From Atopobium massiliense (GTDB lineage Bacteria; Actinomycetota; Coriobacteriia; Coriobacteriales; Atopobiaceae): a stretch of 64,000 bases of DNA. The position numbers and the translations under genes are program-made. The stretch covers positions 20,051 through 84,050 of the forward strand of contig OPYK01000002.1 of the NCBI GenBank assembly GCA_900343135.1, given 5' to 3'. Below, piece after piece: positions 1 to 64,000 of the stretch. Within the stretch, counting starts at the first letter, position 1, and every line of letters begins with the position of its first letter. Below the pieces are notes generated by a model. That model was not told where the DNA came from. It worked only from the letters and a program-made list of their open reading frames with translations, and made no database searches.

Positions 1-1
1 G

Positions 2-25
2 GAGCTATAGGACAAAAAGTGTGTA
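2..25. repeat. IS left terminal inverted repeat
   Basis: The 24 bp starting GAGCTATAGGACAAAAAGTG are the exact reverse complement of 1310-1333. Confidence 0.9.
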
Positions 26-31
26 AATAAG

Positions 32-1150
32 TTATTCTGTTGTATAAGGATAAGGATCGCTGTGATGTAGTTCTGACCACACCACAGCGTTTCCATATGT
101 ATCGGGGTATATGCTTTCTCGTCTTTGAGGTCTGAATGCATTTATCAGTGTTTGCAGGTCTTTATTTCTAGGCATGCTCCTGAGTATCTCTGCAGGCTCT
201 AGAGGGGCTTCTGTATGCATGTAACACCACCAAAATACAGCTTTAATACGCCTTAGCTCACTCAATCCTCGATGGTTACGAAGCATTTCTCTTATAGGGG
301 AATTTACTCCTCCTTCTATTCGATTGTTAAATTTAGAAAGCTCTCCTGAACGAGTCAGCTGAAGATCAAGGTAGGAAAATAAACTACCTTTTCTAAATGC
401 ACTAAAAATGGCACTTTGAGCTTTTCGTAGACGAACATGAGTAAATTGATACTTACCATCTATAAGGCTTTTCTCTTTAAGAAAATCTTGCCAAAACTCC
501 GACCATTGGCACAATTTATCAAACCACCACTTTGCTTGTTGAAGATTGTCAATATGCATAAGCTCATATGCAAGTCCAAGGAGCTCTCTACCTGCTTGAA
601 GGCGAGGATGAGAAGTTAAATAGCGTTTTACTAGAGTGTACATATGAAACAAACAGCGCTGGTAAAGTGTGGTTGGCCATATGTTTTTAAGAGCTGTTTG
701 AAAACCTGATCCACCATCAGCAACAACCATATCAGGAGGAGCTATCCTTCTAAGAAGTGCCATATAAGCCACAGTGCTTTCTGATTCTGCAAGGTGCCAG
801 GACAATACATACTCATCAGTGGTTGCGATAAGGACCACAGTCTTTCTTGAAATGTAAATGCCGTCTATATAGATAACTCGATGTATTTCATCTACTAAAG
901 GTGGCATAGGCCAAATGTCCCAAAACTTCGCCGTCTTCCTTCTAAAAGATCGGCCTTGACCTTGCATATCTCTTTGGAGTTGTTTACCTAGTAACCAGTC
1001 TAAGAAAAGTTTTAACTCTCTTGCTTGTAAGTCATATCTACGTGATTGCGAGCTTCCGCACTCAAGACATCTATATCGTTGCTTTCCAGCCTTTGTCTTG
1101 CCATTTTTTACCATCTTGTTACTACAAACAGAACAAATATTGGCACTCAT
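32..1150 (-). CDS. IS1249-type transposase
   Basis: A 372-aa DDE transposase that would cut and rejoin the element's ends. It starts with a zinc ribbon of four cysteines (CSVC near residue 6, CLEC near 28), followed by an RNase H-like core. Candidate catalytic acids are D in the YIDGIYI segment, D in VVADGGSGFQ, and E in NNRIEGG. The last segment, followed by a conserved NHRGLSELRR-like helix, is typical of the IS1249 group of the IS256/mutator families. The start has a GGTGG ribosome site 5 nt upstream. The frame is open and undamaged, so the element may be active. The family assignment is from memory of the motif pattern; DDE transposase is the safe part. Confidence 0.85.
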   Translation of the reverse strand: MSANICSVCSNKMVKNGKTKAGKQRYRCLECGSSQSRRYDLQARELKLFLDWLLGKQLQRDMQGQGRSFRRKTAKFWDIWPMPPLVDEIHRVIYIDGIYISRKTVVLIATTDEYVLSWHLAESESTVAYMALLRRIAPPDMVVADGGSGFQTALKNIWPTTLYQRCLFHMYTLVKRYLTSHPRLQAGRELLGLAYELMHIDNLQQAKWWFDKLCQWSEFWQDFLKEKSLIDGKYQFTHVRLRKAQSAIFSAFRKGSLFSYLDLQLTRSGELSKFNNRIEGGVNSPIREMLRNHRGLSELRRIKAVFWWCYMHTEAPLEPAEILRSMPRNKDLQTLINAFRPQRRESIYPDTYGNAVVWSELHHSDPYPYTTE

Positions 1151-1221
1151 AATCCACCACCTAAAACTAGTAATTTTTTCTCTAATTTAGATGGTTTTAC
1201 CTGCTTATATGCTGATATTTT

Positions 1222-1308
1222 TACACACTTTTTGTCCAGGTGAAAAATTCGATTTTTTTGAATTGTTTACGAAAAATCGGCTGTTTACCTGGGCAAACAA
1301 CCGATTTT
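1222..1308. repeat. Internal terminal-repeat copy and hairpin in the IS right end
   Basis: Bases 1222-1237 (TACACACTTTTTGTCC) repeat the core of the terminal repeat in the same orientation as the right end, 88 bp inside it. Between the two lies an imperfect hairpin with arms AAAATCGG (1273-1280) and CCGATTTT (1301-1308) and an inner TGTTT/AAACA pair. This could be an extra transposase binding site or a leftover of an earlier end. Confidence 0.6.
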
Positions 1309-1309
1309 A

Positions 1310-1333
1310 TACACACTTTTTGTCCTATAGCTC
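1310..1333. repeat. IS right terminal inverted repeat
   Basis: Perfect 24-bp partner of 2-25. The next base (1334) is the first A of the neighbouring terminator's A-tract. Confidence 0.9.
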
Positions 1334-1363
1334 AAAAAAGCCGCTCTTTGTATCGAGCGGCTT
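1334..1363 (-). terminator. Rho-independent terminator of the NlpC/P60 gene
   Basis: On the - strand, arms AAGCCGCTC and GAGCGGCTT (1338-1346 and 1355-1363) form a 9-bp stem followed by six T. It lies 65 nt after the hydrolase stop and touches the IS end. Confidence 0.85.
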
Positions 1364-1427
1364 AGAATCCGTACCATTTGTACACGGAGTATGCAAATAC
1401 TAAATGCATACATGAGTGTTTGGCAGC

Positions 1428-2606
1428 TTAGATAGCGCCTCCCCCTTCAAACGGACCGCTATATTTAAGATACTGCGAAAGCGATTGAATCGTAGGACCA
1501 TTGCGAACGCTTGAGTGGATAAACTGGCCATTGCCAACATACATGCCTACGTGGTTAAAGCCGTTAAAGAAGATAAGATCACCAGGCGCAAGCTGGTCAA
1601 CGGACGATTTCCATCCCCCACGTGCCTTAATTTCGTCGCGCTGCGTCCAGGTAGTACGAGAAATTGAGCGACCCTGAAGCCTAAAGATATATTGCATAAG
1701 ACCAGAACAGTCAAACCCGCCGTTAGCAGGGTTGTTGCTCCCCCATTTATAACTGTAGCCCTTATTGAGCATTTGGTAGGCATTAGCAACAGGACCACCC
1801 GCATTACTAAAGCTCCTGGGAGCTTGCGGTTTTGGTGCTGCGGGAGCAGCCGGGGCTGGCGTAGCTGCAGGAGCCTGCTCACGTGGAGCTGACGTGGGAG
1901 CACTCGACTCTGCTGCAGGTGCAGCAGGAGACGGCATGGTAGCAAGCGTTTGAACAACATCACTTGTAGCGGACGCTTGATCTTTTTGCGCCTGTTCTTC
2001 AAGCTGCTTTTTTACCTGTTCGTTAAGACCATCAAAGTAGGTTTTTGCTTGCTGAAGCTTAATTTGAACATCGTCAATTTTATGCTGAAGCTGTTGTGAT
2101 TGCTCTTGTTCGTGTGCTTGCTTTGCCTGCAATTTATTGTGCTGATCTACAAGCTCTTCGCTTAACGTTTTAACTTCGTTAATGCTGCGCGCATCTTCCG
2201 AAGAAATAGCGTCGAGATAATGAATGCGACTTACCAAATCTTGCATATCAACAGAGCCCATAACAAGCGACAGTAACGACAATGGACCCGATTTGTACGC
2301 ACTGCGAATACGTTTGCCTAGCTGCTCTTTTGCAGTAGCAAGTTTTTGCTTCGTGGTAAAAATTTCGTCTTTCGTTTTTTCGATTGAATATGCAGTACGC
2401 TGAAGCTCTGCTTCGTTTGCATCAAATTCTTTTTGAGCATCTTTGAGTTCTGAGGCTACATTGTCGATTTCTTGCTTTGCACTTGCCAGATCGCTCTCGG
2501 GCGTTGCATACGCAAGCTGCGGAACCTGGGCAAATAGCAGCGTTCCTGCAATGACAGCTGATAGCGCTTTATAACCAAGAGAACCATGCTTGGTTGGATA
2601 TGTCAT
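1428..2606 (-). CDS. Secreted NlpC/P60 peptidoglycan hydrolase with coiled-coil N-domain
   Basis: A 392-aa exported wall hydrolase, probably a D,L-endopeptidase acting on stem peptides. A signal peptide is visible (hydrophobic run AVIAGTLLFAQVPQ, cleavage after AYA). Residues about 40-215 are charged, Gln/Glu/Lys-rich coiled coil as in RipA/CwlO-type hydrolases, then a Pro/Ala-rich linker (about 225-270), then the NlpC/P60 domain with Cys in FDCSG (about 300), His in NHVGMY (about 352) and His in FIHS (about 364). The ATG at 2606 is preferred over one five codons upstream, because GGAAGGA sits 6 nt before it and overlaps the longer reading. A likely promoter lies at 2669-2698 and the terminator at 1334-1363, so it is probably monocistronic. 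Confidence 0.9.
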   Translation of the reverse strand: MTYPTKHGSLGYKALSAVIAGTLLFAQVPQLAYATPESDLASAKQEIDNVASELKDAQKEFDANEAELQRTAYSIEKTKDEIFTTKQKLATAKEQLGKRIRSAYKSGPLSLLSLVMGSVDMQDLVSRIHYLDAISSEDARSINEVKTLSEELVDQHNKLQAKQAHEQEQSQQLQHKIDDVQIKLQQAKTYFDGLNEQVKKQLEEQAQKDQASATSDVVQTLATMPSPAAPAAESSAPTSAPREQAPAATPAPAAPAAPKPQAPRSFSNAGGPVANAYQMLNKGYSYKWGSNNPANGGFDCSGLMQYIFRLQGRSISRTTWTQRDEIKARGGWKSSVDQLAPGDLIFFNGFNHVGMYVGNGQFIHSSVRNGPTIQSLSQYLKYSGPFEGGGAI

Positions 2607-2668
2607 TAGAAATCCTTCCATATACGCATAAGTACGGATAAGCTTTATGTAAGCGTATAACTGTTCTA

Positions 2669-2698
2669 ACGATACTCGTTTTTGTTGTTGTATGTCAA
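2669..2698 (-). promoter_or_regulatory. Sigma70-type promoter of the NlpC/P60 gene
   Basis: Perfect -35 TTGACA (2693-2698), 18-bp spacer, -10 TATCGT (2669-2674). It lies about 65 bp upstream of the chosen start. Confidence 0.6.
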
Positions 2699-2889
2699 GA
2701 TTGCCAACCGTTTTTATACAGATGCTTCTCCCTATAAACAGTTAGAAAATCATGGCATAGGTATGCAGCAGAGCCAAACGTACCTACGTACATAATAGTG
2801 CAAAACACTAAGGCTCATGGTGATGAAAAAACTAAGAAACATCAACCGTAAGCTAAAGCTTGAGTGTTTGTAGCGAACGTGTGACAGTT

Positions 2890-3423
2890 TTAATTAACCT
2901 TAACGAGCGTGTATAACTCTTGTGAAAATTCGCGACTAATAATCTCACGCGGGTGAAGAAACGCAAGCTCAAGCAAAAATGCAAAGCCAATAAGCTCGGC
3001 ACCAGTGCGCTCAATAAGATGAGCGCTCGCAACAGCCGTGCCGCCCGTTGCAACAAGATCGTCCACAATAAGCACGCGATCGTTTGGGCACAGCGCATCT
3101 TTGTGCATCTCAAGCTCATTTGAGCCATACTCCAAATCGTACGACTCACTAATTACCTCGCGGGGCAGCTTACCAGGCTTGCGTGCTGGCACAAAACCGG
3201 CATGAAGCTGGTAAGCAACGGGCGCACCAAGCAAAAAACCACGAGCTTCCGCACCCACCACTTTTGTAATACCCGCATCGGCAAAGTGCTTACAAATGTC
3301 ATCTACTGCAGCATGAAAACCATCGGCATCGGCAATAAGTGGCGTTATGTCCTTAAACACAACACCGGGTTGCGGATAATCCTTAATATCACAAATAAGC
3401 TGCTCAAAGTATTCTGATGACAT
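2890..3423 (-). CDS. apt: Adenine phosphoribosyltransferase
   Basis: A 177-aa cytosolic purine salvage enzyme making AMP from adenine and PRPP. The PRPP-binding motif VLIVDDLVATGGT is at residues 117-129. The N-terminal FKDITPL segment and the ARGFLLG loop (about 60-67) fit APT. Length is normal for the family. No strong terminator is evident in the 283 bp after it, and its upstream neighbour, the MerR gene, is 170 bp away, so it may have its own promoter. Confidence 0.95.
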   Translation of the reverse strand: MSSEYFEQLICDIKDYPQPGVVFKDITPLIADADGFHAAVDDICKHFADAGITKVVGAEARGFLLGAPVAYQLHAGFVPARKPGKLPREVISESYDLEYGSNELEMHKDALCPNDRVLIVDDLVATGGTAVASAHLIERTGAELIGFAFLLELAFLHPREIISREFSQELYTLVKVN

Positions 3424-3593
3424 AACGTCTCCCCAATCAATGGTTGCAATCGCTGGATTACAGTGTATGGTTTTACATCACATGGTTTCACACGCAAAGA
3501 CAATAGTTTACTCTCGGAGATCTGTTTTAGCAAACAGCTGCACTCCGAAAAGGGTTGTGTGCACACAGCAACAGATGAGCCTTACGCGCTTCC

Positions 3594-4328
3594 CTACTCG
3601 TTTGTGTCTTCAGGATGAAACGTTTGCTGAATGTGACGGGTAATAAGTGTGGTTCGCACGGTATTTGTAAGCGTAAGAATTTCGTGAAATGCCTCGTCAA
3701 AGGCCTCTTGGCGTTCCTTTGTTTGCTGTGGGGTAACACCGCCTGCTTTGGCACTAAATACCACGAGCGCATGCTCAAACATGGAGCGCTCACGGTTTGC
3801 AGCAATAACATACTGACGCAAGTTTTTAGGACCAATGCCAAAGTGACGGAGCCTGTCTGCCGTTTGAATAAGTGGTATGTCGCGCGCATCAACCAAATCG
3901 CGCCCCTGGGGGCTTTTCTTAAAATGAATAAGACCCACATTGCACAGCTCGCGAGCAAAACTAATGCTTACCTGCGCCACTTCGGGCAAACGGTCGATAG
4001 GATACAGACGATGTTGTTTTGCAGCGTCGATATACTGCTGTGCAGCTTCGCTATCGAGCGCATCGGCACTGGGTACAGCTGCCTCAGAACCAAGCAGCTT
4101 TTTCTTAATAACACCAAGCGGCATAAAGTGGTTTTTTTGCAGGTAAAGCACGTCTTCGAGCAGCTTTACATCGCGCTGAGAATAAAGCCTATACCCACTT
4201 GGTGAGCGCAACGGGTGAAGCAACCCTTCGTCTTCGAGGTAACGAACCTTTGAGATGGTGAGATCGGGGTAGGTTGGTTTTAGTTTTTGAACAACTTTGC
4301 CAATGGTAAGGGAATTTGCGTGCGCCAT
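3594..4328 (-). CDS. MerR-family regulator, FtsR-like
   Basis: A 244-aa DNA-binding regulator. The N-terminal MerR winged helix-turn-helix is clear (LTIGKVV, then VRYLEDEGLLHPLRSPSGYRLY at about 25-47). The C-terminal part is long and not of the metal-binding type. Just upstream is a FHA gene with a GarA-like N-terminus. The pair FHA-MerR is the conserved actinobacterial garA-ftsR arrangement (Rv1827-Rv1828 in Mycobacterium), where FtsR influences ftsZ expression. The start codon lies 20 nt after the FHA stop with no good Shine-Dalgarno, so it is probably co-transcribed and coupled. The FtsR assignment is inference from context; MerR membership is secure. Confidence 0.8.
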   Translation of the reverse strand: MAHANSLTIGKVVQKLKPTYPDLTISKVRYLEDEGLLHPLRSPSGYRLYSQRDVKLLEDVLYLQKNHFMPLGVIKKKLLGSEAAVPSADALDSEAAQQYIDAAKQHRLYPIDRLPEVAQVSISFARELCNVGLIHFKKSPQGRDLVDARDIPLIQTADRLRHFGIGPKNLRQYVIAANRERSMFEHALVVFSAKAGGVTPQQTKERQEAFDEAFHEILTLTNTVRTTLITRHIQQTFHPEDTNE

Positions 4329-4348
4329 AGGAATACCAGCCTTACCGC

Positions 4349-4768
4349 TTACACGGCAGTATTCGTGTGGAAAATCATACGAAACGTGCCAATCTGAATT
4401 GTTGCACCGTCTTTTAGTACCGAGCTACTTACAATAGCACCGTTAACCCAGGTACCATTAAGCGAGCCTAAGTCTTTGATGGTAGCAAAACCTGATGCAA
4501 TATTTGAAAAATCGATGGTAGCGTGCTTACGTGATACCGTCATGTCATTAAGAAACACGCTGCATGAAGGGTCGCGACCAAGCGTAACCACACTGTTGGT
4601 AAGTTCAAATACCATACCAGTTTGAGGGCCTTTTACAATGGCAAGCGTTGGATGAGAGGGCGCTTGAGCTGCACACAAGCTTGGCGATGTGGTATCGCAG
4701 CTTGGCATCTTAAAAATTTGAGTTGTATCAAGCGTGCTATTTGTAGCAGGCGTTGTGTTAGTATCCAT
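4349..4768 (-). CDS. FHA-domain protein, GarA/OdhI-like
   Basis: A 139-aa phosphothreonine-binding protein. The FHA domain spans about 45-135 with the core GRDPSCSVFLND, SRKHATI and GSLNGTWVNG. The short N-terminal tail contains DTTQIF, which resembles the ETTSVF tail motif of GarA/OdhI, the Thr pair phosphorylated by PknB/PknG-type kinases. In that family phosphorylation makes the FHA domain bind its own tail and release 2-oxoglutarate-metabolising enzymes. The start has AAGGAG 4 nt upstream. It is the first gene of a probable FHA-MerR operon. The domain is certain; the GarA role is inference from the motif and the MerR neighbour. Confidence 0.85.
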   Translation of the reverse strand: MDTNTTPATNSTLDTTQIFKMPSCDTTSPSLCAAQAPSHPTLAIVKGPQTGMVFELTNSVVTLGRDPSCSVFLNDMTVSRKHATIDFSNIASGFATIKDLGSLNGTWVNGAIVSSSVLKDGATIQIGTFRMIFHTNTAV

Positions 4769-4921
4769 AATGCTCCTTACCTAAGACGTATATCAATTAT
4801 ACGTGTTAGCGCGCCTTAAGTGTAGACAGAATACGAAAAGTGTACACCAACTACGATAAAACCCTAAAGCAACCCTCAATTATGCTATACACAAACTTAA
4901 GAGATAGGTAAAAGGCTCAAG

Positions 4922-4944
4922 ATAACGCTAAACCAGAGCGTTAT
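4922..4944. promoter_or_regulatory. 8-bp inverted repeat upstream of the FHA gene
   Basis: Arms ATAACGCT and AGCGTTAT are perfect, separated by 7 nt. There is no T-tract on either side, so it is not a canonical terminator. It lies between the RidA stop (5025) and the FHA start (4768) and could be an operator or a weak 3' hairpin. Confidence 0.4.
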
Positions 4945-5024
4945 AGGAGCACGATAGTAGCCGTATGATAGCATTTCAAACACGGTATATCCTTTCCCAA
5001 CCCTCATGTACGAGGTTAAGCGCG

Positions 5025-5381
5025 CTAACGGCACGCGATGCAGCTTATTTCAATAAGTGCATCATGAGGCAGCTTTGAAACTTCAGCTACGCTCCGCGCG
5101 GGTGCTGGTGCGTCAAAACGCTGCTTTAATACGGCGTCTACCTCATGTAACTGGGCGATATCGCGCATAAAAATCGTAAGCGAAGCGACATCAGACAAAT
5201 TACACTGAAGCTCACCTAACAGCTTTTCTATTGTGGTTAATATCTCGTGCACTTGCTGAGTTACGCCGCTTGCATCAGGCGCAACCTGACCCGATATAAA
5301 AATCATGCGCCCTGCTGACGTGCCATTTGAGTAAAACCCTAACGGTTCATCTACACCTGTAGCGTTTATTGCATACTTCAT
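5025..5381 (-). CDS. RidA/YjgF family enamine/imine deaminase
   Basis: A 118-aa small cytosolic protein of the RidA superfamily, which hydrolyses reactive 2-aminoacrylate-type intermediates. Family features are ISGQVAPDASG, the TTIEKLLGE helix, and the C-terminal PARSVAEVSKLPHDALIEI stretch in which the Arg binds the substrate carboxylate. Length is typical. The start has GGAG 8 nt upstream and follows the upstream gene's stop by 12 nt, so both belong to one transcription unit. The window also has an L-serine ammonia-lyase, whose reaction makes 2-aminoacrylate, but the two genes are far apart. Confidence 0.85.
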   Translation of the reverse strand: MKYAINATGVDEPLGFYSNGTSAGRMIFISGQVAPDASGVTQQVHEILTTIEKLLGELQCNLSDVASLTIFMRDIAQLHEVDAVLKQRFDAPAPARSVAEVSKLPHDALIEISCIACR

Positions 5382-5393
5382 GGTGGTACTCTC

Positions 5394-6263
5394 CTACTTT
5401 TTGCGGCGATACAGCGCTTCTGCGCCAATGAAGGTGTAGTCGCTTCGAACAAGCGTGTACTGTGTGAGTTCTTCTGGCGTGAAGGAACATTCATCTTCGC
5501 TGGTAAATCGAGCTAGATAGGGGTATTCCTTAACAAGTGAGCTAAATGCTTCACTCCTAACACATGGCATAAGAAACGAAAACGAAAGAAGGCTTCTCCA
5601 TATAACTTCAACATCGTCTTTAGAAAGTATCATAAGGTAATACTCGGGAGCAAGGCAAAGCACAAAGCATTGGATGCGCTCATCGAGGTGAACATACTCA
5701 CAGGTGAGTGGCTTTTGCGGCAGCTTCTCAGGAGCTTTTACGTAATCGCACAATAGTTCCTGCACACGCGTGCCGAAAAGCGAAAGCGCTATATAATCCC
5801 TGCCGATACCATCTATACGCAAATCATCAAATAAATCTTTGCTTGTAAGCGGTTTTTTCTGGGTAGCGCTCGCGCATACTGAGCTTAACGTTAATGTGCT
5901 GCGCGGCGACGTGTCGACAATACAATAGGTTAGCGATGAGGGTCTATCGTCAAAACACGCAACAAATATGCTGCTTACGACTTTGCCATCTACAGAATAG
6001 AGGACATGTGGCGCAATGGCTCCTACCTTGGGCAATACATTAGTACACGTGTTAGTAAGAAAATTTTTCGCTCCCGTACCAGCTACTAAAAGAAGCGTAG
6101 CGTCTTCATTATCACAGAGCATAGCATCAGCATTCGCGGCGTCACACGGATATGAAGTCACACACATCACGCCACAATCATCGGGTGCAAATGTTGCGCC
6201 CAACAACTCATGTTCTTTGTAAAGCGTACATTTATGAGATAAGAGATGAACAGCGTCATACAT
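5394..6263 (-). CDS. Unrecognised 289-aa protein upstream of ridA
   Basis: I do not recognise a family. The product is soluble-looking, with no signal peptide or membrane segment, and unusually rich in cysteine. It starts MYDAVHLLSHKC and ends in a basic tail (YRRKK). The internal ATG at 6263 is chosen because AAAGGAG lies 8 nt before it; an ATG 12 codons upstream has no such site. It is translated just ahead of the RidA gene (12-nt gap) and follows pgsA by 72 nt. Whether it works with RidA is unknown. Confidence 0.7.
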   Translation of the reverse strand: MYDAVHLLSHKCTLYKEHELLGATFAPDDCGVMCVTSYPCDAANADAMLCDNEDATLLLVAGTGAKNFLTNTCTNVLPKVGAIAPHVLYSVDGKVVSSIFVACFDDRPSSLTYCIVDTSPRSTLTLSSVCASATQKKPLTSKDLFDDLRIDGIGRDYIALSLFGTRVQELLCDYVKAPEKLPQKPLTCEYVHLDERIQCFVLCLAPEYYLMILSKDDVEVIWRSLLSFSFLMPCVRSEAFSSLVKEYPYLARFTSEDECSFTPEELTQYTLVRSDYTFIGAEALYRRKK

Positions 6264-6335
6264 GGTAGTAACTCCTTTCCGTACAGATGGTACACGCACG
6301 CGTTACGTCATAGCATTCGTGCTACCGTGAAACAT

Positions 6336-7169
6336 TTATCGCGTGCGCGCGGCTTGCCTTTTAAGCAGTGCACACCCCTCTTTTATATAGATAGCTGCGG
6401 CAATAACCGAGCAAATACAACCTGCGTAGATAAAAAATATACCCACTGCACACGCCTGCGCGTTAAAGCCGGGAAAAGCTGCTAGAGAGGTAAGGTTAAG
6501 ACCATTGACCTGGGGATATCCAATAAGCATATCGCAAAATCCCGTCATCAAACACGCTGTTGCCACTTTACCGATAAGAATAACGTCGAGCACAGGCAAA
6601 TCGTGTTTACGCAGCACAAAGGAACCGTACGCCATAAGCATATCGCGGCCAATAACATACACCGCAATCCATACTGGCACCTCTTCGGTTACCACAAGAC
6701 CAATAACACCTGCTACAAGCAGCACTCTGTCCATAATTGGATCCATAATTTTACCAAGCCAACTAACTGTTTGAGTGCGGCGCGCTACCTGACCGTCGAG
6801 AAAGTCGGTAACAGCTGCCACAATGTAGCAAATAAGCGCAGGTATACGGTAAATTTTGAGCGAGAAAAGCGCAAGAAATACAAGGGTTAAGAGAAGACGG
6901 GCAAAAGTGATGCAATTTGCAAGCGTAAGAATCTCAAAGGAAGGATTATCAGACGAGCCAACCGGAGCCTGAGGATTGTGAGGTTTTAGCAAGTCGGAGG
7001 AAGTTTGCGCAGGTTGTGTACCTGAGATTTGCTCAGTACATTCAGTATGTTCGGTACGCACAAGATATGAAGCAATACGCTTTTGCGAATGATTAAGACG
7101 CGCACGGGCGTCTGTCTGCGCAGGCGTGTTGCTATGGGGTTGTTGAGATGTAGTGCGTTTGCATGCCAT
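6336..7169 (-). CDS. pgsA: CDP-diacylglycerol-glycerol-3-phosphate 3-phosphatidyltransferase
   Basis: A 277-aa integral membrane enzyme of the CDP-alcohol phosphatidyltransferase family, making phosphatidylglycerol phosphate. The full signature D-G-x2-A-R-x8-G-x3-D-x3-D is present (DGQVAR near 144-149, then GKIMDPIMD). About five membrane segments follow the usual pattern. Odd: about 85 residues of hydrophilic, Thr/Gln/Ser-rich sequence precede the first membrane helix (ANCITFARLLL), whereas PgsA is normally about 180-200 aa. The Met at 7169 is the only obvious start with this frame open; a shorter start cannot be excluded. pgsA often accompanies the garA-ftsR region in Actinobacteria. Confidence 0.85.
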   Translation of the reverse strand: MACKRTTSQQPHSNTPAQTDARARLNHSQKRIASYLVRTEHTECTEQISGTQPAQTSSDLLKPHNPQAPVGSSDNPSFEILTLANCITFARLLLTLVFLALFSLKIYRIPALICYIVAAVTDFLDGQVARRTQTVSWLGKIMDPIMDRVLLVAGVIGLVVTEEVPVWIAVYVIGRDMLMAYGSFVLRKHDLPVLDVILIGKVATACLMTGFCDMLIGYPQVNGLNLTSLAAFPGFNAQACAVGIFFIYAGCICSVIAAAIYIKEGCALLKRQAARTR

Positions 7170-7229
7170 GATATACCATCAACCTTTCAATATTATATGT
7201 GCTAGTATAGCGTAAATTTACCGACATAC

Positions 7230-7259
7230 AAAAAAGCGCCGCATACAAGATACGACGCT
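7230..7259 (-). terminator. Rho-independent terminator after the PSRP fragment gene
   Basis: On the - strand, arms AGCGTCGTAT and ATGCGGCGCT (7250-7259 and 7235-7244) pair over 10 bp with two G-T pairs, followed by six T. It lies 73 nt after the stop at 7333. Confidence 0.85.
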
Positions 7260-7332
7260 GTAATACATGAATCACGCACGCACGCGCACAAAAACGCGTC
7301 AACTACCCTGATTAGTAGCAGGTAGCAGCCTG

Positions 7333-7734
7333 TTATTTCACTTCTTCAATCTCAACATGAGCGCGACGACCAGCAACACAAATGGGCTCAAGCTGAGTAA
7401 GGTTTGCCAAAACATTAATAGCAGGCCCCAACAAGTCGATCGAGGGGATTTCGCGCTTATCAAGCTCAAGGCGAATTTCGCGACGCAGATGCTCATTTGC
7501 AATGGTGTGGAAAACGGCCATATGCTTGGCATCGTTAATATGCTGATTCAAAAAGTCGAGCACCATGGAAACGCTTGTTACCTCACGCAAACGCTTAATA
7601 ATAACGACGCCTTCCTCAAACTGGTCGGCTGCAGCCTCAACAACATGAGTTGCAGTAATGCCGCGAGAATCAGAAAGTACAAATACAACGGGAGTTTCGT
7701 TTTGAGTATCCTGTTGAAACGTAACGATTGACAT
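7333..7734 (-). CDS. PPDK regulatory protein (kinase/pyrophosphorylase), N-terminal domain only
   Basis: A 133-aa protein matching only the first half of the PEP synthase/pyruvate phosphate dikinase regulatory proteins (DUF299, usually about 270 aa). Visible family parts are VVFVLSDSRGITATHVVEA, then VFHTIANEHLRREI, then IPSIDLLGPAINVL. The protein ends before the P-loop (GVSRTSKTP-type) region that carries ADP-dependent kinase activity; only 73 nt separate the stop from a terminator, so the second half is absent. The ATG at 7734 has AAAGGA 5 nt upstream. Its place right after glyQ-glyS is where the full gene, followed by ppdK, sits in many Gram-positives. Either a decayed gene or a shortened protein with another role. 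Confidence 0.75.
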   Translation of the reverse strand: MSIVTFQQDTQNETPVVFVLSDSRGITATHVVEAAADQFEEGVVIIKRLREVTSVSMVLDFLNQHINDAKHMAVFHTIANEHLRREIRLELDKREIPSIDLLGPAINVLANLTQLEPICVAGRRAHVEIEEVK

Positions 7735-7806
7735 ACATATCCTTTCGATTTTGCCCACGTTCCCATTGTACAACCATACACGCGAATGCCTGCAGCAACG
7801 CAAGTA

Positions 7807-9912
7807 CTAATGGTTGGTGAGCACCGATATATCCGCAACGTTGGTAAATACGCTGCAGAAGAGATTCAGCAATCTCAAACGATTATTCCTAACCTTAGTA
7901 TCCTCGTCCATAACACGTATGTCGTCAAAAAATTCGTCAATCGGTAGGCGTAAGGCGGCAAGCGCAGAGGCAGCCACAACATAATCACGATTACTCAACG
8001 CTTTCTCCACATTATCCTGACCTTCAAGACATGCGTTGTAGAGCTTTTGTTCTGTTGGTGCCAGCATGTCTACCTCAACTGTAGTGCCAAGCGCGGCTTC
8101 GCGGATGTGGTCGGCACGTCCGTATGCAATGGCCAAATCCTCAAATACATCGGCTTGCTGTTGTTGCACCTGCTCCAAGGCGTGTGCACGCGCGAAAAAT
8201 TCCTGGGGGTCGATAATTGAAATAGCGCTAATTGCCATAACAACCTCAGGCGATATGTGCTCATCTTTTGCAAGAGAGCCAAGACGACCAAGGAAGAACT
8301 GCGAAATTTCGTGAATGGTGGCATCGGTATCGCAGCTTGTACCCTGCTTGTCATAACGTGCAAGCGAGGATGTAATAAGCGACAACAGCGAGATACGCGG
8401 CAACTCTTTGAGAATTGCAATGCACCCAAGGGCGCTTCTACGCAGCGCAAACGGGTCGGAAGAACCTGTTGGAGGCTGGTTTATGGCAAACATACCGCAA
8501 ATAGTGTCGAGCTTATCGGCAAGACTTACCACTTTACCGCAGGTAGACTGTGCAACGCTATCGCCTGAGAACCGCGGGTGATAGTGCTCTTTTATAGCAG
8601 CTACAACATCGGGGTCTTCCCCGCAGGCTTCGGCAAAATATGCACCCATAACACCCTGCTGCGACGTAAACTCAACAACCGTTTGGGTTACAAGGTCGGC
8701 TTTAGCAAGGTATGCTGCACGTGCACAATGCTCTGTAAGCGCAGCATCAAAGTTACATGCCTCTGCAATTGTCTGTGCTAAATCACGCATACGAACAGCC
8801 TTTTGAAAAACGCTGCCCAGTTTTTCTTGGAACGTAACACGTTTCAAAAGTGGCACATAACTCTCAAGTGGAGCTTTAAGGTCTTCGGTGTAGAAGAACT
8901 GAGCATCGGAAAGACGCGCACGTACAACGCGCTCATTACCATCAATAACGTGAGTATCCATCTCAGGTTTAGCGTTAGACACGATAACAAAGAAGCAGGT
9001 TAACGCCCCATCTGCATCGTAAATGGGAAAATAGCGCTGGTTTGTGAGCATCGACTCACAAATAATTTCGTGCGGAATTGCCAAAAATCGATGGTCAAAT
9101 TCTCCAATTACCACATGCGGCCATTCGGTAAGGTTAACTACCTCATCAAAGGTGCCGCGCGGCATATCAACATGCATACCAGGATGTGCTTTTTCATACG
9201 CCGCAACATCATCTAAAATGCGCTGGCGACGGGCGTCTTCAAGCATCACATGCGCATCATGAAGAACATCAAGATACGCACTGGCAGAAGGCACAACATG
9301 TTTGCCGGGTGCCAAAACGCGATGTCCAAGCGTGTAGTTTGAGCTTGTTACATCGGCAAATGTGCACGGTATAACGTCGTCGTTAAGAAGCGCACATATC
9401 CAGCGCACCGGACGCACAAACGATTCGGTAGTTGCGCCCCAGCGCTGCGAACGGTAATTTGGCCACTCAAGCTTTGTTATGCAATTAGTTATAATATCGC
9501 CGAGCAAATCGTGCGCACGAAGTGAGGGTGTAAAGATGTCGCGCCATATGTATTCTTTACCGTCTTTGTCCTGTTTTTTGCTGAGCTGCTCTGGCGTGGC
9601 TCCTGCTTTACGTGCAAAGCCAAGACCCGCTTTTGTAAGGTTTCCTTGAGCATCATATGCAATAGAAACCGCAGGTCCGCGTTTTGTGGTGTGCTTCTCT
9701 TGGGTGGCAGCAGCAAGACCGTGCACCAATACAACAAGGCGGCGCGGTGAGTTATGCGCTTCAAGTGAATCATAAGCCAAGCCACACGCCTTAAGCTCGC
9801 GCTCCATTATTTGTGCAAGCTGTTTTGTTGCACAAATAAGCGGAGCTGAAGGCATTTCTTCGGCACCAATTTCAAGTACAAATTCACACCGTGTATCACT
9901 TTGTGTGCTCAT
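7807..9912 (-). CDS. glyS: Glycyl-tRNA synthetase beta subunit
   Basis: A 701-aa tRNA-binding subunit of the bacterial alpha2-beta2 glycyl-tRNA synthetase. Recognisable are the N-terminal EIGAEEMPSAPL, the SPRRLVVLV segment, KRGPAV, the GNERVVRARLSDAQFFY region, HD-like stretches including the HYHPRFSGD segment, and the C-terminal DALR-type anticodon-binding end (FFDDIRVMDED). Length matches the family. It follows glyQ by 136 nt and precedes the PSRP fragment by 72 nt; all three are probably one operon. Confidence 0.96.
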   Translation of the reverse strand: MSTQSDTRCEFVLEIGAEEMPSAPLICATKQLAQIMERELKACGLAYDSLEAHNSPRRLVVLVHGLAAATQEKHTTKRGPAVSIAYDAQGNLTKAGLGFARKAGATPEQLSKKQDKDGKEYIWRDIFTPSLRAHDLLGDIITNCITKLEWPNYRSQRWGATTESFVRPVRWICALLNDDVIPCTFADVTSSNYTLGHRVLAPGKHVVPSASAYLDVLHDAHVMLEDARRQRILDDVAAYEKAHPGMHVDMPRGTFDEVVNLTEWPHVVIGEFDHRFLAIPHEIICESMLTNQRYFPIYDADGALTCFFVIVSNAKPEMDTHVIDGNERVVRARLSDAQFFYTEDLKAPLESYVPLLKRVTFQEKLGSVFQKAVRMRDLAQTIAEACNFDAALTEHCARAAYLAKADLVTQTVVEFTSQQGVMGAYFAEACGEDPDVVAAIKEHYHPRFSGDSVAQSTCGKVVSLADKLDTICGMFAINQPPTGSSDPFALRRSALGCIAILKELPRISLLSLITSSLARYDKQGTSCDTDATIHEISQFFLGRLGSLAKDEHISPEVVMAISAISIIDPQEFFARAHALEQVQQQQADVFEDLAIAYGRADHIREAALGTTVEVDMLAPTEQKLYNACLEGQDNVEKALSNRDYVVAASALAALRLPIDEFFDDIRVMDEDTKVRNNRLRLLNLFCSVFTNVADISVLTNH

Positions 9913-10048
9913 ATCTATCTCCTTGAATACGCAGGTTTGATATACCAGCGAGCTTGAGGGTTATCGTAAAGGGTTCCTTGAGGATGGTTTGCCCTGCTTG
10001 AGGGTTACGTGAAGATTTACACAACGCGTCCGTAACGCGCAGCACATT

Positions 10049-10975
10049 CTAAGCGTTATGTTCAACCTCACCATGAGCCTGAGCCTCACGCTCACGCTGT
10101 GTTGGAGTTGCCACATAAGCCTCGCAGCACAATTTTGCCAGCGTACGCACACGCAAAATGTAGTTTGCGCGCTCGGTTGCCGAAATTGCACCACGCGAAT
10201 CGAGCAAGTTAAAAGCATGCGAGCACTTCATAACACAATCGTAGGCAACAAGCGGCACATGATGCTCAAGACAGGCATGACATTCGCGCTCGTAGTCGTC
10301 AAATTTTTGGCGCATCATATCAATATTGGCAAGCTCAAAGTTATAGGTAGAAAATTCAAACTCATTTTCGTGATACACATCGCCGTAGGTAACAGGCTCG
10401 CCCGATGGCAAGTAGCTCCACACAAGGTCGAACACAGAATCCTTACCCTGCGCGTACATAGCAATACGCTCAAGGCCATAGGTAATTTCCACAGGTACAG
10501 GATTAACCTCAAGACCACCTACCTGCTGAAAGTAGGTAAACTGCGTAACTTCCATGCCGTTGAGCCACACTTCCCAACCAAGACCCCACGCGCCGAGCGT
10601 TGGGCTTTCCCAGTCGTCTTCAACAAAACGTACGTCGTGCTCTTCAGGATTAAGGCCGATAGCTGTAAGCGAATTGAGATAAAGCTCCTGCGCATTATGC
10701 GGCGAAGGCTTAATGAGCACCTGAAACTGATAATAATGCTGTAAGCGGTTGGGGTTTGTACCATAGCGTCCATCAGCAGGACGACGGCAAGGCTGCGCGT
10801 AACACGCGCTCCAGGGCTTAGAGCCAAGCGAGCGCAGCAGCGTTGCCGGGTGAAATGTACCCGCACCTACTTCTGAGTCGTACGGCTGCATAATGGTGCA
10901 TCCTTGCTTTGCCCAGTAGCTTTGCAGCGTAAGAATCATGTCCTGAAACGTAAGCGGCGTATGTTCTGTGTTCAT
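10049..10975 (-). CDS. glyQ: Glycyl-tRNA synthetase alpha subunit
   Basis: A 308-aa catalytic subunit activating glycine and charging tRNA-Gly. The class II core is intact: [14 protein letters not shown] at the start, [27 protein letters not shown] here as [27 protein letters not shown], and [14 protein letters not shown]. The start at 10975 has AGGAG 8 nt upstream and gives the normal length; the open frame runs further upstream but shows no homology-like sequence. The 115-nt gap to lepB shows no T-box (no AGGGTGGNACCGCG-like core). Confidence 0.96.
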
Positions 10976-11090
10976 GAAGAAAGCTCCTATCATGTTGGAA
11001 TAGTGCCTGGTAAATTGGGTCTGATAAAGCCACCAAACAAACGAAAAACGCTGTGGTAGTAGTTTGGCGCCCGCCTGGTGGTAGTGCGAA

Positions 11091-11690
11091 TTAGAGCGTC
11101 TTCCACGATGCAGGCGGCCAAATAGTCCACACCGCATGCGAGCTCACTTGGCTAATGGGCACAGCGCCAAAATAACGCGAATCGAGCGAATTGGTGCGGT
11201 TATCACCCATTACCCACAGCTGTCCTTTGGGAACAACAAAAGGATAGCTAATTCTACCATTGGGTCCTATGCCCTGGTTTTCAATAGGCTCAGAAGGTTT
11301 GCCGGATGTATAGGGCTCCTGAAGTTCTTTGCCATCAACAACAACCTTGCCGTCTCGCAAGTCTACTGTTTGGCCTTCGGTTGCAATAACGCGTTTAAGC
11401 AGCGTATGACCGGTACCGCTGGGGTCGTTAAAGGTAATAACATCACCTTTTTGAGGTGTGCGAAAATGATAAGAAATCTTTTCGCCCAAAAGACGATCTT
11501 GCTCGTGCACCGTTTGCAACATGGAGCCCGACGGCACAAGATATACCTCGCCCACAAACGTACGAATAAGAACAACAGCAATAACAGTGCAAATGATGGT
11601 AATAATCCAGTCTTTAACACCAAGACGGCTCTCGCGGTCGAGCTCATCGAGGGTTTGCACATGATTGTTATGTGAGCCAAACAATTTCAT
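11091..11690 (-). CDS. lepB: Signal peptidase I
   Basis: A 199-aa membrane protease removing signal peptides from exported proteins. One N-terminal membrane segment (about 27-46) precedes the extracytoplasmic Ser/Lys catalytic domain: Ser56 in PSGSM and Lys99 in LLKRVIA, with the GDNR-type motif [16 protein letters not shown] near the end. Slightly unusual is PSGSMLQTV where PSGSMxPT is common. It sits 20 nt after trmD, in the rpsP-khpA-rimM-trmD-lepB order common in Gram-positives. Confidence 0.93.
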
Positions 11691-11709
11691 AAAAACCCGC
11701 TTTTACTCG

Positions 11710-12456
11710 TTAGGACAAATCTTCGCTAGAAACAATAGTCTGTGCAAAATCATACTCTTGTTTTGTGATGTGTGCTGTGGCAAGTAAATCAGGACGCCAC
11801 TGCGCCGTTCGCTCAAGGGCATTGAGCCTGCGCCAGCGCGCAATCTCTTGATGGTTGCCGCTCAGCAAAACCGCAGGTACCTGCATATCTCGATACGTTT
11901 GCGGGCGCGTATACTGGGCATACTCCAAAAGCCCCGTATCCGAAAACGATTCATCCTGTGAACTCATCTCGTCGCCCAATGCACCAGGTAAAAGACGTAC
12001 AATACTATCCATCACAACCATGCAGGGCAACTCAGCTCCCGTTAAAATAAAATCGCCAAGTGAAAGCACATCATCTGCCCGCGAATATACCCGCTCATCT
12101 ACGCCTTCGTAGTGCGCACATGCAAACACAATGCGCTCTTTTGTTGCAAGATCTTCAGCGATACGCTGAGTAAATTTTTTTCCACAGGGAGAAAACATCA
12201 CAATATGGCAATTGCGCTCATCAATGGCGCGCATGGCATCAAACGCTTCAAAAAACGGCGCAGGCTTCATGAGCATGCCCTGACCGCCGCCAAACGGCGC
12301 ATCATCAACACTGTGGTGCGCATCATGCGTCCAGGTACGCAAGTTGTGACAATGCAGCTCAAAGAGGTGTTTTGCAGCCGCACGTCCGGGAATTGACGCG
12401 CTCATGTATGAGTCAAACAGCTCAGGAAAAATGGAAAGCACATCAAAGCGTATCAT
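11710..12456 (-). CDS. trmD: tRNA (guanine37-N1)-methyltransferase
   Basis: A 248-aa SPOUT-class enzyme methylating G37 of tRNAs to keep the reading frame. It opens with MIRFDVLSIFPELFD and shows the family's HSVDDAPFGGGQGMLMKP, VMFSPCGKKFTQ, CAHYEGVDERV and SLGDFILTGAELP segments that form the trefoil knot. The start at 12456 has AAAGGA 5 nt upstream and overlaps the end of rimM by 14 nt, implying translational coupling. Confidence 0.96.
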   Translation of the reverse strand: MIRFDVLSIFPELFDSYMSASIPGRAAAKHLFELHCHNLRTWTHDAHHSVDDAPFGGGQGMLMKPAPFFEAFDAMRAIDERNCHIVMFSPCGKKFTQRIAEDLATKERIVFACAHYEGVDERVYSRADDVLSLGDFILTGAELPCMVVMDSIVRLLPGALGDEMSSQDESFSDTGLLEYAQYTRPQTYRDMQVPAVLLSGNHQEIARWRRLNALERTAQWRPDLLATAHITKQEYDFAQTIVSSEDLS

Positions 12457-13087
12457 GACTGTCCTTTTGCGCGCCGTGTGCGCGTTGTGGCGCATCAGTG
12501 CCCGTGCTTAATGTAAGTAAGCTTTTGGGTATGTGAACATAGAGGATATCGCCCATGCGCGAATCCATATCAACAAAGGTGTCGTGCACAGGAATAAGCA
12601 CGTCACCATACCTACCGCTCACAACCCAGGTGTCTTGAGCGCTGCTCGAAAGAATTTCGGTAAGCGTGCCCAAGCTACCAAATGTGCGATCGACAACTTC
12701 TTTATGCAAAAGCTGCGCTGGAATAGATGCCAACACACAAGGATTAATGTGCGACGTCTCAATAAAAAGAAAACGTCCCTGCAGCTTAGTTGCATCAGAA
12801 ATGCTGGTAATGCCTTCAAACGCAACGATTGCCGATGCTGGCGCAGAAATTGCAGAATGTGCGTCACATGACGCGGCGTGGATTGCGGGCGCTGCAGAAG
12901 AAGAGCGACGCGTAACATGCGCCACACGCAAGCTACGCGGAAGCGAAATTTCGGGCGGCGCTACAAAAAGCACATCGCCCGTTTGTATAAGAAAAGGAAA
13001 GCCCTGGTAAGACTCAACCACGACTTCCCCTTTATTTGCATGAATGCCTTGTACGCGGGCTATTGCTTTATACGTTGGGCGTTTCAA
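12443..13087 (-). CDS. rimM: Ribosome maturation factor RimM
   Basis: A 214-aa 16S rRNA processing factor that binds ribosomal protein S19. The N-terminal beta-barrel begins YKAIARVQGIHANKGEVVV, and the FEGITSISDATKLQGRFLFI stretch and the C-terminal PRC-barrel part (TEILSSSAQDTWVV, VLIPVHDTFV) match. About 25 Ala/Ser-rich residues (around 60-90) are inserted between the halves and make it longer than the usual about 170 aa. It appears to start at TTG (13087), directly after the KH-protein stop. Confidence 0.88.
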   Translation of the reverse strand: MKRPTYKAIARVQGIHANKGEVVVESYQGFPFLIQTGDVLFVAPPEISLPRSLRVAHVTRRSSSAAPAIHAASCDAHSAISAPASAIVAFEGITSISDATKLQGRFLFIETSHINPCVLASIPAQLLHKEVVDRTFGSLGTLTEILSSSAQDTWVVSGRYGDVLIPVHDTFVDMDSRMGDILYVHIPKSLLTLSTGTDAPQRAHGAQKDSHDTL

Positions 13088-13089
13088 TG

Positions 13090-13557
13090 CTACCCCAATA
13101 CCTCAACCTCTACGGCTGTGTTAACACGAGAACCAAGCGCGCGAGCAAGTGTACGAATAGCCTTAATGGTGCGCCCTTTGCGTCCAATAATGCGACCAGC
13201 GTCGTCGGCAGCACACGAAATTTCGATAAGCGCACCGCCGTGCGAATCGGTTACATCAAGTGCAACAGCGTCTTTATCGGTAACAAGACCACAAACGATG
13301 TACTCAACCAAATCGGCAACACGGTCGCTTGCAAGCTCGCCATCCTGAAGCTGGAGCGTTGTATGACCAGAACTTGCACCAGCAGGCTGCGCCATATCAG
13401 AACCATTGGCATCGATGGCGACATCTGCACTGCCAGCGTTACTCATTTCAGCAGCTACAACAGCTTCGGTGTTCTCGCTTTGCACGGCTTGTGCGCCCAG
13501 CTTATCATCTACCGAATAGCTAGGCTGCGACTCGTATGTGTTTGTTTGAGCATCCAT
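13090..13557 (-). CDS. KhpA-like KH-domain RNA-binding protein with N-terminal extension
   Basis: A 155-aa protein whose last about 75 residues are the single KH domain found between rpsP and rimM in many bacteria (YlqC/KhpA), with the GxxG loop in IIGRKGRTIKAIRTLA. KhpA with KhpB binds many RNAs and affects cell length and division in Firmicutes. Here about 80 Ala/Ser/Asn/Asp-rich residues precede it; the family is normally 75-80 aa. The ATG at 13557 has GAGGA just upstream; a GTG at 13590 is an alternative giving 11 more residues. Confidence 0.85.
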   Translation of the reverse strand: MDAQTNTYESQPSYSVDDKLGAQAVQSENTEAVVAAEMSNAGSADVAIDANGSDMAQPAGASSGHTTLQLQDGELASDRVADLVEYIVCGLVTDKDAVALDVTDSHGGALIEISCAADDAGRIIGRKGRTIKAIRTLARALGSRVNTAVEVEVLG

Positions 13558-13593
13558 AGGATCCTCAGCAGAAAACGTGGTATCCAACACTGG

Positions 13594-13950
13594 CTACTCC
13601 GCCGACTCTTCAGCAGCGGCTTCTGCGGCCTCAGCAGCTTCTTGCGCAGCTTTACGTGCTTTTTCTTCTGCCTTCTTGGAAAGTTTTACTTTCTTTTCGG
13701 GAGCAGCAGCACCACTACGAACAATGTCGATAAGGTGGCCTACAGCTGATGAAGGCTGTGCGCCCTTAGCGAGCCACTCGTCTACCTTTTCGAGGTTAAT
13801 TTCGATGGTTTTAGGTGAAGTAAGAGGGTTGTAAGCACCGATTTGCTCGATATAACGTCCGTCGCGAGGCATACGACTATCAGCGATTACGATACGGTAA
13901 TACGGACGTTTTTTTGCACCATGACGGGCAAGACGAATTTTTACAGCCAA
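13594..13950 (-). CDS. rpsP: 30S ribosomal protein S16
   Basis: A 118-aa small-subunit ribosomal protein. The conserved start [20 protein letters not shown] and the [12 protein letters not shown] segment are clear. The tail beyond about 85 is a Lys/Glu/Ala-rich extension. The initiation codon is TTG (13948-13950), with AAAGGAG 7 nt upstream, which is rare for a ribosomal protein. First gene of the rpsP-khpA-rimM-trmD-lepB unit, driven by a good promoter at 14043-14071. Confidence 0.96.
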
Positions 13951-14042
13951 AGTAGAACTCCTTTAAAACGCGCGACGCGATGGATACGAAGAAAAGTGCG
14001 CCGCATTGCCACTCAAGCAATTGTTAACTATACGACATATTG

Positions 14043-14071
14043 AGTATAATACCTCGTGATATTTTTGTGAA
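14043..14071 (-). promoter_or_regulatory. Promoter of the rpsP operon
   Basis: -35 TTCACA (14066-14071), 17-bp spacer, -10 TATACT (14043-14048), each one mismatch from consensus. About 90 nt of leader precede rpsP. With the site below it fills most of the 324-bp divergent gap 13951-14274. Confidence 0.7.
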
Positions 14072-14190
14072 CCTTTTTTGTTTTCCTTAGGAGATTGCAT
14101 GTATTACGCACGCCTTTAAGGGCAATTTAAGGCTCATGAGTACACTTAGTATAGTTTACTTCGAATTTGACCGAATTCTGTTCAAAAACG

Positions 14191-14221
14191 CTGTAACAAA
14201 ATTGTAAGAACATGCTATAAA
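14191..14221 (+). promoter_or_regulatory. Extended -10 promoter with 11-bp-spaced direct repeats upstream of the response regulator
   Basis: CTGTAAC (14191-14197) and TTGTAAG (14202-14208) are spaced 11 bp with A/T-rich linkers, as in PhoB/OmpR-family boxes. They end just before the extended -10 TGC-TATAAA (14213-14221), where an OmpR-class activator would bind. Autoregulation by the downstream regulator is inferred. Confidence 0.5.
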
Positions 14222-14274
14222 TTTACCTTACATGGGCACCATAAGTATATCTACGTAAACAGAAAGAGGTTGTT

Positions 14275-14946
14275 GTGAACATCATTGTTATTGAGGACGA
14301 AAAAAACCTTGCCGATGCTATCGTTCGTATTTTAAGTGATGCTCATTATCATGCAGAAGCCGTGTACGATGGAACAACAGGCCATCGTGCGCTTGCCAGC
14401 AATTTATATGATGCAGCTATTGTTGATAGAATGTTGCCTGGTAAAGACGGTGTTGATCTTATTCGCGAGCTTCGTCACAACAACAATTCGATGCCTGTTC
14501 TTATGCTAACTGCGCGCACATCTACAACTGATAAAGTTGAGGGGCTCGATGCAGGTGCAGACGACTACATGACAAAACCGTTTGAAGCCGATGAACTTCT
14601 AGCACGCTTGCGGGCGCTTACCCGCCGACAAGGCGATGTGATGCTCGACCAAGTATCATTCGCAGATTTTACGCTCGATCTTACAACACACGACCTAACC
14701 TGCAAAAATCACACCGTTCATCTGTCGGGTAAAGAGTTTGAAGTGCTAAAGATGCTCTTAAATTCGCCCTCACGCGTTGTATCCAAGCAAGACTTGCTTA
14801 CATATGTATGGGGAGTTACCAGCGCAACTAACGAAAACTCGGTTGAAGCGTATGTGTCGTTTTTACGCAAAAAACTTATGTACGTGCACTCGCGCGTACA
14901 AATTACCACTCTGCGCATGCTTGGCTATCGCCTCGAAGAGCTCTAA
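14275..14946 (+). CDS. OmpR/PhoB-family response regulator
   Basis: A 223-aa two-component regulator. The receiver domain carries the acidic pair IEDE (7-9), the phosphoacceptor Asp51 in AIVDRMLPGKDG, Thr in LTARTS and Lys in DDYMTKPF. The C-terminal winged helix (about 130-223) includes LSGKEFEVLKMLL and a YVSFLRKKL recognition-helix region. Start codon is GTG with AGAGG upstream. Its probable partner kinase lies 179 bp downstream. Closest overall type is CutR/MprA-like regulators, but the signal is not identifiable. Confidence 0.92.
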   Translation: MNIIVIEDEKNLADAIVRILSDAHYHAEAVYDGTTGHRALASNLYDAAIVDRMLPGKDGVDLIRELRHNNNSMPVLMLTARTSTTDKVEGLDAGADDYMTKPFEADELLARLRALTRRQGDVMLDQVSFADFTLDLTTHDLTCKNHTVHLSGKEFEVLKMLLNSPSRVVSKQDLLTYVWGVTSATNENSVEAYVSFLRKKLMYVHSRVQITTLRMLGYRLEEL

Positions 14947-15022
14947 CGCGCACAGCGCAAACAGAGCATGTACACGCACATAAAGGGTTATATAAGCTAG
15001 TACGTAAGCGCTTGAGCTATGC

Positions 15023-15051
15023 TACAAACCAGCGCAGCTAAGCGGTATAAT
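15023..15051 (+). promoter_or_regulatory. Possible promoter for the histidine kinase gene
   Basis: A perfect -10 TATAAT (15046-15051) with only a poor -35 (TACAAA, 15023-15028) 17 bp upstream, within the 179-bp gap after the regulator gene. Confidence 0.35.
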
Positions 15052-15125
15052 AACCATCGTCACTAACATTGCTTTGCAACTAGCCTTTGCAACCAGTTTT
15101 GCACCATACGTACAGATAGACGTCT

Positions 15126-16520
15126 ATGAAACAATTTAAACTCGTTATGCTCAAAGAGCTTCGATACAAAATCGTGCTCATTATCATCATCCTAGTAGAA
15201 AGTGTGCTCATTGCGCATACCTGCTTATCGATGTATCTTACCTATCAAAATCATGAGTCAACGGTACGAACGTACCTGCACACGATTATTGCTGATGAGC
15301 ACGTAGAATCCAGTGAATTTGGTATGGAGCCCCACCGTCACGACGATGTAACCGACATGAGCAACATGCTCTCAACCGTTGTTCCCAAAGACCTCAAAGA
15401 CGATCCTGATGAAAGCACCACGCCTGGCACGGACGGCACGGACGGCGCGGACGCTGCGGCAGATGCTGCTACGGTACATGCACCAGGTGATGCAACCGCA
15501 CAAGACAATCAAGCAGCGCCCGAGGATAACGCGCCAGCATCGGCTCACACACCCGCAAAAATCGGCAATGCGTCCCTCTTTGAAATTGTGAATGCCATCA
15601 ACAAAAGTGGTAAAACAGAAGGACACCTTGAAGAATATCATGTGTGGTTTTTGGCAAACGACACAAAGATTGCTCTTGTTGATACTTCTACCTTTGATTT
15701 TGCATTTACGCACAGCATCATTATGATTACCTGCATGATTGGCGGAACGCTTGCTGTTGTACTTACCTTATCGTGGATTTTAAGCGGCTGGATAATTCGC
15801 CCTATTGCCGATGCCATGCACCGTCAGCGCATGTTTCTCTCTGATGCGTCGCACGAGCTTAAAACACCCCTATCGGTTATTCTTGCCAACACCGATATTT
15901 TGCTCAAGCGCTCCGATTTGCAGGAAACCGAGAAAAAGTGGCTTACAAATACCGCCGATGAAGCGCTTCACATGAAGCATATGATTAACGATTTGCTTGA
16001 GCTAGCAAAAAGCGACGAAGCGGCTGCTGGTTCACCCAATATTTTGCATAAAACAACCGTGGATATGTCGAACATGGTGTCCACGATTGCACTTGAATAT
16101 GATGCCATTGCGTTTGATAGAGGATGTAGCATTGAAACCACAGTTGATGACGACATTCACGTGTACGCCGATTCAGAGCTTATCGGCCGTCTTGTGCATA
16201 TTTTTGTGGATAACGCCTGCAAATATGCACATCCCAACACGGTTATATACATTGGGCTTACCAGCACAGGAAAGCAAATGCAGCTTACGGTTACCAACAC
16301 GGCAGACGTTATAAGCACAGAAGAGCTTGCACACATTTTTGATAGATTTTACCGAAGCGACCGTGCGCGCAGCCGTGCCAATGGAACAGGCGGTTTTGGT
16401 TTGGGCTTAGCAATTGCAAAAAGCATCGTCGTTTCACATAAAGGCACTATATCTGCAACAAGCACAAAAGAACACGGCACAACGTTTACCGTGGTATTGC
16501 CACTCAGCGACCATGCATAA
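15126..16520 (+). CDS. Membrane sensor histidine kinase
   Basis: A 464-aa kinase paired with the preceding regulator. Membrane helix 1 is at about 14-37 and helix 2 at about 198-222, enclosing an extracytoplasmic sensor of about 160 residues that is unusually Asp/Ala/Thr-rich; residues about 99-108 come from a tandem 9-bp repeat (GTDGTDGAD). The cytoplasmic part has the H-box DASHELKTPLS (His about 242), N-box VDNACKYAH and G-box GFGLGLAIAKS. No clear ribosome site precedes the ATG. It ends 53 nt before the convergent recG end. Confidence 0.92.
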   Translation: MKQFKLVMLKELRYKIVLIIIILVESVLIAHTCLSMYLTYQNHESTVRTYLHTIIADEHVESSEFGMEPHRHDDVTDMSNMLSTVVPKDLKDDPDESTTPGTDGTDGADAAADAATVHAPGDATAQDNQAAPEDNAPASAHTPAKIGNASLFEIVNAINKSGKTEGHLEEYHVWFLANDTKIALVDTSTFDFAFTHSIIMITCMIGGTLAVVLTLSWILSGWIIRPIADAMHRQRMFLSDASHELKTPLSVILANTDILLKRSDLQETEKKWLTNTADEALHMKHMINDLLELAKSDEAAAGSPNILHKTTVDMSNMVSTIALEYDAIAFDRGCSIETTVDDDIHVYADSELIGRLVHIFVDNACKYAHPNTVIYIGLTSTGKQMQLTVTNTADVISTEELAHIFDRFYRSDRARSRANGTGGFGLGLAIAKSIVVSHKGTISATSTKEHGTTFTVVLPLSDHA

Positions 16521-16573
16521 TGCTCACAAGCGGTACACAACACGTGCAATGCATGCGTGCGGCGGCACTTGCA

Positions 16574-18895
16574 TTAGTATGAATATTCAGGAAAACGCCT
16601 TCGCACGGCAGCCCATAACAAATCGTACGAGTTGCACGAAGTAGATTGTGTGTGCGATGTATGTTCGCGCGTCTGCGTGCTTTTCTCAATAATTTCATCA
16701 GCGTCAGCGCGTGCCGCCTCAATAAGGTCGATATCCTGCACCATGTCGCAAAACCTGAGCGTTTGAACACCACTTTGTTTGTAGCCAAGAATTTCGCCTT
16801 CGCTTCGAAGCTCAAGGTCGCGTTGCGCAAGCTCAAAGCCATCGTTTGTATGTTCAAGCACCGCAAGACGCGTGCGCGCGGGAGTTTGTGGACACGCTGC
16901 ACAGTGCATAAACACCTGCGCGGGCGCAGATCCTCTCCCCACGCGGCCACGTAGCTGATGCAAAGTTGCAAGGCCAAAGCGGTCAGCATCCAAAATAAGC
17001 ATCGTGTTAGCATTAGGCACGTCTACGCCCACTTCAACAATGGTAGTAGCTACAAGCACGTCAATCTCGTGCGCGCGAAACGCCTCCATCACGCGCTCTT
17101 TGTCTTCAGTTTTAAGCGCACCCGTTAAAAGCCCAATATGCCACGCAGAAAATTCACCGCGCAAAAGCTGTTCATACACAGTTTGAGCTGCATGAATGTG
17201 CTTTGTTTGCGACACAAATGCATCGGCAACATCGCGGGCATCATCGGCGTGCGTGTCAGTAGCATATGGTGAGTCAGTTGTGGTGCTATCCGCGCTGCTT
17301 TCCGTAATAGACGGGCAAATAATGTAGCACTGCTCACCGCGGGAAAGCGCCTCTTGCATAGCGCTATACGCAACAAAAAGATTTTCGGTGGGAATAATAT
17401 GCGTAGTTATGGTTGCGCCCGCGTGCGGCTTGTGACAAATGCGCGATACTGTCATGTCGCCATATAACGAAAGTGCAAGCGAGCGTGGTACGGGCGTTGC
17501 ACTCATCATAAGCACGTCGGCTGTATGACCGGGACGCGCAGATGATAGCTGTGCTTTACGCTGCAATTCCTCGCGCTGATGCACACCAAAACGATGCTGT
17601 TCATCGATAATAATATAACTTAATGCAGAAAATTGAATATCCTTGCTTAAGAGTGCCACCGTGCCAAACACAACCGTAACAGCGCCGCTTGCAATGTCAT
17701 TGCATATGCGTGCCCGCTCTGCTGGAGGCGTTGCCGAAGTAAGAAGTGCCCAGCTAATGTGAGCTGCATCTAAGAGAGGACCTATACTTTGCGTGTATTG
17801 CGAAGCAAGCACCACGGTAGGCGCCATAAGTGCAGCTTGCGTGTGCGTATCACAACATGCCGCCATGCCGAGCGCACACACGGCAGTTTTACCCGTGCCA
17901 ACATCACCCAATAGCAAGCGCAGCATGGGTTTTTTTGCTGCCATGTCGCCCAAAAGCTCATCTGCACATTGCTGCTGCTCTGTGGTGTATGAAAAGGGCA
18001 GCACCCGCAAAAAGCGCTCCACACAAGGTCCTTGCGTTACATGCGCAAAACCCACGCGCTCCCCCGTTTCGTTTACATGGCGCATGCGCAGTGCAAGCTG
18101 CAAATACAAAAGCTCCTCATAGGCAAAACGCCTGCGTGCGTGGTGTACATCGGCACATGTGCGCGGCGCGTGCATACTAAAAAAGGCTTGGTTAACGCCA
18201 AGCAGCTGATGCTTAGCAACTAAGGTTGAGGGAAGCCAATCAACCACAGGCACATATTGCGCGAGCGCCTGCTTAACGGCCGCATGATACACCGCCGTGG
18301 AAATATCGGCGCACATGGCGTAAATGGGCATAACGCGCATGTTGGAAGGCTGAGCGTATGTGCCTTGCGTGAGCGGCTGTGTTACGTCTGTGCTCGCAGG
18401 TAAGCTAGCAGGTGTGCTCGAAGCTGGCGTGAGCACCTCAACCAGCGGCGCATTCATCGTTTTAAAGCCATACGAAAACGCAACTTTACCCGAGAGCGCA
18501 ACAACATCGCCCACGTGATATTTTTTGGCAAGCCAGGGCTGGCGGAAAAAACTAAGGCGCATAGCTGCGCTTTTATCAACCACAAACATCTCAAAAATGC
18601 TAAGACGCGGCTTAGGATAGGTAAGCTTAATAGAATCGACGCGTGCAATAATCGTTACGGTTTGATTGATAGCAGCGTGTGCGATATCTACCTGCTGCGT
18701 AAAGTCGAGATAGCGGCGCGGCATGCACATAAGCAAATCAAACACGGTATTAATGCCCAAATGAGCAAAGCGCTCCTGCCGCTTGGTAGAAACGCCTTTA
18801 AGCTTATCTAAGCTATCGGAAAGATGAGCCGTGTGATAAATACGCTCATCTGCGCTGCTCACCGTATATGTTGTATGCAACTCTTCGCTGCTCAT
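16574..18895 (-). CDS. recG: ATP-dependent DNA helicase RecG
   Basis: A 773-aa branched-DNA translocase that remodels stalled replication forks and Holliday junctions. N-terminal wedge/OB domain (about 40-230) has VFDLLMCMPRRYLDF. The motor has Walker A LLLGDVGTGKTAVC (about 332), DExH-type IIDEQHRFG (about 432) and HQLRGRVGRG (about 648). The wedge domain holds a Ser/Thr/Pro/Ala-rich insert (about 155-185) not typical of RecG. Start lies 14 nt after the fakA-like stop, as in the Bacillus yloV-recG order. A GHTADVLMMSATPVPR motif is intact. Confidence 0.96.
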   Translation of the reverse strand: MSSEELHTTYTVSSADERIYHTAHLSDSLDKLKGVSTKRQERFAHLGINTVFDLLMCMPRRYLDFTQQVDIAHAAINQTVTIIARVDSIKLTYPKPRLSIFEMFVVDKSAAMRLSFFRQPWLAKKYHVGDVVALSGKVAFSYGFKTMNAPLVEVLTPASSTPASLPASTDVTQPLTQGTYAQPSNMRVMPIYAMCADISTAVYHAAVKQALAQYVPVVDWLPSTLVAKHQLLGVNQAFFSMHAPRTCADVHHARRRFAYEELLYLQLALRMRHVNETGERVGFAHVTQGPCVERFLRVLPFSYTTEQQQCADELLGDMAAKKPMLRLLLGDVGTGKTAVCALGMAACCDTHTQAALMAPTVVLASQYTQSIGPLLDAAHISWALLTSATPPAERARICNDIASGAVTVVFGTVALLSKDIQFSALSYIIIDEQHRFGVHQREELQRKAQLSSARPGHTADVLMMSATPVPRSLALSLYGDMTVSRICHKPHAGATITTHIIPTENLFVAYSAMQEALSRGEQCYIICPSITESSADSTTTDSPYATDTHADDARDVADAFVSQTKHIHAAQTVYEQLLRGEFSAWHIGLLTGALKTEDKERVMEAFRAHEIDVLVATTIVEVGVDVPNANTMLILDADRFGLATLHQLRGRVGRGSAPAQVFMHCAACPQTPARTRLAVLEHTNDGFELAQRDLELRSEGEILGYKQSGVQTLRFCDMVQDIDLIEAARADADEIIEKSTQTREHTSHTQSTSCNSYDLLWAAVRRRFPEYSY

Positions 18896-18909
18896 CGCGG
18901 GGTGCTACA

Positions 18910-20664
18910 TTACTCTAACGAGAAGATAACAGGATACAGCGGCTGCTCGCCTCGCTGAGGATCGACATCAAGCTGCGGGAACGCGTCTTCAATGGCGGAA
19001 ACGAGGGTTTCAAAGTCGGCGTCGGAAAGGTCGCTACCTGCAAGAATGGTGAGTGTATCGGCATCTTCGCGCTCAAGCATTTCGCCTATAACACGCAGCG
19101 TTACATCTTGCACGCTTGAACCAACAACGTCGATGGAGCCTTGAGCAATACCCATAACGTCGCCCGCGTGAATAGGAGCGCCGGTAGACGCCGTAGAATC
19201 GCGCACAGCGGTAGTAACTTCGCCGTCGCGAATAAGCGCAAGCTGCTCGGTCATCGATTGAGCAAGCTCTTCGGCATTGGTTGTGTCTTCTACGGCAAAC
19301 ATAACCGAAAACGCCTGGAGCACCGATTTTGTAGGCACAACATATACGTGACAATCGGCAAGCTCGCTATTAGCAGCTGTAGCTGCGGCTTCAGCCGCCA
19401 TACGAATGTTTGAATTGTTAGGAAGCACAATAACGTTGCGCGCGTGACACGCCTTAATAGCAGCAAATATATCGGCGGTAGAAGGATTCATCGTTTGGCC
19501 GCCCTGTACAATCTGCGTAACACCAAGCGACTCCAAAATTTCGGCCTGACCACTACCTGCAGCAACCGAAACAAAGCCAAGCTCGATGAGCTCTTGAGGC
19601 TCAGCTAACGCAGACGCACTATCCTGAGCGTGTGCACCCATATTAACCGGTGCATCTGCGCTACCGGCATGAACAAGCACTTTGTTGTCGCGAATAGCTT
19701 CGGTGCGCTCATTTGCTTCGATATCCATATTGTGCACAAACACGTTGTACACAACGCCGCGGTGCAGCATGTGGCGCAAAATGTAATCGGGACGATTAGT
19801 GTGCACATGAATTTTGTAATCGGGGAACGATCCAACGAGCAATTCACAATCGCCCATAGCAGAGAGGTATTTAAGGTTTGATTCTGCATTAAACGAGGAC
19901 TTGTGCGCCTTAAACAAAAACTCGGTGCAGTAGGTAAAGGCAGAACCTTCCCAATCGTCGTTTACTTCGATGTCTACAACATCAGCAACTTTCGATTTTG
20001 CCGAGGTAGATGAGGTGTCGATGGTGGTAGCAAAGTTAGTAAGCCCTTTATCAGAGCCGGTATATGCGTTAACAAACGCCTCAACAAACACTGCAAAGCC
20101 AAAGGCGCCTGAGTCGACAACACCGTTTTCTTTAAGCACGGGTAATAGCTCAGGCGTACGCGCCACCGATTCGTAGGCTTCAACCACAATGGCATCAAGC
20201 ATCTCCTGCTTGGTAACGCCTGCTTTTTCGAGCTCATCGGCCTTATGCGACATGTCTTTAAGCACGGTAAGAATGGTGCCTTCAACCGGCTTGCGCACCG
20301 CTTTAAATGCAACTTTAACACCGTTGCGAAGCGCGGCAGCAATATCGGCGCTGCACACAACATCGCCCGTGCAGCTGCAAAGCCCTTCAGCAATGCCGCG
20401 CAAAATTTGGCTGGTAATAACACCCGAATTGCCTCGCGCGCCCATAAGCGAACCATGGGTAATAGCTGCGGCAACATCTTCAATTGTTGCGCTTGGCGGC
20501 AGCTGTTCAATCTCCTTTACAACCGTTGCCAGCGTAAGCGACATATTAGTACCTGTGTCGCCATCGGGCACAGGAAACACGTTGAGCTTGTTTATCTCGT
20601 CTGCTTTAGCAGCAACAGCGGCACTTGCAATAGGAAAACACGAACGAATAACAGTAGCTATCAT
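18910..20664 (-). CDS. fakA: Fatty acid kinase FakA-like (DAK2/YloV)
   Basis: A 584-aa protein with N-terminal DAK2 kinase domain (LNVFPVPDGDTGTNMSLT at about 27-44, GSLMGARGNSGVITSQILRG at about 91-110), middle EDD-type domain and C-terminal domain ending LYPVIFSLE. FakA with FakB phosphorylates exogenous fatty acids for phospholipid synthesis. Gene order yloU-fakA-recG follows the Bacillus region; no fakB is seen here. The AAGGA upstream is 13 nt from the ATG, so the start could be off by a few residues. Confidence 0.9.
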   Translation of the reverse strand: MIATVIRSCFPIASAAVAAKADEINKLNVFPVPDGDTGTNMSLTLATVVKEIEQLPPSATIEDVAAAITHGSLMGARGNSGVITSQILRGIAEGLCSCTGDVVCSADIAAALRNGVKVAFKAVRKPVEGTILTVLKDMSHKADELEKAGVTKQEMLDAIVVEAYESVARTPELLPVLKENGVVDSGAFGFAVFVEAFVNAYTGSDKGLTNFATTIDTSSTSAKSKVADVVDIEVNDDWEGSAFTYCTEFLFKAHKSSFNAESNLKYLSAMGDCELLVGSFPDYKIHVHTNRPDYILRHMLHRGVVYNVFVHNMDIEANERTEAIRDNKVLVHAGSADAPVNMGAHAQDSASALAEPQELIELGFVSVAAGSGQAEILESLGVTQIVQGGQTMNPSTADIFAAIKACHARNVIVLPNNSNIRMAAEAAATAANSELADCHVYVVPTKSVLQAFSVMFAVEDTTNAEELAQSMTEQLALIRDGEVTTAVRDSTASTGAPIHAGDVMGIAQGSIDVVGSSVQDVTLRVIGEMLEREDADTLTILAGSDLSDADFETLVSAIEDAFPQLDVDPQRGEQPLYPVIFSLE

Positions 20665-20845
20665 AGTTGTTATAAATCCTTATATCTCATGGGTACATAT
20701 CGTCGCGGGCACATATATGTGCGTAAGGGCGCGTTTAGCGGGCGCATTATGGTAGCGCGCGTGCATGTGCACCTGGCGGCATGTGGTATGCATGCCAACT
20801 TGTGCAAATCACAGCGCCACCAGCGCGGCGTGCGCCTTGTGCGCC

Positions 20846-21187
20846 TTAGTGACGAATATCCTCGATGTGTACAGATACCTCTACGTTTGAAAGTTCGCAA
20901 ATTTTTGATAATACAAAACGAACCGCACTGGTAAGGTTTTCGCTTACCCGTGCAAGATTAACGCCTTGCTCCACAATAACGTGTAACACAACATGAGGAA
21001 CAGCGTCGATAACCTCTACATCGATACCGCGACGCAGACGATACATAGGAAGCAAATGCATAAGACCGTCTTGTGGATCGGCTGCCGCCATTCCAACAAC
21101 ACCATAGCACTCCAATGCTGCTCTACCAGCAAGATCGGCAATGCAGTCGTTAGAAACTTTTAATTCACCAGGGACGTTATGCATCAT
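20846..21187 (-). CDS. Asp23/Gls24 family protein (YloU-like)
   Basis: A 113-aa protein with the Asp23/YloU signature: VSNDCIADLAGRAALECYGVVGM near the start, a middle GIDVEVID, and HVVLHVIVEQGVNLARVSENL. In Firmicutes YloU-type proteins are membrane-associated stress or lipid-related factors co-encoded with FakA. The ATG at 21187 has AAGGAG 7 nt upstream; the frame continues further upstream but that part looks non-coding. 181 bp separate it from fakA, including a GCACATATATGTGC palindrome at 20709-20722 with no clear role. Confidence 0.88.
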   Translation of the reverse strand: MMHNVPGELKVSNDCIADLAGRAALECYGVVGMAAADPQDGLMHLLPMYRLRRGIDVEVIDAVPHVVLHVIVEQGVNLARVSENLTSAVRFVLSKICELSNVEVSVHIEDIRH

Positions 21188-21589
21188 ACATAAACTCCTT
21201 TTCATAAACGAACATGCGCACATACATACCGCACGCTCCAGCTGCACCGTGGGCAGGCACACACAACAAAGTTGCAGTGCTCTGCGCAGGCGCAGACGCA
21301 AAATGTTTGGTATTATTGTACCTGCTGCGCGCATAACATGCATGCAAATATCATGTATTTTACAAGACGAAACAAAAAGCACTACAGGCTCGCGCACAAC
21401 GCAGCTAGGATATACCATAGCCGTGCGCAAGCGCATGGTTCCATGTAAAGGCGCAACACCTATGCACGATATACACACTAAACCACCATATACGGGCATA
21501 GCCTACTTGCGCAAATACATCATTGTGATAAAGTTATACAGCACTTATGAATTAAAGGCGCATTAAGCGCTCCTGCTTTGGAGGTCAAC
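21188..21589. other. 402-bp divergent intergenic region yloU/rpmB
   Basis: No gene is supported here. It must contain promoters for the - strand yloU-fakA-recG unit and the + strand rpmB. The best rpmB candidate is annotated separately. No repeats or RNA folds stand out. Confidence 0.5.
21523..21551 (+). promoter_or_regulatory. Possible rpmB promoter
   Basis: TTGTGA (21523-21528), 17-bp spacer, TATGAA (21546-21551), each four of six consensus bases. It lies about 40 bp before rpmB. Confidence 0.35.
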
Positions 21590-21790
21590 ATGTCAAAAGT
21601 TTGCGATTTTTGCGGTAAGCACGCAGTTGCTGGTCGCTCTATTAGCCACTCACACCGCACGGTTACCCGTAAGTTTAAGCCAAATATTCAGCGCGTTACC
21701 GTATTCGAAGGCGGCAAAAGCCCCAAGAAGAACGTATGCACTCGCTGCCTTAAAACAGCTAAAATTGCACGTTCTGCTGCTCAAGCATAA
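21590..21790 (+). CDS. rpmB: 50S ribosomal protein L28
   Basis: A 66-aa large-subunit protein. It has the zinc-binding CxxC pairs (CDFCGK near 4-9 and CTRCLK near 50-55), the SHSHRTVTRKFKPNIQRV core and a Lys/Ala-rich end. Start at 21590 has GGAGG 5 nt upstream. It sits alone on + between the HAD-TPK and yloU genes, exactly the thiN-rpmB-yloU order of Bacillus. Confidence 0.95.
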   Translation: MSKVCDFCGKHAVAGRSISHSHRTVTRKFKPNIQRVTVFEGGKSPKKNVCTRCLKTAKIARSAAQA

Positions 21791-21863
21791 CATCCAAGCA
21801 GGGTATTTGCGCTTTTTGCACGTATACACAGCATGTAGCAATACGTAGCAATTATATGAAACT

Positions 21864-21895
21864 AAAAGCCACACATAGTGTGGCTTTTCTTTTAC
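21864..21895. terminator. Terminator after rpmB, possibly bidirectional
   Basis: Arms AAAAGCCACA and TGTGGCTTTT with an extra C-G pair at the loop, followed by T-rich CTTTTAC on +. The A run on the left would serve transcripts from the convergent HAD-TPK gene. Confidence 0.85.
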
Positions 21896-22027
21896 TTTCT
21901 TTTCGTACGATGCGCTAGCGTGGTGTTAGCGTGTTACGTTGATGGTGAGCACTATCCTTTGTGCAAGGCGCACGCTTTTCGCAAGCAGTTACACATACGG
22001 TTTCGCGTGCGCAGAGCCTAGAGTAGC

Positions 22028-23419
22028 TTATGCAAGCAGCTTATACACAACTGCGCGCCCAGCGTGCACGGTTACTTCGGCATATGGTGTATCAACAACA
22101 TTCGAAACGCCTCTATCATTCAAAAAGCCAAGCTGCTCATGATTAATATTCCAGTGAAAACCACTTTCGGATAGCGTGGTAGCATTGCTCAGCGCCAGAA
22201 CCGACACCGTACGGCCTATGTCTTCCTTAGTAAACTGCCAGTGTTGCCTACCTCGCGAATCGAGGATGCGCATTTCAAACGTATTCTCAACCACGCGCGG
22301 ACAATAGTGTGAAGCTGCCGATAACAACCCAATCACACCAAGCGCATGGTCGAGCCGTCCGCCCGATACCGCACACAGTGTAAGGTGCAGCGTTTTGTGT
22401 GCTGCTTGCGCTTTCGCGCGGGCTTGTTCAATGGCACACGCAAGGTCGGTCATGTCTTTCTCAACCGGCAAATCTATGCTTTGAGCTGCATGTTCGTGTG
22501 CCCAGGCGCCTGCTGCTTCGCTTACCGAATCGCTGTCACCGCAAAAAATATCCGGCGTAATCTGCGCATCATACAGCACGTCTGCTCCCCCGTCGCACGC
22601 AATAATAAGATCGGCCTCGCGGGCAAGCTGCGTTACACAACTGCGCGTAGGCTTTTCGGGTGAGCCGCCAACAATAAGCGCGTGATATACATTGTCGCAC
22701 TCGGCAATGTGCGTAGCTGTATTAGACTCTGCCCTATCGCTCATAGGTGGCACCGGAGCATTCCAGGCATTCAGGCGCTCATACGAAAGCTCACTATAAT
22801 GAGAAATCATAAAGTCGGCATAAGAAGCACAGGTAGAAAAGTCGCGCTGCATACGCGGATCGAATAAGCACACCGTATGCAAGCCCGCACGGCGCCCCTC
22901 ACGAACACCAAAAGGCGTATCCTCAAACACCCAGGTGCTATTGGGATCGGTACCCAAAAACTCTTGCGCACGCATCCAAATGTCGGGATATTCTTTTGAG
23001 CGGATGGGACCTCCCGTTGAAAACGTTTTTTCGAAATATTTCATAAGACCAAAATGCTCAAGCGCAAAGTTAAGGTTTCCTTGCGACGTAGACGATGCAA
23101 CCGCCATTTTTACACCATGTGCGCGCAAATCTTCAAGCAGCGTTACAATACCCGCAATAGGACCAGGGCAGCGGATATACCCATCTTGCACAATATCGGC
23201 AAACGTATTCATAACGTCTTCACCCGACGTGCCGCCATGAAAATGCGTGTGAATGTACTCACATGTTTCATCAAGCGCAAGTGGCTCAATTGCTTCAAAA
23301 ATCTGCGGCGTTAGCGTTACACCATACAGCGCAAGCAGGCGTTTTGTGGCATTTCTCCACATAGCCATCGAATCGAGAAGCGTGCCGTCGCAGTCGAAAA
23401 TTGCACCAGTAATTGCCAT
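22028..23419 (-). CDS. Fusion of HAD phosphatase and thiamine pyrophosphokinase
   Basis: A 463-aa bifunctional protein. Residues about 1-215 are a HAD hydrolase of the phosphoglucomutase/phosphatase class: FDCDGTLLDSM (8-18) with both Asp residues, VASSTSQGN (motif II), FEDTPFGVREG (motif IV). After a short linker, residues about 245-463 are a thiamine pyrophosphokinase: IIACDGGAD, PDIFCGDSDS, PVEKDMTDLACA and SGGRLDHALG. TPK makes thiamine diphosphate from thiamine and ATP. A HAD partner could remove phosphate from thiamine monophosphate to supply thiamine; that link is inference. Start has AAAGG 6 nt upstream. It takes the place of thiN in the conserved priA-to-rpmB order. Confidence 0.88.
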   Translation of the reverse strand: MAITGAIFDCDGTLLDSMAMWRNATKRLLALYGVTLTPQIFEAIEPLALDETCEYIHTHFHGGTSGEDVMNTFADIVQDGYIRCPGPIAGIVTLLEDLRAHGVKMAVASSTSQGNLNFALEHFGLMKYFEKTFSTGGPIRSKEYPDIWMRAQEFLGTDPNSTWVFEDTPFGVREGRRAGLHTVCLFDPRMQRDFSTCASYADFMISHYSELSYERLNAWNAPVPPMSDRAESNTATHIAECDNVYHALIVGGSPEKPTRSCVTQLAREADLIIACDGGADVLYDAQITPDIFCGDSDSVSEAAGAWAHEHAAQSIDLPVEKDMTDLACAIEQARAKAQAAHKTLHLTLCAVSGGRLDHALGVIGLLSAASHYCPRVVENTFEMRILDSRGRQHWQFTKEDIGRTVSVLALSNATTLSESGFHWNINHEQLGFLNDRGVSNVVDTPYAEVTVHAGRAVVYKLLA

Positions 23420-23431
23420 GGTAAGCCTTTC

Positions 23432-25105
23432 CTAATTGGTTTGGTTACATCTAACTAAACGAGAGAGCATGTGCGCGTCAGGACCATACGGATATGGCTG
23501 CACAAGAAGCGTGCCATCCTGAGGAAACGTAATGCACGCATCCTTTGAAATCCATCGTGAAGTCTCCGGGCACACAGAAGCCGCCGTGGTATACGCCTGC
23601 TCCAGCGTATCGCGTACAAGCTGCACATACGCAATGGGAAATGCTGCTCGCTCAAAGCCCGCACCCTCACGTGATGCTAAAAACGCAGCTACCACATCAT
23701 CGTGCTCACAGGCTAACATAGAGCAGGTTGAATAATACAAGCTGCCATTTGCCGCCACCTGCCGCGAAGCCTCGCGCAAAAGCTGCAACTGCACTGCGGG
23801 CAAAGACGCACTATTATCCGGATCGATGCTCGCAGGCGTTGTGCGAAGTGCAATGTCGCTATGCCGGCGTATGGTTGAAATGCCCGAACACGGCGCATCA
23901 AGAAACACGCAATCGTACGTTGCAGATTCCGATTTAGCCTGCAGCGCCGTTTCCGCGTGCACAATCTCTAATGTTGTGGGTATTTCCGACTTCTTAAACC
24001 GCGCCTGCAGCGTGCGCAATTTAGCAGGAACAATGTCGCACACCGCATGAAGTATAGGCGGCTTTTTTAACACGTGAGCAATATATTCGCTCACCAGCGT
24101 TTTTGTACCATTACCAGCGCCAATCTCAAGCACACGCTCATGGGGCGTATACGCTATAGCAGCACAAATAAGCTGCGCTGCAATGTCGCTCGCTACTATG
24201 CTGCCCTGCTCAACAGCGTGCATAATATGCCCGCGCGCAGCTCCACACACCCGATACATGCCAAACTGCTCGTTTATACACACGTCATCTTTAGAAACTC
24301 CTTGACGCGCATGTGCGAGGTATGGATTTACAATATAAAAAATAGGTAGCGAAGCACGCATCGATGCTGCATAACACAACATAAACGCACGTCCCCGCGC
24401 TTTAGCAATTGCACTCAACATAAATGTTGGAAGCGCACTTACGCGCGCAGCTGCATCTACCAGCTCATCTGTTGCTGTTATAGTGTCACTATCACAAACG
24501 CCGCTATCACAGGCGTAGTCCGCGCCAGCATCACCCTGCTGCAATGAAACATACACTGCACTAAGGGTATCGCGTGCTTTATTCATACGCGGCAACTCTT
24601 CGCGGATAAGTGCATGCAACACGCCACTTACAAGCCCCACATAGCGCGGCTGAATGCTGCGTGCAAGCGCTGCATATTGGCTACATACCGCGTAGTGCTC
24701 ATGTTCCATATACAAAAGCTCAAACGATGCAAGAATAAGCAGCACGTGAAGTTTCTTTTCAAGATGAGAAAATCGTTTGCAATACCCACTGAGCACGTCG
24801 CACAGGTAACGGTATGCCCCTACGCTGCCCATACATAAAAATTCAGCAAAGGCTCTATCAGCGGGCGTTAAAGCCGCAAGCTTCTCAGATGAGCGGAGCA
24901 TGTCTTTTATGTAGCGTGCGGTCGAAGAGGATGCAGCTGTCGTGGTAAGAGGATCGTACTGTACGAGCAGCGCATATGCACTGCGGCGAGCAGGAGATAT
25001 AGCAGATCGAACATCTGCCTTGAGCGGCGCGCGTACACCTGTGCGTGTCGATGCGTTTGACGTATGCCGTTTTACCTGGTGTGATGGATGCGCGTTGTGT
25101 TTCAT
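23432..25105 (-). CDS. rsmB: 16S rRNA (cytosine967-C5)-methyltransferase
   Basis: A 557-aa enzyme with an N-terminal NusB-like RNA-binding domain (about 30-190) and a C-terminal SAM-dependent m5C methyltransferase. Motif I is LEIGAGNGTKT; the two conserved cysteines are in LDAPCSGISTIRR and YSTCSMLACEHDD. About 20 Asp/Ala/Cys-rich residues (near 195-215) are an extra insertion. The ATG at 25105 overlaps the fmt stop as ATGA, giving termination-reinitiation coupling. The Cys pair confirms the m5C class. Confidence 0.92.
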   Translation of the reverse strand: MKHNAHPSHQVKRHTSNASTRTGVRAPLKADVRSAISPARRSAYALLVQYDPLTTTAASSSTARYIKDMLRSSEKLAALTPADRAFAEFLCMGSVGAYRYLCDVLSGYCKRFSHLEKKLHVLLILASFELLYMEHEHYAVCSQYAALARSIQPRYVGLVSGVLHALIREELPRMNKARDTLSAVYVSLQQGDAGADYACDSGVCDSDTITATDELVDAAARVSALPTFMLSAIAKARGRAFMLCYAASMRASLPIFYIVNPYLAHARQGVSKDDVCINEQFGMYRVCGAARGHIMHAVEQGSIVASDIAAQLICAAIAYTPHERVLEIGAGNGTKTLVSEYIAHVLKKPPILHAVCDIVPAKLRTLQARFKKSEIPTTLEIVHAETALQAKSESATYDCVFLDAPCSGISTIRRHSDIALRTTPASIDPDNSASLPAVQLQLLREASRQVAANGSLYYSTCSMLACEHDDVVAAFLASREGAGFERAAFPIAYVQLVRDTLEQAYTTAASVCPETSRWISKDACITFPQDGTLLVQPYPYGPDAHMLSRLVRCNQTN

Positions 25106-26034
25106 GCGATTGCATTCCACGTACAGGATGTTATTTGCCGCCCGCGCAGCCATGCGCTTGCGTCCATCTCTTGCTTACCTGTAGGTTTAACGCGCAAAAG
25201 CTCAAGCGAACCCATGTTGCCGCCTTTTGCTTTGCAGCCAAGGTACACGTTGCGTTTTGTTGCACGCAGCTCTCCTTCATCACACACAACGTCTGCCACC
25301 TGCGCTTTGCAAATGCGTACAGCTTTGCCTGCAATTTCTACGCGACACGGCTCAGCGTTACTCGACGCTTGTACTTTGCGCGCTGCTGTATGGCAATCAT
25401 CATCGGGCGATAAAAGCATTTCAGGTTTAGTTACTTTGTGGGCATAGCACACCTGCGATTCATCTTGCTCCTGCCACACTACTGTGTTGTGTTCAATATC
25501 GGTAAGCGCACACAAAAGCTCACGTGCACCCAACTGCGAAAGTTCGCGCGTAAGCTCATCAAGTGATTGTTCACCAATAGCACATGATGCCTGGCGACAC
25601 ACGCGACCACTATCCAGCTTGTGCGCAACTTCCATTATTGATACGCCCGTATGAGTATCACCTGCTAAAATAGCGCGCTGAATGGGTGCAGCGCCGCGCC
25701 AGCGCGGCAAAAGCGACGCATGAATGTTTAAGGTGCCAAAGGGCGCACAACGCAAAAGCTCATCGGGCAAAATACAGCCATACGCAGCAACAACAATGCA
25801 ATCGGGGGCAAAGCCTTTAATGTGATTAAGCACGTCATCAGTAATACGATTGGTTCCGATACATGGAATATCGTGCTCAAGTGCGCAGGCTTTTACCGGG
25901 CTTGGACACAATGTGCGTCCGCGACCGCGCACCGCATCCGGACGAGTAATAACGCATGCAACGGTGTGAGAGGTAAGTAATTGTTCAAGTGGATACACAG
26001 CAAATTCGGGTGTTCCCATATAAACAATACGCAT
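25102..26034 (-). CDS. fmt: Methionyl-tRNA formyltransferase
   Basis: A 310-aa enzyme formylating initiator Met-tRNA using 10-formyl-THF. N-terminal formyltransferase fold starts MRIVYMGTPEFAVYPLEQL; the SLLPRWRGAAPIQRAI motif with its conserved region and the DTGVSIMEV loop are present. The C-terminal OB domain follows. Start at 26034 has AGGG upstream and gives the canonical N-terminus. Lies between def and rsmB as in most Gram-positives. Confidence 0.96.
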   Translation of the reverse strand: MRIVYMGTPEFAVYPLEQLLTSHTVACVITRPDAVRGRGRTLCPSPVKACALEHDIPCIGTNRITDDVLNHIKGFAPDCIVVAAYGCILPDELLRCAPFGTLNIHASLLPRWRGAAPIQRAILAGDTHTGVSIMEVAHKLDSGRVCRQASCAIGEQSLDELTRELSQLGARELLCALTDIEHNTVVWQEQDESQVCYAHKVTKPEMLLSPDDDCHTAARKVQASSNAEPCRVEIAGKAVRICKAQVADVVCDEGELRATKRNVYLGCKAKGGNMGSLELLRVKPTGKQEMDASAWLRGRQITSCTWNAIA

Positions 26035-26160
26035 GAAGGTTCCCTTCGTAAATAGTCGTACCAATGTAAAGAACGTTTAAAAGAGAGCACGTGCATATGT
26101 GCAGCCATAGAAAAGCGCTGCAATAGTGCTGCATTTCGCGCTGCAATTAAGCAACCAGGC

Positions 26161-26712
26161 TTAAACCTCAACATCACCTGGGCGTGCGCCCTTCTCAACC
26201 GCTAGCTTATATTCTTTAAGCTTTTCAATTTTTTCAAGCGGCGGCAAATGGTCGGGTATGGTTATACCATTAATATGATCGCACTCGTGCTGCAAACAGG
26301 CTGCCATAAGGTTTCCTGTGGCTTCGTAGCGCATGCATTCACCATCAAGGTTGTACGCCTCACAAATAACGTGCGATGGACGCGTTACGCCCACCATAAT
26401 GCCCGGATACGACAAGCAGCCTTCGGGCATAAGCCTATCTTTCCCATCGGCGGTAACAATAGTTGGATTTACCAGCACATATGGATTTTTTGCCGAGGTA
26501 GACGACCAGTCAACATCAATAACAACCAAGCGTATCGTTTCACCAATTTGCGGTGCTGCCAAACCACAGCCGTCGGTTGCATACATAACGTCGAGCATGT
26601 GATGTGCAAGTTCTTTAATATCGGAGGTAATGTGTTCTACGGGCGTGCACACCGTTTGTAATATGGGCGAAGGAAAACAAACCATTTCCTTGTATGCAGT
26701 CGAATGTTTCAT
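26161..26712 (-). CDS. def: Peptide deformylase
   Basis: A 183-aa metalloenzyme removing the formyl group from nascent proteins. The three motifs are intact: GCGLAAPQIGE (motif 1), EGCLSYPG (motif 2, metal Cys) and QHECDHINGI (motif 3, two metal His and catalytic Glu). AAGGAG lies 5 nt before the ATG. 88 nt after priA, 126 nt before fmt. Confidence 0.96.
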   Translation of the reverse strand: MKHSTAYKEMVCFPSPILQTVCTPVEHITSDIKELAHHMLDVMYATDGCGLAAPQIGETIRLVVIDVDWSSTSAKNPYVLVNPTIVTADGKDRLMPEGCLSYPGIMVGVTRPSHVICEAYNLDGECMRYEATGNLMAACLQHECDHINGITIPDHLPPLEKIEKLKEYKLAVEKGARPGDVEV

Positions 26713-26800
26713 CGCATCTCCTTTTCATTGTTACTTACGATATTGTAAGCCGATTTTGCGGAAGGCTTGCATGCGCAGCTTGGCGCAAACGTATTCTCCA

Positions 26801-29215
26801 TTACATGCAATCAAGTGCATCAACGTCGATAGCAATACGCATACCCGAAGGCGGCTTAGTATGCTCCATCGCACGCGACAGCACCGCGCCTACAGGTGCC
26901 GCAAGCGGCGCTTTTACCACCACGTGCTTGCGATACCTGTCGTTTACTTTGCTCTTTAAACAATCCGATGGCCCCAACACATCCCATCTGCCATCCTCGT
27001 GCGAAACAGCATCGCGAATAGCTGCGGCAACGCGCGTCACATACGCTTCAACATCGGCAAGCGAACTGCTCCACACAATAACATTTGCCACACGTGAATA
27101 CGGCGGATAATACGCATCGCGTCTATCTTGAAGATCGCCCTGTACAAATTGCGTACGATCGTGCATAACAAGTGCCTGCATAATGGGGTGTGTTGCCCAA
27201 TAGCTTTGGATAATAACGCGTCCGGGGTCGCTTCCCCTTCCTGCTCTTCCTGCAACCTGTTCGAGCAAAAAGTAGGTTTGCTCAGCTGCTCTAAAATCAC
27301 ACATTTTGAGACTGGTATCGGCATTAAGCACGCCTACAAGCACAACATCAGTAAAATCAAGCCCTTTTGCAATCATCTGTGTGCCAACGAGTATGGCGCA
27401 TGGCGCATTATCAAACTGTTCAAGCAATGCTTGATGCGCGCCTTTTTTTGCCGTACTATCGGCATCCATACGCACAATAAGCGCTCTATCTGCAAAAATA
27501 CGCTCAAGTTCGCTTTGCACCTGCTGCGTACCACAGCCAAACGCAGCCACATAACGGCTACCACACGCCATACATTGCGACAGCGGATTGGGATACACGT
27601 ACACCGACCAGGCTCTATCGCATTCATGACATTTAAGCTCATGAGTATGCTCGTGATAGGTAAGCGTAAGCGAGCAGTAAGGACAAGTAGGCACACATCC
27701 ACACGCACGGCACATCAAAAAGTTTGAAAAGCCGCGCCGATTAATAAGCACCATCGCTTTCTTTTTTGCAGCAACAACATCTTCAAGTGCACCCATAAGC
27801 TCCCGAGAAAACATATAGGTATTATGAGCTGCAAATTCTTTGCGCATATCAACAATGGTTACTGCGGGCAGCAGCGCATGCGTTGCACGTTCATGCATTA
27901 CAACACGTGTCCAGCACGCATCGTTGTATGAGCCCAACCCACAGCGTTGAAGCGCCTCGTAAGAAGGCGTAGCGCTTCCTAACACAACAGCGCAACCTGC
28001 AAGTTTAGCAAGCATACACGCCACTTCACGTGCATGATAACGCGGCGCCAGCTCTTGTTTGTAGGAGCGATCGTGTTCCTCATCAAGAATTATGAGCCCT
28101 ATGTTATCTAGGGGCGAAAATAATGCCGAACGAGCGCCAACAACAACATGTGCCTGATGATTGCGGATAAGCATCCACTGATCGTATCGCTCGCCCACTG
28201 AAAGACGGGAGTGCAAAATGGCCACGTCGTCACCAAAACGGCTACGAAATCTACCAACCGTTTGTGCCGTAAGAGAAATTTCGGGGACAAGCACAAGCGC
28301 AGAAAATCCCTGCGCACGTGCACGTTCGATTGCCTGCAGATAGACTTCAGTTTTACCCGAACCGGTAACTCCGTCAATAAGAACTACATCACCAGCATGA
28401 GCATCGAATGCGTGCGCAATAGCAGAAAGTGCCTCGTTTTGGCCATCAGTAAGTTGATGCGGCTTTTGCGCATGTGCGCTTGATAAAGTGGTGTGGCTTA
28501 CACTGCGAATTTTTTTGTGCGATTCAATAACAACAACACCTCGTGCAGCCAAGCTCTTAATTGCCGCGCGGGCTCCACTAATAAGCACCGAAAATTCCGC
28601 CATACGCACCGGACCGGCCGCAAGCGCGTCAAGCACACGCTGCTGAACACGGGCATTTTGCTTTGGCACAAACGTGTGCGCATCATCTGAAAGACGCACC
28701 CAACGCTCATCCGCCGGCTTCTTTGTTTCACACACAAGCTGCCAAGTGGATGTATCTTCGCTGCGACGTATTTTAATGGTTTGACCAGGTGGCAGCAACA
28801 AACGTAAAGCGCTTGGCAAAGGACACGCGTATTCATGCGCCATCCAAACCGCAAGACGACTGTACAACTGCGAAAACGCAGAAGGTGCAAGCACATCCTG
28901 AATGGGCTTTATTGATCCTGGCTTTACCGCACAAGGCGCACCAGAACACGTATCCGTAAACGCAGGCGCGTCATTTTGCAGTAGCTCTACCACATATCCA
29001 ACATGAGGACTAGTGCCAAAATACACAAGCACGCTACAGCCAACTTCAACAGCTTTAGCTAAGTGAGTGGGTATACTGTAAGTAAACGCGCTGGTAATGG
29101 TACGTGTAGGTATGTCGAGCACAACCTGCGCATACCCGGCAACATCCGCATTGTTATCACCTGCACCGCTCGCCTCATGCGCCGTGCGTGCATTCTGCAT
29201 GTGCGTATCTTCCAT
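26801..29215 (-). CDS. priA: Primosomal helicase PriA
   Basis: An 804-aa replication-restart helicase. N-terminal DNA-binding part begins YAQVVLDIPTRTITSAFTYSIP. The motor has Walker A LIDGVTGSGKTEVY and DEEH in LIILDEEHD. Paired cysteines for two zinc sites appear at CRACGCVPTCPYC, CHECDR and CMACGSRY. QVAGRAGRG is motif VI. The ATG at 29215 has GGAGG about 6 nt upstream; the frame runs about 106 codons further but that stretch looks non-coding. First gene of priA-def-fmt-rsmB-(HAD-TPK). Confidence 0.95.
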   Translation of the reverse strand: MEDTHMQNARTAHEASGAGDNNADVAGYAQVVLDIPTRTITSAFTYSIPTHLAKAVEVGCSVLVYFGTSPHVGYVVELLQNDAPAFTDTCSGAPCAVKPGSIKPIQDVLAPSAFSQLYSRLAVWMAHEYACPLPSALRLLLPPGQTIKIRRSEDTSTWQLVCETKKPADERWVRLSDDAHTFVPKQNARVQQRVLDALAAGPVRMAEFSVLISGARAAIKSLAARGVVVIESHKKIRSVSHTTLSSAHAQKPHQLTDGQNEALSAIAHAFDAHAGDVVLIDGVTGSGKTEVYLQAIERARAQGFSALVLVPEISLTAQTVGRFRSRFGDDVAILHSRLSVGERYDQWMLIRNHQAHVVVGARSALFSPLDNIGLIILDEEHDRSYKQELAPRYHAREVACMLAKLAGCAVVLGSATPSYEALQRCGLGSYNDACWTRVVMHERATHALLPAVTIVDMRKEFAAHNTYMFSRELMGALEDVVAAKKKAMVLINRRGFSNFLMCRACGCVPTCPYCSLTLTYHEHTHELKCHECDRAWSVYVYPNPLSQCMACGSRYVAAFGCGTQQVQSELERIFADRALIVRMDADSTAKKGAHQALLEQFDNAPCAILVGTQMIAKGLDFTDVVLVGVLNADTSLKMCDFRAAEQTYFLLEQVAGRAGRGSDPGRVIIQSYWATHPIMQALVMHDRTQFVQGDLQDRRDAYYPPYSRVANVIVWSSSLADVEAYVTRVAAAIRDAVSHEDGRWDVLGPSDCLKSKVNDRYRKHVVVKAPLAAPVGAVLSRAMEHTKPPSGMRIAIDVDALDCM

Positions 29216-29413
29216 ATACCCCTCCTCTCTTATCGTGTATGTGTTCGTATATAGCGTACATTTGTTTGCACTATTCGTCAAGTAGAATTTTGAATGACGT
29301 AGTGGACATTTTGTGGTGATGCAACTAAATGTTCGTAAAGCTGAAAAAATGCTGACACATCGGGTATACCTTAGGTAACAACATAGCCTACAAACAATCT
29401 TTAAGGAGACATC

Positions 29414-29857
29414 ATGGCACAAAAAGACTTGCTCAGCGCACTTAACGTTTATCTCGCAAATCAACAGGTCAACTACTTTAAGACACTTAGTATGCACTGG
29501 TATATTAAGGGCAAAGGCTTTTTCGTTCTTCATAAAAAACTTGAAGACATGTATTTGGAAAATGAGGAAATTTGCGACAGCATAGCCGAGCGCATTTTGG
29601 CCTTGGGTGGCAACCCCAATGCAAACATGAAGGGTGCACTTGAGCTTGCAACTATTCCTGAGCGCGCAAATGAGCCAATTTCCGACGACGAAGTGGTACG
29701 CGAAATTGCCTCAAGCCTTGAATGGTGGATTGACGAAAGCCAAAAGATCGTTGATCTTGCCGAAAAAGAAGGCGACGGCGCAACACAAGACATGTTTAAT
29801 GAGTACATCGCCAAGTTCCAAAAAGACCTTTGGATGATTCGCTCCTACCTTGCATAA
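29414..29857 (+). CDS. dps: Dps-family ferritin-like protein
   Basis: A 147-aa protein of the DNA-binding-protein-from-starved-cells family, which oxidises Fe(II) with peroxide and stores iron in a 12-mer. The family's first helix with HWYIKGKGFFVLHKKLEDMY and the ferroxidase acidic residues in DMYLENEEICDSIAER are visible, followed by LALGGNP. Length is right and there is no long basic tail for DNA binding. TAAGGAGA lies 6 nt before the ATG. Monocistronic with the terminator at 29913-29955. Just upstream, ACCTTAGGTAA (about 29369-29379) resembles half of a DtxR-type iron box, but is incomplete. Confidence 0.9.
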   Translation: MAQKDLLSALNVYLANQQVNYFKTLSMHWYIKGKGFFVLHKKLEDMYLENEEICDSIAERILALGGNPNANMKGALELATIPERANEPISDDEVVREIASSLEWWIDESQKIVDLAEKEGDGATQDMFNEYIAKFQKDLWMIRSYLA

Positions 29858-29912
29858 GTCGCGCGCACTGTTGCAGTCGTAAGCGTAACCGTCTAGCATA
29901 ACCTTCTTCTAT

Positions 29913-29955
29913 AACCGTCCACCCAAGCTTTAGGCTTTGAGTAGACGGTTTTTTT
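29913..29955 (+). terminator. Rho-independent terminator after dps
   Basis: Outer arms AACCGTC (29913-29919) and GACGGTT (29944-29950), an inner AAGC/GCTT helix, and a run of seven T. The rest of the 311-bp gap up to 30168 contains nothing I can name. Confidence 0.85.
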
Positions 29956-30168
29956 ACGCATCCTCTCTCTCAAACACCCCTCACGCCTTCCGCGATATAC
30001 CGTCTCTGCTATATAACAGCGTTGTTAGCTTTATTTGGGGCATTGCCGATACGTGCTTACGAGATGTCTACGTGCGCGGCAAATTGCTTTGTTCAATACG
30101 GTTAGATCAAACAGCGGATTATGATTTATGAATACGGCACCATTAAGGAGAGAGCCTAGAGTTTCTTT

Positions 30169-30393
30169 CTAATATCTAGGGAAATTAGAACAACCAAGAA
30201 CCTGTGCAGATGTAATGCCATACACTCTAACATTTTGTTCTTCAAACCCATCTTCCGGGTCAATCAGCTCGTTATATTCCTCAACAATATTTATGTTTGT
30301 ATCAACAAGCAAGGCACCAACTTGACAAATCGATGAATGATGACAGTTTGGAGTTTCCAAGTCCATACAAACTAATTTATCCATAAGTAACAT
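30169..30393 (-). pseudogene. Remnant of a DnaQ-like 3'-5' exonuclease
   Basis: A 74-aa reading frame matching only the N-terminus of DEDD-type exonucleases: VCMDLETP with the metal-binding D-x-E, then VGALLVDTNINIVEEYNELIDP and VYGIT. The ExoII/ExoIII regions with the other catalytic residues are missing, and the frame ends in unrelated sequence after about 65 residues. The flanks (29956-30168 and 30394-30645) have no recognisable gene, so this looks like decayed DNA beside the ABC module. Confidence 0.55.
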
Positions 30394-30645
30394 CCATTCA
30401 ACCTGTTATATAAACTAAAACTCATTGCAAAAGAAGATGAATATCTGCCTGGCATGTAAGTCTGTTCTAATAGTACCATGCAAGCTAGACATAACAAAAA
30501 TGAAGTTATCAATCAACGCAAATGCATGGTTAGCAATCAGGATAAACATCAGCGATTGCGGAAACTACAACGGCAACGGTGGTGGCAGCGAGGATAACGA
30601 ACTGCTACCACTCGCCCACCACCACACGGTCGCCGCACATACACC

Positions 30646-32817
30646 TTACCTCTGCGCGCAGTGCCTAAAGCACATAGCATGCGCAAGTGCATACGTGATA
30701 ACAAAATACAGTATATAACCGCAGGTCATAACCCCTGCAACAAGGAGCATAAAATCGGACGATTTGCCAATTGAAGGCAATGAGGACGTGAATACCGTGT
30801 TTACACACAGCGCATGCGACGCAGCAAGAGCTGCCGGAACAAAAAAGTACACAGCAACCTGCGCAAACAACGCTCTCGCGCACTGTGCCCGTGTTGCACC
30901 AAGCTGCAGCAACTTACGCATATGCTCACGCGTAGAAATCGCCGCTGTAAGCTCGCGCAAAGCAAGCAAACACCCAGCAGCCACAAGCAACACAAGCCCC
31001 GTGTACACCGACATCAACGACCCCAACGATTTTGAAAGGTTGCCGATAACAAAAATCTGATACATACTCACCACGTAGATGTTCCCCCACGGCTCGTTAA
31101 TGTGCGCTTTAAACGCATCCATGAGCTGCGTATTATCGGCAACATCGTGCATAAAGGCAATTTTTCCCTGTTTGCTTGTATCGCTAAGATAGCCCTGCAA
31201 CGTTACACGATAGGGCTTTACCTGCGCATCAATCAATGCATCAGGCACAATGCATCCATCGGAAAAGTCTTGGGCGCGCGGCAAAAGCGCCGAGCGTTCA
31301 GGCGTCATACTACCGGTAAGGGTAAGCTGGTGCGAGCCAATCGAAAAGCGCGGCTTTTGTGCTGCAACACGCTGGTACGCATCATAACGCGCAGCGCTTT
31401 CGGTTACAAACGCAATCTCGTTTGGCTTAAGCGTGAGCTCCTCTTCGTTATGAAGCCGCAGCGCTGCATTTACATCCGAAAGTTTATAAAACGAAATATG
31501 GTGTCGACCAATTTCCGACAAAACACCCGCTACCACGGATGGATCTATATTCGCAGCTGGCTGGCTTAACAGCTGTGTCCACTCAAGCTGCTCATCGTTT
31601 GCACCAAGCCGCAAATAGTAATGAAGCTCCGCAGTTTTGTCCACATAATCGCGCCAATGCGGCAATTGTTGTTCAAGGTAGTGGCTGAGGTTATACGCCT
31701 GCGCAGATGTTTGCGTAGTTGCCTGCGCAGCCGAAGACGCACCACTCGACGATGCAGCAGCTCCTGAACCCGCAGCAGCAGGCGCCTCATCATAATTAAC
31801 CGACGCAGATACAAAAACCGACGTGGTTGCGTTGTTCAAATTGCCCATGTCCTTGTTAAGCGTAGACACAATGCCAAGTCCAATGGTAAGCGAGCTCAGC
31901 GCAATAAAAATGGTGGCAGTAACCATGGTAAGGGTAAGCCATGTTGAATTTACACTGTTGGCAAATTGGCGCACCACATAGCAGCACAAACCCTTGGTAT
32001 ACAGCGGCTTAATACTGCGCACCACCGTTACAACAAAGCCCGATAGCGAAAAACAACACAGCGCCGAGCTTATAGCTACAAGCCCCGTTGCAAGCAAAAA
32101 CTCGTTCTCATCAAACCCATGCTGAGCGCACGCAGCAAGGATATTGTAGGAGTGCCAAATGCCTACAAACGACATAATACATAGTACAAACAGAATGTAC
32201 GGATTTCTAAGCTTAAAACGCTCGGTAACAAACGAGTTTTTAAACAGCACGATAAGCTTAAACTTTGAAATGCATATCGCACTAATAAGTGACGAAGCCA
32301 AAAATATTGCACCAAATACCAGCACGGTAAACAAAAGAGCATCCCAGGATATGTAAAACGTGGAGCTATCGAGCGGAAGGTCAAGGGTTGTTGTTATGTA
32401 CGAGTTGACAAATTGCGAAAAAAGTACGCCAAACGCCAGCCCCACCACAAGCGCTGCCGCCATACAAATAAAGTTTTCGACAATAACAATGCGAATGAGA
32501 TGCGTTTTTCTCATGCCAATAAGCAGGTACGTTGCAAATTCGCGAAACCGGCGCTTTACCACAAAGAGGTTTACAGAAATTACCAAATAGGAAACAACGG
32601 CCGAAAGCAGCATAGACACGGCGCGAATCATGGTTTGCGCAATATCGCTAAACCGCACCGCCGAAACAGAAAATTGCGCGATGAGATCCCTATTAACAAG
32701 GCAATTAAATCCGTAAAAAAGCACAATGGCAATAACAATTGTTATGAAATAAATCGTAAAATCGCGCAGTGAACGCAGCACATTACCCCAGGCGAGCTTA
32801 ACAAACATCGGCGTCAT
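30646..32817 (-). CDS. BceB-type ABC transporter permease
   Basis: A 723-aa membrane permease of the FtsX/BceB class. It opens with FVKLAWGNVLRSLRDFTIYF and has about ten membrane segments: one, then three around 55-185, pairs around 215-320, a large extracytoplasmic domain about 335-600, and three near the end. The outer domain begins with an Ala/Ser/Gln-rich low-complexity stretch (about 345-370). BceAB-type transporters free cell-wall precursors from antimicrobial peptides such as bacitracin and sense flux for the kinase. It overlaps the ATPase gene by 20 nt (or 11 if the second ATG is used). Confidence 0.88.
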   Translation of the reverse strand: MTPMFVKLAWGNVLRSLRDFTIYFITIVIAIVLFYGFNCLVNRDLIAQFSVSAVRFSDIAQTMIRAVSMLLSAVVSYLVISVNLFVVKRRFREFATYLLIGMRKTHLIRIVIVENFICMAAALVVGLAFGVLFSQFVNSYITTTLDLPLDSSTFYISWDALLFTVLVFGAIFLASSLISAICISKFKLIVLFKNSFVTERFKLRNPYILFVLCIMSFVGIWHSYNILAACAQHGFDENEFLLATGLVAISSALCCFSLSGFVVTVVRSIKPLYTKGLCCYVVRQFANSVNSTWLTLTMVTATIFIALSSLTIGLGIVSTLNKDMGNLNNATTSVFVSASVNYDEAPAAAGSGAAASSSGASSAAQATTQTSAQAYNLSHYLEQQLPHWRDYVDKTAELHYYLRLGANDEQLEWTQLLSQPAANIDPSVVAGVLSEIGRHHISFYKLSDVNAALRLHNEEELTLKPNEIAFVTESAARYDAYQRVAAQKPRFSIGSHQLTLTGSMTPERSALLPRAQDFSDGCIVPDALIDAQVKPYRVTLQGYLSDTSKQGKIAFMHDVADNTQLMDAFKAHINEPWGNIYVVSMYQIFVIGNLSKSLGSLMSVYTGLVLLVAAGCLLALRELTAAISTREHMRKLLQLGATRAQCARALFAQVAVYFFVPAALAASHALCVNTVFTSSLPSIGKSSDFMLLVAGVMTCGYILYFVITYALAHAMCFRHCAQR

Positions 32818-33598
32818 CGCCCCCTAAATAGCTTACAGTGTCCATAATGGTTTCAAAAAATTGCTTACGCGTTTTATCACCGCGTTCCATTTGCGAAAAA
32901 ATAACGCCGTCTTTAATAAACACCACGCGCGACGAATACGATGCCGCAAGCGCATCATGAGTAACCATAAGAATGGTGGCATTATCATGGGTGTTAAGCT
33001 GGATAAACGACTCAAGCAGCATGCGCGAGTTTTTAGAATCGAGCGCGCCGGTGGGCTCATCGGCACACACAAGCGCTGGTTTTGTGATAATCGCACGTGC
33101 AGCGGCAACACGCTGCTTTTGTCCACCACTCATTTGGTGGGGAAACTTGGTAAGCACGGCATCGATGTTAAGGTGCTGGGCAATTTGCGCCACGCGCAAG
33201 CGAATGGTAGAAGACGGCACATGGGCAATCATAAGTGGCAAGGCAATGTTTTCGTAAGCATTAAGCGTTTCGATAAGGTTTGAATCTTGAAAAATAAAGC
33301 CGAGCTCATCGTGGCGAAATTTTGCAAGCACCTTACCCTTAAGTTGTTCTATAGGCTTTCCATTAATGAAAATTGAGCCCGAAGTTGCACTATCAATGGT
33401 AGATATACAGTTGAGAAGTGTAGACTTTCCCGACCCTGAAGGCCCCATAATGGAGAGAAACTCCCCTTTTTTAACGGAAAGCGTAATCCCATTAAGAGCA
33501 CGTGTAATGGAATCGCGCACGCCAAAGTACTTGGTTACATTGGTGCATTCAAGGACGAGCGATGCGTCATGTGTTGAAGTAATACCATGCTGTGCCAT
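32798..33598 (-). CDS. BceA-type ABC transporter ATP-binding protein
   Basis: A 266-aa ATPase of the MacB/BceA/LolD class. Walker A is GPSGSGKST, the Q-loop lies in FIFQDSNLIE, the signature is SGGQKQRVAAARA, Walker B is ALVCADEPTGALD and the H-loop is MVTHD. The ATG at 33598 has GGAGGA just upstream. Partner of the permease directly downstream; both follow the kinase and regulator genes. Confidence 0.93.
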   Translation of the reverse strand: MAQHGITSTHDASLVLECTNVTKYFGVRDSITRALNGITLSVKKGEFLSIMGPSGSGKSTLLNCISTIDSATSGSIFINGKPIEQLKGKVLAKFRHDELGFIFQDSNLIETLNAYENIALPLMIAHVPSSTIRLRVAQIAQHLNIDAVLTKFPHQMSGGQKQRVAAARAIITKPALVCADEPTGALDSKNSRMLLESFIQLNTHDNATILMVTHDALAASYSSRVVFIKDGVIFSQMERGDKTRKQFFETIMDTVSYLGGDDADVC

Positions 33599-33798
33599 TC
33601 TTCCTCCTTTTGTAGAAATGATGCACCTAGTATGGCAGCGCAGCATACCAGAAACCATCGATTTGACTTATAGGAACCTTACAATTTTGTCACATAAGAA
33701 CAACTGCACACACTAACAGCAGGCTCCTAGTACTATCTTGCATACGCGCACATCGCACCAGCACCCGCGACAGGCAAACCCTCAAGCTTAGGTTTAGA

Positions 33799-34953
33799 CT
33801 ACATGATATCGTTCAAAGACGAGCTAAAGTGCAAGGTGAGGGTTGTGCCCTCGCCCACACGCGACGCTATTGATACCCGCATTCCCATGTTACGTGCAAG
33901 TTTATCAACCAAAAAGAGCCCCATACCCGTTGATTTTGCATAGGCGCGGCCATTTTCGCCCGTAAACGCCTGCTCAAACACGTGTGCACAATCGCCCTGC
34001 GGAATACCAATCCCCTCATCGCGAATAGAAAGCGTAGTTGTACTAACACCCATAGTATCCTGCGTTTGCGTTGCGCTTATGTACAGGTAGGAAGCATCGT
34101 TTGTTGGTTTTCGATATTTAATAGCGTTGGAAATAATTTGCTCAATCATAAATTGCAGCCATTTGGGGTCGCTGCGCACACGCACGGTTACATTCGAAAG
34201 ACGCGGAGTTATATGAGCCATAATCATGTGCTTTGAATACGCTTGGATGGCGGCGCGCACAACACCGGAAAGTTCAATTTCTTTAATGATAAAATCGTGC
34301 TCAACGTTACTGGACCGTGCATAGTAAAGCGCCTGGTCTACAAGCTCTTCAATGCGGTTTATTTGAAGCTCGATGCGTGATGTGATGGCATGCTGCTGCG
34401 CTATAACGCTTGCAGCAGAACATGGCAGGTTTGGAGTGTCTACCTTGGCGTTTTCAGCGTTTGCAGCCTTCCCAACGTTTTCAGCATTTGCAGCATGTGC
34501 AGTGCTTGCCGCGGCTGCATTATGCAGCATTAAATTGCAGGCTGCAAGGGGCGTTTTAACTTCATGCACCCACATTTCAATATAGTGTTGATAATTGCCT
34601 TGCTCGAGCTTATACGCATCGATATACGCCGTTGCTGCGCGCGTCATACGCTGCATTATTGCATACACAAGCTGCTGCTCACAGGTCCGCGGGCGGATGT
34701 TTAATGCAGATGCTAAATACGCCTTTCCGCCCAACGATTGGGAAAACACATTGAGCTCCTCGTAATATGCACGCACACGCATAAAATCAATACATACCGT
34801 AACACAGCTGCACAAAGCTACAAGCCCTATAACAAGGCTAAGTACAAAAATCGAAAGCCCGTGCAACAGCATAGCAACTATGGCAAGTACCAGCGTAAAC
34901 GCAAGCAACAGCAGATAACCAATACGGTCGAGAATATAAGCGCTAAATAACAT
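33799..34953 (-). CDS. BceS-type intramembrane-sensing histidine kinase
   Basis: A 384-aa kinase with two membrane helices packed into residues 10-55 and almost no extracytoplasmic loop, the hallmark of kinases that listen to a BceAB-type transporter. The H-box is WVHEVKTPLAA (His130); N-box IISNAIKYR; G-box STGMGLFLVDKLA. An extra Ala/Asn-rich insert (about 145-172, with a repeated AANAEN) sits just after the H-box, in the dimerisation helix pair, which is unusual. AAGGAG precedes the ATG. Confidence 0.92.
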   Translation of the reverse strand: MLFSAYILDRIGYLLLLAFTLVLAIVAMLLHGLSIFVLSLVIGLVALCSCVTVCIDFMRVRAYYEELNVFSQSLGGKAYLASALNIRPRTCEQQLVYAIMQRMTRAATAYIDAYKLEQGNYQHYIEMWVHEVKTPLAACNLMLHNAAAASTAHAANAENVGKAANAENAKVDTPNLPCSAASVIAQQHAITSRIELQINRIEELVDQALYYARSSNVEHDFIIKEIELSGVVRAAIQAYSKHMIMAHITPRLSNVTVRVRSDPKWLQFMIEQIISNAIKYRKPTNDASYLYISATQTQDTMGVSTTTLSIRDEGIGIPQGDCAHVFEQAFTGENGRAYAKSTGMGLFLVDKLARNMGMRVSIASRVGEGTTLTLHFSSSLNDIM

Positions 34954-34992
34954 GGCACGCTCCTTGCGCTACAAACGGTGGCGAACATTGCA

Positions 34993-35676
34993 CTACATAA
35001 GACAATACCCCAGACCGCGATGAGTGACAATTGCATGTGTAACGCCAATCGATTCAAGCGTTTTTCGCACGTGACTCATATTAACTGTAAGCGTGTTATC
35101 GTCGACAAATTCATCGGTTTGCCACAGCTCTTCCTGGATTGTTTGACGCGACACGATGCTTCCGGCATGATTCATAAGCAGTGCCAGTATTTTCATTTCA
35201 TTTTTGGTGAGCGTAGCCGATTGCGCACCGTTTGACACCTGGCAGGTGGATAAATTTAACACAAGCGTGTTATGACGAAGAATTGCTGACGCGGAGGATT
35301 CGCCCTCGTATGCGCGCTGCAATAAACGATACACCCGTGCACACAACAGGCGCGGATTATACGGCTTTGATATAAAATCGTCGGCGCCATACGTAAGAAG
35401 CGTAAGCTCATCAAGCTCGGTATTTCTGCTGGTAACAACCATAATTGGCGCGGGTGTTTTTTCGCGAAGCATGCGGCACACAACCTCGCCATCAATGCCT
35501 GGCAAACACAAATCGAGCAAAATAAGCTGCGGGTGAGCAGCCACAATATCCTCAACCACACAGGCAGGATTTATGAAGGAATTAACCTGATGAATATCGT
35601 AGCCCTGCGAGGAAAGCAGCTGCGAGAGCTGAAACGCAACTTCACTATCATCTTCTACTATACAAAGTTTATACAT
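34993..35676 (-). CDS. BceR-type OmpR-family response regulator
   Basis: A 227-aa regulator heading the regulator-kinase-ATPase-permease operon. Receiver: VEDD (7-10), Asp55 in LILLDLCLPGIDG, Lys in DDFISKPYNPR. C-terminal winged helix: LTKNEMKILALLM and DDNTLTVNMSHVRKTL. Upstream lies an 18-bp tandem repeat (35744-35788) in the 147-nt gap to the MarR gene. Likely induced by a peptide antibiotic and driving bceAB-like genes. Confidence 0.92.
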   Translation of the reverse strand: MYKLCIVEDDSEVAFQLSQLLSSQGYDIHQVNSFINPACVVEDIVAAHPQLILLDLCLPGIDGEVVCRMLREKTPAPIMVVTSRNTELDELTLLTYGADDFISKPYNPRLLCARVYRLLQRAYEGESSASAILRHNTLVLNLSTCQVSNGAQSATLTKNEMKILALLMNHAGSIVSRQTIQEELWQTDEFVDDNTLTVNMSHVRKTLESIGVTHAIVTHRGLGYCLM

Positions 35677-35743
35677 GTGATAAATACCTACCGCTGATCG
35701 TGCCTATATGCTGGGGCGATACCGAAATCGGACACGCGCGGTG

Positions 35744-35788
35744 TGCTACACGTTGCAGATATGCTACACGTTACAGCTGTGCTACAGG
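35744..35788. repeat. 18-bp tandem repeat, about 2.5 copies
   Basis: Units begin TGCTACACGTT at 35744 and 35762, with a partial third unit (TGCTACA) at 35780. It lies between the marR 3' end and the start of the response-regulator gene, where operon promoter elements are expected. Confidence 0.6.
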
Positions 35789-35823
35789 CACGCCGCAGAT
35801 CCGCTGCAAACACGCTCCACAAC

Positions 35824-36276
35824 TTAGTCCTCATCGTTATCATGTAGTAATTCTACATGAAGACACGCAGCCTCAACCATATAATCGAGCGTTTTAAGCA
35901 ATTGTTCAGTGCGCTTTGTTCCCAAGTCGCTCAAAAGCTTCGTTACCAGGGCGAGCGTTTTTTTATGCATAGCATCGTATACACTGCGTTTTTCAGGATT
36001 AAAACGAATGAAAATATGCCGCTTGTCTTGTTGTGAGTTTTCACGATAAATAAGTCCCTTATCAAACATGGCAATAAGGGTGCGGTTCATTTGCGATTTT
36101 TTGATACGCGTTTTGGCACACAACGTTGTGGCAGTAATGTTTTCATTGGGGTGTTGGATGAGATAACGGCAGATAATAGCCTCGTTATAGGGCATATCGG
36201 TAACCAGGCGATTGTTATTAAGTATGGCGCTTAGCTCAACCCACGCGTTAATAATTCTCTCGTTTGTGTCGTCCAT
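35824..36276 (-). CDS. MarR-family transcriptional regulator
   Basis: A 150-aa winged helix regulator. The DNA-binding core reads ITATTLCAKTRIKKSQMNRTLIAMFDKGLIYRE-like (about 47-80), then the wing with DKRHIFIRFNPEKRSVYD. The long C-terminal helix mediates dimerisation. AAAGGAG lies 5 nt before the ATG. A palindrome overlapping its own -10 box suggests autorepression. It may read on into the BceRS-like operon, only 147 nt downstream; ligand unknown. Confidence 0.88.
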   Translation of the reverse strand: MDDTNERIINAWVELSAILNNNRLVTDMPYNEAIICRYLIQHPNENITATTLCAKTRIKKSQMNRTLIAMFDKGLIYRENSQQDKRHIFIRFNPEKRSVYDAMHKKTLALVTKLLSDLGTKRTEQLLKTLDYMVEAACLHVELLHDNDED

Positions 36277-36378
36277 GACAACTCCTTTGTACTACTTAAA
36301 AGCAAAACGACATAGCACATACCAGTTGTTACGATTGCAGTAACGCACGCGGCACGGGTCTTGCTCGATGCGATTACC

Positions 36379-36419
36379 ATACAACAAATATTGTATATTT
36401 TTAACCTGAGTTACGTGAA
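36379..36419 (-). promoter_or_regulatory. marR promoter with overlapping palindromic operator
   Basis: -35 TTCACG (36414-36419), 18-bp spacer, -10 TACAAT (36390-36395). The 18-bp dyad ATACAA-N6-TTGTAT (36379-36396) covers the -10 region and downstream side, where a MarR dimer would block polymerase. The leader would be about 105 nt. Confidence 0.55.
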
Positions 36420-36545
36420 CGGTTGATTTTTTTAACTAAGCGTATACGGCATGCAACACGGGCGGCGCACATGTGCACACGTACATGCCAAACGCGCATA
36501 GCCTTGGCTTCAAGCGTATACCGTATACGGCAACCATCAATACAT

Positions 36546-36588
36546 GAAAAAACCGCCAGGCTGAAGGTACGTAGACCAGCCCAGCGGT
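36546..36588 (-). terminator. Rho-independent terminator after metK
   Basis: On the - strand a 12-bp stem (ACCGCTGGGCTG with CAGCCTGGCGGT, two wobble pairs) is followed by six T. It lies about 80 nt after the metK stop. Together with the MarR promoter and the 11-bp repeat it accounts for the 390-bp gap 36277-36666. Confidence 0.88.
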
Positions 36589-36617
36589 AGCGTTATAGTA
36601 GCGTTATAGTAGCGTTA
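36587..36617. repeat. 11-bp tandem repeat between metK and its terminator
   Basis: GTAGCGTTATA at 36587 and 36598, then a partial GTAGCGTTA at 36609. It is transcribed as part of the metK 3' UTR. Confidence 0.6.
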
Positions 36618-36666
36618 CACGCGCACGCCATATTCACACGCAAGTAAACCCGCAGCTAAACGGCAG

Positions 36667-37956
36667 CTAGACGGCTTGCTGCAAGGCGTCCACACGATTG
36701 AGCGCCTCCCACGTAAAATCGGGATCGGTGCGACCAAAATGCCCGTAGCATGCTGTTTTCTCAAAAATTGGACGACGCAAATCGAGATCGCGAATAATAG
36801 CGCTGGGGCGAAGATCAAACACCTGCGATACCGCCTTGTTTAAGCGCTGCTCATCGGTGTGCGCCGTACCAAAGGTATCAACCATAATAGAAAGCGGCTT
36901 TGCCACACCAATGGCATACGCAAGCTGAACTTCGCACCTGTCGGCAAGCTGCGCTGCCACGATGTTTTTTGCCACCCAGCGCGCCGCATAGGCACCGGAA
37001 CGATCGACCTTAGTGCAGTCTTTACCCGAAAACGCACCGCCGCCGTGACGCCCCATACCACCATAGGTGTCAACAATAATTTTGCGCCCAGTAAGACCGG
37101 TATCGCCCATAGGCCCGCCCACCACAAAACGACCTGTTGGATTAACGTAAATATCGGCATGTTTCCAGCTAATCTGCGCGCGCTCCATAATTGGCGTAAT
37201 AACGTGTTTGATAAGATCGCGCTTAATAGTGTCCATGTTGGTAGTTGCCGGGTCGTGCTGCGTGGAAACAACAATTGCTGTTACTTCTTGCGGAACATCG
37301 TTTACATAACGAATAGTTACCTGCGTTTTGCCATCGGGTCGAAGGTAAGGCACAGTGTGGTCTTTACGCACCTGCGCCAAACGCTCTGCAAGCTGCTGCG
37401 CAAGATAGGCGCCCATGGGCATGTACACAGACGTTTCGCGCGTGGCATAGCCAAACATCATGCCCTGATCGCCTGCTCCAAGCTCCTGAGGTGCTGACGC
37501 GTTTGTATGAGCAACGTCAGCTGCGGCTGCAATACCCGAAGCACCGGCAGCACGGCCTACTTCATAGGCACAGTCGACACCTTGTGCAATGTCGGGACTT
37601 TGCTCGTGAATAAGATTTATAACACCGCAGGTATCGCAATCAAACCCATACTTAGCGCGGTCGTATCCAATGCGTCGCACCGTTTCGCGTGCAATGTGTG
37701 CCACGTCGAGATAGGCTTCGGTGCGAATTTCGCCCGCAATAACAATGGTGCCTGTGGTTACAAACGTTTCGCACGCACAGCGCACGTTGTCGACGCTTGC
37801 AGGTTCGCCTGAAGGCGAGGTATAACCTGCTTTTTCGAGCGCTGCTTCCTTGGATAACAACGCGTCGAGAATTGCATCTGAAATTTGGTCACACATTTTG
37901 TCGGGGTGACCTTCCGTTACCGATTCTGAAGTAAAGAGGTAGTTTCTCTGTGACAT
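36667..37956 (-). CDS. metK: S-adenosylmethionine synthetase
   Basis: A 429-aa cytosolic enzyme making SAM from methionine and ATP. Signatures: [20 protein letters not shown] at the N-terminus, [12 protein letters not shown], and the P-loop-like [16 protein letters not shown]. About 25 Ala/Ser-rich residues (about 135-160) are inserted between QGVD and the GAGDQG motif, making it longer than the usual about 390. No SAM riboswitch is possible in the 96-bp gap to gltX. Transcribed alone, with its own terminator. Confidence 0.95.
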
Positions 37957-38052
37957 AATTCACCATCTTTCATACGTGCAGTGCTTATAATCTTACACGT
38001 TTATACAAGCCGTCTTGCGTGCATTTTTGATGTCGTGAAGATGTAGCAAAAA

Positions 38053-39861
38053 ATGACAGATAAGGCTGCGCGGCGGCGCATAAACCCATATACTAAAGGT
38101 GTTACCACGAAAAAACCTCCACAGAAAGTATGGTGTCGCGTGAAAACGGTTCAACAAGCAGATATGCTGCAAACCAAAGATACAAACCAAAGCAATTCAA
38201 CAAACGCGAGCGAAGCACACGCGCACGCAAGCGCGCAGCCTAGCGTTGCGTCTCATGAAACGCGGCCAATCCGCGTGCGCTTTGCCCCCTCGCCCACCGG
38301 CAAGCTGCATATTGGCGGTGCGCGTACAGCTATTTATAACTGGGCATTTGCTCGTGCAAACCACGGAACGTTTATTTTGCGCATTGACGATACCGATCCC
38401 TTGCGCTCAACCGAAGAAAACACGCAAATTATTTTGCGCGCGATGAGCTGGCTTGGTCTTGATTGGGACGAAGGCCCCATGAAAGGTGGTGCGTTCGGCC
38501 CTTATGCGCAAACGGAGCGCCACGATTTATACGTTGCAGCAGCGCAAAAACTGCTCGACGAAAACAAGGCCTACTATTGTTTTTGCACGCCCGAGATGCT
38601 GGAAGCCGACAAACAAGAGCAAATTGCCGCCAAAGCACGTTTTCAGGGCTATACACGGCGCTGTCGCGGACTTTCGCGAGAGGAAGCAGAAAAGCGCATA
38701 GCTCAAGGTGAGCCATATACCATCCGCATAAAGGTGCCTCTTAACCGCGGCGATGTGCACGTTCACGATCTTATCCACGGCGACGTGGTGTTTAGTGCCC
38801 GTGAGCTCGACGATTTTATTCTTATTCGCAGCGACGGTACGCCAACGTATAACTTTGCAACAGTTGTAGACGATGCAGCTATGCAAATAACCCACATCAT
38901 CCGCGGTGACGACCACCTTTCGAACACGCCGCGCCAGGTTATTGTATACGAAGCCTTGGGCGCTCAAGTGCCTATGTTTGCGCACCTTTCAATGATTTTG
39001 GGTACCGATGGTAAAAAACTCTCCAAGCGTCACGGCGCCACCTCGGTTGAGGAATACCGCGATGCAGGATATGATGCCGAAGCGCTCGTGAATTACCTCG
39101 CGCTGTTGGGCTGGGCACTTGATGGCACAACAACCATTGTTCCTCGTCGTGTGCTGCAAGAAAAGTTTTCGCTCGAACACGTTTCGAAAAACCCTTCAAC
39201 ATTCGACCCGCAAAAGCTCGATTGGATAAATGCACAGTATTTGCAAACAAAAAGCGATGAAGATTTTGCTTGTGACGTGCTTATTTCCCAGCTTGCTGCG
39301 GCAGGGCTGCTTGAGTGCGCCCATGATGTAACACGTACTAATGGTGCTGCAGAAGCCTTGGATGCAGCAGATACAGCAGATGCAGCAGCGCCAAGTGCCA
39401 ATGTGTGTCGTGCGGTATATAACGAAAAGCCTGCATGGTGGAATTTGCTGGCTGCCATCATTAAGCCTCGCTGTACACGTGCTAATCAGGTAGTCGAAAA
39501 ATGCACCTTCCTTTTTGAAGGCAATACCGTAACCTACGACGAAAAATCGGCTGAAAAACACTTGCACCAGCCATTTGCACCGCAGGTACTTTGCGCGGCG
39601 CAGGACGTGCTTGCAGCGCTTTCTTCCTGGAAGCACGAAGACATTGATGCTGCGCTTATGCCACTAGCCGAAAAAACAGCCGAAACACTCTCAATTAACA
39701 AACGTAAATTCTTTGGTGTAATTCGCGTAAGCCAGTGCGGCAATCAGGTGTCGCCCCCACTTGGCGAATCGATGGAGCTTTTGGGTAGAGATGTGTGCTT
39801 GGCGCGCATTTCCCAAGCGTTAGCATGGTGCGATGCGCATCCGTGTAATGAGGATGAGTAA
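38053..39861 (+). CDS. gltX: Glutamyl-tRNA synthetase
   Basis: A class I synthetase charging tRNA-Glu (and possibly tRNA-Gln as the non-discriminating form, since no glnS is seen here). RFAPSPTGKLHIGGARTA holds the HIGH motif and KKLSKRHG the KMSKS motif. C-terminal anticodon-binding domain follows. The longest frame gives 602 aa, with about 75 residues before the catalytic core that are not family-like; the true start may be the ATG at 38164 or a nearby GTG, since no clear ribosome site marks any of them. An Ala/Asp-rich repeat insert (around 435-455) comes from GCAGATACAGCAGATGCAGC-like DNA. Confidence 0.93.
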   Translation: MTDKAARRRINPYTKGVTTKKPPQKVWCRVKTVQQADMLQTKDTNQSNSTNASEAHAHASAQPSVASHETRPIRVRFAPSPTGKLHIGGARTAIYNWAFARANHGTFILRIDDTDPLRSTEENTQIILRAMSWLGLDWDEGPMKGGAFGPYAQTERHDLYVAAAQKLLDENKAYYCFCTPEMLEADKQEQIAAKARFQGYTRRCRGLSREEAEKRIAQGEPYTIRIKVPLNRGDVHVHDLIHGDVVFSARELDDFILIRSDGTPTYNFATVVDDAAMQITHIIRGDDHLSNTPRQVIVYEALGAQVPMFAHLSMILGTDGKKLSKRHGATSVEEYRDAGYDAEALVNYLALLGWALDGTTTIVPRRVLQEKFSLEHVSKNPSTFDPQKLDWINAQYLQTKSDEDFACDVLISQLAAAGLLECAHDVTRTNGAAEALDAADTADAAAPSANVCRAVYNEKPAWWNLLAAIIKPRCTRANQVVEKCTFLFEGNTVTYDEKSAEKHLHQPFAPQVLCAAQDVLAALSSWKHEDIDAALMPLAEKTAETLSINKRKFFGVIRVSQCGNQVSPPLGESMELLGRDVCLARISQALAWCDAHPCNEDE

Positions 39862-39981
39862 CACCCGCTCCATTGGGCATACTCAGTAATACATTCTTAT
39901 TGATGCGTACTCATAATACATATGCACACTAACCATGCAAGCGCGTGCGCACCGGCGCACAACTAAAGGAGTTGGTTGTTC

Positions 39982-41571
39982 ATGATGACAACATCGGCAT
40001 TTGAAGTCCTCGGACCCATTATGGTTGGTCCTTCCTCTTCGCATACCGCAGGTGCACTTCGCATTGCCCAGGTAGCACGCATACTTGGTCCCAAACCGCT
40101 GGAGCGCGTTGAATTTGTGCTGTACAATTCGTTTGCGCACACCTACAAAGGTCACGGGAGTGATAAGGCGCTTGTTGCTGGTATTTTAGGTCTTGCTCCC
40201 GACGATATCCGCGTGCGCGACTCGTTTGAGCTGGCAAAACAGGCAAATTTGCGCTTTGAATTTATACCGTCCGAAAACGGCGCAGGCAAGCACCCCAACA
40301 CGGTGTGCATCGTAATGCACGGCGTAGACGGCACGCGCATGGAGGTTACCGGCGAGAGCCTCGGCGGCGGGCGCATGCGCATTAGCTCTATCGACAACAT
40401 TGCCATTGAACTTTCGGGTGACTTACCCACAATTTTTGTGGCTCACACCGATACACCCGGCGTGTTGGCGTCGCTTACCCGTGAGCTTAGCTGCGCGCAC
40501 ATCAATATTGCAACCCTGCGCACGTTTCGCTCAAAAAAAGGCGGCCAAGCGTATAGTGTTATCGAAATTGATAACGATATACCCGAAGAGCTGGTGGGCG
40601 CGCTGCGGCACATTCACCACGTTGGTCTTGTTAACATGGTGAACATTCCCGGCACTGTGGTTATTACGCCAGATGCTACGCTTACACACAATTTTGAAAC
40701 AGGTAAAGAGCTACTTGAGCTTTGCCAGCGTTTTAACCTTAGTATTGGCGAGGTTATGCGTCTTCGTGAGTATGAACTTTCAAACTCGGGCGATCATGAT
40801 GCCCGTATGCAGCACGTACTCGACGTTATGCGACAAGAAGTGCACGACCCTATTGAACACCCCCGCAAGTCGCTTGGCGGGCTTTTGGGCGGACAGGCGC
40901 AAATGGTTGCGCAGGCGCAAGATACGTACGCACACGCGCTTATGGGCACCACGCTCACCCGCTGCGTTGCATTTTCGATGGCGGTGCTTGAACGCTCAGC
41001 AACTATGGGAGTTATCGTTGCAGCGCCAACTGCAGGATCCGCAGGTATTGTGCCAGGAGCGCTGCTTGGCGTGGCACAAACACTGCATAAAAGCGATGAC
41101 GAAATTGCGCGTGCACTGTGGAATGCCTGCGCGCTTGGCGCTATTTTGGCGCACAACGCATCGGTAGCGGGAGCTGAAGGCGGCTGCCAAGCAGAAGTTG
41201 GCTCGGCCTCGGCAATGGCTGCTTCTGCCGTGTGTGAGCTGCTTGGCGCGCCAGCACAGGTGTGCCTGAGCGCTGCTTCAACCGCTATTGCAAACCTGCT
41301 TGGTCTTGTATGCGATCCGGTTCGTGGTTTGGTTGAATACCCCTGCCAAGACAGAAATGCCATTGGTGTTGCCAATGCCATTAGCGCAGCGCAGCTAGCG
41401 CTTTCGGGCGTGTACGACCCCTTGCCGTTTGACGAGGTAACGCAAGCCATGAAAGAGGTTGGCTCAGCGCTTCCGGCATCGTTGCGCGAAACAGCATTAG
41501 GCGGGCTTGCTGCCACGCCTTCGGCTGCAACAGCGCAGGCGGTGTGTGGTAGCTGCAATTTGTGTGACTAG
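39982..41571 (+). CDS. sdaA: L-serine ammonia-lyase, fused beta and alpha domains
   Basis: A 529-aa iron-sulfur enzyme converting L-serine to pyruvate and ammonia. The beta part (1-about 240) starts FEVLGPIMVGPSSSHTAGA and holds an ACT domain (VAHTDTPGVLASLTREL). The alpha part holds APTAGSAGIVPGA, NASVAGAEGGCQAEVGSA and CDPVRGLVEYPCQDRNA, with cysteines placed for the 4Fe-4S cluster. In Bacillus these are two genes, sdaAB and sdaAA, next to recG; here they are one gene elsewhere. AAGGAG lies 10 nt before the ATG at 39982. Amino acid fermentation is a plausible use. Confidence 0.93.
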   Translation: MMTTSAFEVLGPIMVGPSSSHTAGALRIAQVARILGPKPLERVEFVLYNSFAHTYKGHGSDKALVAGILGLAPDDIRVRDSFELAKQANLRFEFIPSENGAGKHPNTVCIVMHGVDGTRMEVTGESLGGGRMRISSIDNIAIELSGDLPTIFVAHTDTPGVLASLTRELSCAHINIATLRTFRSKKGGQAYSVIEIDNDIPEELVGALRHIHHVGLVNMVNIPGTVVITPDATLTHNFETGKELLELCQRFNLSIGEVMRLREYELSNSGDHDARMQHVLDVMRQEVHDPIEHPRKSLGGLLGGQAQMVAQAQDTYAHALMGTTLTRCVAFSMAVLERSATMGVIVAAPTAGSAGIVPGALLGVAQTLHKSDDEIARALWNACALGAILAHNASVAGAEGGCQAEVGSASAMAASAVCELLGAPAQVCLSAASTAIANLLGLVCDPVRGLVEYPCQDRNAIGVANAISAAQLALSGVYDPLPFDEVTQAMKEVGSALPASLRETALGGLAATPSAATAQAVCGSCNLCD

Positions 41572-41665
41572 GCTGCTTGTGTGCTTCCTTAAGCGCGTAA
41601 TCACCTTTTCCTGCTCGCGTAAATAGCGATATTTTGTGAAGGGAGATAATTTCACAGAATTACAC

Positions 41666-41694
41666 TTGCAAGATTTGCCAGAATCCCGTATAGT
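41666..41694 (+). promoter_or_regulatory. Strong promoter of the tRNA pair
   Basis: TTGCAA (41666-41671), exactly 17 bp, TATAGT (41689-41694). Transcription would start about 24 nt before the first tRNA. Confidence 0.75.
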
Positions 41695-41723
41695 TACTCC
41701 TTGCGCGTAAACAAGACGCAATT

Positions 41724-41797
41724 TGGGACGTCGTCTAAAGGTAGGACAAAGGTTTCTGGTACCTTCAGTGGGAGTTCGATTCTCTCCGTCCCAGCCA
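41724..41797 (+). tRNA. tRNA-Gln (CTG)
   Basis: A full cloverleaf: acceptor TGGGACG/CGTCCCA, D-arm with GGTAGGAC, anticodon stem AAGGT/ACCTT with loop TTCTGGT (anticodon CTG), T-loop GTTCGATTC, discriminator G and encoded CCA. Confidence 0.93.
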
Positions 41798-41810
41798 TTT
41801 ATCGCGTAAT

Positions 41811-41886
41811 GGCCCGTTCGTCTAGCGGTTAGGACGCCGCCCTCTCAAGGCGGAGATCACCAGTTCGAATCTGGTACGGGCTACCA
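41811..41886 (+). tRNA. tRNA-Glu (CTC)
   Basis: Acceptor GGCCCGT/ACGGGCT, D-arm TCTAGCGGTTAGGA, anticodon stem CCGCC/GGCGG with loop CTCTCAA (anticodon CTC), T-arm CCAG/CTGG with GTTCGAAT, encoded CCA. 13 nt after tRNA-Gln in one transcript. Confidence 0.93.
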
Positions 41887-41898
41887 TTGCCTACTAAG

Positions 41899-41920
41899 CC
41901 ACGCTTTTGCGTGGTTTTTT
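41899..41920 (+). terminator. Terminator of the tRNA operon
   Basis: CCACGC-TTTT-GCGTGG followed by six T, 12 nt after tRNA-Glu. Confidence 0.9.
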
Positions 41921-42021
41921 ATTAGCAATAAACGGCATGGTTCACCGCAATGCCAGCGCTGTATCCCTCACACGTAACACAAATGTTTAGCAGCACGTAC
42001 GCGCACCTTCCTCATAGCTAT

Positions 42022-42048
42022 AAAAAAACCTCAATCATACGATTGAGG
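42022..42048 (-). terminator. Terminator after secG
   Basis: On the - strand CCTCAAT/ATTGAGG with a 6-nt loop, then seven T. It lies 134 nt after the secG stop. Confidence 0.88.
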
Positions 42049-42181
42049 CTAAAGAACTATTGACGTTTTAACGTAGTGGCATATAACACACGGAATGCTC
42101 ACCATAACGCATGCGAACACGACACAACGGCGCGCCAGGTCACAAACGTCACGATGCCACATTATACGTAAAGCCTGTAGC

Positions 42182-42430
42182 TTAAATAACGCCTTGCGGG
42201 AACGTAAGCGCCATAATACAAATGGTAATACCAAAAATTACGGCACAGATAACAGTAAGACGATCGAGGTTTTTCTCCCAAATACCCGAACCCGCTGCAG
42301 AATTGTACATAGACGATGCGATCATATCGGACACACCGGTACCTTTACCTGAATGCATAAGAATAAGCAATACAGTTAGTACTGCAGAAACGGCGAGAAC
42401 GCCTAAAAGAATGCTATTAACGATACTCAC
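42182..42430 (-). CDS. secG: Preprotein translocase subunit SecG
   Basis: An 82-aa membrane subunit of SecYEG. Two hydrophobic segments (about 5-25 and 55-75) flank the conserved LMHSGKGTGVSDMI loop. The GTG at 42430 is preferred because AAGGAG sits 6 nt before it. In many Gram-positives secG follows tpiA in the gap-pgk-tpiA order, as here. Confidence 0.92.
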   Translation of the reverse strand: MSIVNSILLGVLAVSAVLTVLLILMHSGKGTGVSDMIASSMYNSAAGSGIWEKNLDRLTVICAVIFGITICIMALTFPQGVI

Positions 42431-42705
42431 GCACAACTCCTTGTCTACATGGCTTATTGCGTGTATGAATACTGCTAAAACGTGCGCATACGAACACGAT
42501 TAATGCACAGAGCAGTATAAGAAAACAAACGGTATTAGAATACCACATGTGCTGCAGCGCTGCACAAAAAAGCCAAGCAACACACCACTGCACATACAAG
42601 TTCTATGAACCCGATGTGCAGCGTGTGTGCTTTTGTGTGTAACTACAGAAATCGCGGACGCGTTCCATTACCAAGCGGTATGCACCGCGCGCGCAGCTGC
42701 TTGGC

Positions 42706-43470
42706 TTACATAGCCGCCTTTACCATTGCAGCAAACGAATCGGCCTTAAGCGAAGCGCCACCAACAAGTGCGCCGTCAACATCTTCTTCAGCCAAGAAAC
42801 CAGCAATGTTCTCGGGCTTTGCGCTACCGCCATACAGTACGCGAATGCCATTTGCAAGCTCGGCACCAAAAATGTCGCGAAGCGTTGCGCGAATAGCGCT
42901 GCATACCTCTTGAGCGTCTTCGGCAGTTGCAGTTTTACCAGTACCGATAGCCCAAATTGGCTCGTAGGCAACAACATATTGCGAAGGCGATGTAAGGGTA
43001 AGGCCTTTGGTGTCGGCTTTAATTTGCTCAACAACAAACTCAACGTGTTTACCAGCTTCACGCACTTCGAGCGACTCGCCGCAGCACGAAATTGGCACAA
43101 TATTGTGAGCAAGAAGAGCTTTTGCCTTTTTGTTGATGTCTTCGTCGGTTTCGCCAAAATAGCCACGACGCTCTGAGTGACCAATGATGCAGTAGGTTGC
43201 ACCAAGGGAAACGAGCATGTTAGGGGCAGTTTCGCCGGTAAACGCACCGTTCTCTTCCCAGTACACATTTTGCGCACCAAGTGCAATGGAGCTATCCGAC
43301 TGCTCAAGCGTAGCAGCAACAGCCTTTAAGTCGATGGTTGGAGGGCACACAACAACGTCTACATTGCCTGTAGAACCTGGAAGCTCACGAACAAGCCCCT
43401 GCGCAAGCTCAGCAGCTTCGCCGTAGGTTTTGTTCATTTTCCAGTTGCCAGCAATCATGGTATTACGCAT
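42706..43470 (-). CDS. tpiA: Triosephosphate isomerase
   Basis: A 254-aa glycolytic TIM barrel. Catalytic residues: Lys in GNWKMNKT (about 11), His in IGHSERR (about 99), Glu in AYEPIWAIGTG (about 172); the phosphate loop YGGSAKPEN is near the end. The ATG at 43470 overlaps the pgk stop by 8 nt, so translation is coupled. Confidence 0.96.
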   Translation of the reverse strand: MRNTMIAGNWKMNKTYGEAAELAQGLVRELPGSTGNVDVVVCPPTIDLKAVAATLEQSDSSIALGAQNVYWEENGAFTGETAPNMLVSLGATYCIIGHSERRGYFGETDEDINKKAKALLAHNIVPISCCGESLEVREAGKHVEFVVEQIKADTKGLTLTSPSQYVVAYEPIWAIGTGKTATAEDAQEVCSAIRATLRDIFGAELANGIRVLYGGSAKPENIAGFLAEEDVDGALVGGASLKADSFAAMVKAAM

Positions 43471-44653
43471 CGAGCAACGCCTCCACTCCAGGAAGAGCCT
43501 TGCCTTCAACAAGCTCCATGGATGCTCCGCCACCGGTAGAAATCCAGGACATCTTGTCAGCTAAGCCAAATTTGTTAATAGCTGCAACAGAGTCGCCACC
43601 ACCGATAATCGAGGTGCAGCTGCTGTCAGCAATAGCTTTTGCAACAACTTCGGTACCGTGAGCAAACTGATCCATTTCGAATACGCCCATAGGACCATTC
43701 CAAAATACGGTTGCTGCTTTGCGCACAGCGTCGGCATACAGCTCTTCGGTTTTAGGACCAATGTCCATACCCATACGATCGTCGGGGATAGCATTTGAGC
43801 ATACTACCTCGCCCTTTGCGTCTTCACCAAAGTGATCGGTAACAACGTTGTCTACAGGAAGGAGAATCTTAACGCCCTTAGCCTCAGCCTTTTTGAGCAT
43901 TTCGCCCGCACGCTCAACCCAATCGGGCTCCTGAAGCGAGGTGCCTACCTTGTAACCTTTTGCAAGGAAGAAGGTATAAGCCATACCGCCGCCGATGATG
44001 AGTGTGTCGCACGAGTCAATAAGGTGGTCGAGAACACCAATTTTACTGGATACTTTGGAGCCACCAACAATAGCTACAAACGGACGCTTGGGCTCAGAGA
44101 AAATAGAGGTAAGCGTGTCAACTTCTTTTTCAAGAAGGAAACCAGCAACTGCAGGAATGTATGCAGAAGGTCCAACAACCGAACCCTGTGCACGGTGAGC
44201 CGTACCAAATGCGTCGAGAACAAAAATGTCGCCATACGAAGCAAGCTTCTTTGCAACTTCGGGGTCGTTTTTCTTTTCGGCTTTAAGGAAGCGGACATTC
44301 TCAAGAAGCAAAATATCGCCAGGTTTAACTGCTTTAACAGCAGCTTCTGCCTCGTCACCATAGGTGTCGGCAACAAATTTTACTTCGTAGCCGCTAAGCT
44401 CCTGAAGCTTTTTAGCAACGGGAGCAAGCGAAAGAGCCTCTTCGTAGCCAGTGCCTTGAGGACGGCCCAGGTGACTCATAAGCACAATGCCTGCACCGTG
44501 CTCTTTTAGATATTTAATGGTAGGAATAGCTTTTTGAATACGGGTGATATCGCCTACGACACCATCTTTTACGGGAACATTAAAGTCGACACGCATAAGA
44601 ACGCGCTTACCTTTAACGTCTATGTCGCGTACGGTTTTTTTAGTAAAAGCCAT
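43463..44653 (-). CDS. pgk: Phosphoglycerate kinase
   Basis: A 396-aa glycolytic kinase making ATP from 1,3-bisphosphoglycerate. KRVLMRVDFNVP near the N-terminus, SHLGRP substrate loop, GGSKVSSKIGVL, and the nucleotide-binding GGGDSVAAINK near the C-terminus are all present. AGGAGG lies 5 nt before the ATG. 243 bp separate it from gap, including a terminator, so pgk-tpiA may have separate transcription. Confidence 0.96.
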   Translation of the reverse strand: MAFTKKTVRDIDVKGKRVLMRVDFNVPVKDGVVGDITRIQKAIPTIKYLKEHGAGIVLMSHLGRPQGTGYEEALSLAPVAKKLQELSGYEVKFVADTYGDEAEAAVKAVKPGDILLLENVRFLKAEKKNDPEVAKKLASYGDIFVLDAFGTAHRAQGSVVGPSAYIPAVAGFLLEKEVDTLTSIFSEPKRPFVAIVGGSKVSSKIGVLDHLIDSCDTLIIGGGMAYTFFLAKGYKVGTSLQEPDWVERAGEMLKKAEAKGVKILLPVDNVVTDHFGEDAKGEVVCSNAIPDDRMGMDIGPKTEELYADAVRKAATVFWNGPMGVFEMDQFAHGTEVVAKAIADSSCTSIIGGGDSVAAINKFGLADKMSWISTGGGASMELVEGKALPGVEALLDA

Positions 44654-44796
44654 ACTAACCTCCTAAAATGACAAACGCTCAATGCGTTTTTATGAACGGC
44701 AGAACACGAAGGTAACACAGGTGAACCCTACTAGGGAACCTTCAATGCAACCTTGCAAAGCGCCTAGAAGGCAACCTGCAATGCAGCCTACAAGGC

Positions 44797-44836
44797 AAAA
44801 GGCGCACGTGCAAGCTCTTGGCAATGCACATGCGCC
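44797..44836 (-). terminator. Rho-independent terminator after gap
   Basis: On the - strand a 12-bp stem (GGCGCATGTGCA with TGCACGTGCGCC, one wobble) and TTTT. It lies 60 nt after the gap stop. The rest of 44654-44796 is rich in short CCTGCAATG/ACCTTGCA-like repeats with no clear function. Confidence 0.75.
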
Positions 44837-44896
44837 TTCGTAGTGCATGGTATCAAGAAAAACGTGTTACCAATACGGTGATATTACGCCGCAGTC

Positions 44897-45922
44897 TTAT
44901 GCAACAAATTTCTCGAAGTATTTGATGGTACGAACCATTTGTGAGGTGTAGGAGTTCTCGTTGTCATACCAAGCAACAACTTCTACCTGATAAAGGCCGT
45001 TACCAAGAGATTGAACCATGGTTTGAGTTGCGTCGAAGAGCGAACCAAAGGTCATACCAACAATGTCGGAAGAAACGATAGGATCTTCGTTGTAACCAAA
45101 GGTTTCAGGATCGGAAGCAGCCTTCATAGCAGCGTTAAGCGAGTCAACAGTGATTTCCTTGTCGCTCTTTACAACTGCAAAGAGAAGTGTAGTTGAACCA
45201 GTTGGAACAGGAACACGCTGAGCAGAACCGATAAGCTTGCCGTTGAGCTCAGGAATTACCAGGCCGATAGCCTTAGCAGCACCAGTGGTGTTAGGAACAA
45301 TGTTTACAGCAGCAGCGCGTGCACGACGAAGGTCACCCTTGCGGTGAGGACCGTCGAGGATCATTTGGTCGCCGGTGTATGCGTGAATGGTGCTCATAAT
45401 ACCGCTTTGGATTGGAGCGTAGTCGTTAAGAGCTTTTGCCATAGGAGCCAAGCAGTTAGTGGTGCATGAAGCAGCAGAAATGATGTTGTCGTTTGCAGTA
45501 AGGATTTCGTGGTTTACGTTGTAAACAACAGTTGGAAGGTCTTTACCTGCAGGAGCAGAAATTACAACCTTTTTAGCACCAGCGTCGATGTGTGCTTGTG
45601 ATTTTGCCTTTGAGGTGTAGAAACCGGTGCACTCAAGTACAACGTCTACATTAAGCTCGCCCCAAGGAAGGTTGTGAGCATCTGCCTCTTTGTAAATGCG
45701 GATGGTTTTGCCATCTACGGTGATGGAGTCTTCGCCAGCAACAACTTCGTGGTTACGAGCATAGTTACCCTGTGATGAGTCGTACTTAAGCAGGTGCGCA
45801 AGCATCTTAGGATCGGTTAAGTCGTTGATTGCAACAATTTCAGAACCTTCATGACCAAACATCTGACGGAATGCTAAACGTCCAATACGACCGAAGCCGT
45901 TAATAGCAACCTTAACTGCCAT
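44897..45922 (-). CDS. gap: Glyceraldehyde-3-phosphate dehydrogenase
   Basis: A 341-aa NAD-dependent GAPDH. Rossmann start [18 protein letters not shown], catalytic Cys in [12 protein letters not shown], and the S-loop/C-terminal [15 protein letters not shown] are intact. The ATG at 45922 has AAAGGAG 6 nt upstream. The sequence after FGRIG and the acidic residue at the end of the second strand (AINDLTD) fit NAD preference. The long upstream region has a dyad and three iterons that may regulate it. Confidence 0.96.
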
Positions 45923-46050
45923 GCTTTCTCCTTTCGAAGGGCACACGTAAATCCGCATAGCCCCATGCTACACGGGAATGTGTCCTTAGACAATTATAAC
46001 CGAATTATGAATGAGTACGTGTACATCGTGAAGATCCAACGCTGCGCACG

Positions 46051-46077
46051 TTGCATCAAGTTGTATACATGATGCAA
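46051..46077. promoter_or_regulatory. Dyad in the gap upstream region
   Basis: TTGCATCA (46051-46058) and TGATGCAA (46070-46077) are perfect 8-bp arms around an 11-nt centre. It lies 129-155 bp before gap; it looks like an operator for a dimeric regulator. Confidence 0.5.
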
Positions 46078-46167
46078 GACCTCTTTGTTTCTATTCTAGT
46101 CTTATTTAACACAAAATGGTGCATACAGTTTATAAAAAACGCAAGCATATACATAAAAGTTAAGTTG

Positions 46168-46225
46168 TTTACGATTTAGTGTACAAATTTACGATTTAGT
46201 TTAAATTTACGGTTTAGTGTACAAA
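46168..46225. repeat. Three tandem 18-20-bp iterons upstream of gap
   Basis: Head-to-tail units TTTACGATTTAGTGTACAAA (46168-46187), a shorter TTTACGATTTAGTTTAAA (46188-46205) and TTTACGGTTTAGTGTACAAA (46206-46225). They lie between the DUF177 stop (46265) and gap. The unit recurs every 18-20 bp. The whole gap 45923-46264 (342 bp) has no gene; in particular rpmF, which often follows DUF177, is not there. Confidence 0.75.
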
Positions 46226-46264
46226 TTAGGTGGTTAGCTTGCCGTATGCGCGAGCGCATATCCC

Positions 46265-46846
46265 CTACTTGTCAGTGTGTTCTTGCTGCTCAAGCTCGTC
46301 TTTTAAGCTTGAAAGCACCGCAAACGGATTATCTGCGCGCATATCATCATCTGTTGTAACGTGTTGCTGGTGCGGGCAGGTTGTAGTGTTAAGATTGGCG
46401 CCGCACTCCAAACAAAGACCTTTGCAATCTTCGCTACAGTGAATAACAAACGGCGTGTCCATCAATATGGCCGAAGAAAGCGCACGGGTAAGGTTGATGG
46501 TGCTATCATCGCCCACAAGCTCATAATCAAGTGGATCGGTTTCTTCATCCATGTGTGCGTCATCGGGTTCTTCGAACAAATAATACTCGTCCACCTCAGA
46601 CGCAATAGAAAAACAAGCAGGTCCAAGGCACCTATCGCAGGTACCGCGCACGTCGGCGCGAACCATACCGTTTACAAAGATGCCCTGACCAGCATTGGTA
46701 AGCACAAGTGAATAATCAATACCGTTTGGCAAGGTAAACGAGTGTGCACCGAGCGTGTACTCGGTTTCGTCGAGATGTCCATTGAGCGTGTATGAGCTGC
46801 CCGTTTGCGCAAGACGGTCGTCTAAAATTGCAATTATTTGATTCAT
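46265..46846 (-). CDS. YceD/DUF177 family protein
   Basis: A 193-aa protein of the DUF177/YceD family, linked to 23S rRNA accumulation in bacteria and plants. It has the CDRCLGP motif (about 71-77), an acidic centre (EEPDDAHMDEETDP), and the C-terminal CKGLCLECGANLNT zinc-type motif. The order coaD-(SepIVA-like)-DUF177 matches Actinobacteria such as Mycobacterium Rv2927c-Rv2926c. The usual rpmF or rnc neighbour is absent. Confidence 0.85.
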   Translation of the reverse strand: MNQIIAILDDRLAQTGSSYTLNGHLDETEYTLGAHSFTLPNGIDYSLVLTNAGQGIFVNGMVRADVRGTCDRCLGPACFSIASEVDEYYLFEEPDDAHMDEETDPLDYELVGDDSTINLTRALSSAILMDTPFVIHCSEDCKGLCLECGANLNTTTCPHQQHVTTDDDMRADNPFAVLSSLKDELEQQEHTDK

Positions 46847-46884
46847 ATGGTTACACCCGTGTTAAAAGATTACCACGTAAAAAA

Positions 46885-47382
46885 CTACCACGTAACGTTG
46901 TTCGATTGATTATGCGATCCCGCGTTTTCGTTTAAGGTTTGACGAACGCGCGTTACTGAATTAGTAAGCGACTTTAAGTTGTCCTCAAGATGCGTTAACA
47001 CGGTGTCGGCATATTCTTCGGCGTTATAACGTGTGTCGCGCTCGTACTGATCGGCACGGTCTTTAATTTCGTCGGCCTGCTGCTGAGCTAAGCGACAAAC
47101 TTCCTGGTCGCCTGCCAAAATAATTGCCTGCTGCTGAGCATCGGCAATAATTGCATCAGCTTGTTGCTGGGCGCGATCGAGGGTTTCGTGTTCTTCTTTT
47201 ACAATACGGCGAGCATCGGTAAATTCCTGCGGAAATACGCGGCGAATTTCGTCCAAAATTTCGTACATTTGTTGCTCGTCAACAATCTTTTTACCAGGAC
47301 CAGCTGCAAACGGCGTTTTGCCTTCGCTTATGGTTTGCTCAAGCTCAGATACAAGACTCTCGATTTCCTCACCCGGTTGCAT
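46885..47382 (-). CDS. SepIVA/DivIVA-like coiled-coil protein
   Basis: A 165-aa hydrophilic protein, mostly helical, rich in Gln/Glu/Ala heptads (EILDEIRRVFPQEFTDARRI, then DRAQQQADAIIADAQQQA). No membrane segment. Its place between coaD and DUF177 and its composition match SepIVA (Rv2927c), a septum-associated DivIVA-related protein. AAAGGAG lies 6-7 nt before the ATG. A low-confidence alternative is simple resemblance to ATP synthase b-type coiled coils. Confidence 0.75.
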   Translation of the reverse strand: MQPGEEIESLVSELEQTISEGKTPFAAGPGKKIVDEQQMYEILDEIRRVFPQEFTDARRIVKEEHETLDRAQQQADAIIADAQQQAIILAGDQEVCRLAQQQADEIKDRADQYERDTRYNAEEYADTVLTHLEDNLKSLTNSVTRVRQTLNENAGSHNQSNNVTW

Positions 47383-47560
47383 ACTGGGCTCCTTTCATTA
47401 GTGTATGGTGGGCTGCTATTAAGGTTTGAATGTCCATACGAACAAAGTGTAGCAGATATCACGCATAACGTACTTGAGGTTTGCAATTAAACAACCTTTA
47501 CACCAAAAAATTGTACAGTTGGCAAGGACGGTTTTATGGCTGAAGGACTATGGTGCTGCG

Positions 47561-47606
47561 GGGGCTGTGGGTACTGCAGCAGTTGCAGGGGCTGTGGGTA
47601 CTGCAG
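47561..47606. repeat. 27-bp-period direct repeat after coaD
   Basis: GGGGCTGTGGGTACTGCAG occurs at 47561-47579 and 47588-47606. GCTGCTACT-type triplet repeats continue to the coaD stop. It lies in the 236-bp gap between coaD and the SepIVA-like gene. Confidence 0.75.
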
Positions 47607-47618
47607 GTGCTACTGCTG

Positions 47619-48197
47619 CTACTGCTGCGTGCGCAACTTATCGAGGTGCGCGAGCACCGCATGCGGCACCATCGACGTAACATCGGCGCCCATGCGCACA
47701 ATTTCGCGCACAATCGAGGATGACACATATCCATATTTGGGATTACTCATCACAAAAATCGACTCAAGATTGTTCGCCATACGCCAATTTAAGTCGGCTT
47801 GCTGCAGCTCATACTCAAAGTCGGTCATCGCGCGCAGGCCTTTTACCACGCCTTCCGCCTTGTGCGTGCAGCAAAAGTTAACAAGAAGCCCTTCAAACGG
47901 CAACACGGTAATGTCGTGCACATCAGCTTCATGCAAACTTTCCTGCACCATGCGCACGCGCTCATCCAGCGAAAACACCGTGCCGCAGCCGTTTTTGTTG
48001 GCCGAGCACGCAACCGCCACAGTAACGCGCGGAAACATGCGGTGTGCGCGCAGAATAACGTCGAGGTGGCCGAGGGTAATTGGGTCAAACGTACCTGGTA
48101 CCACCACGTGGTCGATTGTCCGCGCAGGCGCGGAGGCGTGGTCGTGGGCGTGCGATTGGCTACTCAACATTGAACTGTCCGAAATGGTGTTAGTCAT
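47619..48197 (-). CDS. coaD: Phosphopantetheine adenylyltransferase
   Basis: A 192-aa enzyme of coenzyme A synthesis. The nucleotidyltransferase motif VVPGTFDPITLGHLDVI includes TxGH-type residues; KGLRAMTDFEYELQQA and YGYVSSSIVREI are family-specific. About 28 His/Ala/Ser-rich residues precede the core (family about 160 aa). AAGGAAG lies just before the ATG. It follows rsmD by 9 nt, the common rsmD-coaD pair. Confidence 0.93.
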   Translation of the reverse strand: MTNTISDSSMLSSQSHAHDHASAPARTIDHVVVPGTFDPITLGHLDVILRAHRMFPRVTVAVACSANKNGCGTVFSLDERVRMVQESLHEADVHDITVLPFEGLLVNFCCTHKAEGVVKGLRAMTDFEYELQQADLNWRMANNLESIFVMSNPKYGYVSSSIVREIVRMGADVTSMVPHAVLAHLDKLRTQQ

Positions 48198-48206
48198 AAG
48201 CTTCCT

Positions 48207-48803
48207 TTACTGCTGCGCGTGCGACGTATAACGATACAAGCTCATATAGGTTTGCCCGTGCGATTTTTCGCTCAAAAGCTCAAGCGAATATGGTGCATTA
48301 TCTGCGCAAACAAGAGGTTCGTTGCGGCTGTGCTCATACATAATAAGCGCTGAGGGTGCGCATACGCCGCAATCCGCAAATTGCGCCAGCAACGTAGAAA
48401 TTTCAGCCGCGCTCATGGCGTAGGGCGGGTCGAGCACAATAAGATTAGCCGGCTGCGCAAAGCGCGTGTAGAGCGCAGGTGCAAAAATGTCGCCACATAT
48501 AAGCTGGGCTTCTTGCGATGTTGCGTGCAAATTGCGCGCGTTTGCGAGCAAACACGCAAAGGATGTCCGGTTTTTTTCGACCGCAGTAAGATGCGCAGCG
48601 CCACGGCTCAAGAGCTCAAAACCAAGCGCGCCCGAACCGGCAAACGCGTCGAGCACAGAGCATTCAGAAAAGCTTAAGTTGCACTGGTGAGCGCACATCG
48701 ACATCATGGATTCGCGAATGCGCGAGGTGGTGGGGCGCGTGGTGCCACGTCCTTCGTGCGTTGTAAGCTCCTTTGCCTTCCATTTACCTGCGAGAATGCG
48801 CAT
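48207..48803 (-). CDS. rsmD: 16S rRNA (guanine966-N2)-methyltransferase
   Basis: A 198-aa SAM-dependent enzyme. It starts MRILAGKWKAKEL, then RPTTSRIRESMMSM, motif I VLDAFAGSGALGFELLSRGA and the catalytic LIVLDPPY. AAAGGA lies 4 nt before the ATG at 48803; the frame extends further but is not family-like there. First of rsmD-coaD. Confidence 0.93.
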   Translation of the reverse strand: MRILAGKWKAKELTTHEGRGTTRPTTSRIRESMMSMCAHQCNLSFSECSVLDAFAGSGALGFELLSRGAAHLTAVEKNRTSFACLLANARNLHATSQEAQLICGDIFAPALYTRFAQPANLIVLDPPYAMSAAEISTLLAQFADCGVCAPSALIMYEHSRNEPLVCADNAPYSLELLSEKSHGQTYMSLYRYTSHAQQ

Positions 48804-48939
48804 AGTATCCTTTCGTGTGCGGTGTTGACAGCGCGTGCCATTGCGTTCTTTACATGAACCCTGCCGTGAGCACAAATCGCTCACTCGTACACGATACAAT
48901 AGCATCGCAAAAAACTTTGTACCAGCGGTAAGGAACCAC

Positions 48940-49998
48940 GTGAAGAACACAGCTATACCCTGGAACACCTGCGTTTCCAGTCGACATAATAATCTTAATA
49001 TTATCCGTTTTATTGCAGCGCTTGCCGTTATTTTTTCACACTCGTTTAGCGTTACCGAGGGCGCGCAGTCGGCGGGCACCCTGCTCGACATCGTAACGGA
49101 CGGGCGCCTAAGCCCAGGTGGCGTTGCCGTTGCCGTGTTTTTTGTCTACAGCGGCATTTTAATTGCAAAAAGTGTAACAACGCATACACAGCTTTCAAGC
49201 TTTTTCAAAAAGCGCGTGCTGCGTATTTTTCCCGAGCTCATCGTGTGCGTACTGGGCTCAATTGTCCTTGTTGGCGCATGCACCACTACGCTTAGCGCCT
49301 GGTCGTACTTCACAAACCCCGCCACGTGGCGCTATATGCTTAACATTTGCATGATTCCAACTCACGCGCTACCAGGCACATTTGAGCAAAACCCCTACCC
49401 TTCTGTTGTAAATGCGTCGCTGTGGACCATTCCGGCGCAGTTCATGTGCTACGTTGCGTGTTTTGTGCTCTTTAAGCTCACGCGATTTAACAAGCGCGCA
49501 TGCGGCGCGCTATGCGTGCTGGCAGTAGCTGTAGCCTGCGCATATCTGGCGTTTGCGCACTACACTATGCTGAGTTTTGTGCGCGCGTTGTTTGAATTTT
49601 TTATCGGCGTTATGTTTTATGTTTTTCGAGATTATATTACGCTTAAACCTCAGCTGGCACTTGCTACCTGCGTGGCGTTTGTGCTGCTTGTAGCATGTGG
49701 CCTGGACGTTATTGCGATGCTTGTGTGTTTTCCATACATGATTGTGTGGCTTGGCTGGGGTGCACCGTTTGTGTTTGACCGTTTTTGCGCGCGGCAAGAC
49801 TACTCGTATGGCATCTTTTTGTGGGGCTTTCCCATGCAACAACTTATCGCGCATCTATGGCCGGGTGTTACCTGGTGGCAAAACATGCTGCTTGGCTGGA
49901 TTTGCGCAGGTATATGTGCGTATATTGGCGTTGTGATTATCGCGCTGGTAAAAAAGCTTGGCGCGGCGAGCCAAAGCAGGTGCAAAGCAAGCAAATGA
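48940..49998 (+). CDS. Acyltransferase family 3 (OafA/YrhL-like) membrane protein
   Basis: A 352-aa integral membrane acyltransferase that probably O-acetylates a surface glycan. It opens with the family's LNIIRFIAALAVIFSHSF (catalytic His region) and has about ten membrane segments; FKKRVLRIFPEL and DYSYGIFLWGFPMQQ are conserved family stretches. No C-terminal SGNH domain. The GTG at 48940 has AAGGA 5 nt upstream; an upstream ATG at 48835 adds non-hydrophobic residues and overlaps the rsmD promoter side. Its 3' end carries copy 1 of the tandem-hairpin module. Confidence 0.82.
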   Translation: MKNTAIPWNTCVSSRHNNLNIIRFIAALAVIFSHSFSVTEGAQSAGTLLDIVTDGRLSPGGVAVAVFFVYSGILIAKSVTTHTQLSSFFKKRVLRIFPELIVCVLGSIVLVGACTTTLSAWSYFTNPATWRYMLNICMIPTHALPGTFEQNPYPSVVNASLWTIPAQFMCYVACFVLFKLTRFNKRACGALCVLAVAVACAYLAFAHYTMLSFVRALFEFFIGVMFYVFRDYITLKPQLALATCVAFVLLVACGLDVIAMLVCFPYMIVWLGWGAPFVFDRFCARQDYSYGIFLWGFPMQQLIAHLWPGVTWWQNMLLGWICAGICAYIGVVIIALVKKLGAASQSRCKASK

Positions 49999-50011
49999 CA
50001 CTCGCAGCTCT

Positions 50012-50182
50012 AACGCGGATAAGCGCTTTGTTGTAAGCGAAGTGCGCTAAAGCGAAACTTCGCCACAACAAAGCTCTCCGCTATCCGCGTTGATGCATCT
50101 AGCTTGACCTTCTCGCCGCGGATACAGGGAGACTGAAGAGCAATTAGTGCACTGCCTGGCAGCTGCCAGGCAGTGCGTTTTT
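50012..50182 (+). other. Tandem-hairpin 3' module, copy 1 (after the acyltransferase gene)
   Basis: Starting 13 nt after the stop: outer stem AACGCGGATA/TATCCGCGTT (50012-50021, 50082-50091), middle stem CTTTGTTGT/ACAACAAAG (50026-50034, 50065-50073), tip GCGAAGT/ACTTCGC (50037-50043, 50057-50063) with CGC-TAAA-GCG on top. After 39 nt, the box GACTGAAGAGCAATTAGTGC (50131-50150) leads into a perfect 28-bp palindrome (50149-50176) and a GTTTTTA tail. The last hairpin and T run look like a terminator; the upstream part is unexplained. Confidence 0.75.
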
Positions 50183-50212
50183 ATGGATTTTTGAAACCAG
50201 CCTTGCCGTTTA

Positions 50213-50397
50213 CTAAAACCCATTCAACGCGCCGTTTTGCGAGCTATGCAAAACGGCGCACTCATTGCTTTTCTGTCTTCCTGGCTATGCGGCAACGAAA
50301 TAGCACGCATGTTTTGTAAACGCGCAAGAGCAGGAGCTCTTTGCCTTGGAAGCTCCGCTTTAGCGCACTTCCGAAGGCAAAGAGCGTATCTTGCGCG
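50213..50397 (-). other. Tandem-hairpin 3' module, copy 2 (after the 1235-aa surface protein gene)
   Basis: Read on -, 21 nt after the stop: outer stem CGCGCAAGA/TCTTGCGCG (50321-50329, 50389-50397), middle stem GCTCTTTGCCTT/AAGGCAAAGAGC (50336-50347, 50374-50385), tip GGAAG/CTTCC with CGC-TAAA-GCG. After 43 nt the box GACAGAAAAGCAATGAGTGC (50258-50277) leads into a 12-bp stem (GCGCCGTTTTGC, 50229-50259). The T tail (GGGTTTTAG) is further away than in the other copies. Confidence 0.75.
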
Positions 50398-50418
50398 TGT
50401 TACACGTACATAAACTAA

Positions 50419-53400
50419 TTACTTAGCGTTGTACGTAAGCGGCAACGTGCACCATTTAACTTCTTCCTTGCGCCAGCCAGCTTCTACCATTTGTTCTATC
50501 TCTTTAGCGTCGGCTGTGTAGTGATGGTAGAACTTCTTCTCGTAGGGGTTATACATGCTATAAAGTTTGTTGAGTGTTACCTCTTTGTTTTGAGCACTAA
50601 ACCACTTAACACCTTCGTTTTTCCATCCTGCCTTAACGCATTGAGCAACTTCATCTTCTTTCATAGTGTAGTGGTGCTCACCTGTGGTTGGATTGTACAA
50701 GCGGTAAACTCCGCCCTTTTCGCCATGCTTGTATATGTAGCCTACGCCACCCTCGCTCTTCCAGCCAAGACGCACGAGGTTATCGTTTTCTACCGTTTCT
50801 GCGGTAAAGAAGTGCTCATGTGTGTAGGGGTTATACAGGCGGTACAGCACTGTTACCTCGGGATCCGTTGGCCTTATAAAAATCGCATACACAACAAGCG
50901 GCTTAGACCCATCGCCCTTAATAATCGTACTACTAGTAAACGTTTCGCCGCTACCATCTGGTTTGGTGTTCCACTCTTTAAAGATGTATCCCTCTTTAAC
51001 GGGGTCTTTTGGCATAGTAACCCCTGTTAAAACGGCGTCTTTTGTTACGACTGTTTCATTTGCAAGCTCGCCAATCGTTCCATCAAGTGGACCTTTAATA
51101 GTTGCAACTTCCTTACCTTCACTCATAAACTGAACATCACGAGCAGGTTTAATCGTATACTGCTGGAACAATTGCATAAGCTTTGCATTTGGGTCGTCAT
51201 TGCCTTTTGCTGAAAGCTCTTCGCTTGTTAAAAGCTTATGATCTGCTAGTGCAAGATAGTTAGAAGGCTGTTCATTCTTGTTAGGTAAGTCCCCAGCACC
51301 ACCTGCAACAATAGAAGGAAGGTAGTGCTTTACAATCTCAAACGGATCTGACGATGGTTTAGCGTCTTTGCCATTAATGCGAGAATCAAGAACTGACGGC
51401 ATGTGCGAAGTTTCAGACGCACCTTTATAAGTTACTTTGAGAACGTGATAATTATCATTTTCTGCTGTAATACCGTTCATAGAGTTAAGCAGAACATCAT
51501 TGTTACTTAGAAAAAGGTTTTCTTTAAGGTTCTGTGGCAGACAATCGTCACCATTATAATTTGGGGCAGTTGTATTCAGGTTGTAATTGATATTATCATC
51601 GTTAGTGTTTTCGATATTTAAAATAAACACAGCTTCTTTTGAGTTAACAAAAGGAGAATCAAACACATATGGCCTAAACCACTTTATGTTAGTCAATTTG
51701 AGTGGAGCATAACTAGAATCTCTATATCCAAAAAGAAGACTTGCACCTTCACCAACCTCCATGTCATTGCCGTTATAAAATGTATTTGGCCAATCTTCTA
51801 TAGGAGATATATCAGAGAGCTTCTTGCAGTGGCTGAACATTCCTTCTATCGAGCGTGTAAGGGTTGGAGTGTCTTTAAAAAATTTCGGGTGACCACAAAA
51901 CTTCCAATCTTTTATACCTCTAATATCTGTTAGATTCTCACACCCAGAAAACATGAATATCATTTCTAAATACCCATTCGTTTTCCATGTTGTAAGTCCA
52001 TTTAGGTTCGTTAAGCTCTTGCAACCACAAAACATACCGTTCATTTTGGTTACCTTTTGAACATTCCAATTAGCTATAGCATCAACGTTCGTCAAATGCT
52101 CGCAACCAGGAATATCGTTAAAGCATCCAAACATATCCCACATTGTCGTAACATTCTCGGTATTCCATTTATTTAATCCCGCCAAATTTTCAAGATTCTT
52201 ACAGCCAACAAACATGCACGACATATCGGTAACTTTGCCGGTATCCCATGAATCAAGCCCGCTAAGATTCTTCAATCCTTCACAGCCAGGAACTCTTGAA
52301 GTAGTGCCAGGAGTAGCATAAGAATCGTTATTAGAATATCCGGCAAACATGCCTTTCATAGTGGTAACGCTTTTCGTGTTCCAATCTTTAAGGGCTACTA
52401 AGCTTGTAAGTTTGTCACATCCAAAAAACAGGTAGGACATATCAGTAACCTTGCTAGTATTCCATTTCGCCAAGCCAGAAATATTCTCAAGAGTTTGAGA
52501 TCCAGATGTTTCTGTAGAAATAAGCGGATATTCAGGAGGAAATTCAGAATCGCCAGAACAATACCAGCTAAACATGCCGCGCATGGTGGTTAGGCTTTCA
52601 GTTTTCCATTTCTCTAACCCATCCAATGTTTTGAGATTTTTGCAGCCTCTAAACATGAAAGCCATATCGGTAACCTTACGGACATCCCAATTAGCCAAAG
52701 GCTTAAGATTGGTTAGGCTTTCACAGCTGAAGATAAAAGAAACCTTTTTGTTATTAATATTTTTATGTGAATACCCGGCAAACATGCCGCGCATCGTTGT
52801 AACGCTGCTCGTATTCCAGCTCGCCAAGCCAGAAATATCTGACAAGCTTTTGCAGCCGCTAAAGATGTAGTTCATTTTGGTAACCTTGCTGGTATTCCAC
52901 TTAGAAAGAGCGGCCACATTTTGGATTGATTCACAACCATCGACTGTAACACTATTATCAGGAGACACCTGTGCTGCAAACATTCCTTCCATTGTAGTAA
53001 CGTTTTCCGTGTTCCACTTCTCCAAGCCTTTTAAGCTTTTCAAACCTGTGCAGCCACTAAACATGTAGGACATATCGGCAACGTTGGCAGTATTCCACCT
53101 CTGTAAAGCATTAACATCTTCTAAGGCTTCACAACCGTTGAATTTGTTGCCACGAAGAAAATATATTACTTGACCACCAAACATCCCCTGCATAGTGGTA
53201 ACGTTTGCCGTGTTCCAATTCGCCAGCCCCGATATGTCAATTAAGCTTGTACAGCCGCTAAACATGTGCGACATGTCAGTTACCTTGCTAACGTTCCAAT
53301 TCTCCAAACCCTTCAAGCTTGTAAGATTCTTGCAGTCACCAAACATGTGCGACATATTTGTAACGTTGGCAGTATTCCATTTAGCTAGAGGTTCAACGCT

Positions 53401-54126
53401 TTTTAGATTTTCGCAGCCATTAAAAACATCATCTGTCTTTGGCTTTAACCAACCTCCAAACATCCCCTGCATAGTGGTAACGTTTGCCGTGTTCCAATTC
53501 GCCAGCCCCGATATGTCAATTAAGCTTGTACAGCCGCTAAACATGTGCGACATGTCAGTTACCTTGCTAACGTTCCAATTCTCCAAACCCTTCAAGCTTG
53601 TAAGATTCTTGCAGTCACGGAACAGATTCTTCATGTTAGTAACATGGCTTACATCAAAATTGCCATCATTGCTGATCGCTTTAAATTTACAAGCAGAGAA
53701 CAGTGAAAAATCTTTAAGAATGTATGTTGAGTTATCAAATAAATATAAACTGCCATAGCCATACACGGTGCCCTCAAATTTTAGAGTGGCACCAGAGTCG
53801 TTATTTCTCGCAATAACATCGTGTATCGCTTCAAAATCATCTTGCTTAAGGTTAGCGCTAATAACACCCTCACTCGCCCCATCCTTAGGCCGAATAACAA
53901 CCTCATGCTTGTCAAGATTAGGAACAGCTTCGCAGCCCTTCATATTTTTTACGCTGTCATCGGTTAAGATGGTTTGCGTGGTCGATGGTTCAGAAGAGGA
54001 AGAAGCAAACGAATACGTAGGACGCACGATGGCGGTAAAGCCCAGCGATAAGGCACATAATCCAACACCAACAGCTAAACGAGCGGCAATAACACGAGAA
54101 ACCACTGCGGATATACGATTCTCCAT
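50419..54126 (-). CDS. Giant BspA-like (DUF285) surface protein with DUF5648 repeats
   Basis: A 1235-aa exported protein. Signal peptide at about 1-41 (RLAVGVGLCALSLGF, cleavage near SFA). Residues about 155-765 are DUF285/BspA-type repeats of about 23-46 residues (consensus WNTxxVTxMxxMFxGCxxL). Then a Lys/Asp-rich region, an InlB B-repeat-like unit (about 1025-1085, FKEWNTKPDGSGETF), and three C-terminal DUF5648 units (YRLYNPYTHEHFFT, YRLYNPTTGEHHYT, YSMYNPYEKKFYHHYT). There is no LPXTG motif or membrane anchor; the C-terminal units may hold it on the wall. BspA relatives bind fibronectin and host cells; adhesion here is inference. It contains a perfect 163-bp repeat. AAGGAAG precedes the ATG. 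Confidence 0.88.
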   Translation of the reverse strand: MENRISAVVSRVIAARLAVGVGLCALSLGFTAIVRPTYSFASSSSEPSTTQTILTDDSVKNMKGCEAVPNLDKHEVVIRPKDGASEGVISANLKQDDFEAIHDVIARNNDSGATLKFEGTVYGYGSLYLFDNSTYILKDFSLFSACKFKAISNDGNFDVSHVTNMKNLFRDCKNLTSLKGLENWNVSKVTDMSHMFSGCTSLIDISGLANWNTANVTTMQGMFGGWLKPKTDDVFNGCENLKSVEPLAKWNTANVTNMSHMFGDCKNLTSLKGLENWNVSKVTDMSHMFSGCTSLIDISGLANWNTANVTTMQGMFGGQVIYFLRGNKFNGCEALEDVNALQRWNTANVADMSYMFSGCTGLKSLKGLEKWNTENVTTMEGMFAAQVSPDNSVTVDGCESIQNVAALSKWNTSKVTKMNYIFSGCKSLSDISGLASWNTSSVTTMRGMFAGYSHKNINNKKVSFIFSCESLTNLKPLANWDVRKVTDMAFMFRGCKNLKTLDGLEKWKTESLTTMRGMFSWYCSGDSEFPPEYPLISTETSGSQTLENISGLAKWNTSKVTDMSYLFFGCDKLTSLVALKDWNTKSVTTMKGMFAGYSNNDSYATPGTTSRVPGCEGLKNLSGLDSWDTGKVTDMSCMFVGCKNLENLAGLNKWNTENVTTMWDMFGCFNDIPGCEHLTNVDAIANWNVQKVTKMNGMFCGCKSLTNLNGLTTWKTNGYLEMIFMFSGCENLTDIRGIKDWKFCGHPKFFKDTPTLTRSIEGMFSHCKKLSDISPIEDWPNTFYNGNDMEVGEGASLLFGYRDSSYAPLKLTNIKWFRPYVFDSPFVNSKEAVFILNIENTNDDNINYNLNTTAPNYNGDDCLPQNLKENLFLSNNDVLLNSMNGITAENDNYHVLKVTYKGASETSHMPSVLDSRINGKDAKPSSDPFEIVKHYLPSIVAGGAGDLPNKNEQPSNYLALADHKLLTSEELSAKGNDDPNAKLMQLFQQYTIKPARDVQFMSEGKEVATIKGPLDGTIGELANETVVTKDAVLTGVTMPKDPVKEGYIFKEWNTKPDGSGETFTSSTIIKGDGSKPLVVYAIFIRPTDPEVTVLYRLYNPYTHEHFFTAETVENDNLVRLGWKSEGGVGYIYKHGEKGGVYRLYNPTTGEHHYTMKEDEVAQCVKAGWKNEGVKWFSAQNKEVTLNKLYSMYNPYEKKFYHHYTADAKEIEQMVEAGWRKEEVKWCTLPLTYNAK
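53177..53339. repeat. 163-bp perfect direct repeat, copy A
   Basis: Identical to 53456-53618 at every base I compared; period 279 bp (93 codons), in frame within the DUF285 region. Confidence 0.9.
53456..53618. repeat. 163-bp perfect direct repeat, copy B
   Basis: Partner of 53177-53339. Recombination between them would remove or add exactly 93 codons without a frameshift. Confidence 0.9.
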
Positions 54127-54159
54127 ACAACTTCCTTTCAGATGTAATCATGCACAAAA

Positions 54160-54188
54160 AGTATAGAACCCTGAAAAAAAAAGCAACA
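54160..54188 (-). promoter_or_regulatory. Promoter of surface protein gene 1, with T9 tract in the spacer
   Basis: -10 TATACT (54160-54165), 17-bp spacer holding nine consecutive T, -35 TGTTGC (54183-54188; poor). The same arrangement occurs before surface gene 2 at 58177-58205, with eight T and one extra non-T base, so both spacers are 17 bp. Confidence 0.55.
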
Positions 54189-54370
54189 AGTTTCAGAAAG
54201 GAAACACATTGCTTTGTGGAAGTTTTTGGTAAACAAAGTACACTGCCTCTACCCCATCTAGCAGTTGGACACATACCTGCAAAACGCACGGCGCGGCGCT
54301 TACAAAAAAAGCTGAACGATATTAGAAAAAGTTTTGTAAACGCGCGACCCACCAGTCGCATGCTTGCCAC

Positions 54371-54542
54371 TAAAACGCGCTGCCTTGCGGAGTTGCAAGG
54401 CAGCGCACTCATTGCTTTTCAGTCCTCTTGTATTGGTGATGCAGAAAGTAAATGAGACACACAAACGGCCAGCTGGGAGCTTTGTTGTGGCGAAGTTTCG
54501 CGCAAGCGCACTTCGCAGACAACAAAGCGTCTGGCCGTTTGT
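54371..54542 (-). other. Tandem-hairpin 3' module, copy 3 (after the 1193-aa surface protein gene)
   Basis: Read on -, 18 nt after the stop: outer stem ACAAACGGCCAG/CTGGCCGTTTGT (54461-54472, 54531-54542), middle stem CTTTGTTGT/ACAACAAAG (54480-54488, 54519-54527), tip GCGAAGT/ACTTCGC (54490-54496, 54510-54516). After 36 nt the box GACTGAAAAGCAATGAGTGC (54405-54424) leads into a 12-bp stem (GCGCTGCCTTGC, 54377-54406) and GTTTTAG. Middle stem and tip are nearly identical to copy 1; the outer stem is unrelated. Confidence 0.75.
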
Positions 54543-54560
54543 ATTTGCAAGTAATGATAC

Positions 54561-57500
54561 TTACTTAGCAGCGTACCATTTTATTTCCTCTTTACGCCAG
54601 CCATCCTTCACCATCTTGGCAATCTCGTTTGCGTCAGAGGTGTAGTGGTGGTAGAACTTCTTCTCATACGGGTTATACATACTTACCATGCCATTTACCT
54701 GCTTGTCCTCATCTAGCACGCTAAAGAACTTCACACCTTCATTTCTCCAGCCCGCCTTCACACATTTTGCAACCTCGTCTTCTTTCATAGTGTAGTGATG
54801 CTCGCCCGTGTTTGGATTGTACAAGCGGTATACACCGCCTTTCTCGCCATGCATGTACACTTTACCAACGGCACCTTCAAAGCGCCAACCAAGCGTTACA
54901 AGGTTGTCTTTCTCGATTACATCGGTGGTAAACAAATGCTCGTGGCTATACGGGTTATACAGGCGGTACATTGCCGTTAACTCATTTTCTGCCTGATAAC
55001 CAAACGCTCCTGCAGAACCGCTGCCGCCTTCCTCAGACGGATTAGGGTTAGGTACTGGAGGCTGAGGCTGCGGCTGCGGCTGCGGTGTAGGCGGTGTTAC
55101 GGTGCTCTTCGTATAAACAGCGTATACAGTCATATCCTCGTTAACAACAGTATCTGCTGTAAAAGCCTTGCCCTGACCGTCTTGTTGCGTATTCCACTCT
55201 TTAAAAGTAAAACCATCTTCAGCCGGTGCAGCAGGCATGGAAGCAGCTGCTACTTTCTTACCAGTTTCTACTTTAACCGTAGATAACAGACTTCCATCTT
55301 TCTTATTAAATGTAACTGTTTTCTGATTCTGTACTGGCGGCTTCGTCGTGACGACCGTCGGGTCACTTAAAGTACCATCATTCGGGTTAACTTTGTAAGT
55401 TTTAGTTGTGGTTGAACCGTCGTTATTTTGAATAACTTCTTTGTTGCCGACTTGTACAACCTCATTAACAGGTTTGGTACACGAACCCTTTTTCGCTTCA
55501 ACTTCCGACGTTAAGCCGGTCTTAGCGTCTACCTTGTAAGTCAACGTGACTTCTTCTTTACCGTTTTTACCAGCGGTTTTAGTCTGCTGCGCTTTGTAGG
55601 TAAGATCTGGATTTCCCTTGTAAGTTTTCTTGCAAGGAATGTCGCTTGTCTTTTTCTCAACGTTGCCGACTTTGATGACTTTGTCTTTGGCTTTAACAGT
55701 CTCTACAGTCGGCGTGCCTTCAACCTCAGCAGTAAGTCCGGTGTCCGGATTAACCTTGTAGATAGTTGTCGTGGTTTTCGTGCCCTTGGTGCCCTCTGTC
55801 GTCTGTTCCTTCTTGTAATCAAGCGAGCTGTCGGCCTCGTAAACTGTAGCGGGATTCAGCTCCTCGGTTTCAACTTTTTTATTACCGACTTTAGTTACAC
55901 CGTTTACGGCTGCCTTAATTTCGACTTTCGGTTCACCTTCGACCCATTGGCCGTTTACCACTTTACCTGTCGGAGTTGTAATCTTCTCCCCATCTTTAGG
56001 GTCATTTACTTTCTGCGTTTGGCCGTAGGGCAGTGATTCATCGGCTACATAAGTCATTTTAGCCTTTAAAACTTCAGAGACCGCTGCTCCACTTGCAATA
56101 TCGGTCCACGGACGCGAGGTTACTACTGTCGGATCACTTAAAGTACCGTCGTCCGGATTAACTTTGTAAGTCTTAGTTGTGGTTGAGCCGTCGTTATTTT
56201 GAGTAACTTCTTTGTTGCCGACTTGTACAACCTCATTAACAGGTTTGGTGCACGAACCCTTTTTCGCTTCAACATCCGTTGTTAAGCCGATTTTAGCGTC
56301 TACCTTGTAAGTCAAAGTAACTTCTTCTTTGCCGTTTTGTCCGGCAGTTTTTGTTTCCTGTTTTTGGTAGGTAAGATCCGGATTTCCTTCATACGTTTTC
56401 TTGAAAGGAATGTCGCTGGTCTTTTTCTCTACGTTACCGACTTTGATGACTTTGTCTTTGGCAGCTTGGGTCTCAACTTTCGGCGTGCCGTCAACCTCAT
56501 CAGTAAGTCCGGTGTCCGGATTGACTTTATAGGTAGTTGTCGTAGTTTTAGTGCCCTTGGTACCAGCAGTTTCTGTAGTGGTATTATAAGCAAGCGAGCT
56601 GTCGGCCTCATAGACTGTAGCAGGATTCAGATCCTCGTTTTCAACTTTTTTGTTGCCGACACGGGCTTTTCCGTTTACAACCTTTGTTATCTCTTTTTCT
56701 GATGTGGCATCAGGATCCCAAGCGCCGTTCTTCATTGCACCAGTTATCACTTGCTTTTTACCGTCTACTGCTTTTGTATCGGTAACAACTTCTTGATATT
56801 TAAGCGACGAATCAGCGGTGTACGTCGTCTTAGCTTTTATTACTTCTTCTTTTACAATCCCAAGGTAGTAATCCTGAAACAGTTCAATCGGTGACTTAGC
56901 GTCCTTAAGATCGTGCACGGGCACGGGAATTACATTCTGCGGTAAGTTAAGGTCGGGATTTTTGGTGCGCAGTTCTTTTACAGCGTTTTTAATTGCTTCG
57001 TCAATCTGCGGCCTAACAACCTTCATAGGGTCGCTGCATGCCGGTTTTGAAGCGTCGGGTTTGCCATTGGCGTCGATGCGCGAATCGTAAACAGCAGGAA
57101 GTTCAAGCTCTGCCGACTTTTCGGTACCGTTCACTTTGTAAATTACTTTGACTTTTTTGTAGAACTTGTACTTCTCAGTCTTATTCTTTTCAAGAATTGT
57201 TGAGTTATCCGTAATAAGCAAGTGCCAGCTCGGGCCAGTGTATGCAGAACCATTCCAGTGCGTAAGCATATTACTTGAATTATCTAACAGCTTCTGAATT
57301 GGATTATTCGACCCATTCGGATCCGCAACCGTCCAACCATTCGCCACAAGCACACCGCGGAAAGAATTGAACATGTTCGTAACATCAGCAGAATTCTTAA
57401 ACTTTTTATTGCTAAAGTCGAGCACAAAGTTATCGTTTTCGTTTCCTACGCCAGAGAACATTAATTTAAACGTACCTACATTAGACACGTTCCACTTGGA

Positions 57501-58142
57501 AAGGTCAAGCTTGCCTTCAAGCTGACTTGCCAAGTTAAACATCTTTTCCATGCTTTCAATCTTCGACGTATCCCAGTTCTCTATGCCCTTAATATAGTGC
57601 AAGCGATTAGCAGATTTCTTATAATTTTGCATAAAGAACGTTGCTAAATTCTTTGCAAATTTAATGCTGAGATTAGGTGTGATGTTAATAGTCTCGGCAT
57701 GCATTTGATAGAATAACGTATCATTTGCACTCGGCTCCGTAGAACCGTAAATATAAACTCGCTTATCAAAACGTACTGGAAAATGGTCACCAAGATCATT
57801 AAAAATAAGGTTTTTCCTTATTTCAGTAAAATCGCCTTTTTTATTGTCAAGCGAATAAGAAATAACTCCTTCGCTAGCACCATCCTTTGGTCGAATAACA
57901 ACTTCTTTTTTATCTACATCAATAAATGATTCGCAGCCTGGAAGAGCCTTGGCTTCATCCTCAGATAGCGTATCGCGCACGGGTGGTAACTCCGATGAAG
58001 AAGAGGCAACAGAATTCGAAGCAAACGAGTACGTTGGTAGCGCGGCGGCGGCAAAGCCCATCGTGGTAGCACATAATCCAACACCAACAGCTAAACGCGC
58101 AGCAATAACGCACGGGACAACTGCGCAGGTACGATTTTTCAT
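54561..58142 (-). CDS. Giant surface protein with BspA-like, G5-like and DUF5648 repeats
   Basis: A 1193-aa exported protein paralogous to the upstream 1235-aa one at both ends. Signal peptide (RLAVGVGLCATTMGFAAAA) then a few DUF285-type units (about 185-265, WDTSKIESMEKMF, WNVSNVGTFKLMF). Residues about 430-920 are two large repeats of 257 residues, each containing G5-like units (KVNPDTGL...VIKVG). Then an InlB-type unit (about 940-1010), a Pro/Gln spacer (about 1018-1045) and three DUF5648 units. No LPXTG. The ATG at 58142 has GGAAGGA 6 nt upstream. G5 domains bind N-acetylglucosamine-containing polymers in other proteins; wall or matrix binding is inference. Confidence 0.85.
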   Translation of the reverse strand: MKNRTCAVVPCVIAARLAVGVGLCATTMGFAAAALPTYSFASNSVASSSSELPPVRDTLSEDEAKALPGCESFIDVDKKEVVIRPKDGASEGVISYSLDNKKGDFTEIRKNLIFNDLGDHFPVRFDKRVYIYGSTEPSANDTLFYQMHAETINITPNLSIKFAKNLATFFMQNYKKSANRLHYIKGIENWDTSKIESMEKMFNLASQLEGKLDLSKWNVSNVGTFKLMFSGVGNENDNFVLDFSNKKFKNSADVTNMFNSFRGVLVANGWTVADPNGSNNPIQKLLDNSSNMLTHWNGSAYTGPSWHLLITDNSTILEKNKTEKYKFYKKVKVIYKVNGTEKSAELELPAVYDSRIDANGKPDASKPACSDPMKVVRPQIDEAIKNAVKELRTKNPDLNLPQNVIPVPVHDLKDAKSPIELFQDYYLGIVKEEVIKAKTTYTADSSLKYQEVVTDTKAVDGKKQVITGAMKNGAWDPDATSEKEITKVVNGKARVGNKKVENEDLNPATVYEADSSLAYNTTTETAGTKGTKTTTTTYKVNPDTGLTDEVDGTPKVETQAAKDKVIKVGNVEKKTSDIPFKKTYEGNPDLTYQKQETKTAGQNGKEEVTLTYKVDAKIGLTTDVEAKKGSCTKPVNEVVQVGNKEVTQNNDGSTTTKTYKVNPDDGTLSDPTVVTSRPWTDIASGAAVSEVLKAKMTYVADESLPYGQTQKVNDPKDGEKITTPTGKVVNGQWVEGEPKVEIKAAVNGVTKVGNKKVETEELNPATVYEADSSLDYKKEQTTEGTKGTKTTTTIYKVNPDTGLTAEVEGTPTVETVKAKDKVIKVGNVEKKTSDIPCKKTYKGNPDLTYKAQQTKTAGKNGKEEVTLTYKVDAKTGLTSEVEAKKGSCTKPVNEVVQVGNKEVIQNNDGSTTTKTYKVNPNDGTLSDPTVVTTKPPVQNQKTVTFNKKDGSLLSTVKVETGKKVAAASMPAAPAEDGFTFKEWNTQQDGQGKAFTADTVVNEDMTVYAVYTKSTVTPPTPQPQPQPQPPVPNPNPSEEGGSGSAGAFGYQAENELTAMYRLYNPYSHEHLFTTDVIEKDNLVTLGWRFEGAVGKVYMHGEKGGVYRLYNPNTGEHHYTMKEDEVAKCVKAGWRNEGVKFFSVLDEDKQVNGMVSMYNPYEKKFYHHYTSDANEIAKMVKDGWRKEEIKWYAAK
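55345..56840. repeat. 771-bp tandem duplication in surface gene 2
   Basis: Two diverged copies with a 771-bp (257-codon) period; for example ACTTAAAGTACC at 55365 and 56136. Edges are approximate. The copies differ by scattered substitutions but keep the frame. Confidence 0.75.
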
Positions 58143-58176
58143 ACGGCATCCTTCCACAAGGTAATACTAATTTTTA

Positions 58177-58205
58177 AGTATAGAAACCGTGAAAAAAAAG
58201 CAACA
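58177..58205 (-). promoter_or_regulatory. Promoter of surface protein gene 2, with T8 tract in the spacer
   Basis: -10 TATACT (58177-58182), 17-bp spacer with eight T, -35 TGTTGC (58200-58205). It matches the promoter of surface gene 1 over about 35 bp. Confidence 0.55.
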
Positions 58206-58387
58206 CATTTAGCAGCAAAAAAATATAGTATTTTATGAATATTTTTGATTACGAACGAAATCTACAAGAGCGCCAGGCTGCGGCTCTACAGCGGCATTAC
58301 TGTGATAACACCGCGCAGACATATAATAGCGCGCGCTGAACTACACCATGATGCAAGACAGCGCGCATAGATGTTAACGATTCTTAG

Positions 58388-58852
58388 TTAATTAGACAAC
58401 TTGCTATTCATTTCGTTTACTTGGCGCTTGTAAATCATGTATTGCACCAGCCACACAACAACAAAAATCACAACAAAAATACCCACGTACACCAGCACGC
58501 CTACCACGTTGCGCGGCATCCAATGCGCAATGTATGAAATTGGGAAAAGCAAAATGCAGCCAATCACCAGATAGACGGCCGTTTTCCTGGCAAGACTCCA
58601 CGAATCAATGTCCCACACAACTGATGCCATCGCATAACCCATGCCAAGAATGCCGCCCAGCAGCGCTTGTAGCATAACCGCGTTGAGCTCGCCGCCCGCA
58701 AAAGCCATGAGAGGTTCGTTAACCGCGTAATACCGGCCATCGCCCACACCGAGCGACACCAACATGGTAATAACGTAGCCGATGGTAATACCCAAAGGGA
58801 AACCAAAAAGTCCGCGAGAAATAATTTGTTGTTTTAACGTTTTCATATCCAT
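58388..58852 (-). CDS. DUF3021 family membrane protein
   Basis: A 154-aa protein with four hydrophobic segments (about 14-34, 55-80, 87-108, 115-140) and the DUF3021 start ISRGLFGFPLGITIGY. DUF3021 genes are nearly always next to a LytTR regulator, as here, and are thought to control its activity. The ATG at 58852 follows AAAGGTGG better than an upstream GTG. A GCGCGCTG/CAGCGCGC hairpin (58331-58366) downstream lacks a good T run. 185 bp after the LytTR gene. Confidence 0.85.
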   Translation of the reverse strand: MDMKTLKQQIISRGLFGFPLGITIGYVITMLVSLGVGDGRYYAVNEPLMAFAGGELNAVMLQALLGGILGMGYAMASVVWDIDSWSLARKTAVYLVIGCILLFPISYIAHWMPRNVVGVLVYVGIFVVIFVVVWLVQYMIYKRQVNEMNSKLSN

Positions 58853-59037
58853 AATTGCCACCTTTCAAAATGAACATGGGTGCTGCATGCATACGCGCGA
58901 TGCGCACATACGCTCACGACCTGCGTCAACGTGCACAAAGTGCACACACTACATACACACTACATAGACAAAACGTGCGCAATACCGAGCGCCAACACCA
59001 CAAAGCGCAGCGCACCCACACCGCAGAGCAGGCACTG

Positions 59038-59493
59038 TTACTTGCCGTTGCCCTTCAAGCCCAATAGCTGTTTAATTTTTCCAACAAATCGCCGTGAAAC
59101 GTATGTTTCGGTGCCGTTACTCAGTTTTACGTGAATCGTGCCCGCAAAGCTTAAATCAAAACTTGTAACCTTCGCCAAATTAATAATGTCGGAGTTTGAA
59201 ATACGCACAAAACTCTTTGTTTTAAGCCGCTCTTCCACTTCATAAAGCCGCAGGTGAAGATTGTAAAATCCGTGCAGCGTTTCGGCTATAACCTTCCCCG
59301 ATTGAGCAAACACACGCACAATGTCCTTTGGATTGAGCACCACACACGCGTCATCATTAAACCCGGCAAGGAGCTGCGCAGGTTCATCTTTAAGCTTGTC
59401 CATGAGCAGCTTTATCTCGTCGGTAACCTTGTTGGTCATAATAACAAGCGTTGGCTCTTCGTAGGCGTCGTCGAGCTTAATTTCAATACGCAC
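59038..59493 (-). CDS. LytTR-family DNA-binding regulator
   Basis: A 151-residue regulator without a receiver domain. The C-terminal LytTR domain (about 55-150) shows KSFVRISNSDIINLAKVTSF and GTETYVSRRFVGKIKQLLG. The N-terminal half is small and charged (NKVTDEIKLLMDKL). The GTG at 59493 has AAGGAGG 4 nt upstream; longer frames look non-coding. With the DUF3021 gene it forms the standard LytTR regulatory pair. Likely binds the 21-bp-spaced repeats upstream of itself. Confidence 0.88.
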   Translation of the reverse strand: MRIEIKLDDAYEEPTLVIMTNKVTDEIKLLMDKLKDEPAQLLAGFNDDACVVLNPKDIVRVFAQSGKVIAETLHGFYNLHLRLYEVEERLKTKSFVRISNSDIINLAKVTSFDLSFAGTIHVKLSNGTETYVSRRFVGKIKQLLGLKGNGK

Positions 59494-59602
59494 TAGTCCT
59501 CCTTTCGTGCATGGTAGATTGCATGTTGCTTGTTTCTTAGTCTTGCGCTTGACTGTTGATTGTATTGTTGCACGCACATAGGCGCATTTCTACCGATTTA
59601 CA

Positions 59603-59633
59603 ATAGGTGGTAGGATAAGCGAAATAGGTGGTA
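59603..59633 (-). promoter_or_regulatory. 21-bp-spaced direct repeats upstream of the LytTR gene
   Basis: ATAGGTGGTA occurs at 59603-59612 and 59624-59633 on +, exactly two helical turns apart, 110-140 bp before the LytTR start. LytTR proteins typically bind two direct repeats with 21-bp centre spacing. Confidence 0.55.
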
Positions 59634-59698
59634 ATTTTTATAGCGAGAAAGTCACGCACGCCAGCACAAGCACGCAACCGCAAGCGCATACACACAGG

Positions 59699-61075
59699 CT
59701 AGTTAACACGCTCGAGGAGTGTTACGCACTCAACATGAAAACTCTGCGGGAACACATCAACCGGCACAATTGATACCGGTGTATATACCCCTGCCGCACA
59801 AAAGCGCTGGATGTCGCGGGAAAGCGTAATGGGGTCGCACGATACATATGCAATGGCGCGCGCTTTTTGTGCATTGAGTTTGGCGATAACCTCATGCGCT
59901 AACCCCGCGCGTGGCGGATCTACCACAATCACGTCGGCATCGGTATGAGGAAACTCACGAAATGAGTCGCCGCACACTGCGGTAATGTTGGTGTACGATT
60001 CGTGCTCGATATACCGTTTCAAATCGTTAATAGACGTACCCTGCGCTTCCACGCCCACAACGCTCATGCAGGCATCTGCCAGCGGCAACGTAAATGTACC
60101 AGCACCGCAATACAAGTCGAACGCCTTTTCTGATGGCTTTACGCAAAGCGCATCAAGTACGCACGAAATGAGCGTTTCGGCAGCACGCGTATGCACCTGA
60201 AAAAACGACGGCGCAGAAATGCGCATGGTGCGACCTGCAAGCTGTTCGCGCCACGACCCTTCACCCGAAAGGCGCTCAACACCAACCACTTTACGCACCC
60301 GACGCTGGCCTTTTGTGAGCACGCGCACCACCGACGTTGCCTCGGGAATAGCGCTATTAAGCATGTTAGCAACGTAACTGCGCGGAAACGAAGATGCTTT
60401 TGTCCAAAGCGCCACCTCAAGCGAGCGCGTACGCACCGAAGCGCGAATACCAACGCGCTCAAGGCCAATGTCTTGCGAGCGCGCCACAAATTGAAGTGCG
60501 CCTTGCGCGGCCTTTGCTGCTTTGGTAATCATATCGTTACCAAGCGGACACTGCGACACGGGTACAAACCGCTTTGTTTGCACGTCAAACATGCCAATAC
60601 ACAACGTACCGTTATCGGTATACGTAGAAAGTTCAATTTTATTGCGATAGCCCCATTGCTTTTTAGCAGGGATTATAGGTTTAAGAAGTGATTGAATGGT
60701 ATCCTGCGAAAGGTGCGCAACACGCGAAAGTGCATCAGCCACGATGGATTGCTTTGCCGAAAGTTGTGCTTCGTACATAAGGTGCGACCAGGGAGCTCCG
60801 CCCGCAAGCACATTATCGCTAAACGCAGGCTCGCATCGCAGCTCAGAGGGTTCAATAAGCGACACAAGCCGCGCTTGCGCAAAATGTTTTGAAAGCGACG
60901 TAATCTCAATGGTACACACATCGCCCCACATACCGCCCTCAACAAACACACACAAACCGCTTGGCAAATGAGCAATACCTGCTGAGCCATAGCTCATGCG
61001 CTCAATGGTTACCGTATGTTTGCTGCCTTGTGTGCAGATGTCTGCAGAAGATGCAGCTTGTGTTGAATGTGTCAC
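59699..61075 (-). CDS. RlmD/TrmA-type (uracil-5-)-methyltransferase
   Basis: A 458-aa RNA m5U methyltransferase. N-terminal TRAM-like domain (about 20-75), then motif I DLYCGAGTFTLPLA, motif IV VIVVDPPRAGL, and the nucleophile Cys in AYVSCDPITLSRDI. It probably methylates U747 or U1939 of 23S rRNA or U54 of tRNA; the exact target cannot be read. The cysteines for a 4Fe-4S cluster, usual in RlmD, are not all evident in the N-terminal half, so RlmC/TrmA-like function is possible. GTG start. Confidence 0.88.
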   Translation of the reverse strand: MTHSTQAASSADICTQGSKHTVTIERMSYGSAGIAHLPSGLCVFVEGGMWGDVCTIEITSLSKHFAQARLVSLIEPSELRCEPAFSDNVLAGGAPWSHLMYEAQLSAKQSIVADALSRVAHLSQDTIQSLLKPIIPAKKQWGYRNKIELSTYTDNGTLCIGMFDVQTKRFVPVSQCPLGNDMITKAAKAAQGALQFVARSQDIGLERVGIRASVRTRSLEVALWTKASSFPRSYVANMLNSAIPEATSVVRVLTKGQRRVRKVVGVERLSGEGSWREQLAGRTMRISAPSFFQVHTRAAETLISCVLDALCVKPSEKAFDLYCGAGTFTLPLADACMSVVGVEAQGTSINDLKRYIEHESYTNITAVCGDSFREFPHTDADVIVVDPPRAGLAHEVIAKLNAQKARAIAYVSCDPITLSRDIQRFCAAGVYTPVSIVPVDVFPQSFHVECVTLLERVN

Positions 61076-61201
61076 AAAAACCCCGCTTTACTTGTGTTGG
61101 TTGTGCTGGCGCGTGCTGGTTGTAATGGCAGCTCCGCGCGCAATACAGGTACACTATCATGTAGTATACGGCATGATAATGCAGAAAATAAAGAAGGCTT
61201 T

Positions 61202-61876
61202 ATGGTAGATAATTTTTGTGAAGCAGTTGCACAATTTGCTCCGCAACTCACCGCAGATACACAAGCGCTTGCCGACACACTTACCTTAGCGCTTGCAGCG
61301 CGTATGCAGCACATCAACCCAAAACGCTATGCTCACTGCCTGAGTGTGGCAAAAACAGCGGCATACATGGCAGCTGTGTATGCACATCCACAAAATGCGC
61401 AAGTTAATGACCCTTCGCTAAGTGTTGATAATGCATATATCGCAGGATTATTGCACGATTGGGATAAAATCCTATCGCCACAAGAGCAAATTGCCAAAGC
61501 GCGCAGGTATGGCATTACGCTTGAAGGTACAGACGATCAAACCTACCAGCTGCTTCACGGCATGACAGCTGCGCGCGAGCTTAAAGAGCGCTACCCTATG
61601 CTTTCAGATAAAATTCTCCACGCAATTTACTATCACACCGTTGCATGCGAAGCGATGAACGCCCTGGATATGGTGGTATTTGTTGCAGATGGTATAGAAC
61701 CAAACCGCACAAGCGTACCTGCAATTGAGCGCACGCGCGCGATGGTTGGTGTGGATAGTATGCGCGATGTATTTATTAATGCATTTACCTCGGGCATTAT
61801 CTATGTACTCGAAACAAAACGCTACGTATATCCCCCGTCGATTGCACTGTACAACTCGTTTGTACAGCACGCGTAA
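61202..61876 (+). CDS. YqeK-type HD hydrolase
   Basis: A 224-aa HD-domain protein resembling YqeK, the symmetric diadenosine tetraphosphate hydrolase that makes two ADP. Metal ligands are visible in YAHCLSVAKTAAYM (His about 44), GLLHDWDK (HD about 87), LLHGMTAA and YHTVACEAM. The more common HDxAK box is HDWDK here. The ATG at 61202 follows AAGAAGG. In many bacteria yqeK is near holA/comEC, as here, though in the opposite direction. Confidence 0.8.
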   Translation: MVDNFCEAVAQFAPQLTADTQALADTLTLALAARMQHINPKRYAHCLSVAKTAAYMAAVYAHPQNAQVNDPSLSVDNAYIAGLLHDWDKILSPQEQIAKARRYGITLEGTDDQTYQLLHGMTAARELKERYPMLSDKILHAIYYHTVACEAMNALDMVVFVADGIEPNRTSVPAIERTRAMVGVDSMRDVFINAFTSGIIYVLETKRYVYPPSIALYNSFVQHA

Positions 61877-61940
61877 TTTGAACTTGAACTTGCTCGATTT
61901 CAACAGGTAAAAAGTTCAAATAGAGTTCAAAAAAGTTCAA
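61876..61940. repeat. AGTTCAA repeats and hairpin between the convergent yqeK and holA genes
   Basis: ATTTGAACTT (61876-61885) pairs with AAGTTCAAAT (61912-61921). AGTTCAA recurs at 61913, 61924 and 61934, about one helical turn apart. It may be a bidirectional terminator without a clear T run, or an operator array. Confidence 0.45.
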
Positions 61941-61944
61941 AGTC

Positions 61945-62991
61945 TTACGAACGCGCGCGCGTGCACATGGCACGTATAAGTTCAAGAAGAGCGGTATCGC
62001 TTGCCTGCGACGATTTAAGCTGAGCATCAAGTGCAACACCAGCAAGCAACAGCTCCTCAAGCTCACCTTGTGCAAAGAGCCGCGCCCAGCCGCTATAACG
62101 TTTTTGCTGCCATGCCTGAATGTGCAGCGCAGACAAAATATGTCCCGCATCACCCCGCGCTGTGCACGCCCGCGCGCACATAAGCGCACGAATACGCTGC
62201 ACCATAAGACGCGCAAGCTGAATAGGTGAACTTGTGCTTTTAAGCTGCGCATATGCTGCAAGCGCCTGGGCTTTATTGCGCGCGCTGAGCGCATCTAAAA
62301 ACTTCCACGGCGTAACTTCGGCGGTGCTATCAACAAGCACACACACGTCTTCGCGGGTAACACGAAGCAATGCCGGCGCGCCAGTGCCAGCAGCAGCGGT
62401 TGCATCCACGGTGGAGCGTGACGCCTGCCGTGCATACATATGCGCCGCAATCATTTCAATTTGGCAGGTAAGCATGCGCGGCTGCGCACCTACACGTCCT
62501 ATAAGCTCGGCTATTGCGTTTGCATCAAACTGCAGGTTTTTGCTACGCGCTACGCGCTCAACAAATACTGGTACCTCTTCTTTTTGAGCTGCCGCACACG
62601 GAATAATGGCTTTTTGCCCTACGTGTGCTACTGCCTTATAAAGCGCGGTATTTTTTGCCATTTTTGTTGCCGAAAGAAACAACACACAATGCGTATTGGG
62701 GTTTTGTACATACGAAACAAGCTGACTTAGCATATCACGAGCAAGCGCGTCAACGTTAAACAACACAACTATGCGCACATCATCGCCCATTGGCATAGCC
62801 ATACAGCACGAAAGAACCTCCGAGATGTCACTGAGCTGCTGCGCATCGTACTCGTTATAGTTAAAAAACGCATACGCATCAAGCAAATAGGTGCGAAGCC
62901 GCGATGCAGCGCGTTTAATTTTTACATCGTCGCTACCAACAGCAAGATATACATTCATAAGATTAGCAAGGTTTACGCGTGCTTGTTCCAC
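61945..62991 (-). CDS. holA: DNA polymerase III delta subunit
   Basis: A 348-aa clamp-loader subunit. The N-terminal VYLAVGSDDVKIKRAASRLR, the NTHCVLFLSATKMAKNTALYK stretch and the central FVERVARSKNLQFDANAIAELIGRVG match the delta fold; the C-terminal ALAAYAQLKS helix bundle is also typical. An Ala/Thr/Gly-rich insert (about 205-225) is extra. The start is uncertain: GTG 62991 lies just after the comEC stop, and an ATG at 62958 is another choice. Confidence 0.88.
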   Translation of the reverse strand: MEQARVNLANLMNVYLAVGSDDVKIKRAASRLRTYLLDAYAFFNYNEYDAQQLSDISEVLSCCMAMPMGDDVRIVVLFNVDALARDMLSQLVSYVQNPNTHCVLFLSATKMAKNTALYKAVAHVGQKAIIPCAAAQKEEVPVFVERVARSKNLQFDANAIAELIGRVGAQPRMLTCQIEMIAAHMYARQASRSTVDATAAAGTGAPALLRVTREDVCVLVDSTAEVTPWKFLDALSARNKAQALAAYAQLKSTSSPIQLARLMVQRIRALMCARACTARGDAGHILSALHIQAWQQKRYSGWARLFAQGELEELLLAGVALDAQLKSSQASDTALLELIRAMCTRARS

Positions 62992-63004
62992 GATGGCCAA
63001 CTTT

Positions 63005-64000
63005 CTACAACGTAGCGTATCGTTTAATAACGATACCACACAACACCACCGCGCACGCACATGCAACTAAACTCCAAAGGTAGCTGCACGCAATAGACGC
63101 GCCTGGAACCTGCGCAAACGCGCCAAGAATGCTACAGGTGCACAAGGCGGGCACGTCGATAAAAACCGCGCAGACGCTGCGTATAAGCGCTCCTCCAATC
63201 ATGCCGGACGCTACGGTTACGGCTGCAATGCACACAGCTGCAACCATAAAATAGTGCATGATGAAAGGCACCAGCAGTACATTTACCACAATGCCAATAA
63301 CAGACACGCTGCGAAACGCAAGAATGGTATATGCAAGGCAGCTAAGCTGCGCTGCAAGTGTAGTAGCAATTGTATTGGCAAGCGTGTTTGATAATGATGA
63401 AGCGCGCGTGTGATGTTTAGAACGCTGCGCATGATTGCTGCGCAGAACTCTCCAGCAACGCTCAAGAATCGATCGGATATGCGCAGGTAAACACCCGTCA
63501 TCGATGTTATATTCCAGTGCAGAAACAACACCTCTTTGCGTACTGGCGCAAAACCCCTGCAAACACGCAGCAAAGGGGCGCGCAAAGAGTGCAATCCCAT
63601 GTACGCAGAGCATGGATAAGATAAAAGCGGGCTGAACGACGCAGCTGTTATCCGCCACAATCATAACGATGCCAACGCAGCTAAGTGAAGAGAGGGTATG
63701 TTTTCTGCGATGAAGCACGCTGCACACACACTGCACGCACACAAGCATGCAGGCGCGTACAACCGAAATGGATGCACCGCTCAGTACGCAAAACACAAGG
63801 CACACGCACAAACAAAGGAGCTGCTGCGCGGCGTGAGGCACAGCAATGCGTTTAAGAAGCGAAGTTATAATAACGCTCAGCATAGCAAGATGAGCGCCCG
63901 AAACACTAATAACGTGCGCGATGCCGCAGGTAACAAAGAGTTCATTAAGATGGTTGGCATAAAGCGGCGCGCGATAGCCAAGAACACCTGCCGCAGCAAG
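63005..64000 (-). CDS. comEC: ComEC/Rec2 competence channel, partial (5' end beyond window)
   Basis: At least 332 residues of the DNA-uptake channel. The family motif G-x2-H-x5-GxH-L is seen at its left part (CGIAHVISVSGAHLAMLS), followed by at least eight membrane segments. The gene runs off the window's right edge. The protein ends soon after the last membrane helix (CAVVLCGIVIKRYATL), so the metallo-beta-lactamase-like C-terminal domain present in many ComEC proteins is absent, as in some Actinobacteria. 13 nt before holA, the usual comEC-holA pair. Confidence 0.9.
   Translation of the reverse strand, partial: LAAAGVLGYRAPLYANHLNELFVTCGIAHVISVSGAHLAMLSVIITSLLKRIAVPHAAQQLLCLCVCLVFCVLSGASISVVRACMLVCVQCVCSVLHRRKHTLSSLSCVGIVMIVADNSCVVQPAFILSMLCVHGIALFARPFAACLQGFCASTQRGVVSALEYNIDDGCLPAHIRSILERCWRVLRSNHAQRSKHHTRASSLSNTLANTIATTLAAQLSCLAYTILAFRSVSVIGIVVNVLLVPFIMHYFMVAAVCIAAVTVASGMIGGALIRSVCAVFIDVPALCTCSILGAFAQVPGASIACSYLWSLVACACAVVLCGIVIKRYATL

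What the first reader, a model, noticed from the sequence alone, without database searches (positions are those of the whole stretch)
49999..54560. Repeated tandem-hairpin module after the stop codon of three genes
Seen directly: the acyltransferase gene (+) and both giant surface-protein genes (-) are followed by the same about 170-nt architecture (50012-50182, 50213-50397, 54371-54542). Stop, 13-21 nt, a large three-tier hairpin with a conserved tip, 36-43 nt, a 20-nt conserved box, then a 12-bp hairpin and a T-rich tail. Middle and lower stems differ but stay paired: CTTTGTTGT/ACAACAAAG versus CTTTGCCTT/AAGGCAAAG, and GCGCCGTTTTGC versus GCGCTGCCTTGC with both arms changed. The terminal hairpin fits a terminator; the large hairpin and box are more than a terminator needs. 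Possible roles: a structured 3' UTR, a 3'-derived small RNA, an RNA-stability or localisation element for surface-related mRNAs, or a MITE-like palindromic element. A 15-mer GTTTTGTAAACGCGC also recurs near it (50311, 54331).
Basis: partly seen in the sequence, partly recalled or inferred. Interest (0 to 1): 0.85.

Follow-up and report, generated by a model that had tools for sequence, protein, structure and literature searches.

The report
Conserved caps on bacterial gene-end hairpins
The three repeats are real. They belong to an undescribed family of small conserved RNA 'caps' that crown the hairpins at the ends of genes across an order of gut and mouth bacteria, which suggests something in the cell recognises messenger-RNA ends there.

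Summary
The window carries three copies of a 3'-UTR module: stop codon, a large three-tier hairpin with a conserved tip, a 19-nt box, then a terminator hairpin. The genome has 17 tips and 20 boxes, mostly behind DUF5648-tailed surface-protein genes. No Rfam family matches.

The tip is not specific to surface genes. A covariance model from Olsenella copies finds it in all 31 Olsenella genomes searched (2-31 per genome) and more sparsely in another family of the order. There it sits as an apical cap on the intrinsic terminators of housekeeping genes such as groEL, gpmA, leuS, pnp, guaB and rplX. It lies about 50 nt past the stop, in sense orientation (52:6), with a T-rich tail. Some species have a plain terminator at the same groEL or gpmA site. 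Caps resemble their orthologues (0.845), not other caps in the same genome (0.773), so they are inherited vertically, not transposing now. At groEL the apical base pairs drift (CGC/GCG, CTC/GAG, CAC/GTG) while the unpaired G and RA stay fixed.

Best reading: an RNA-level 3'-end motif, probably a docking site for an unknown factor (inferred). REP/RAYT membership fails. I judge it a new variant of a known kind.

The parts
48835..49998 (+). Acyltransferase gene (PF01757), host of copy A; stop codon at 49996-49998
50011..50092 (+). Copy A capped hairpin: lower stem 50011-50021/50082-50092, middle stem 50025-50034/50065-50074 (plus 2 bp at 50023-50024/50080-50081)
   Evidence: fold, (z -7.06)
50037..50063 (+). 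Copy A cap: stem 50037-50043/50057-50063, unpaired G 50044, apical stem 50045-50047/50052-50054, loop TAAA, unpaired AA 50055-50056
50131..50149 (+). Copy A box GACTGAAGAGCAATTAGTG
50149..50183 (+). Copy A terminator hairpin (12 bp) and T tail
50419..54126 (-). Surface-protein gene 1 (DUF285/BspA-like repeats, List_Bact_rpt, C-terminal DUF5648), host of copy B
50320..50398 (-). Copy B capped hairpin: lower stem 50398-50389/50329-50320, middle stem 50385-50374/50347-50336
   Evidence: z -6.99
50348..50372 (-). Copy B cap: stem 50372-50367/50353-50348, unpaired G 50366, apical stem 50365-50363/50358-50356, loop TAAA, unpaired GA 50355-50354
50259..50277 (-). Copy B box GACAGAAAAGCAATGAGTG
50226..50262 (-). 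Copy B terminator hairpin (GCGCCGTTTTGC type); ends about 50 nt from copy A's terminator, so the pair lies between convergent genes
54561..58157 (-). Surface-protein gene 2 (G5, DUF285, List_Bact_rpt, DUF5648), host of copy C
54459..54544 (-). Copy C capped hairpin: lower stem 54544-54531/54472-54459, middle stem 54528-54519/54488-54479
   Evidence: z -7.45
54490..54516 (-). Copy C cap: stem 54516-54510/54496-54490, unpaired G 54509, apical stem 54508-54506/54501-54499, loop TTGC, unpaired AA 54498-54497
54406..54424 (-). Copy C box GACTGAAAAGCAATGAGTG
54375..54409 (-). Copy C terminator hairpin (GCGCTGCCTTGC type), followed by GTTTTAGTGG

Best explanation
The module is an RNA-level 3'-end element in two parts. 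The first is a long hairpin crowned by a conserved apical cap: stem, unpaired G, 3-bp apical stem, TNC loop (a tetraloop in this genome), unpaired RA, stem. The second, seen only in this genome, is a box followed by an intrinsic terminator. In relatives the cap sits directly on the terminator hairpin, as an extension of its loop. The gene's transcript ends with this structure folded. The fixed unpaired bases on a stem that is free to change suggest that the cap is read by a trans-acting factor, which would influence 3'-end formation or protect the mRNA 3' end. Shown here: the structure, gene-end position, sense orientation, T-rich tail, vertical inheritance with individual genes, orthologous presence or absence, and compensatory change under fixed unpaired bases. 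Inferred: transcription through the element, the existence of a ligand, and the effect on the mRNA.
For: Own genome: 17 tips and 20 boxes, with the pattern-reversed control at 0 and 1. About 13 copies lie 46-49 nt behind DUF5648 genes. Olsenella: all 31 genomes have 2-31 model matches, and most have exact tip matches while backward-pattern controls are near 0. Of 85 non-redundant copies, 52 have a coding ORF stop only on the sense side and 6 only on the antisense side (p = 3e-10); 59 of 60 sense distances are 35-62 nt, median 49.5. T in the 10 nt after the stem averages 3.1, against 1.9 for the mirror flank (p = 4e-7). Host genes are groEL, gpmA, leuS, pnp, guaB, rplX and others. Plain terminators occupy the same groEL site in G096 and G110 and the same gpmA site in G109, G106, G113 and G089, with near-identical base stems in some pairs (GACTCGACGAGCCCCCGG in plain G110 versus GACTCGGCGAGCCCCCGG in capped G086). 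Caps of the same gene in other genomes are 0.845 identical (0 of 1000 permutations reach this); other genes in the same genome 0.773, no more than chance. At groEL the apical stem is CGC/GCG, CTC/GAG or CAC/GTG while G and RA stay. The outer stems show G.U over A.C at 21:11, like uncapped terminators at 31:14 and unlike chance hairpins at 181:187.
Against: No transcript data exist here, so transcription and 3' ends are inferred. In the window itself the capped hairpin has no clear T-run, and a separate terminator follows it. Caps are lost in some species, so they are not essential for termination. The 21:11 wobble excess is not significant on its own (p = 0.11). No ligand gene was identified. 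Some capped hairpins occur as inverted or tandem pairs or nested in each other, which a simple 3'-end signal does not predict.
Confidence: 0.5

Rival explanations
1. The caps are small palindromic insertion elements that enter the loops of terminator hairpins, a safe site because the terminator still folds. They persist as neutral or selfish DNA.
For: Presence or absence at orthologous terminators. Capped hairpins nested inside other caps in this genome. Inverted and tandem pairs. One genome of another family (G291) has about 30 near-identical copies.
Against: In Olsenella, caps in the same genome are no more alike than random ones, while caps of orthologous genes are. Strong sense bias and fixed distance to stop. 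No transposase linked: the Y1 family is absent from this genome and from G291, and no cap lies near 30 Y1 genes in relatives. No match in plasmid or phage records and no folded copy in viral contigs.
Confidence: 0.25
2. The cap is only a folding aid: a stable apical nucleus that makes a strong terminator, with no ligand, comparable to UUCG loops on terminators.
For: It sits on terminator stems of housekeeping genes with a T-rich tail; wobble usage as in ordinary terminators.
Against: A folding aid does not explain the invariant unpaired G and RA, the conserved TTCC/GGAA base, or conservation of the apex across two families. The base stems are already about 12 bp or longer and G+C-rich.
Confidence: 0.15
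3. A DNA-level REP/BIME-like site (for example a gyrase or nucleoid-protein site) at the 3' ends of highly expressed genes.
For: Palindromic, at gene ends, sometimes in inverted pairs; REPs are also mainly downstream of ORFs (PMC3733652).
Against: No GTAG/CGTC tag, no linked RAYT, copy number below typical REPs, strong sense bias and T tail.
Confidence: 0.07

Closest known systems
Intrinsic (Rho-independent) terminators, including lineage-specific conserved ones such as TRIT in Mycobacterium tuberculosis (RNIE, Gardner et al. 2011, cited in PMC3526491)
   Same: G+C-rich hairpin just after stop codons, sense orientation, T-rich tail; a lineage-specific conserved terminator model has a precedent
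   Different: Here the conserved part is an apical module on variable terminator stems, present or absent at orthologous terminators, with fixed unpaired bases. In this genome the capped hairpin precedes a separate terminator. TRIT was not compared by sequence.
REP / BIME elements (GTAG and CGTC superfamilies, PMC3733652)
   Same: Repeated palindromes downstream of ORFs, sometimes in inverted pairs
   Different: No terminal GTAG/CGTC tag, longer (about 75 nt), variable arms with a conserved tip, no associated RAYT, 2-31 copies
Streptococcus pneumoniae BOX elements (from general knowledge)
   Same: Modular intergenic repeat with a stem-loop and conserved boxes
   Different: Not compared by sequence; the conserved tip and terminator position are not BOX features known to me

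Membership tests
Intrinsic terminator | Stable hairpin close behind a stop codon, on the coding strand | tested here: met
   52 sense-only versus 6 antisense-only; median 49.5 nt stop-to-cap; window copies
Intrinsic terminator | T-rich tract after the hairpin | tested here: met
   Relatives' capped hairpins: 3.1 versus 1.9, p = 4e-7. Window: met by the second hairpin of copies A and C (GTTTTTATGG, GTTTTAGTGG); not clear for the capped hairpin itself
Intrinsic terminator | RNA 3' end maps to the hairpin | not testable with these tools
   No RNA-seq available
REP (GTAG/CGTC) | Unpaired GTAG or CGTC motif at one end of a 20-40 bp palindrome | tested here: not met
   No conserved position outside the stem in 81 copies; hairpin about 75 nt
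REP (GTAG/CGTC) | Associated RAYT (Y1 transposase) in or near copies | tested here: not met
   PF01797 absent from own genome and G291; no cap in 30 Y1 loci
MITE / mobile palindrome | Copies within a genome more alike than between genomes | tested here: not met
   Olsenella: 0.773 same genome versus 0.779 background. In G291 copies are near-identical
MITE / mobile palindrome | Empty sites at orthologous loci | tested here: met
   Plain terminators at groEL and gpmA in some species; direction of change not determined
Any Rfam 15 RNA family | Match at or above gathering score | tested here: not met
   only sub-threshold hits over the element, chiefly eukaryotic miRNA-type long hairpins
TRIT | Match to the TRIT model | not tested
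   Model not available

The most novel reading that the evidence does not exclude
Coriobacteriales have a trans-acting RNA-binding factor that recognises the cap (unpaired G, TNC loop, RA) on the 3' ends of a defined set of mRNAs. A second, unrelated cap type (about AYGTYCTCG...CTGCGRAATGT) serves the same purpose in a sister family: a general system of marking terminator hairpins with swappable apical tags.
Probability: 0.25. Interest if true: 0.82.

Novelty: new variant of a known kind. Interest (0 to 1): 0.6.

Why it matters
How mRNA 3' ends are set and protected is poorly known in Coriobacteriia, common members of the human gut and mouth flora. This is a conserved, countable, experimentally reachable motif: all 31 Olsenella genomes searched carry it, on identifiable genes, with natural uncapped controls at the same sites. 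If a protein reads it, it would be a 3'-end RNA-protein system in a class with no characterised one known to me. If it is an insertion element, terminator loops would be a new kind of safe harbour.

Tried and rejected
REP/RAYT: Y1 transposases exist in most Olsenella tested but not in this genome or G291, and none of 30 lies near a cap. A first wobble test on strictly interior positions gave G.U 7, A.C 7 against 13:2 in uncapped terminators and suggested a DNA-level palindrome; with one counting rule for both sets and more copies it became 21:11 against 31:14, no difference, so I dropped that reading. Cross-locus covariation (147 both-side changes, 98.8% paired versus 77% shuffled) is real pairing but mostly reflects different host terminators; I do not count the outer stem as compensatory evolution. 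Phage, plasmid and viral origin: no match, or unfolded chance matches only. An exact-pattern scan of named genomes returned only two Olsenella contigs because the tip stem and loop vary. One search failed through a regular-expression fault and was replaced. A possible DNA-level meaning of the loop (sense TNC is GNA on the other strand) was noted but not pursued. Literature searches for Coriobacteriia or Olsenella repeats found nothing relevant.

Full report
Observation. The three modules exist as described. Copy A follows the acyltransferase gene (+, stop 49996-49998), copy B the first surface-protein gene (-, stop at 50419) and copy C the second (-, stop at 54561). Each has a hairpin of three tiers, a spacer, a box GACWGAARAGCAATKAGTG, and a 12-15 bp hairpin; in A and C a T-run follows, in B GTTGAATGGG. 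RNA folds give z-scores of about -7 for the capped hairpins and -4.6 to -5.7 for the terminal ones. Tip and box are far above chance in the window.

In this genome (1.55 Mb, 16 contigs, the only held genome of its genus) the tip occurs 17 times and the box 20 times. About 13 copies stand 46-49 nt behind genes with the same DUF5648 C-terminus; the genome has 21 DUF5648 matches, and a few copies of that gene lack the cap. The remaining copies, including window copy A, mostly lie convergent to a DUF5648 copy. Several are nested: an entire capped hairpin replaces the loop of an outer one. The terminal hairpin comes in several unrelated stem types between constant flanks. The simplest reading of the surface-gene link is that gene tail and module were duplicated together (inference).

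Relatives. The exact tip is rare outside the genus, but the core AGTGCGC-N3-6-GCGRAACT occurs in nearly all of one genus (g33) with near-zero controls. A covariance model from 28 Olsenella copies finds 2-31 matches in each of 31 Olsenella genomes, 6 in the own genome, and sparser matches in other genera and in another family of the order. Its E-values are rough and its counts are lower bounds, because the number of candidates scored per genome was capped. In those other groups the stem around the apex changes (for example GCGGAGT, GGGAACT, CAGAGAT) while G-CGC-TNC-GCG-RA mostly stays. Rfam has no such family.

What it sits on. In Olsenella the capped hairpin stands behind groEL, gpmA, a gltD-type gene, an ABC transporter, leuS, pnp, guaB, rplX, pyk and others (gene names from my reading of the C-termini). 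It is almost always sense (52 to 6) and 35-62 nt past the stop, with a T-rich tail. At the groEL 3' end, 21 of 28 Olsenella genomes have a strict cap, while G096 and G110 have a plain terminator with the same type of base stem; gpmA shows the same with 16 of 28 strict caps and plain terminators in G106, G109, G113 and G089. So the variable outer stem is the gene's own terminator and the conserved part is an apical cap. This explains why outer stems differ at every locus yet pair, and it means cross-locus covariation of that stem is not evidence of compensatory evolution.

Selection or mobility. Caps resemble those of the same gene in other species (0.845; no permutation of 1000 reaches it) and not those elsewhere in the same genome (0.773, background 0.779). 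They are inherited with the gene. Within groEL orthologues the apical stem is CGC/GCG, CTC/GAG or CAC/GTG, with G and RA unchanged and loops mostly TNC. That strict classifier requires the G and RA, so the claim that they stay fixed also rests on the unfiltered sequences, where three or four degenerate or flipped copies (G085, G087, G089, G103) do depart. Paired positions drift and unpaired positions mostly stay: the pattern of a recognised RNA motif. Wobble use in the outer stem equals that of uncapped terminators. The Y1 transposase test, the tag test and the mobile-DNA searches are negative. Against a purely static picture stand the presence/absence differences, the nested copies here, inverted and tandem pairs, and one genome of another family with about 30 near-identical copies.

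A second cap. In the other family, groEL terminators of G335, G162, G199 and G259 carry a different conserved apex, about AYGTYCTCG...CTGCGRAATGT; G259 has a further hairpin nested in it, while G278 and G291 have plain terminators. Capping of terminators may be a general habit of this order with interchangeable caps. This rests on four sequences.

Verdict. That it acts in RNA is well supported by position, orientation and tail; that a factor reads it is inference. I call it a new variant of a known kind (terminator-associated conserved RNA motif), with a modest chance of a new 3'-end RNA-protein system.

Noticed in passing
L039:6502-6693, L043:6754-6945, L044:7971-8162, L045:7147-7338, L046:10933-11124; remnant in window about 54295-54345: A separate inverted-repeat element of about 190 bp with 37-bp ends (ATATTAGAAAATTACCCCACTTTGACACGCGTTT...), flanked by TTACAAAA...GTTGAACG / TTTTGTAA, lies between convergent modules or beside a module at five loci.
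   Followed up: partly
L291, L292, L294, L295 (groEL 3' ends of another family in the order): A different conserved cap (about AYGTYCTCG...CTGCGRAATGT) on groEL terminators, in G259 with another hairpin nested inside it.
   Followed up: partly
G291 loci L238-L257: About 30 near-identical capped hairpins (GGTGGCATAG...) within longer repeated intergenic flanks in a 1.7-Mb genome without a Y1 transposase.
   Followed up: partly
L066, L115, L139: In Olsenella a capped hairpin sits in an unusually long gap (about 420-760 bp) between rplX (L24) and rplE (L5) inside the ribosomal-protein operon, so it may be an internal attenuator or processing site.
   Followed up: no
L076/L126 (guaB), L094/L114/L127 (glnQ-type), L087/L102/L146 (HIT gene): Inverted pairs of capped hairpins recur at the same gene ends in several Olsenella species, many about 70-90 bp apart; leuS in G097 (L104) has three direct copies with 78-bp spacing.
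   Followed up: partly
L039:9335-9406: A long TGGC tetranucleotide run about 120-190 bp upstream of a DUF5648 surface-protein gene in this genome: a possible phase-variation switch.
   Followed up: no
L039:551-733: Tandem array of a 17-bp unit (CTATAGGTTGACGTGCG), about ten copies.
   Followed up: no
L270 (G085 groEL 3' end): The cap appears inverted on an otherwise conserved groEL terminator, as if the palindrome's centre had flipped.
   Followed up: no
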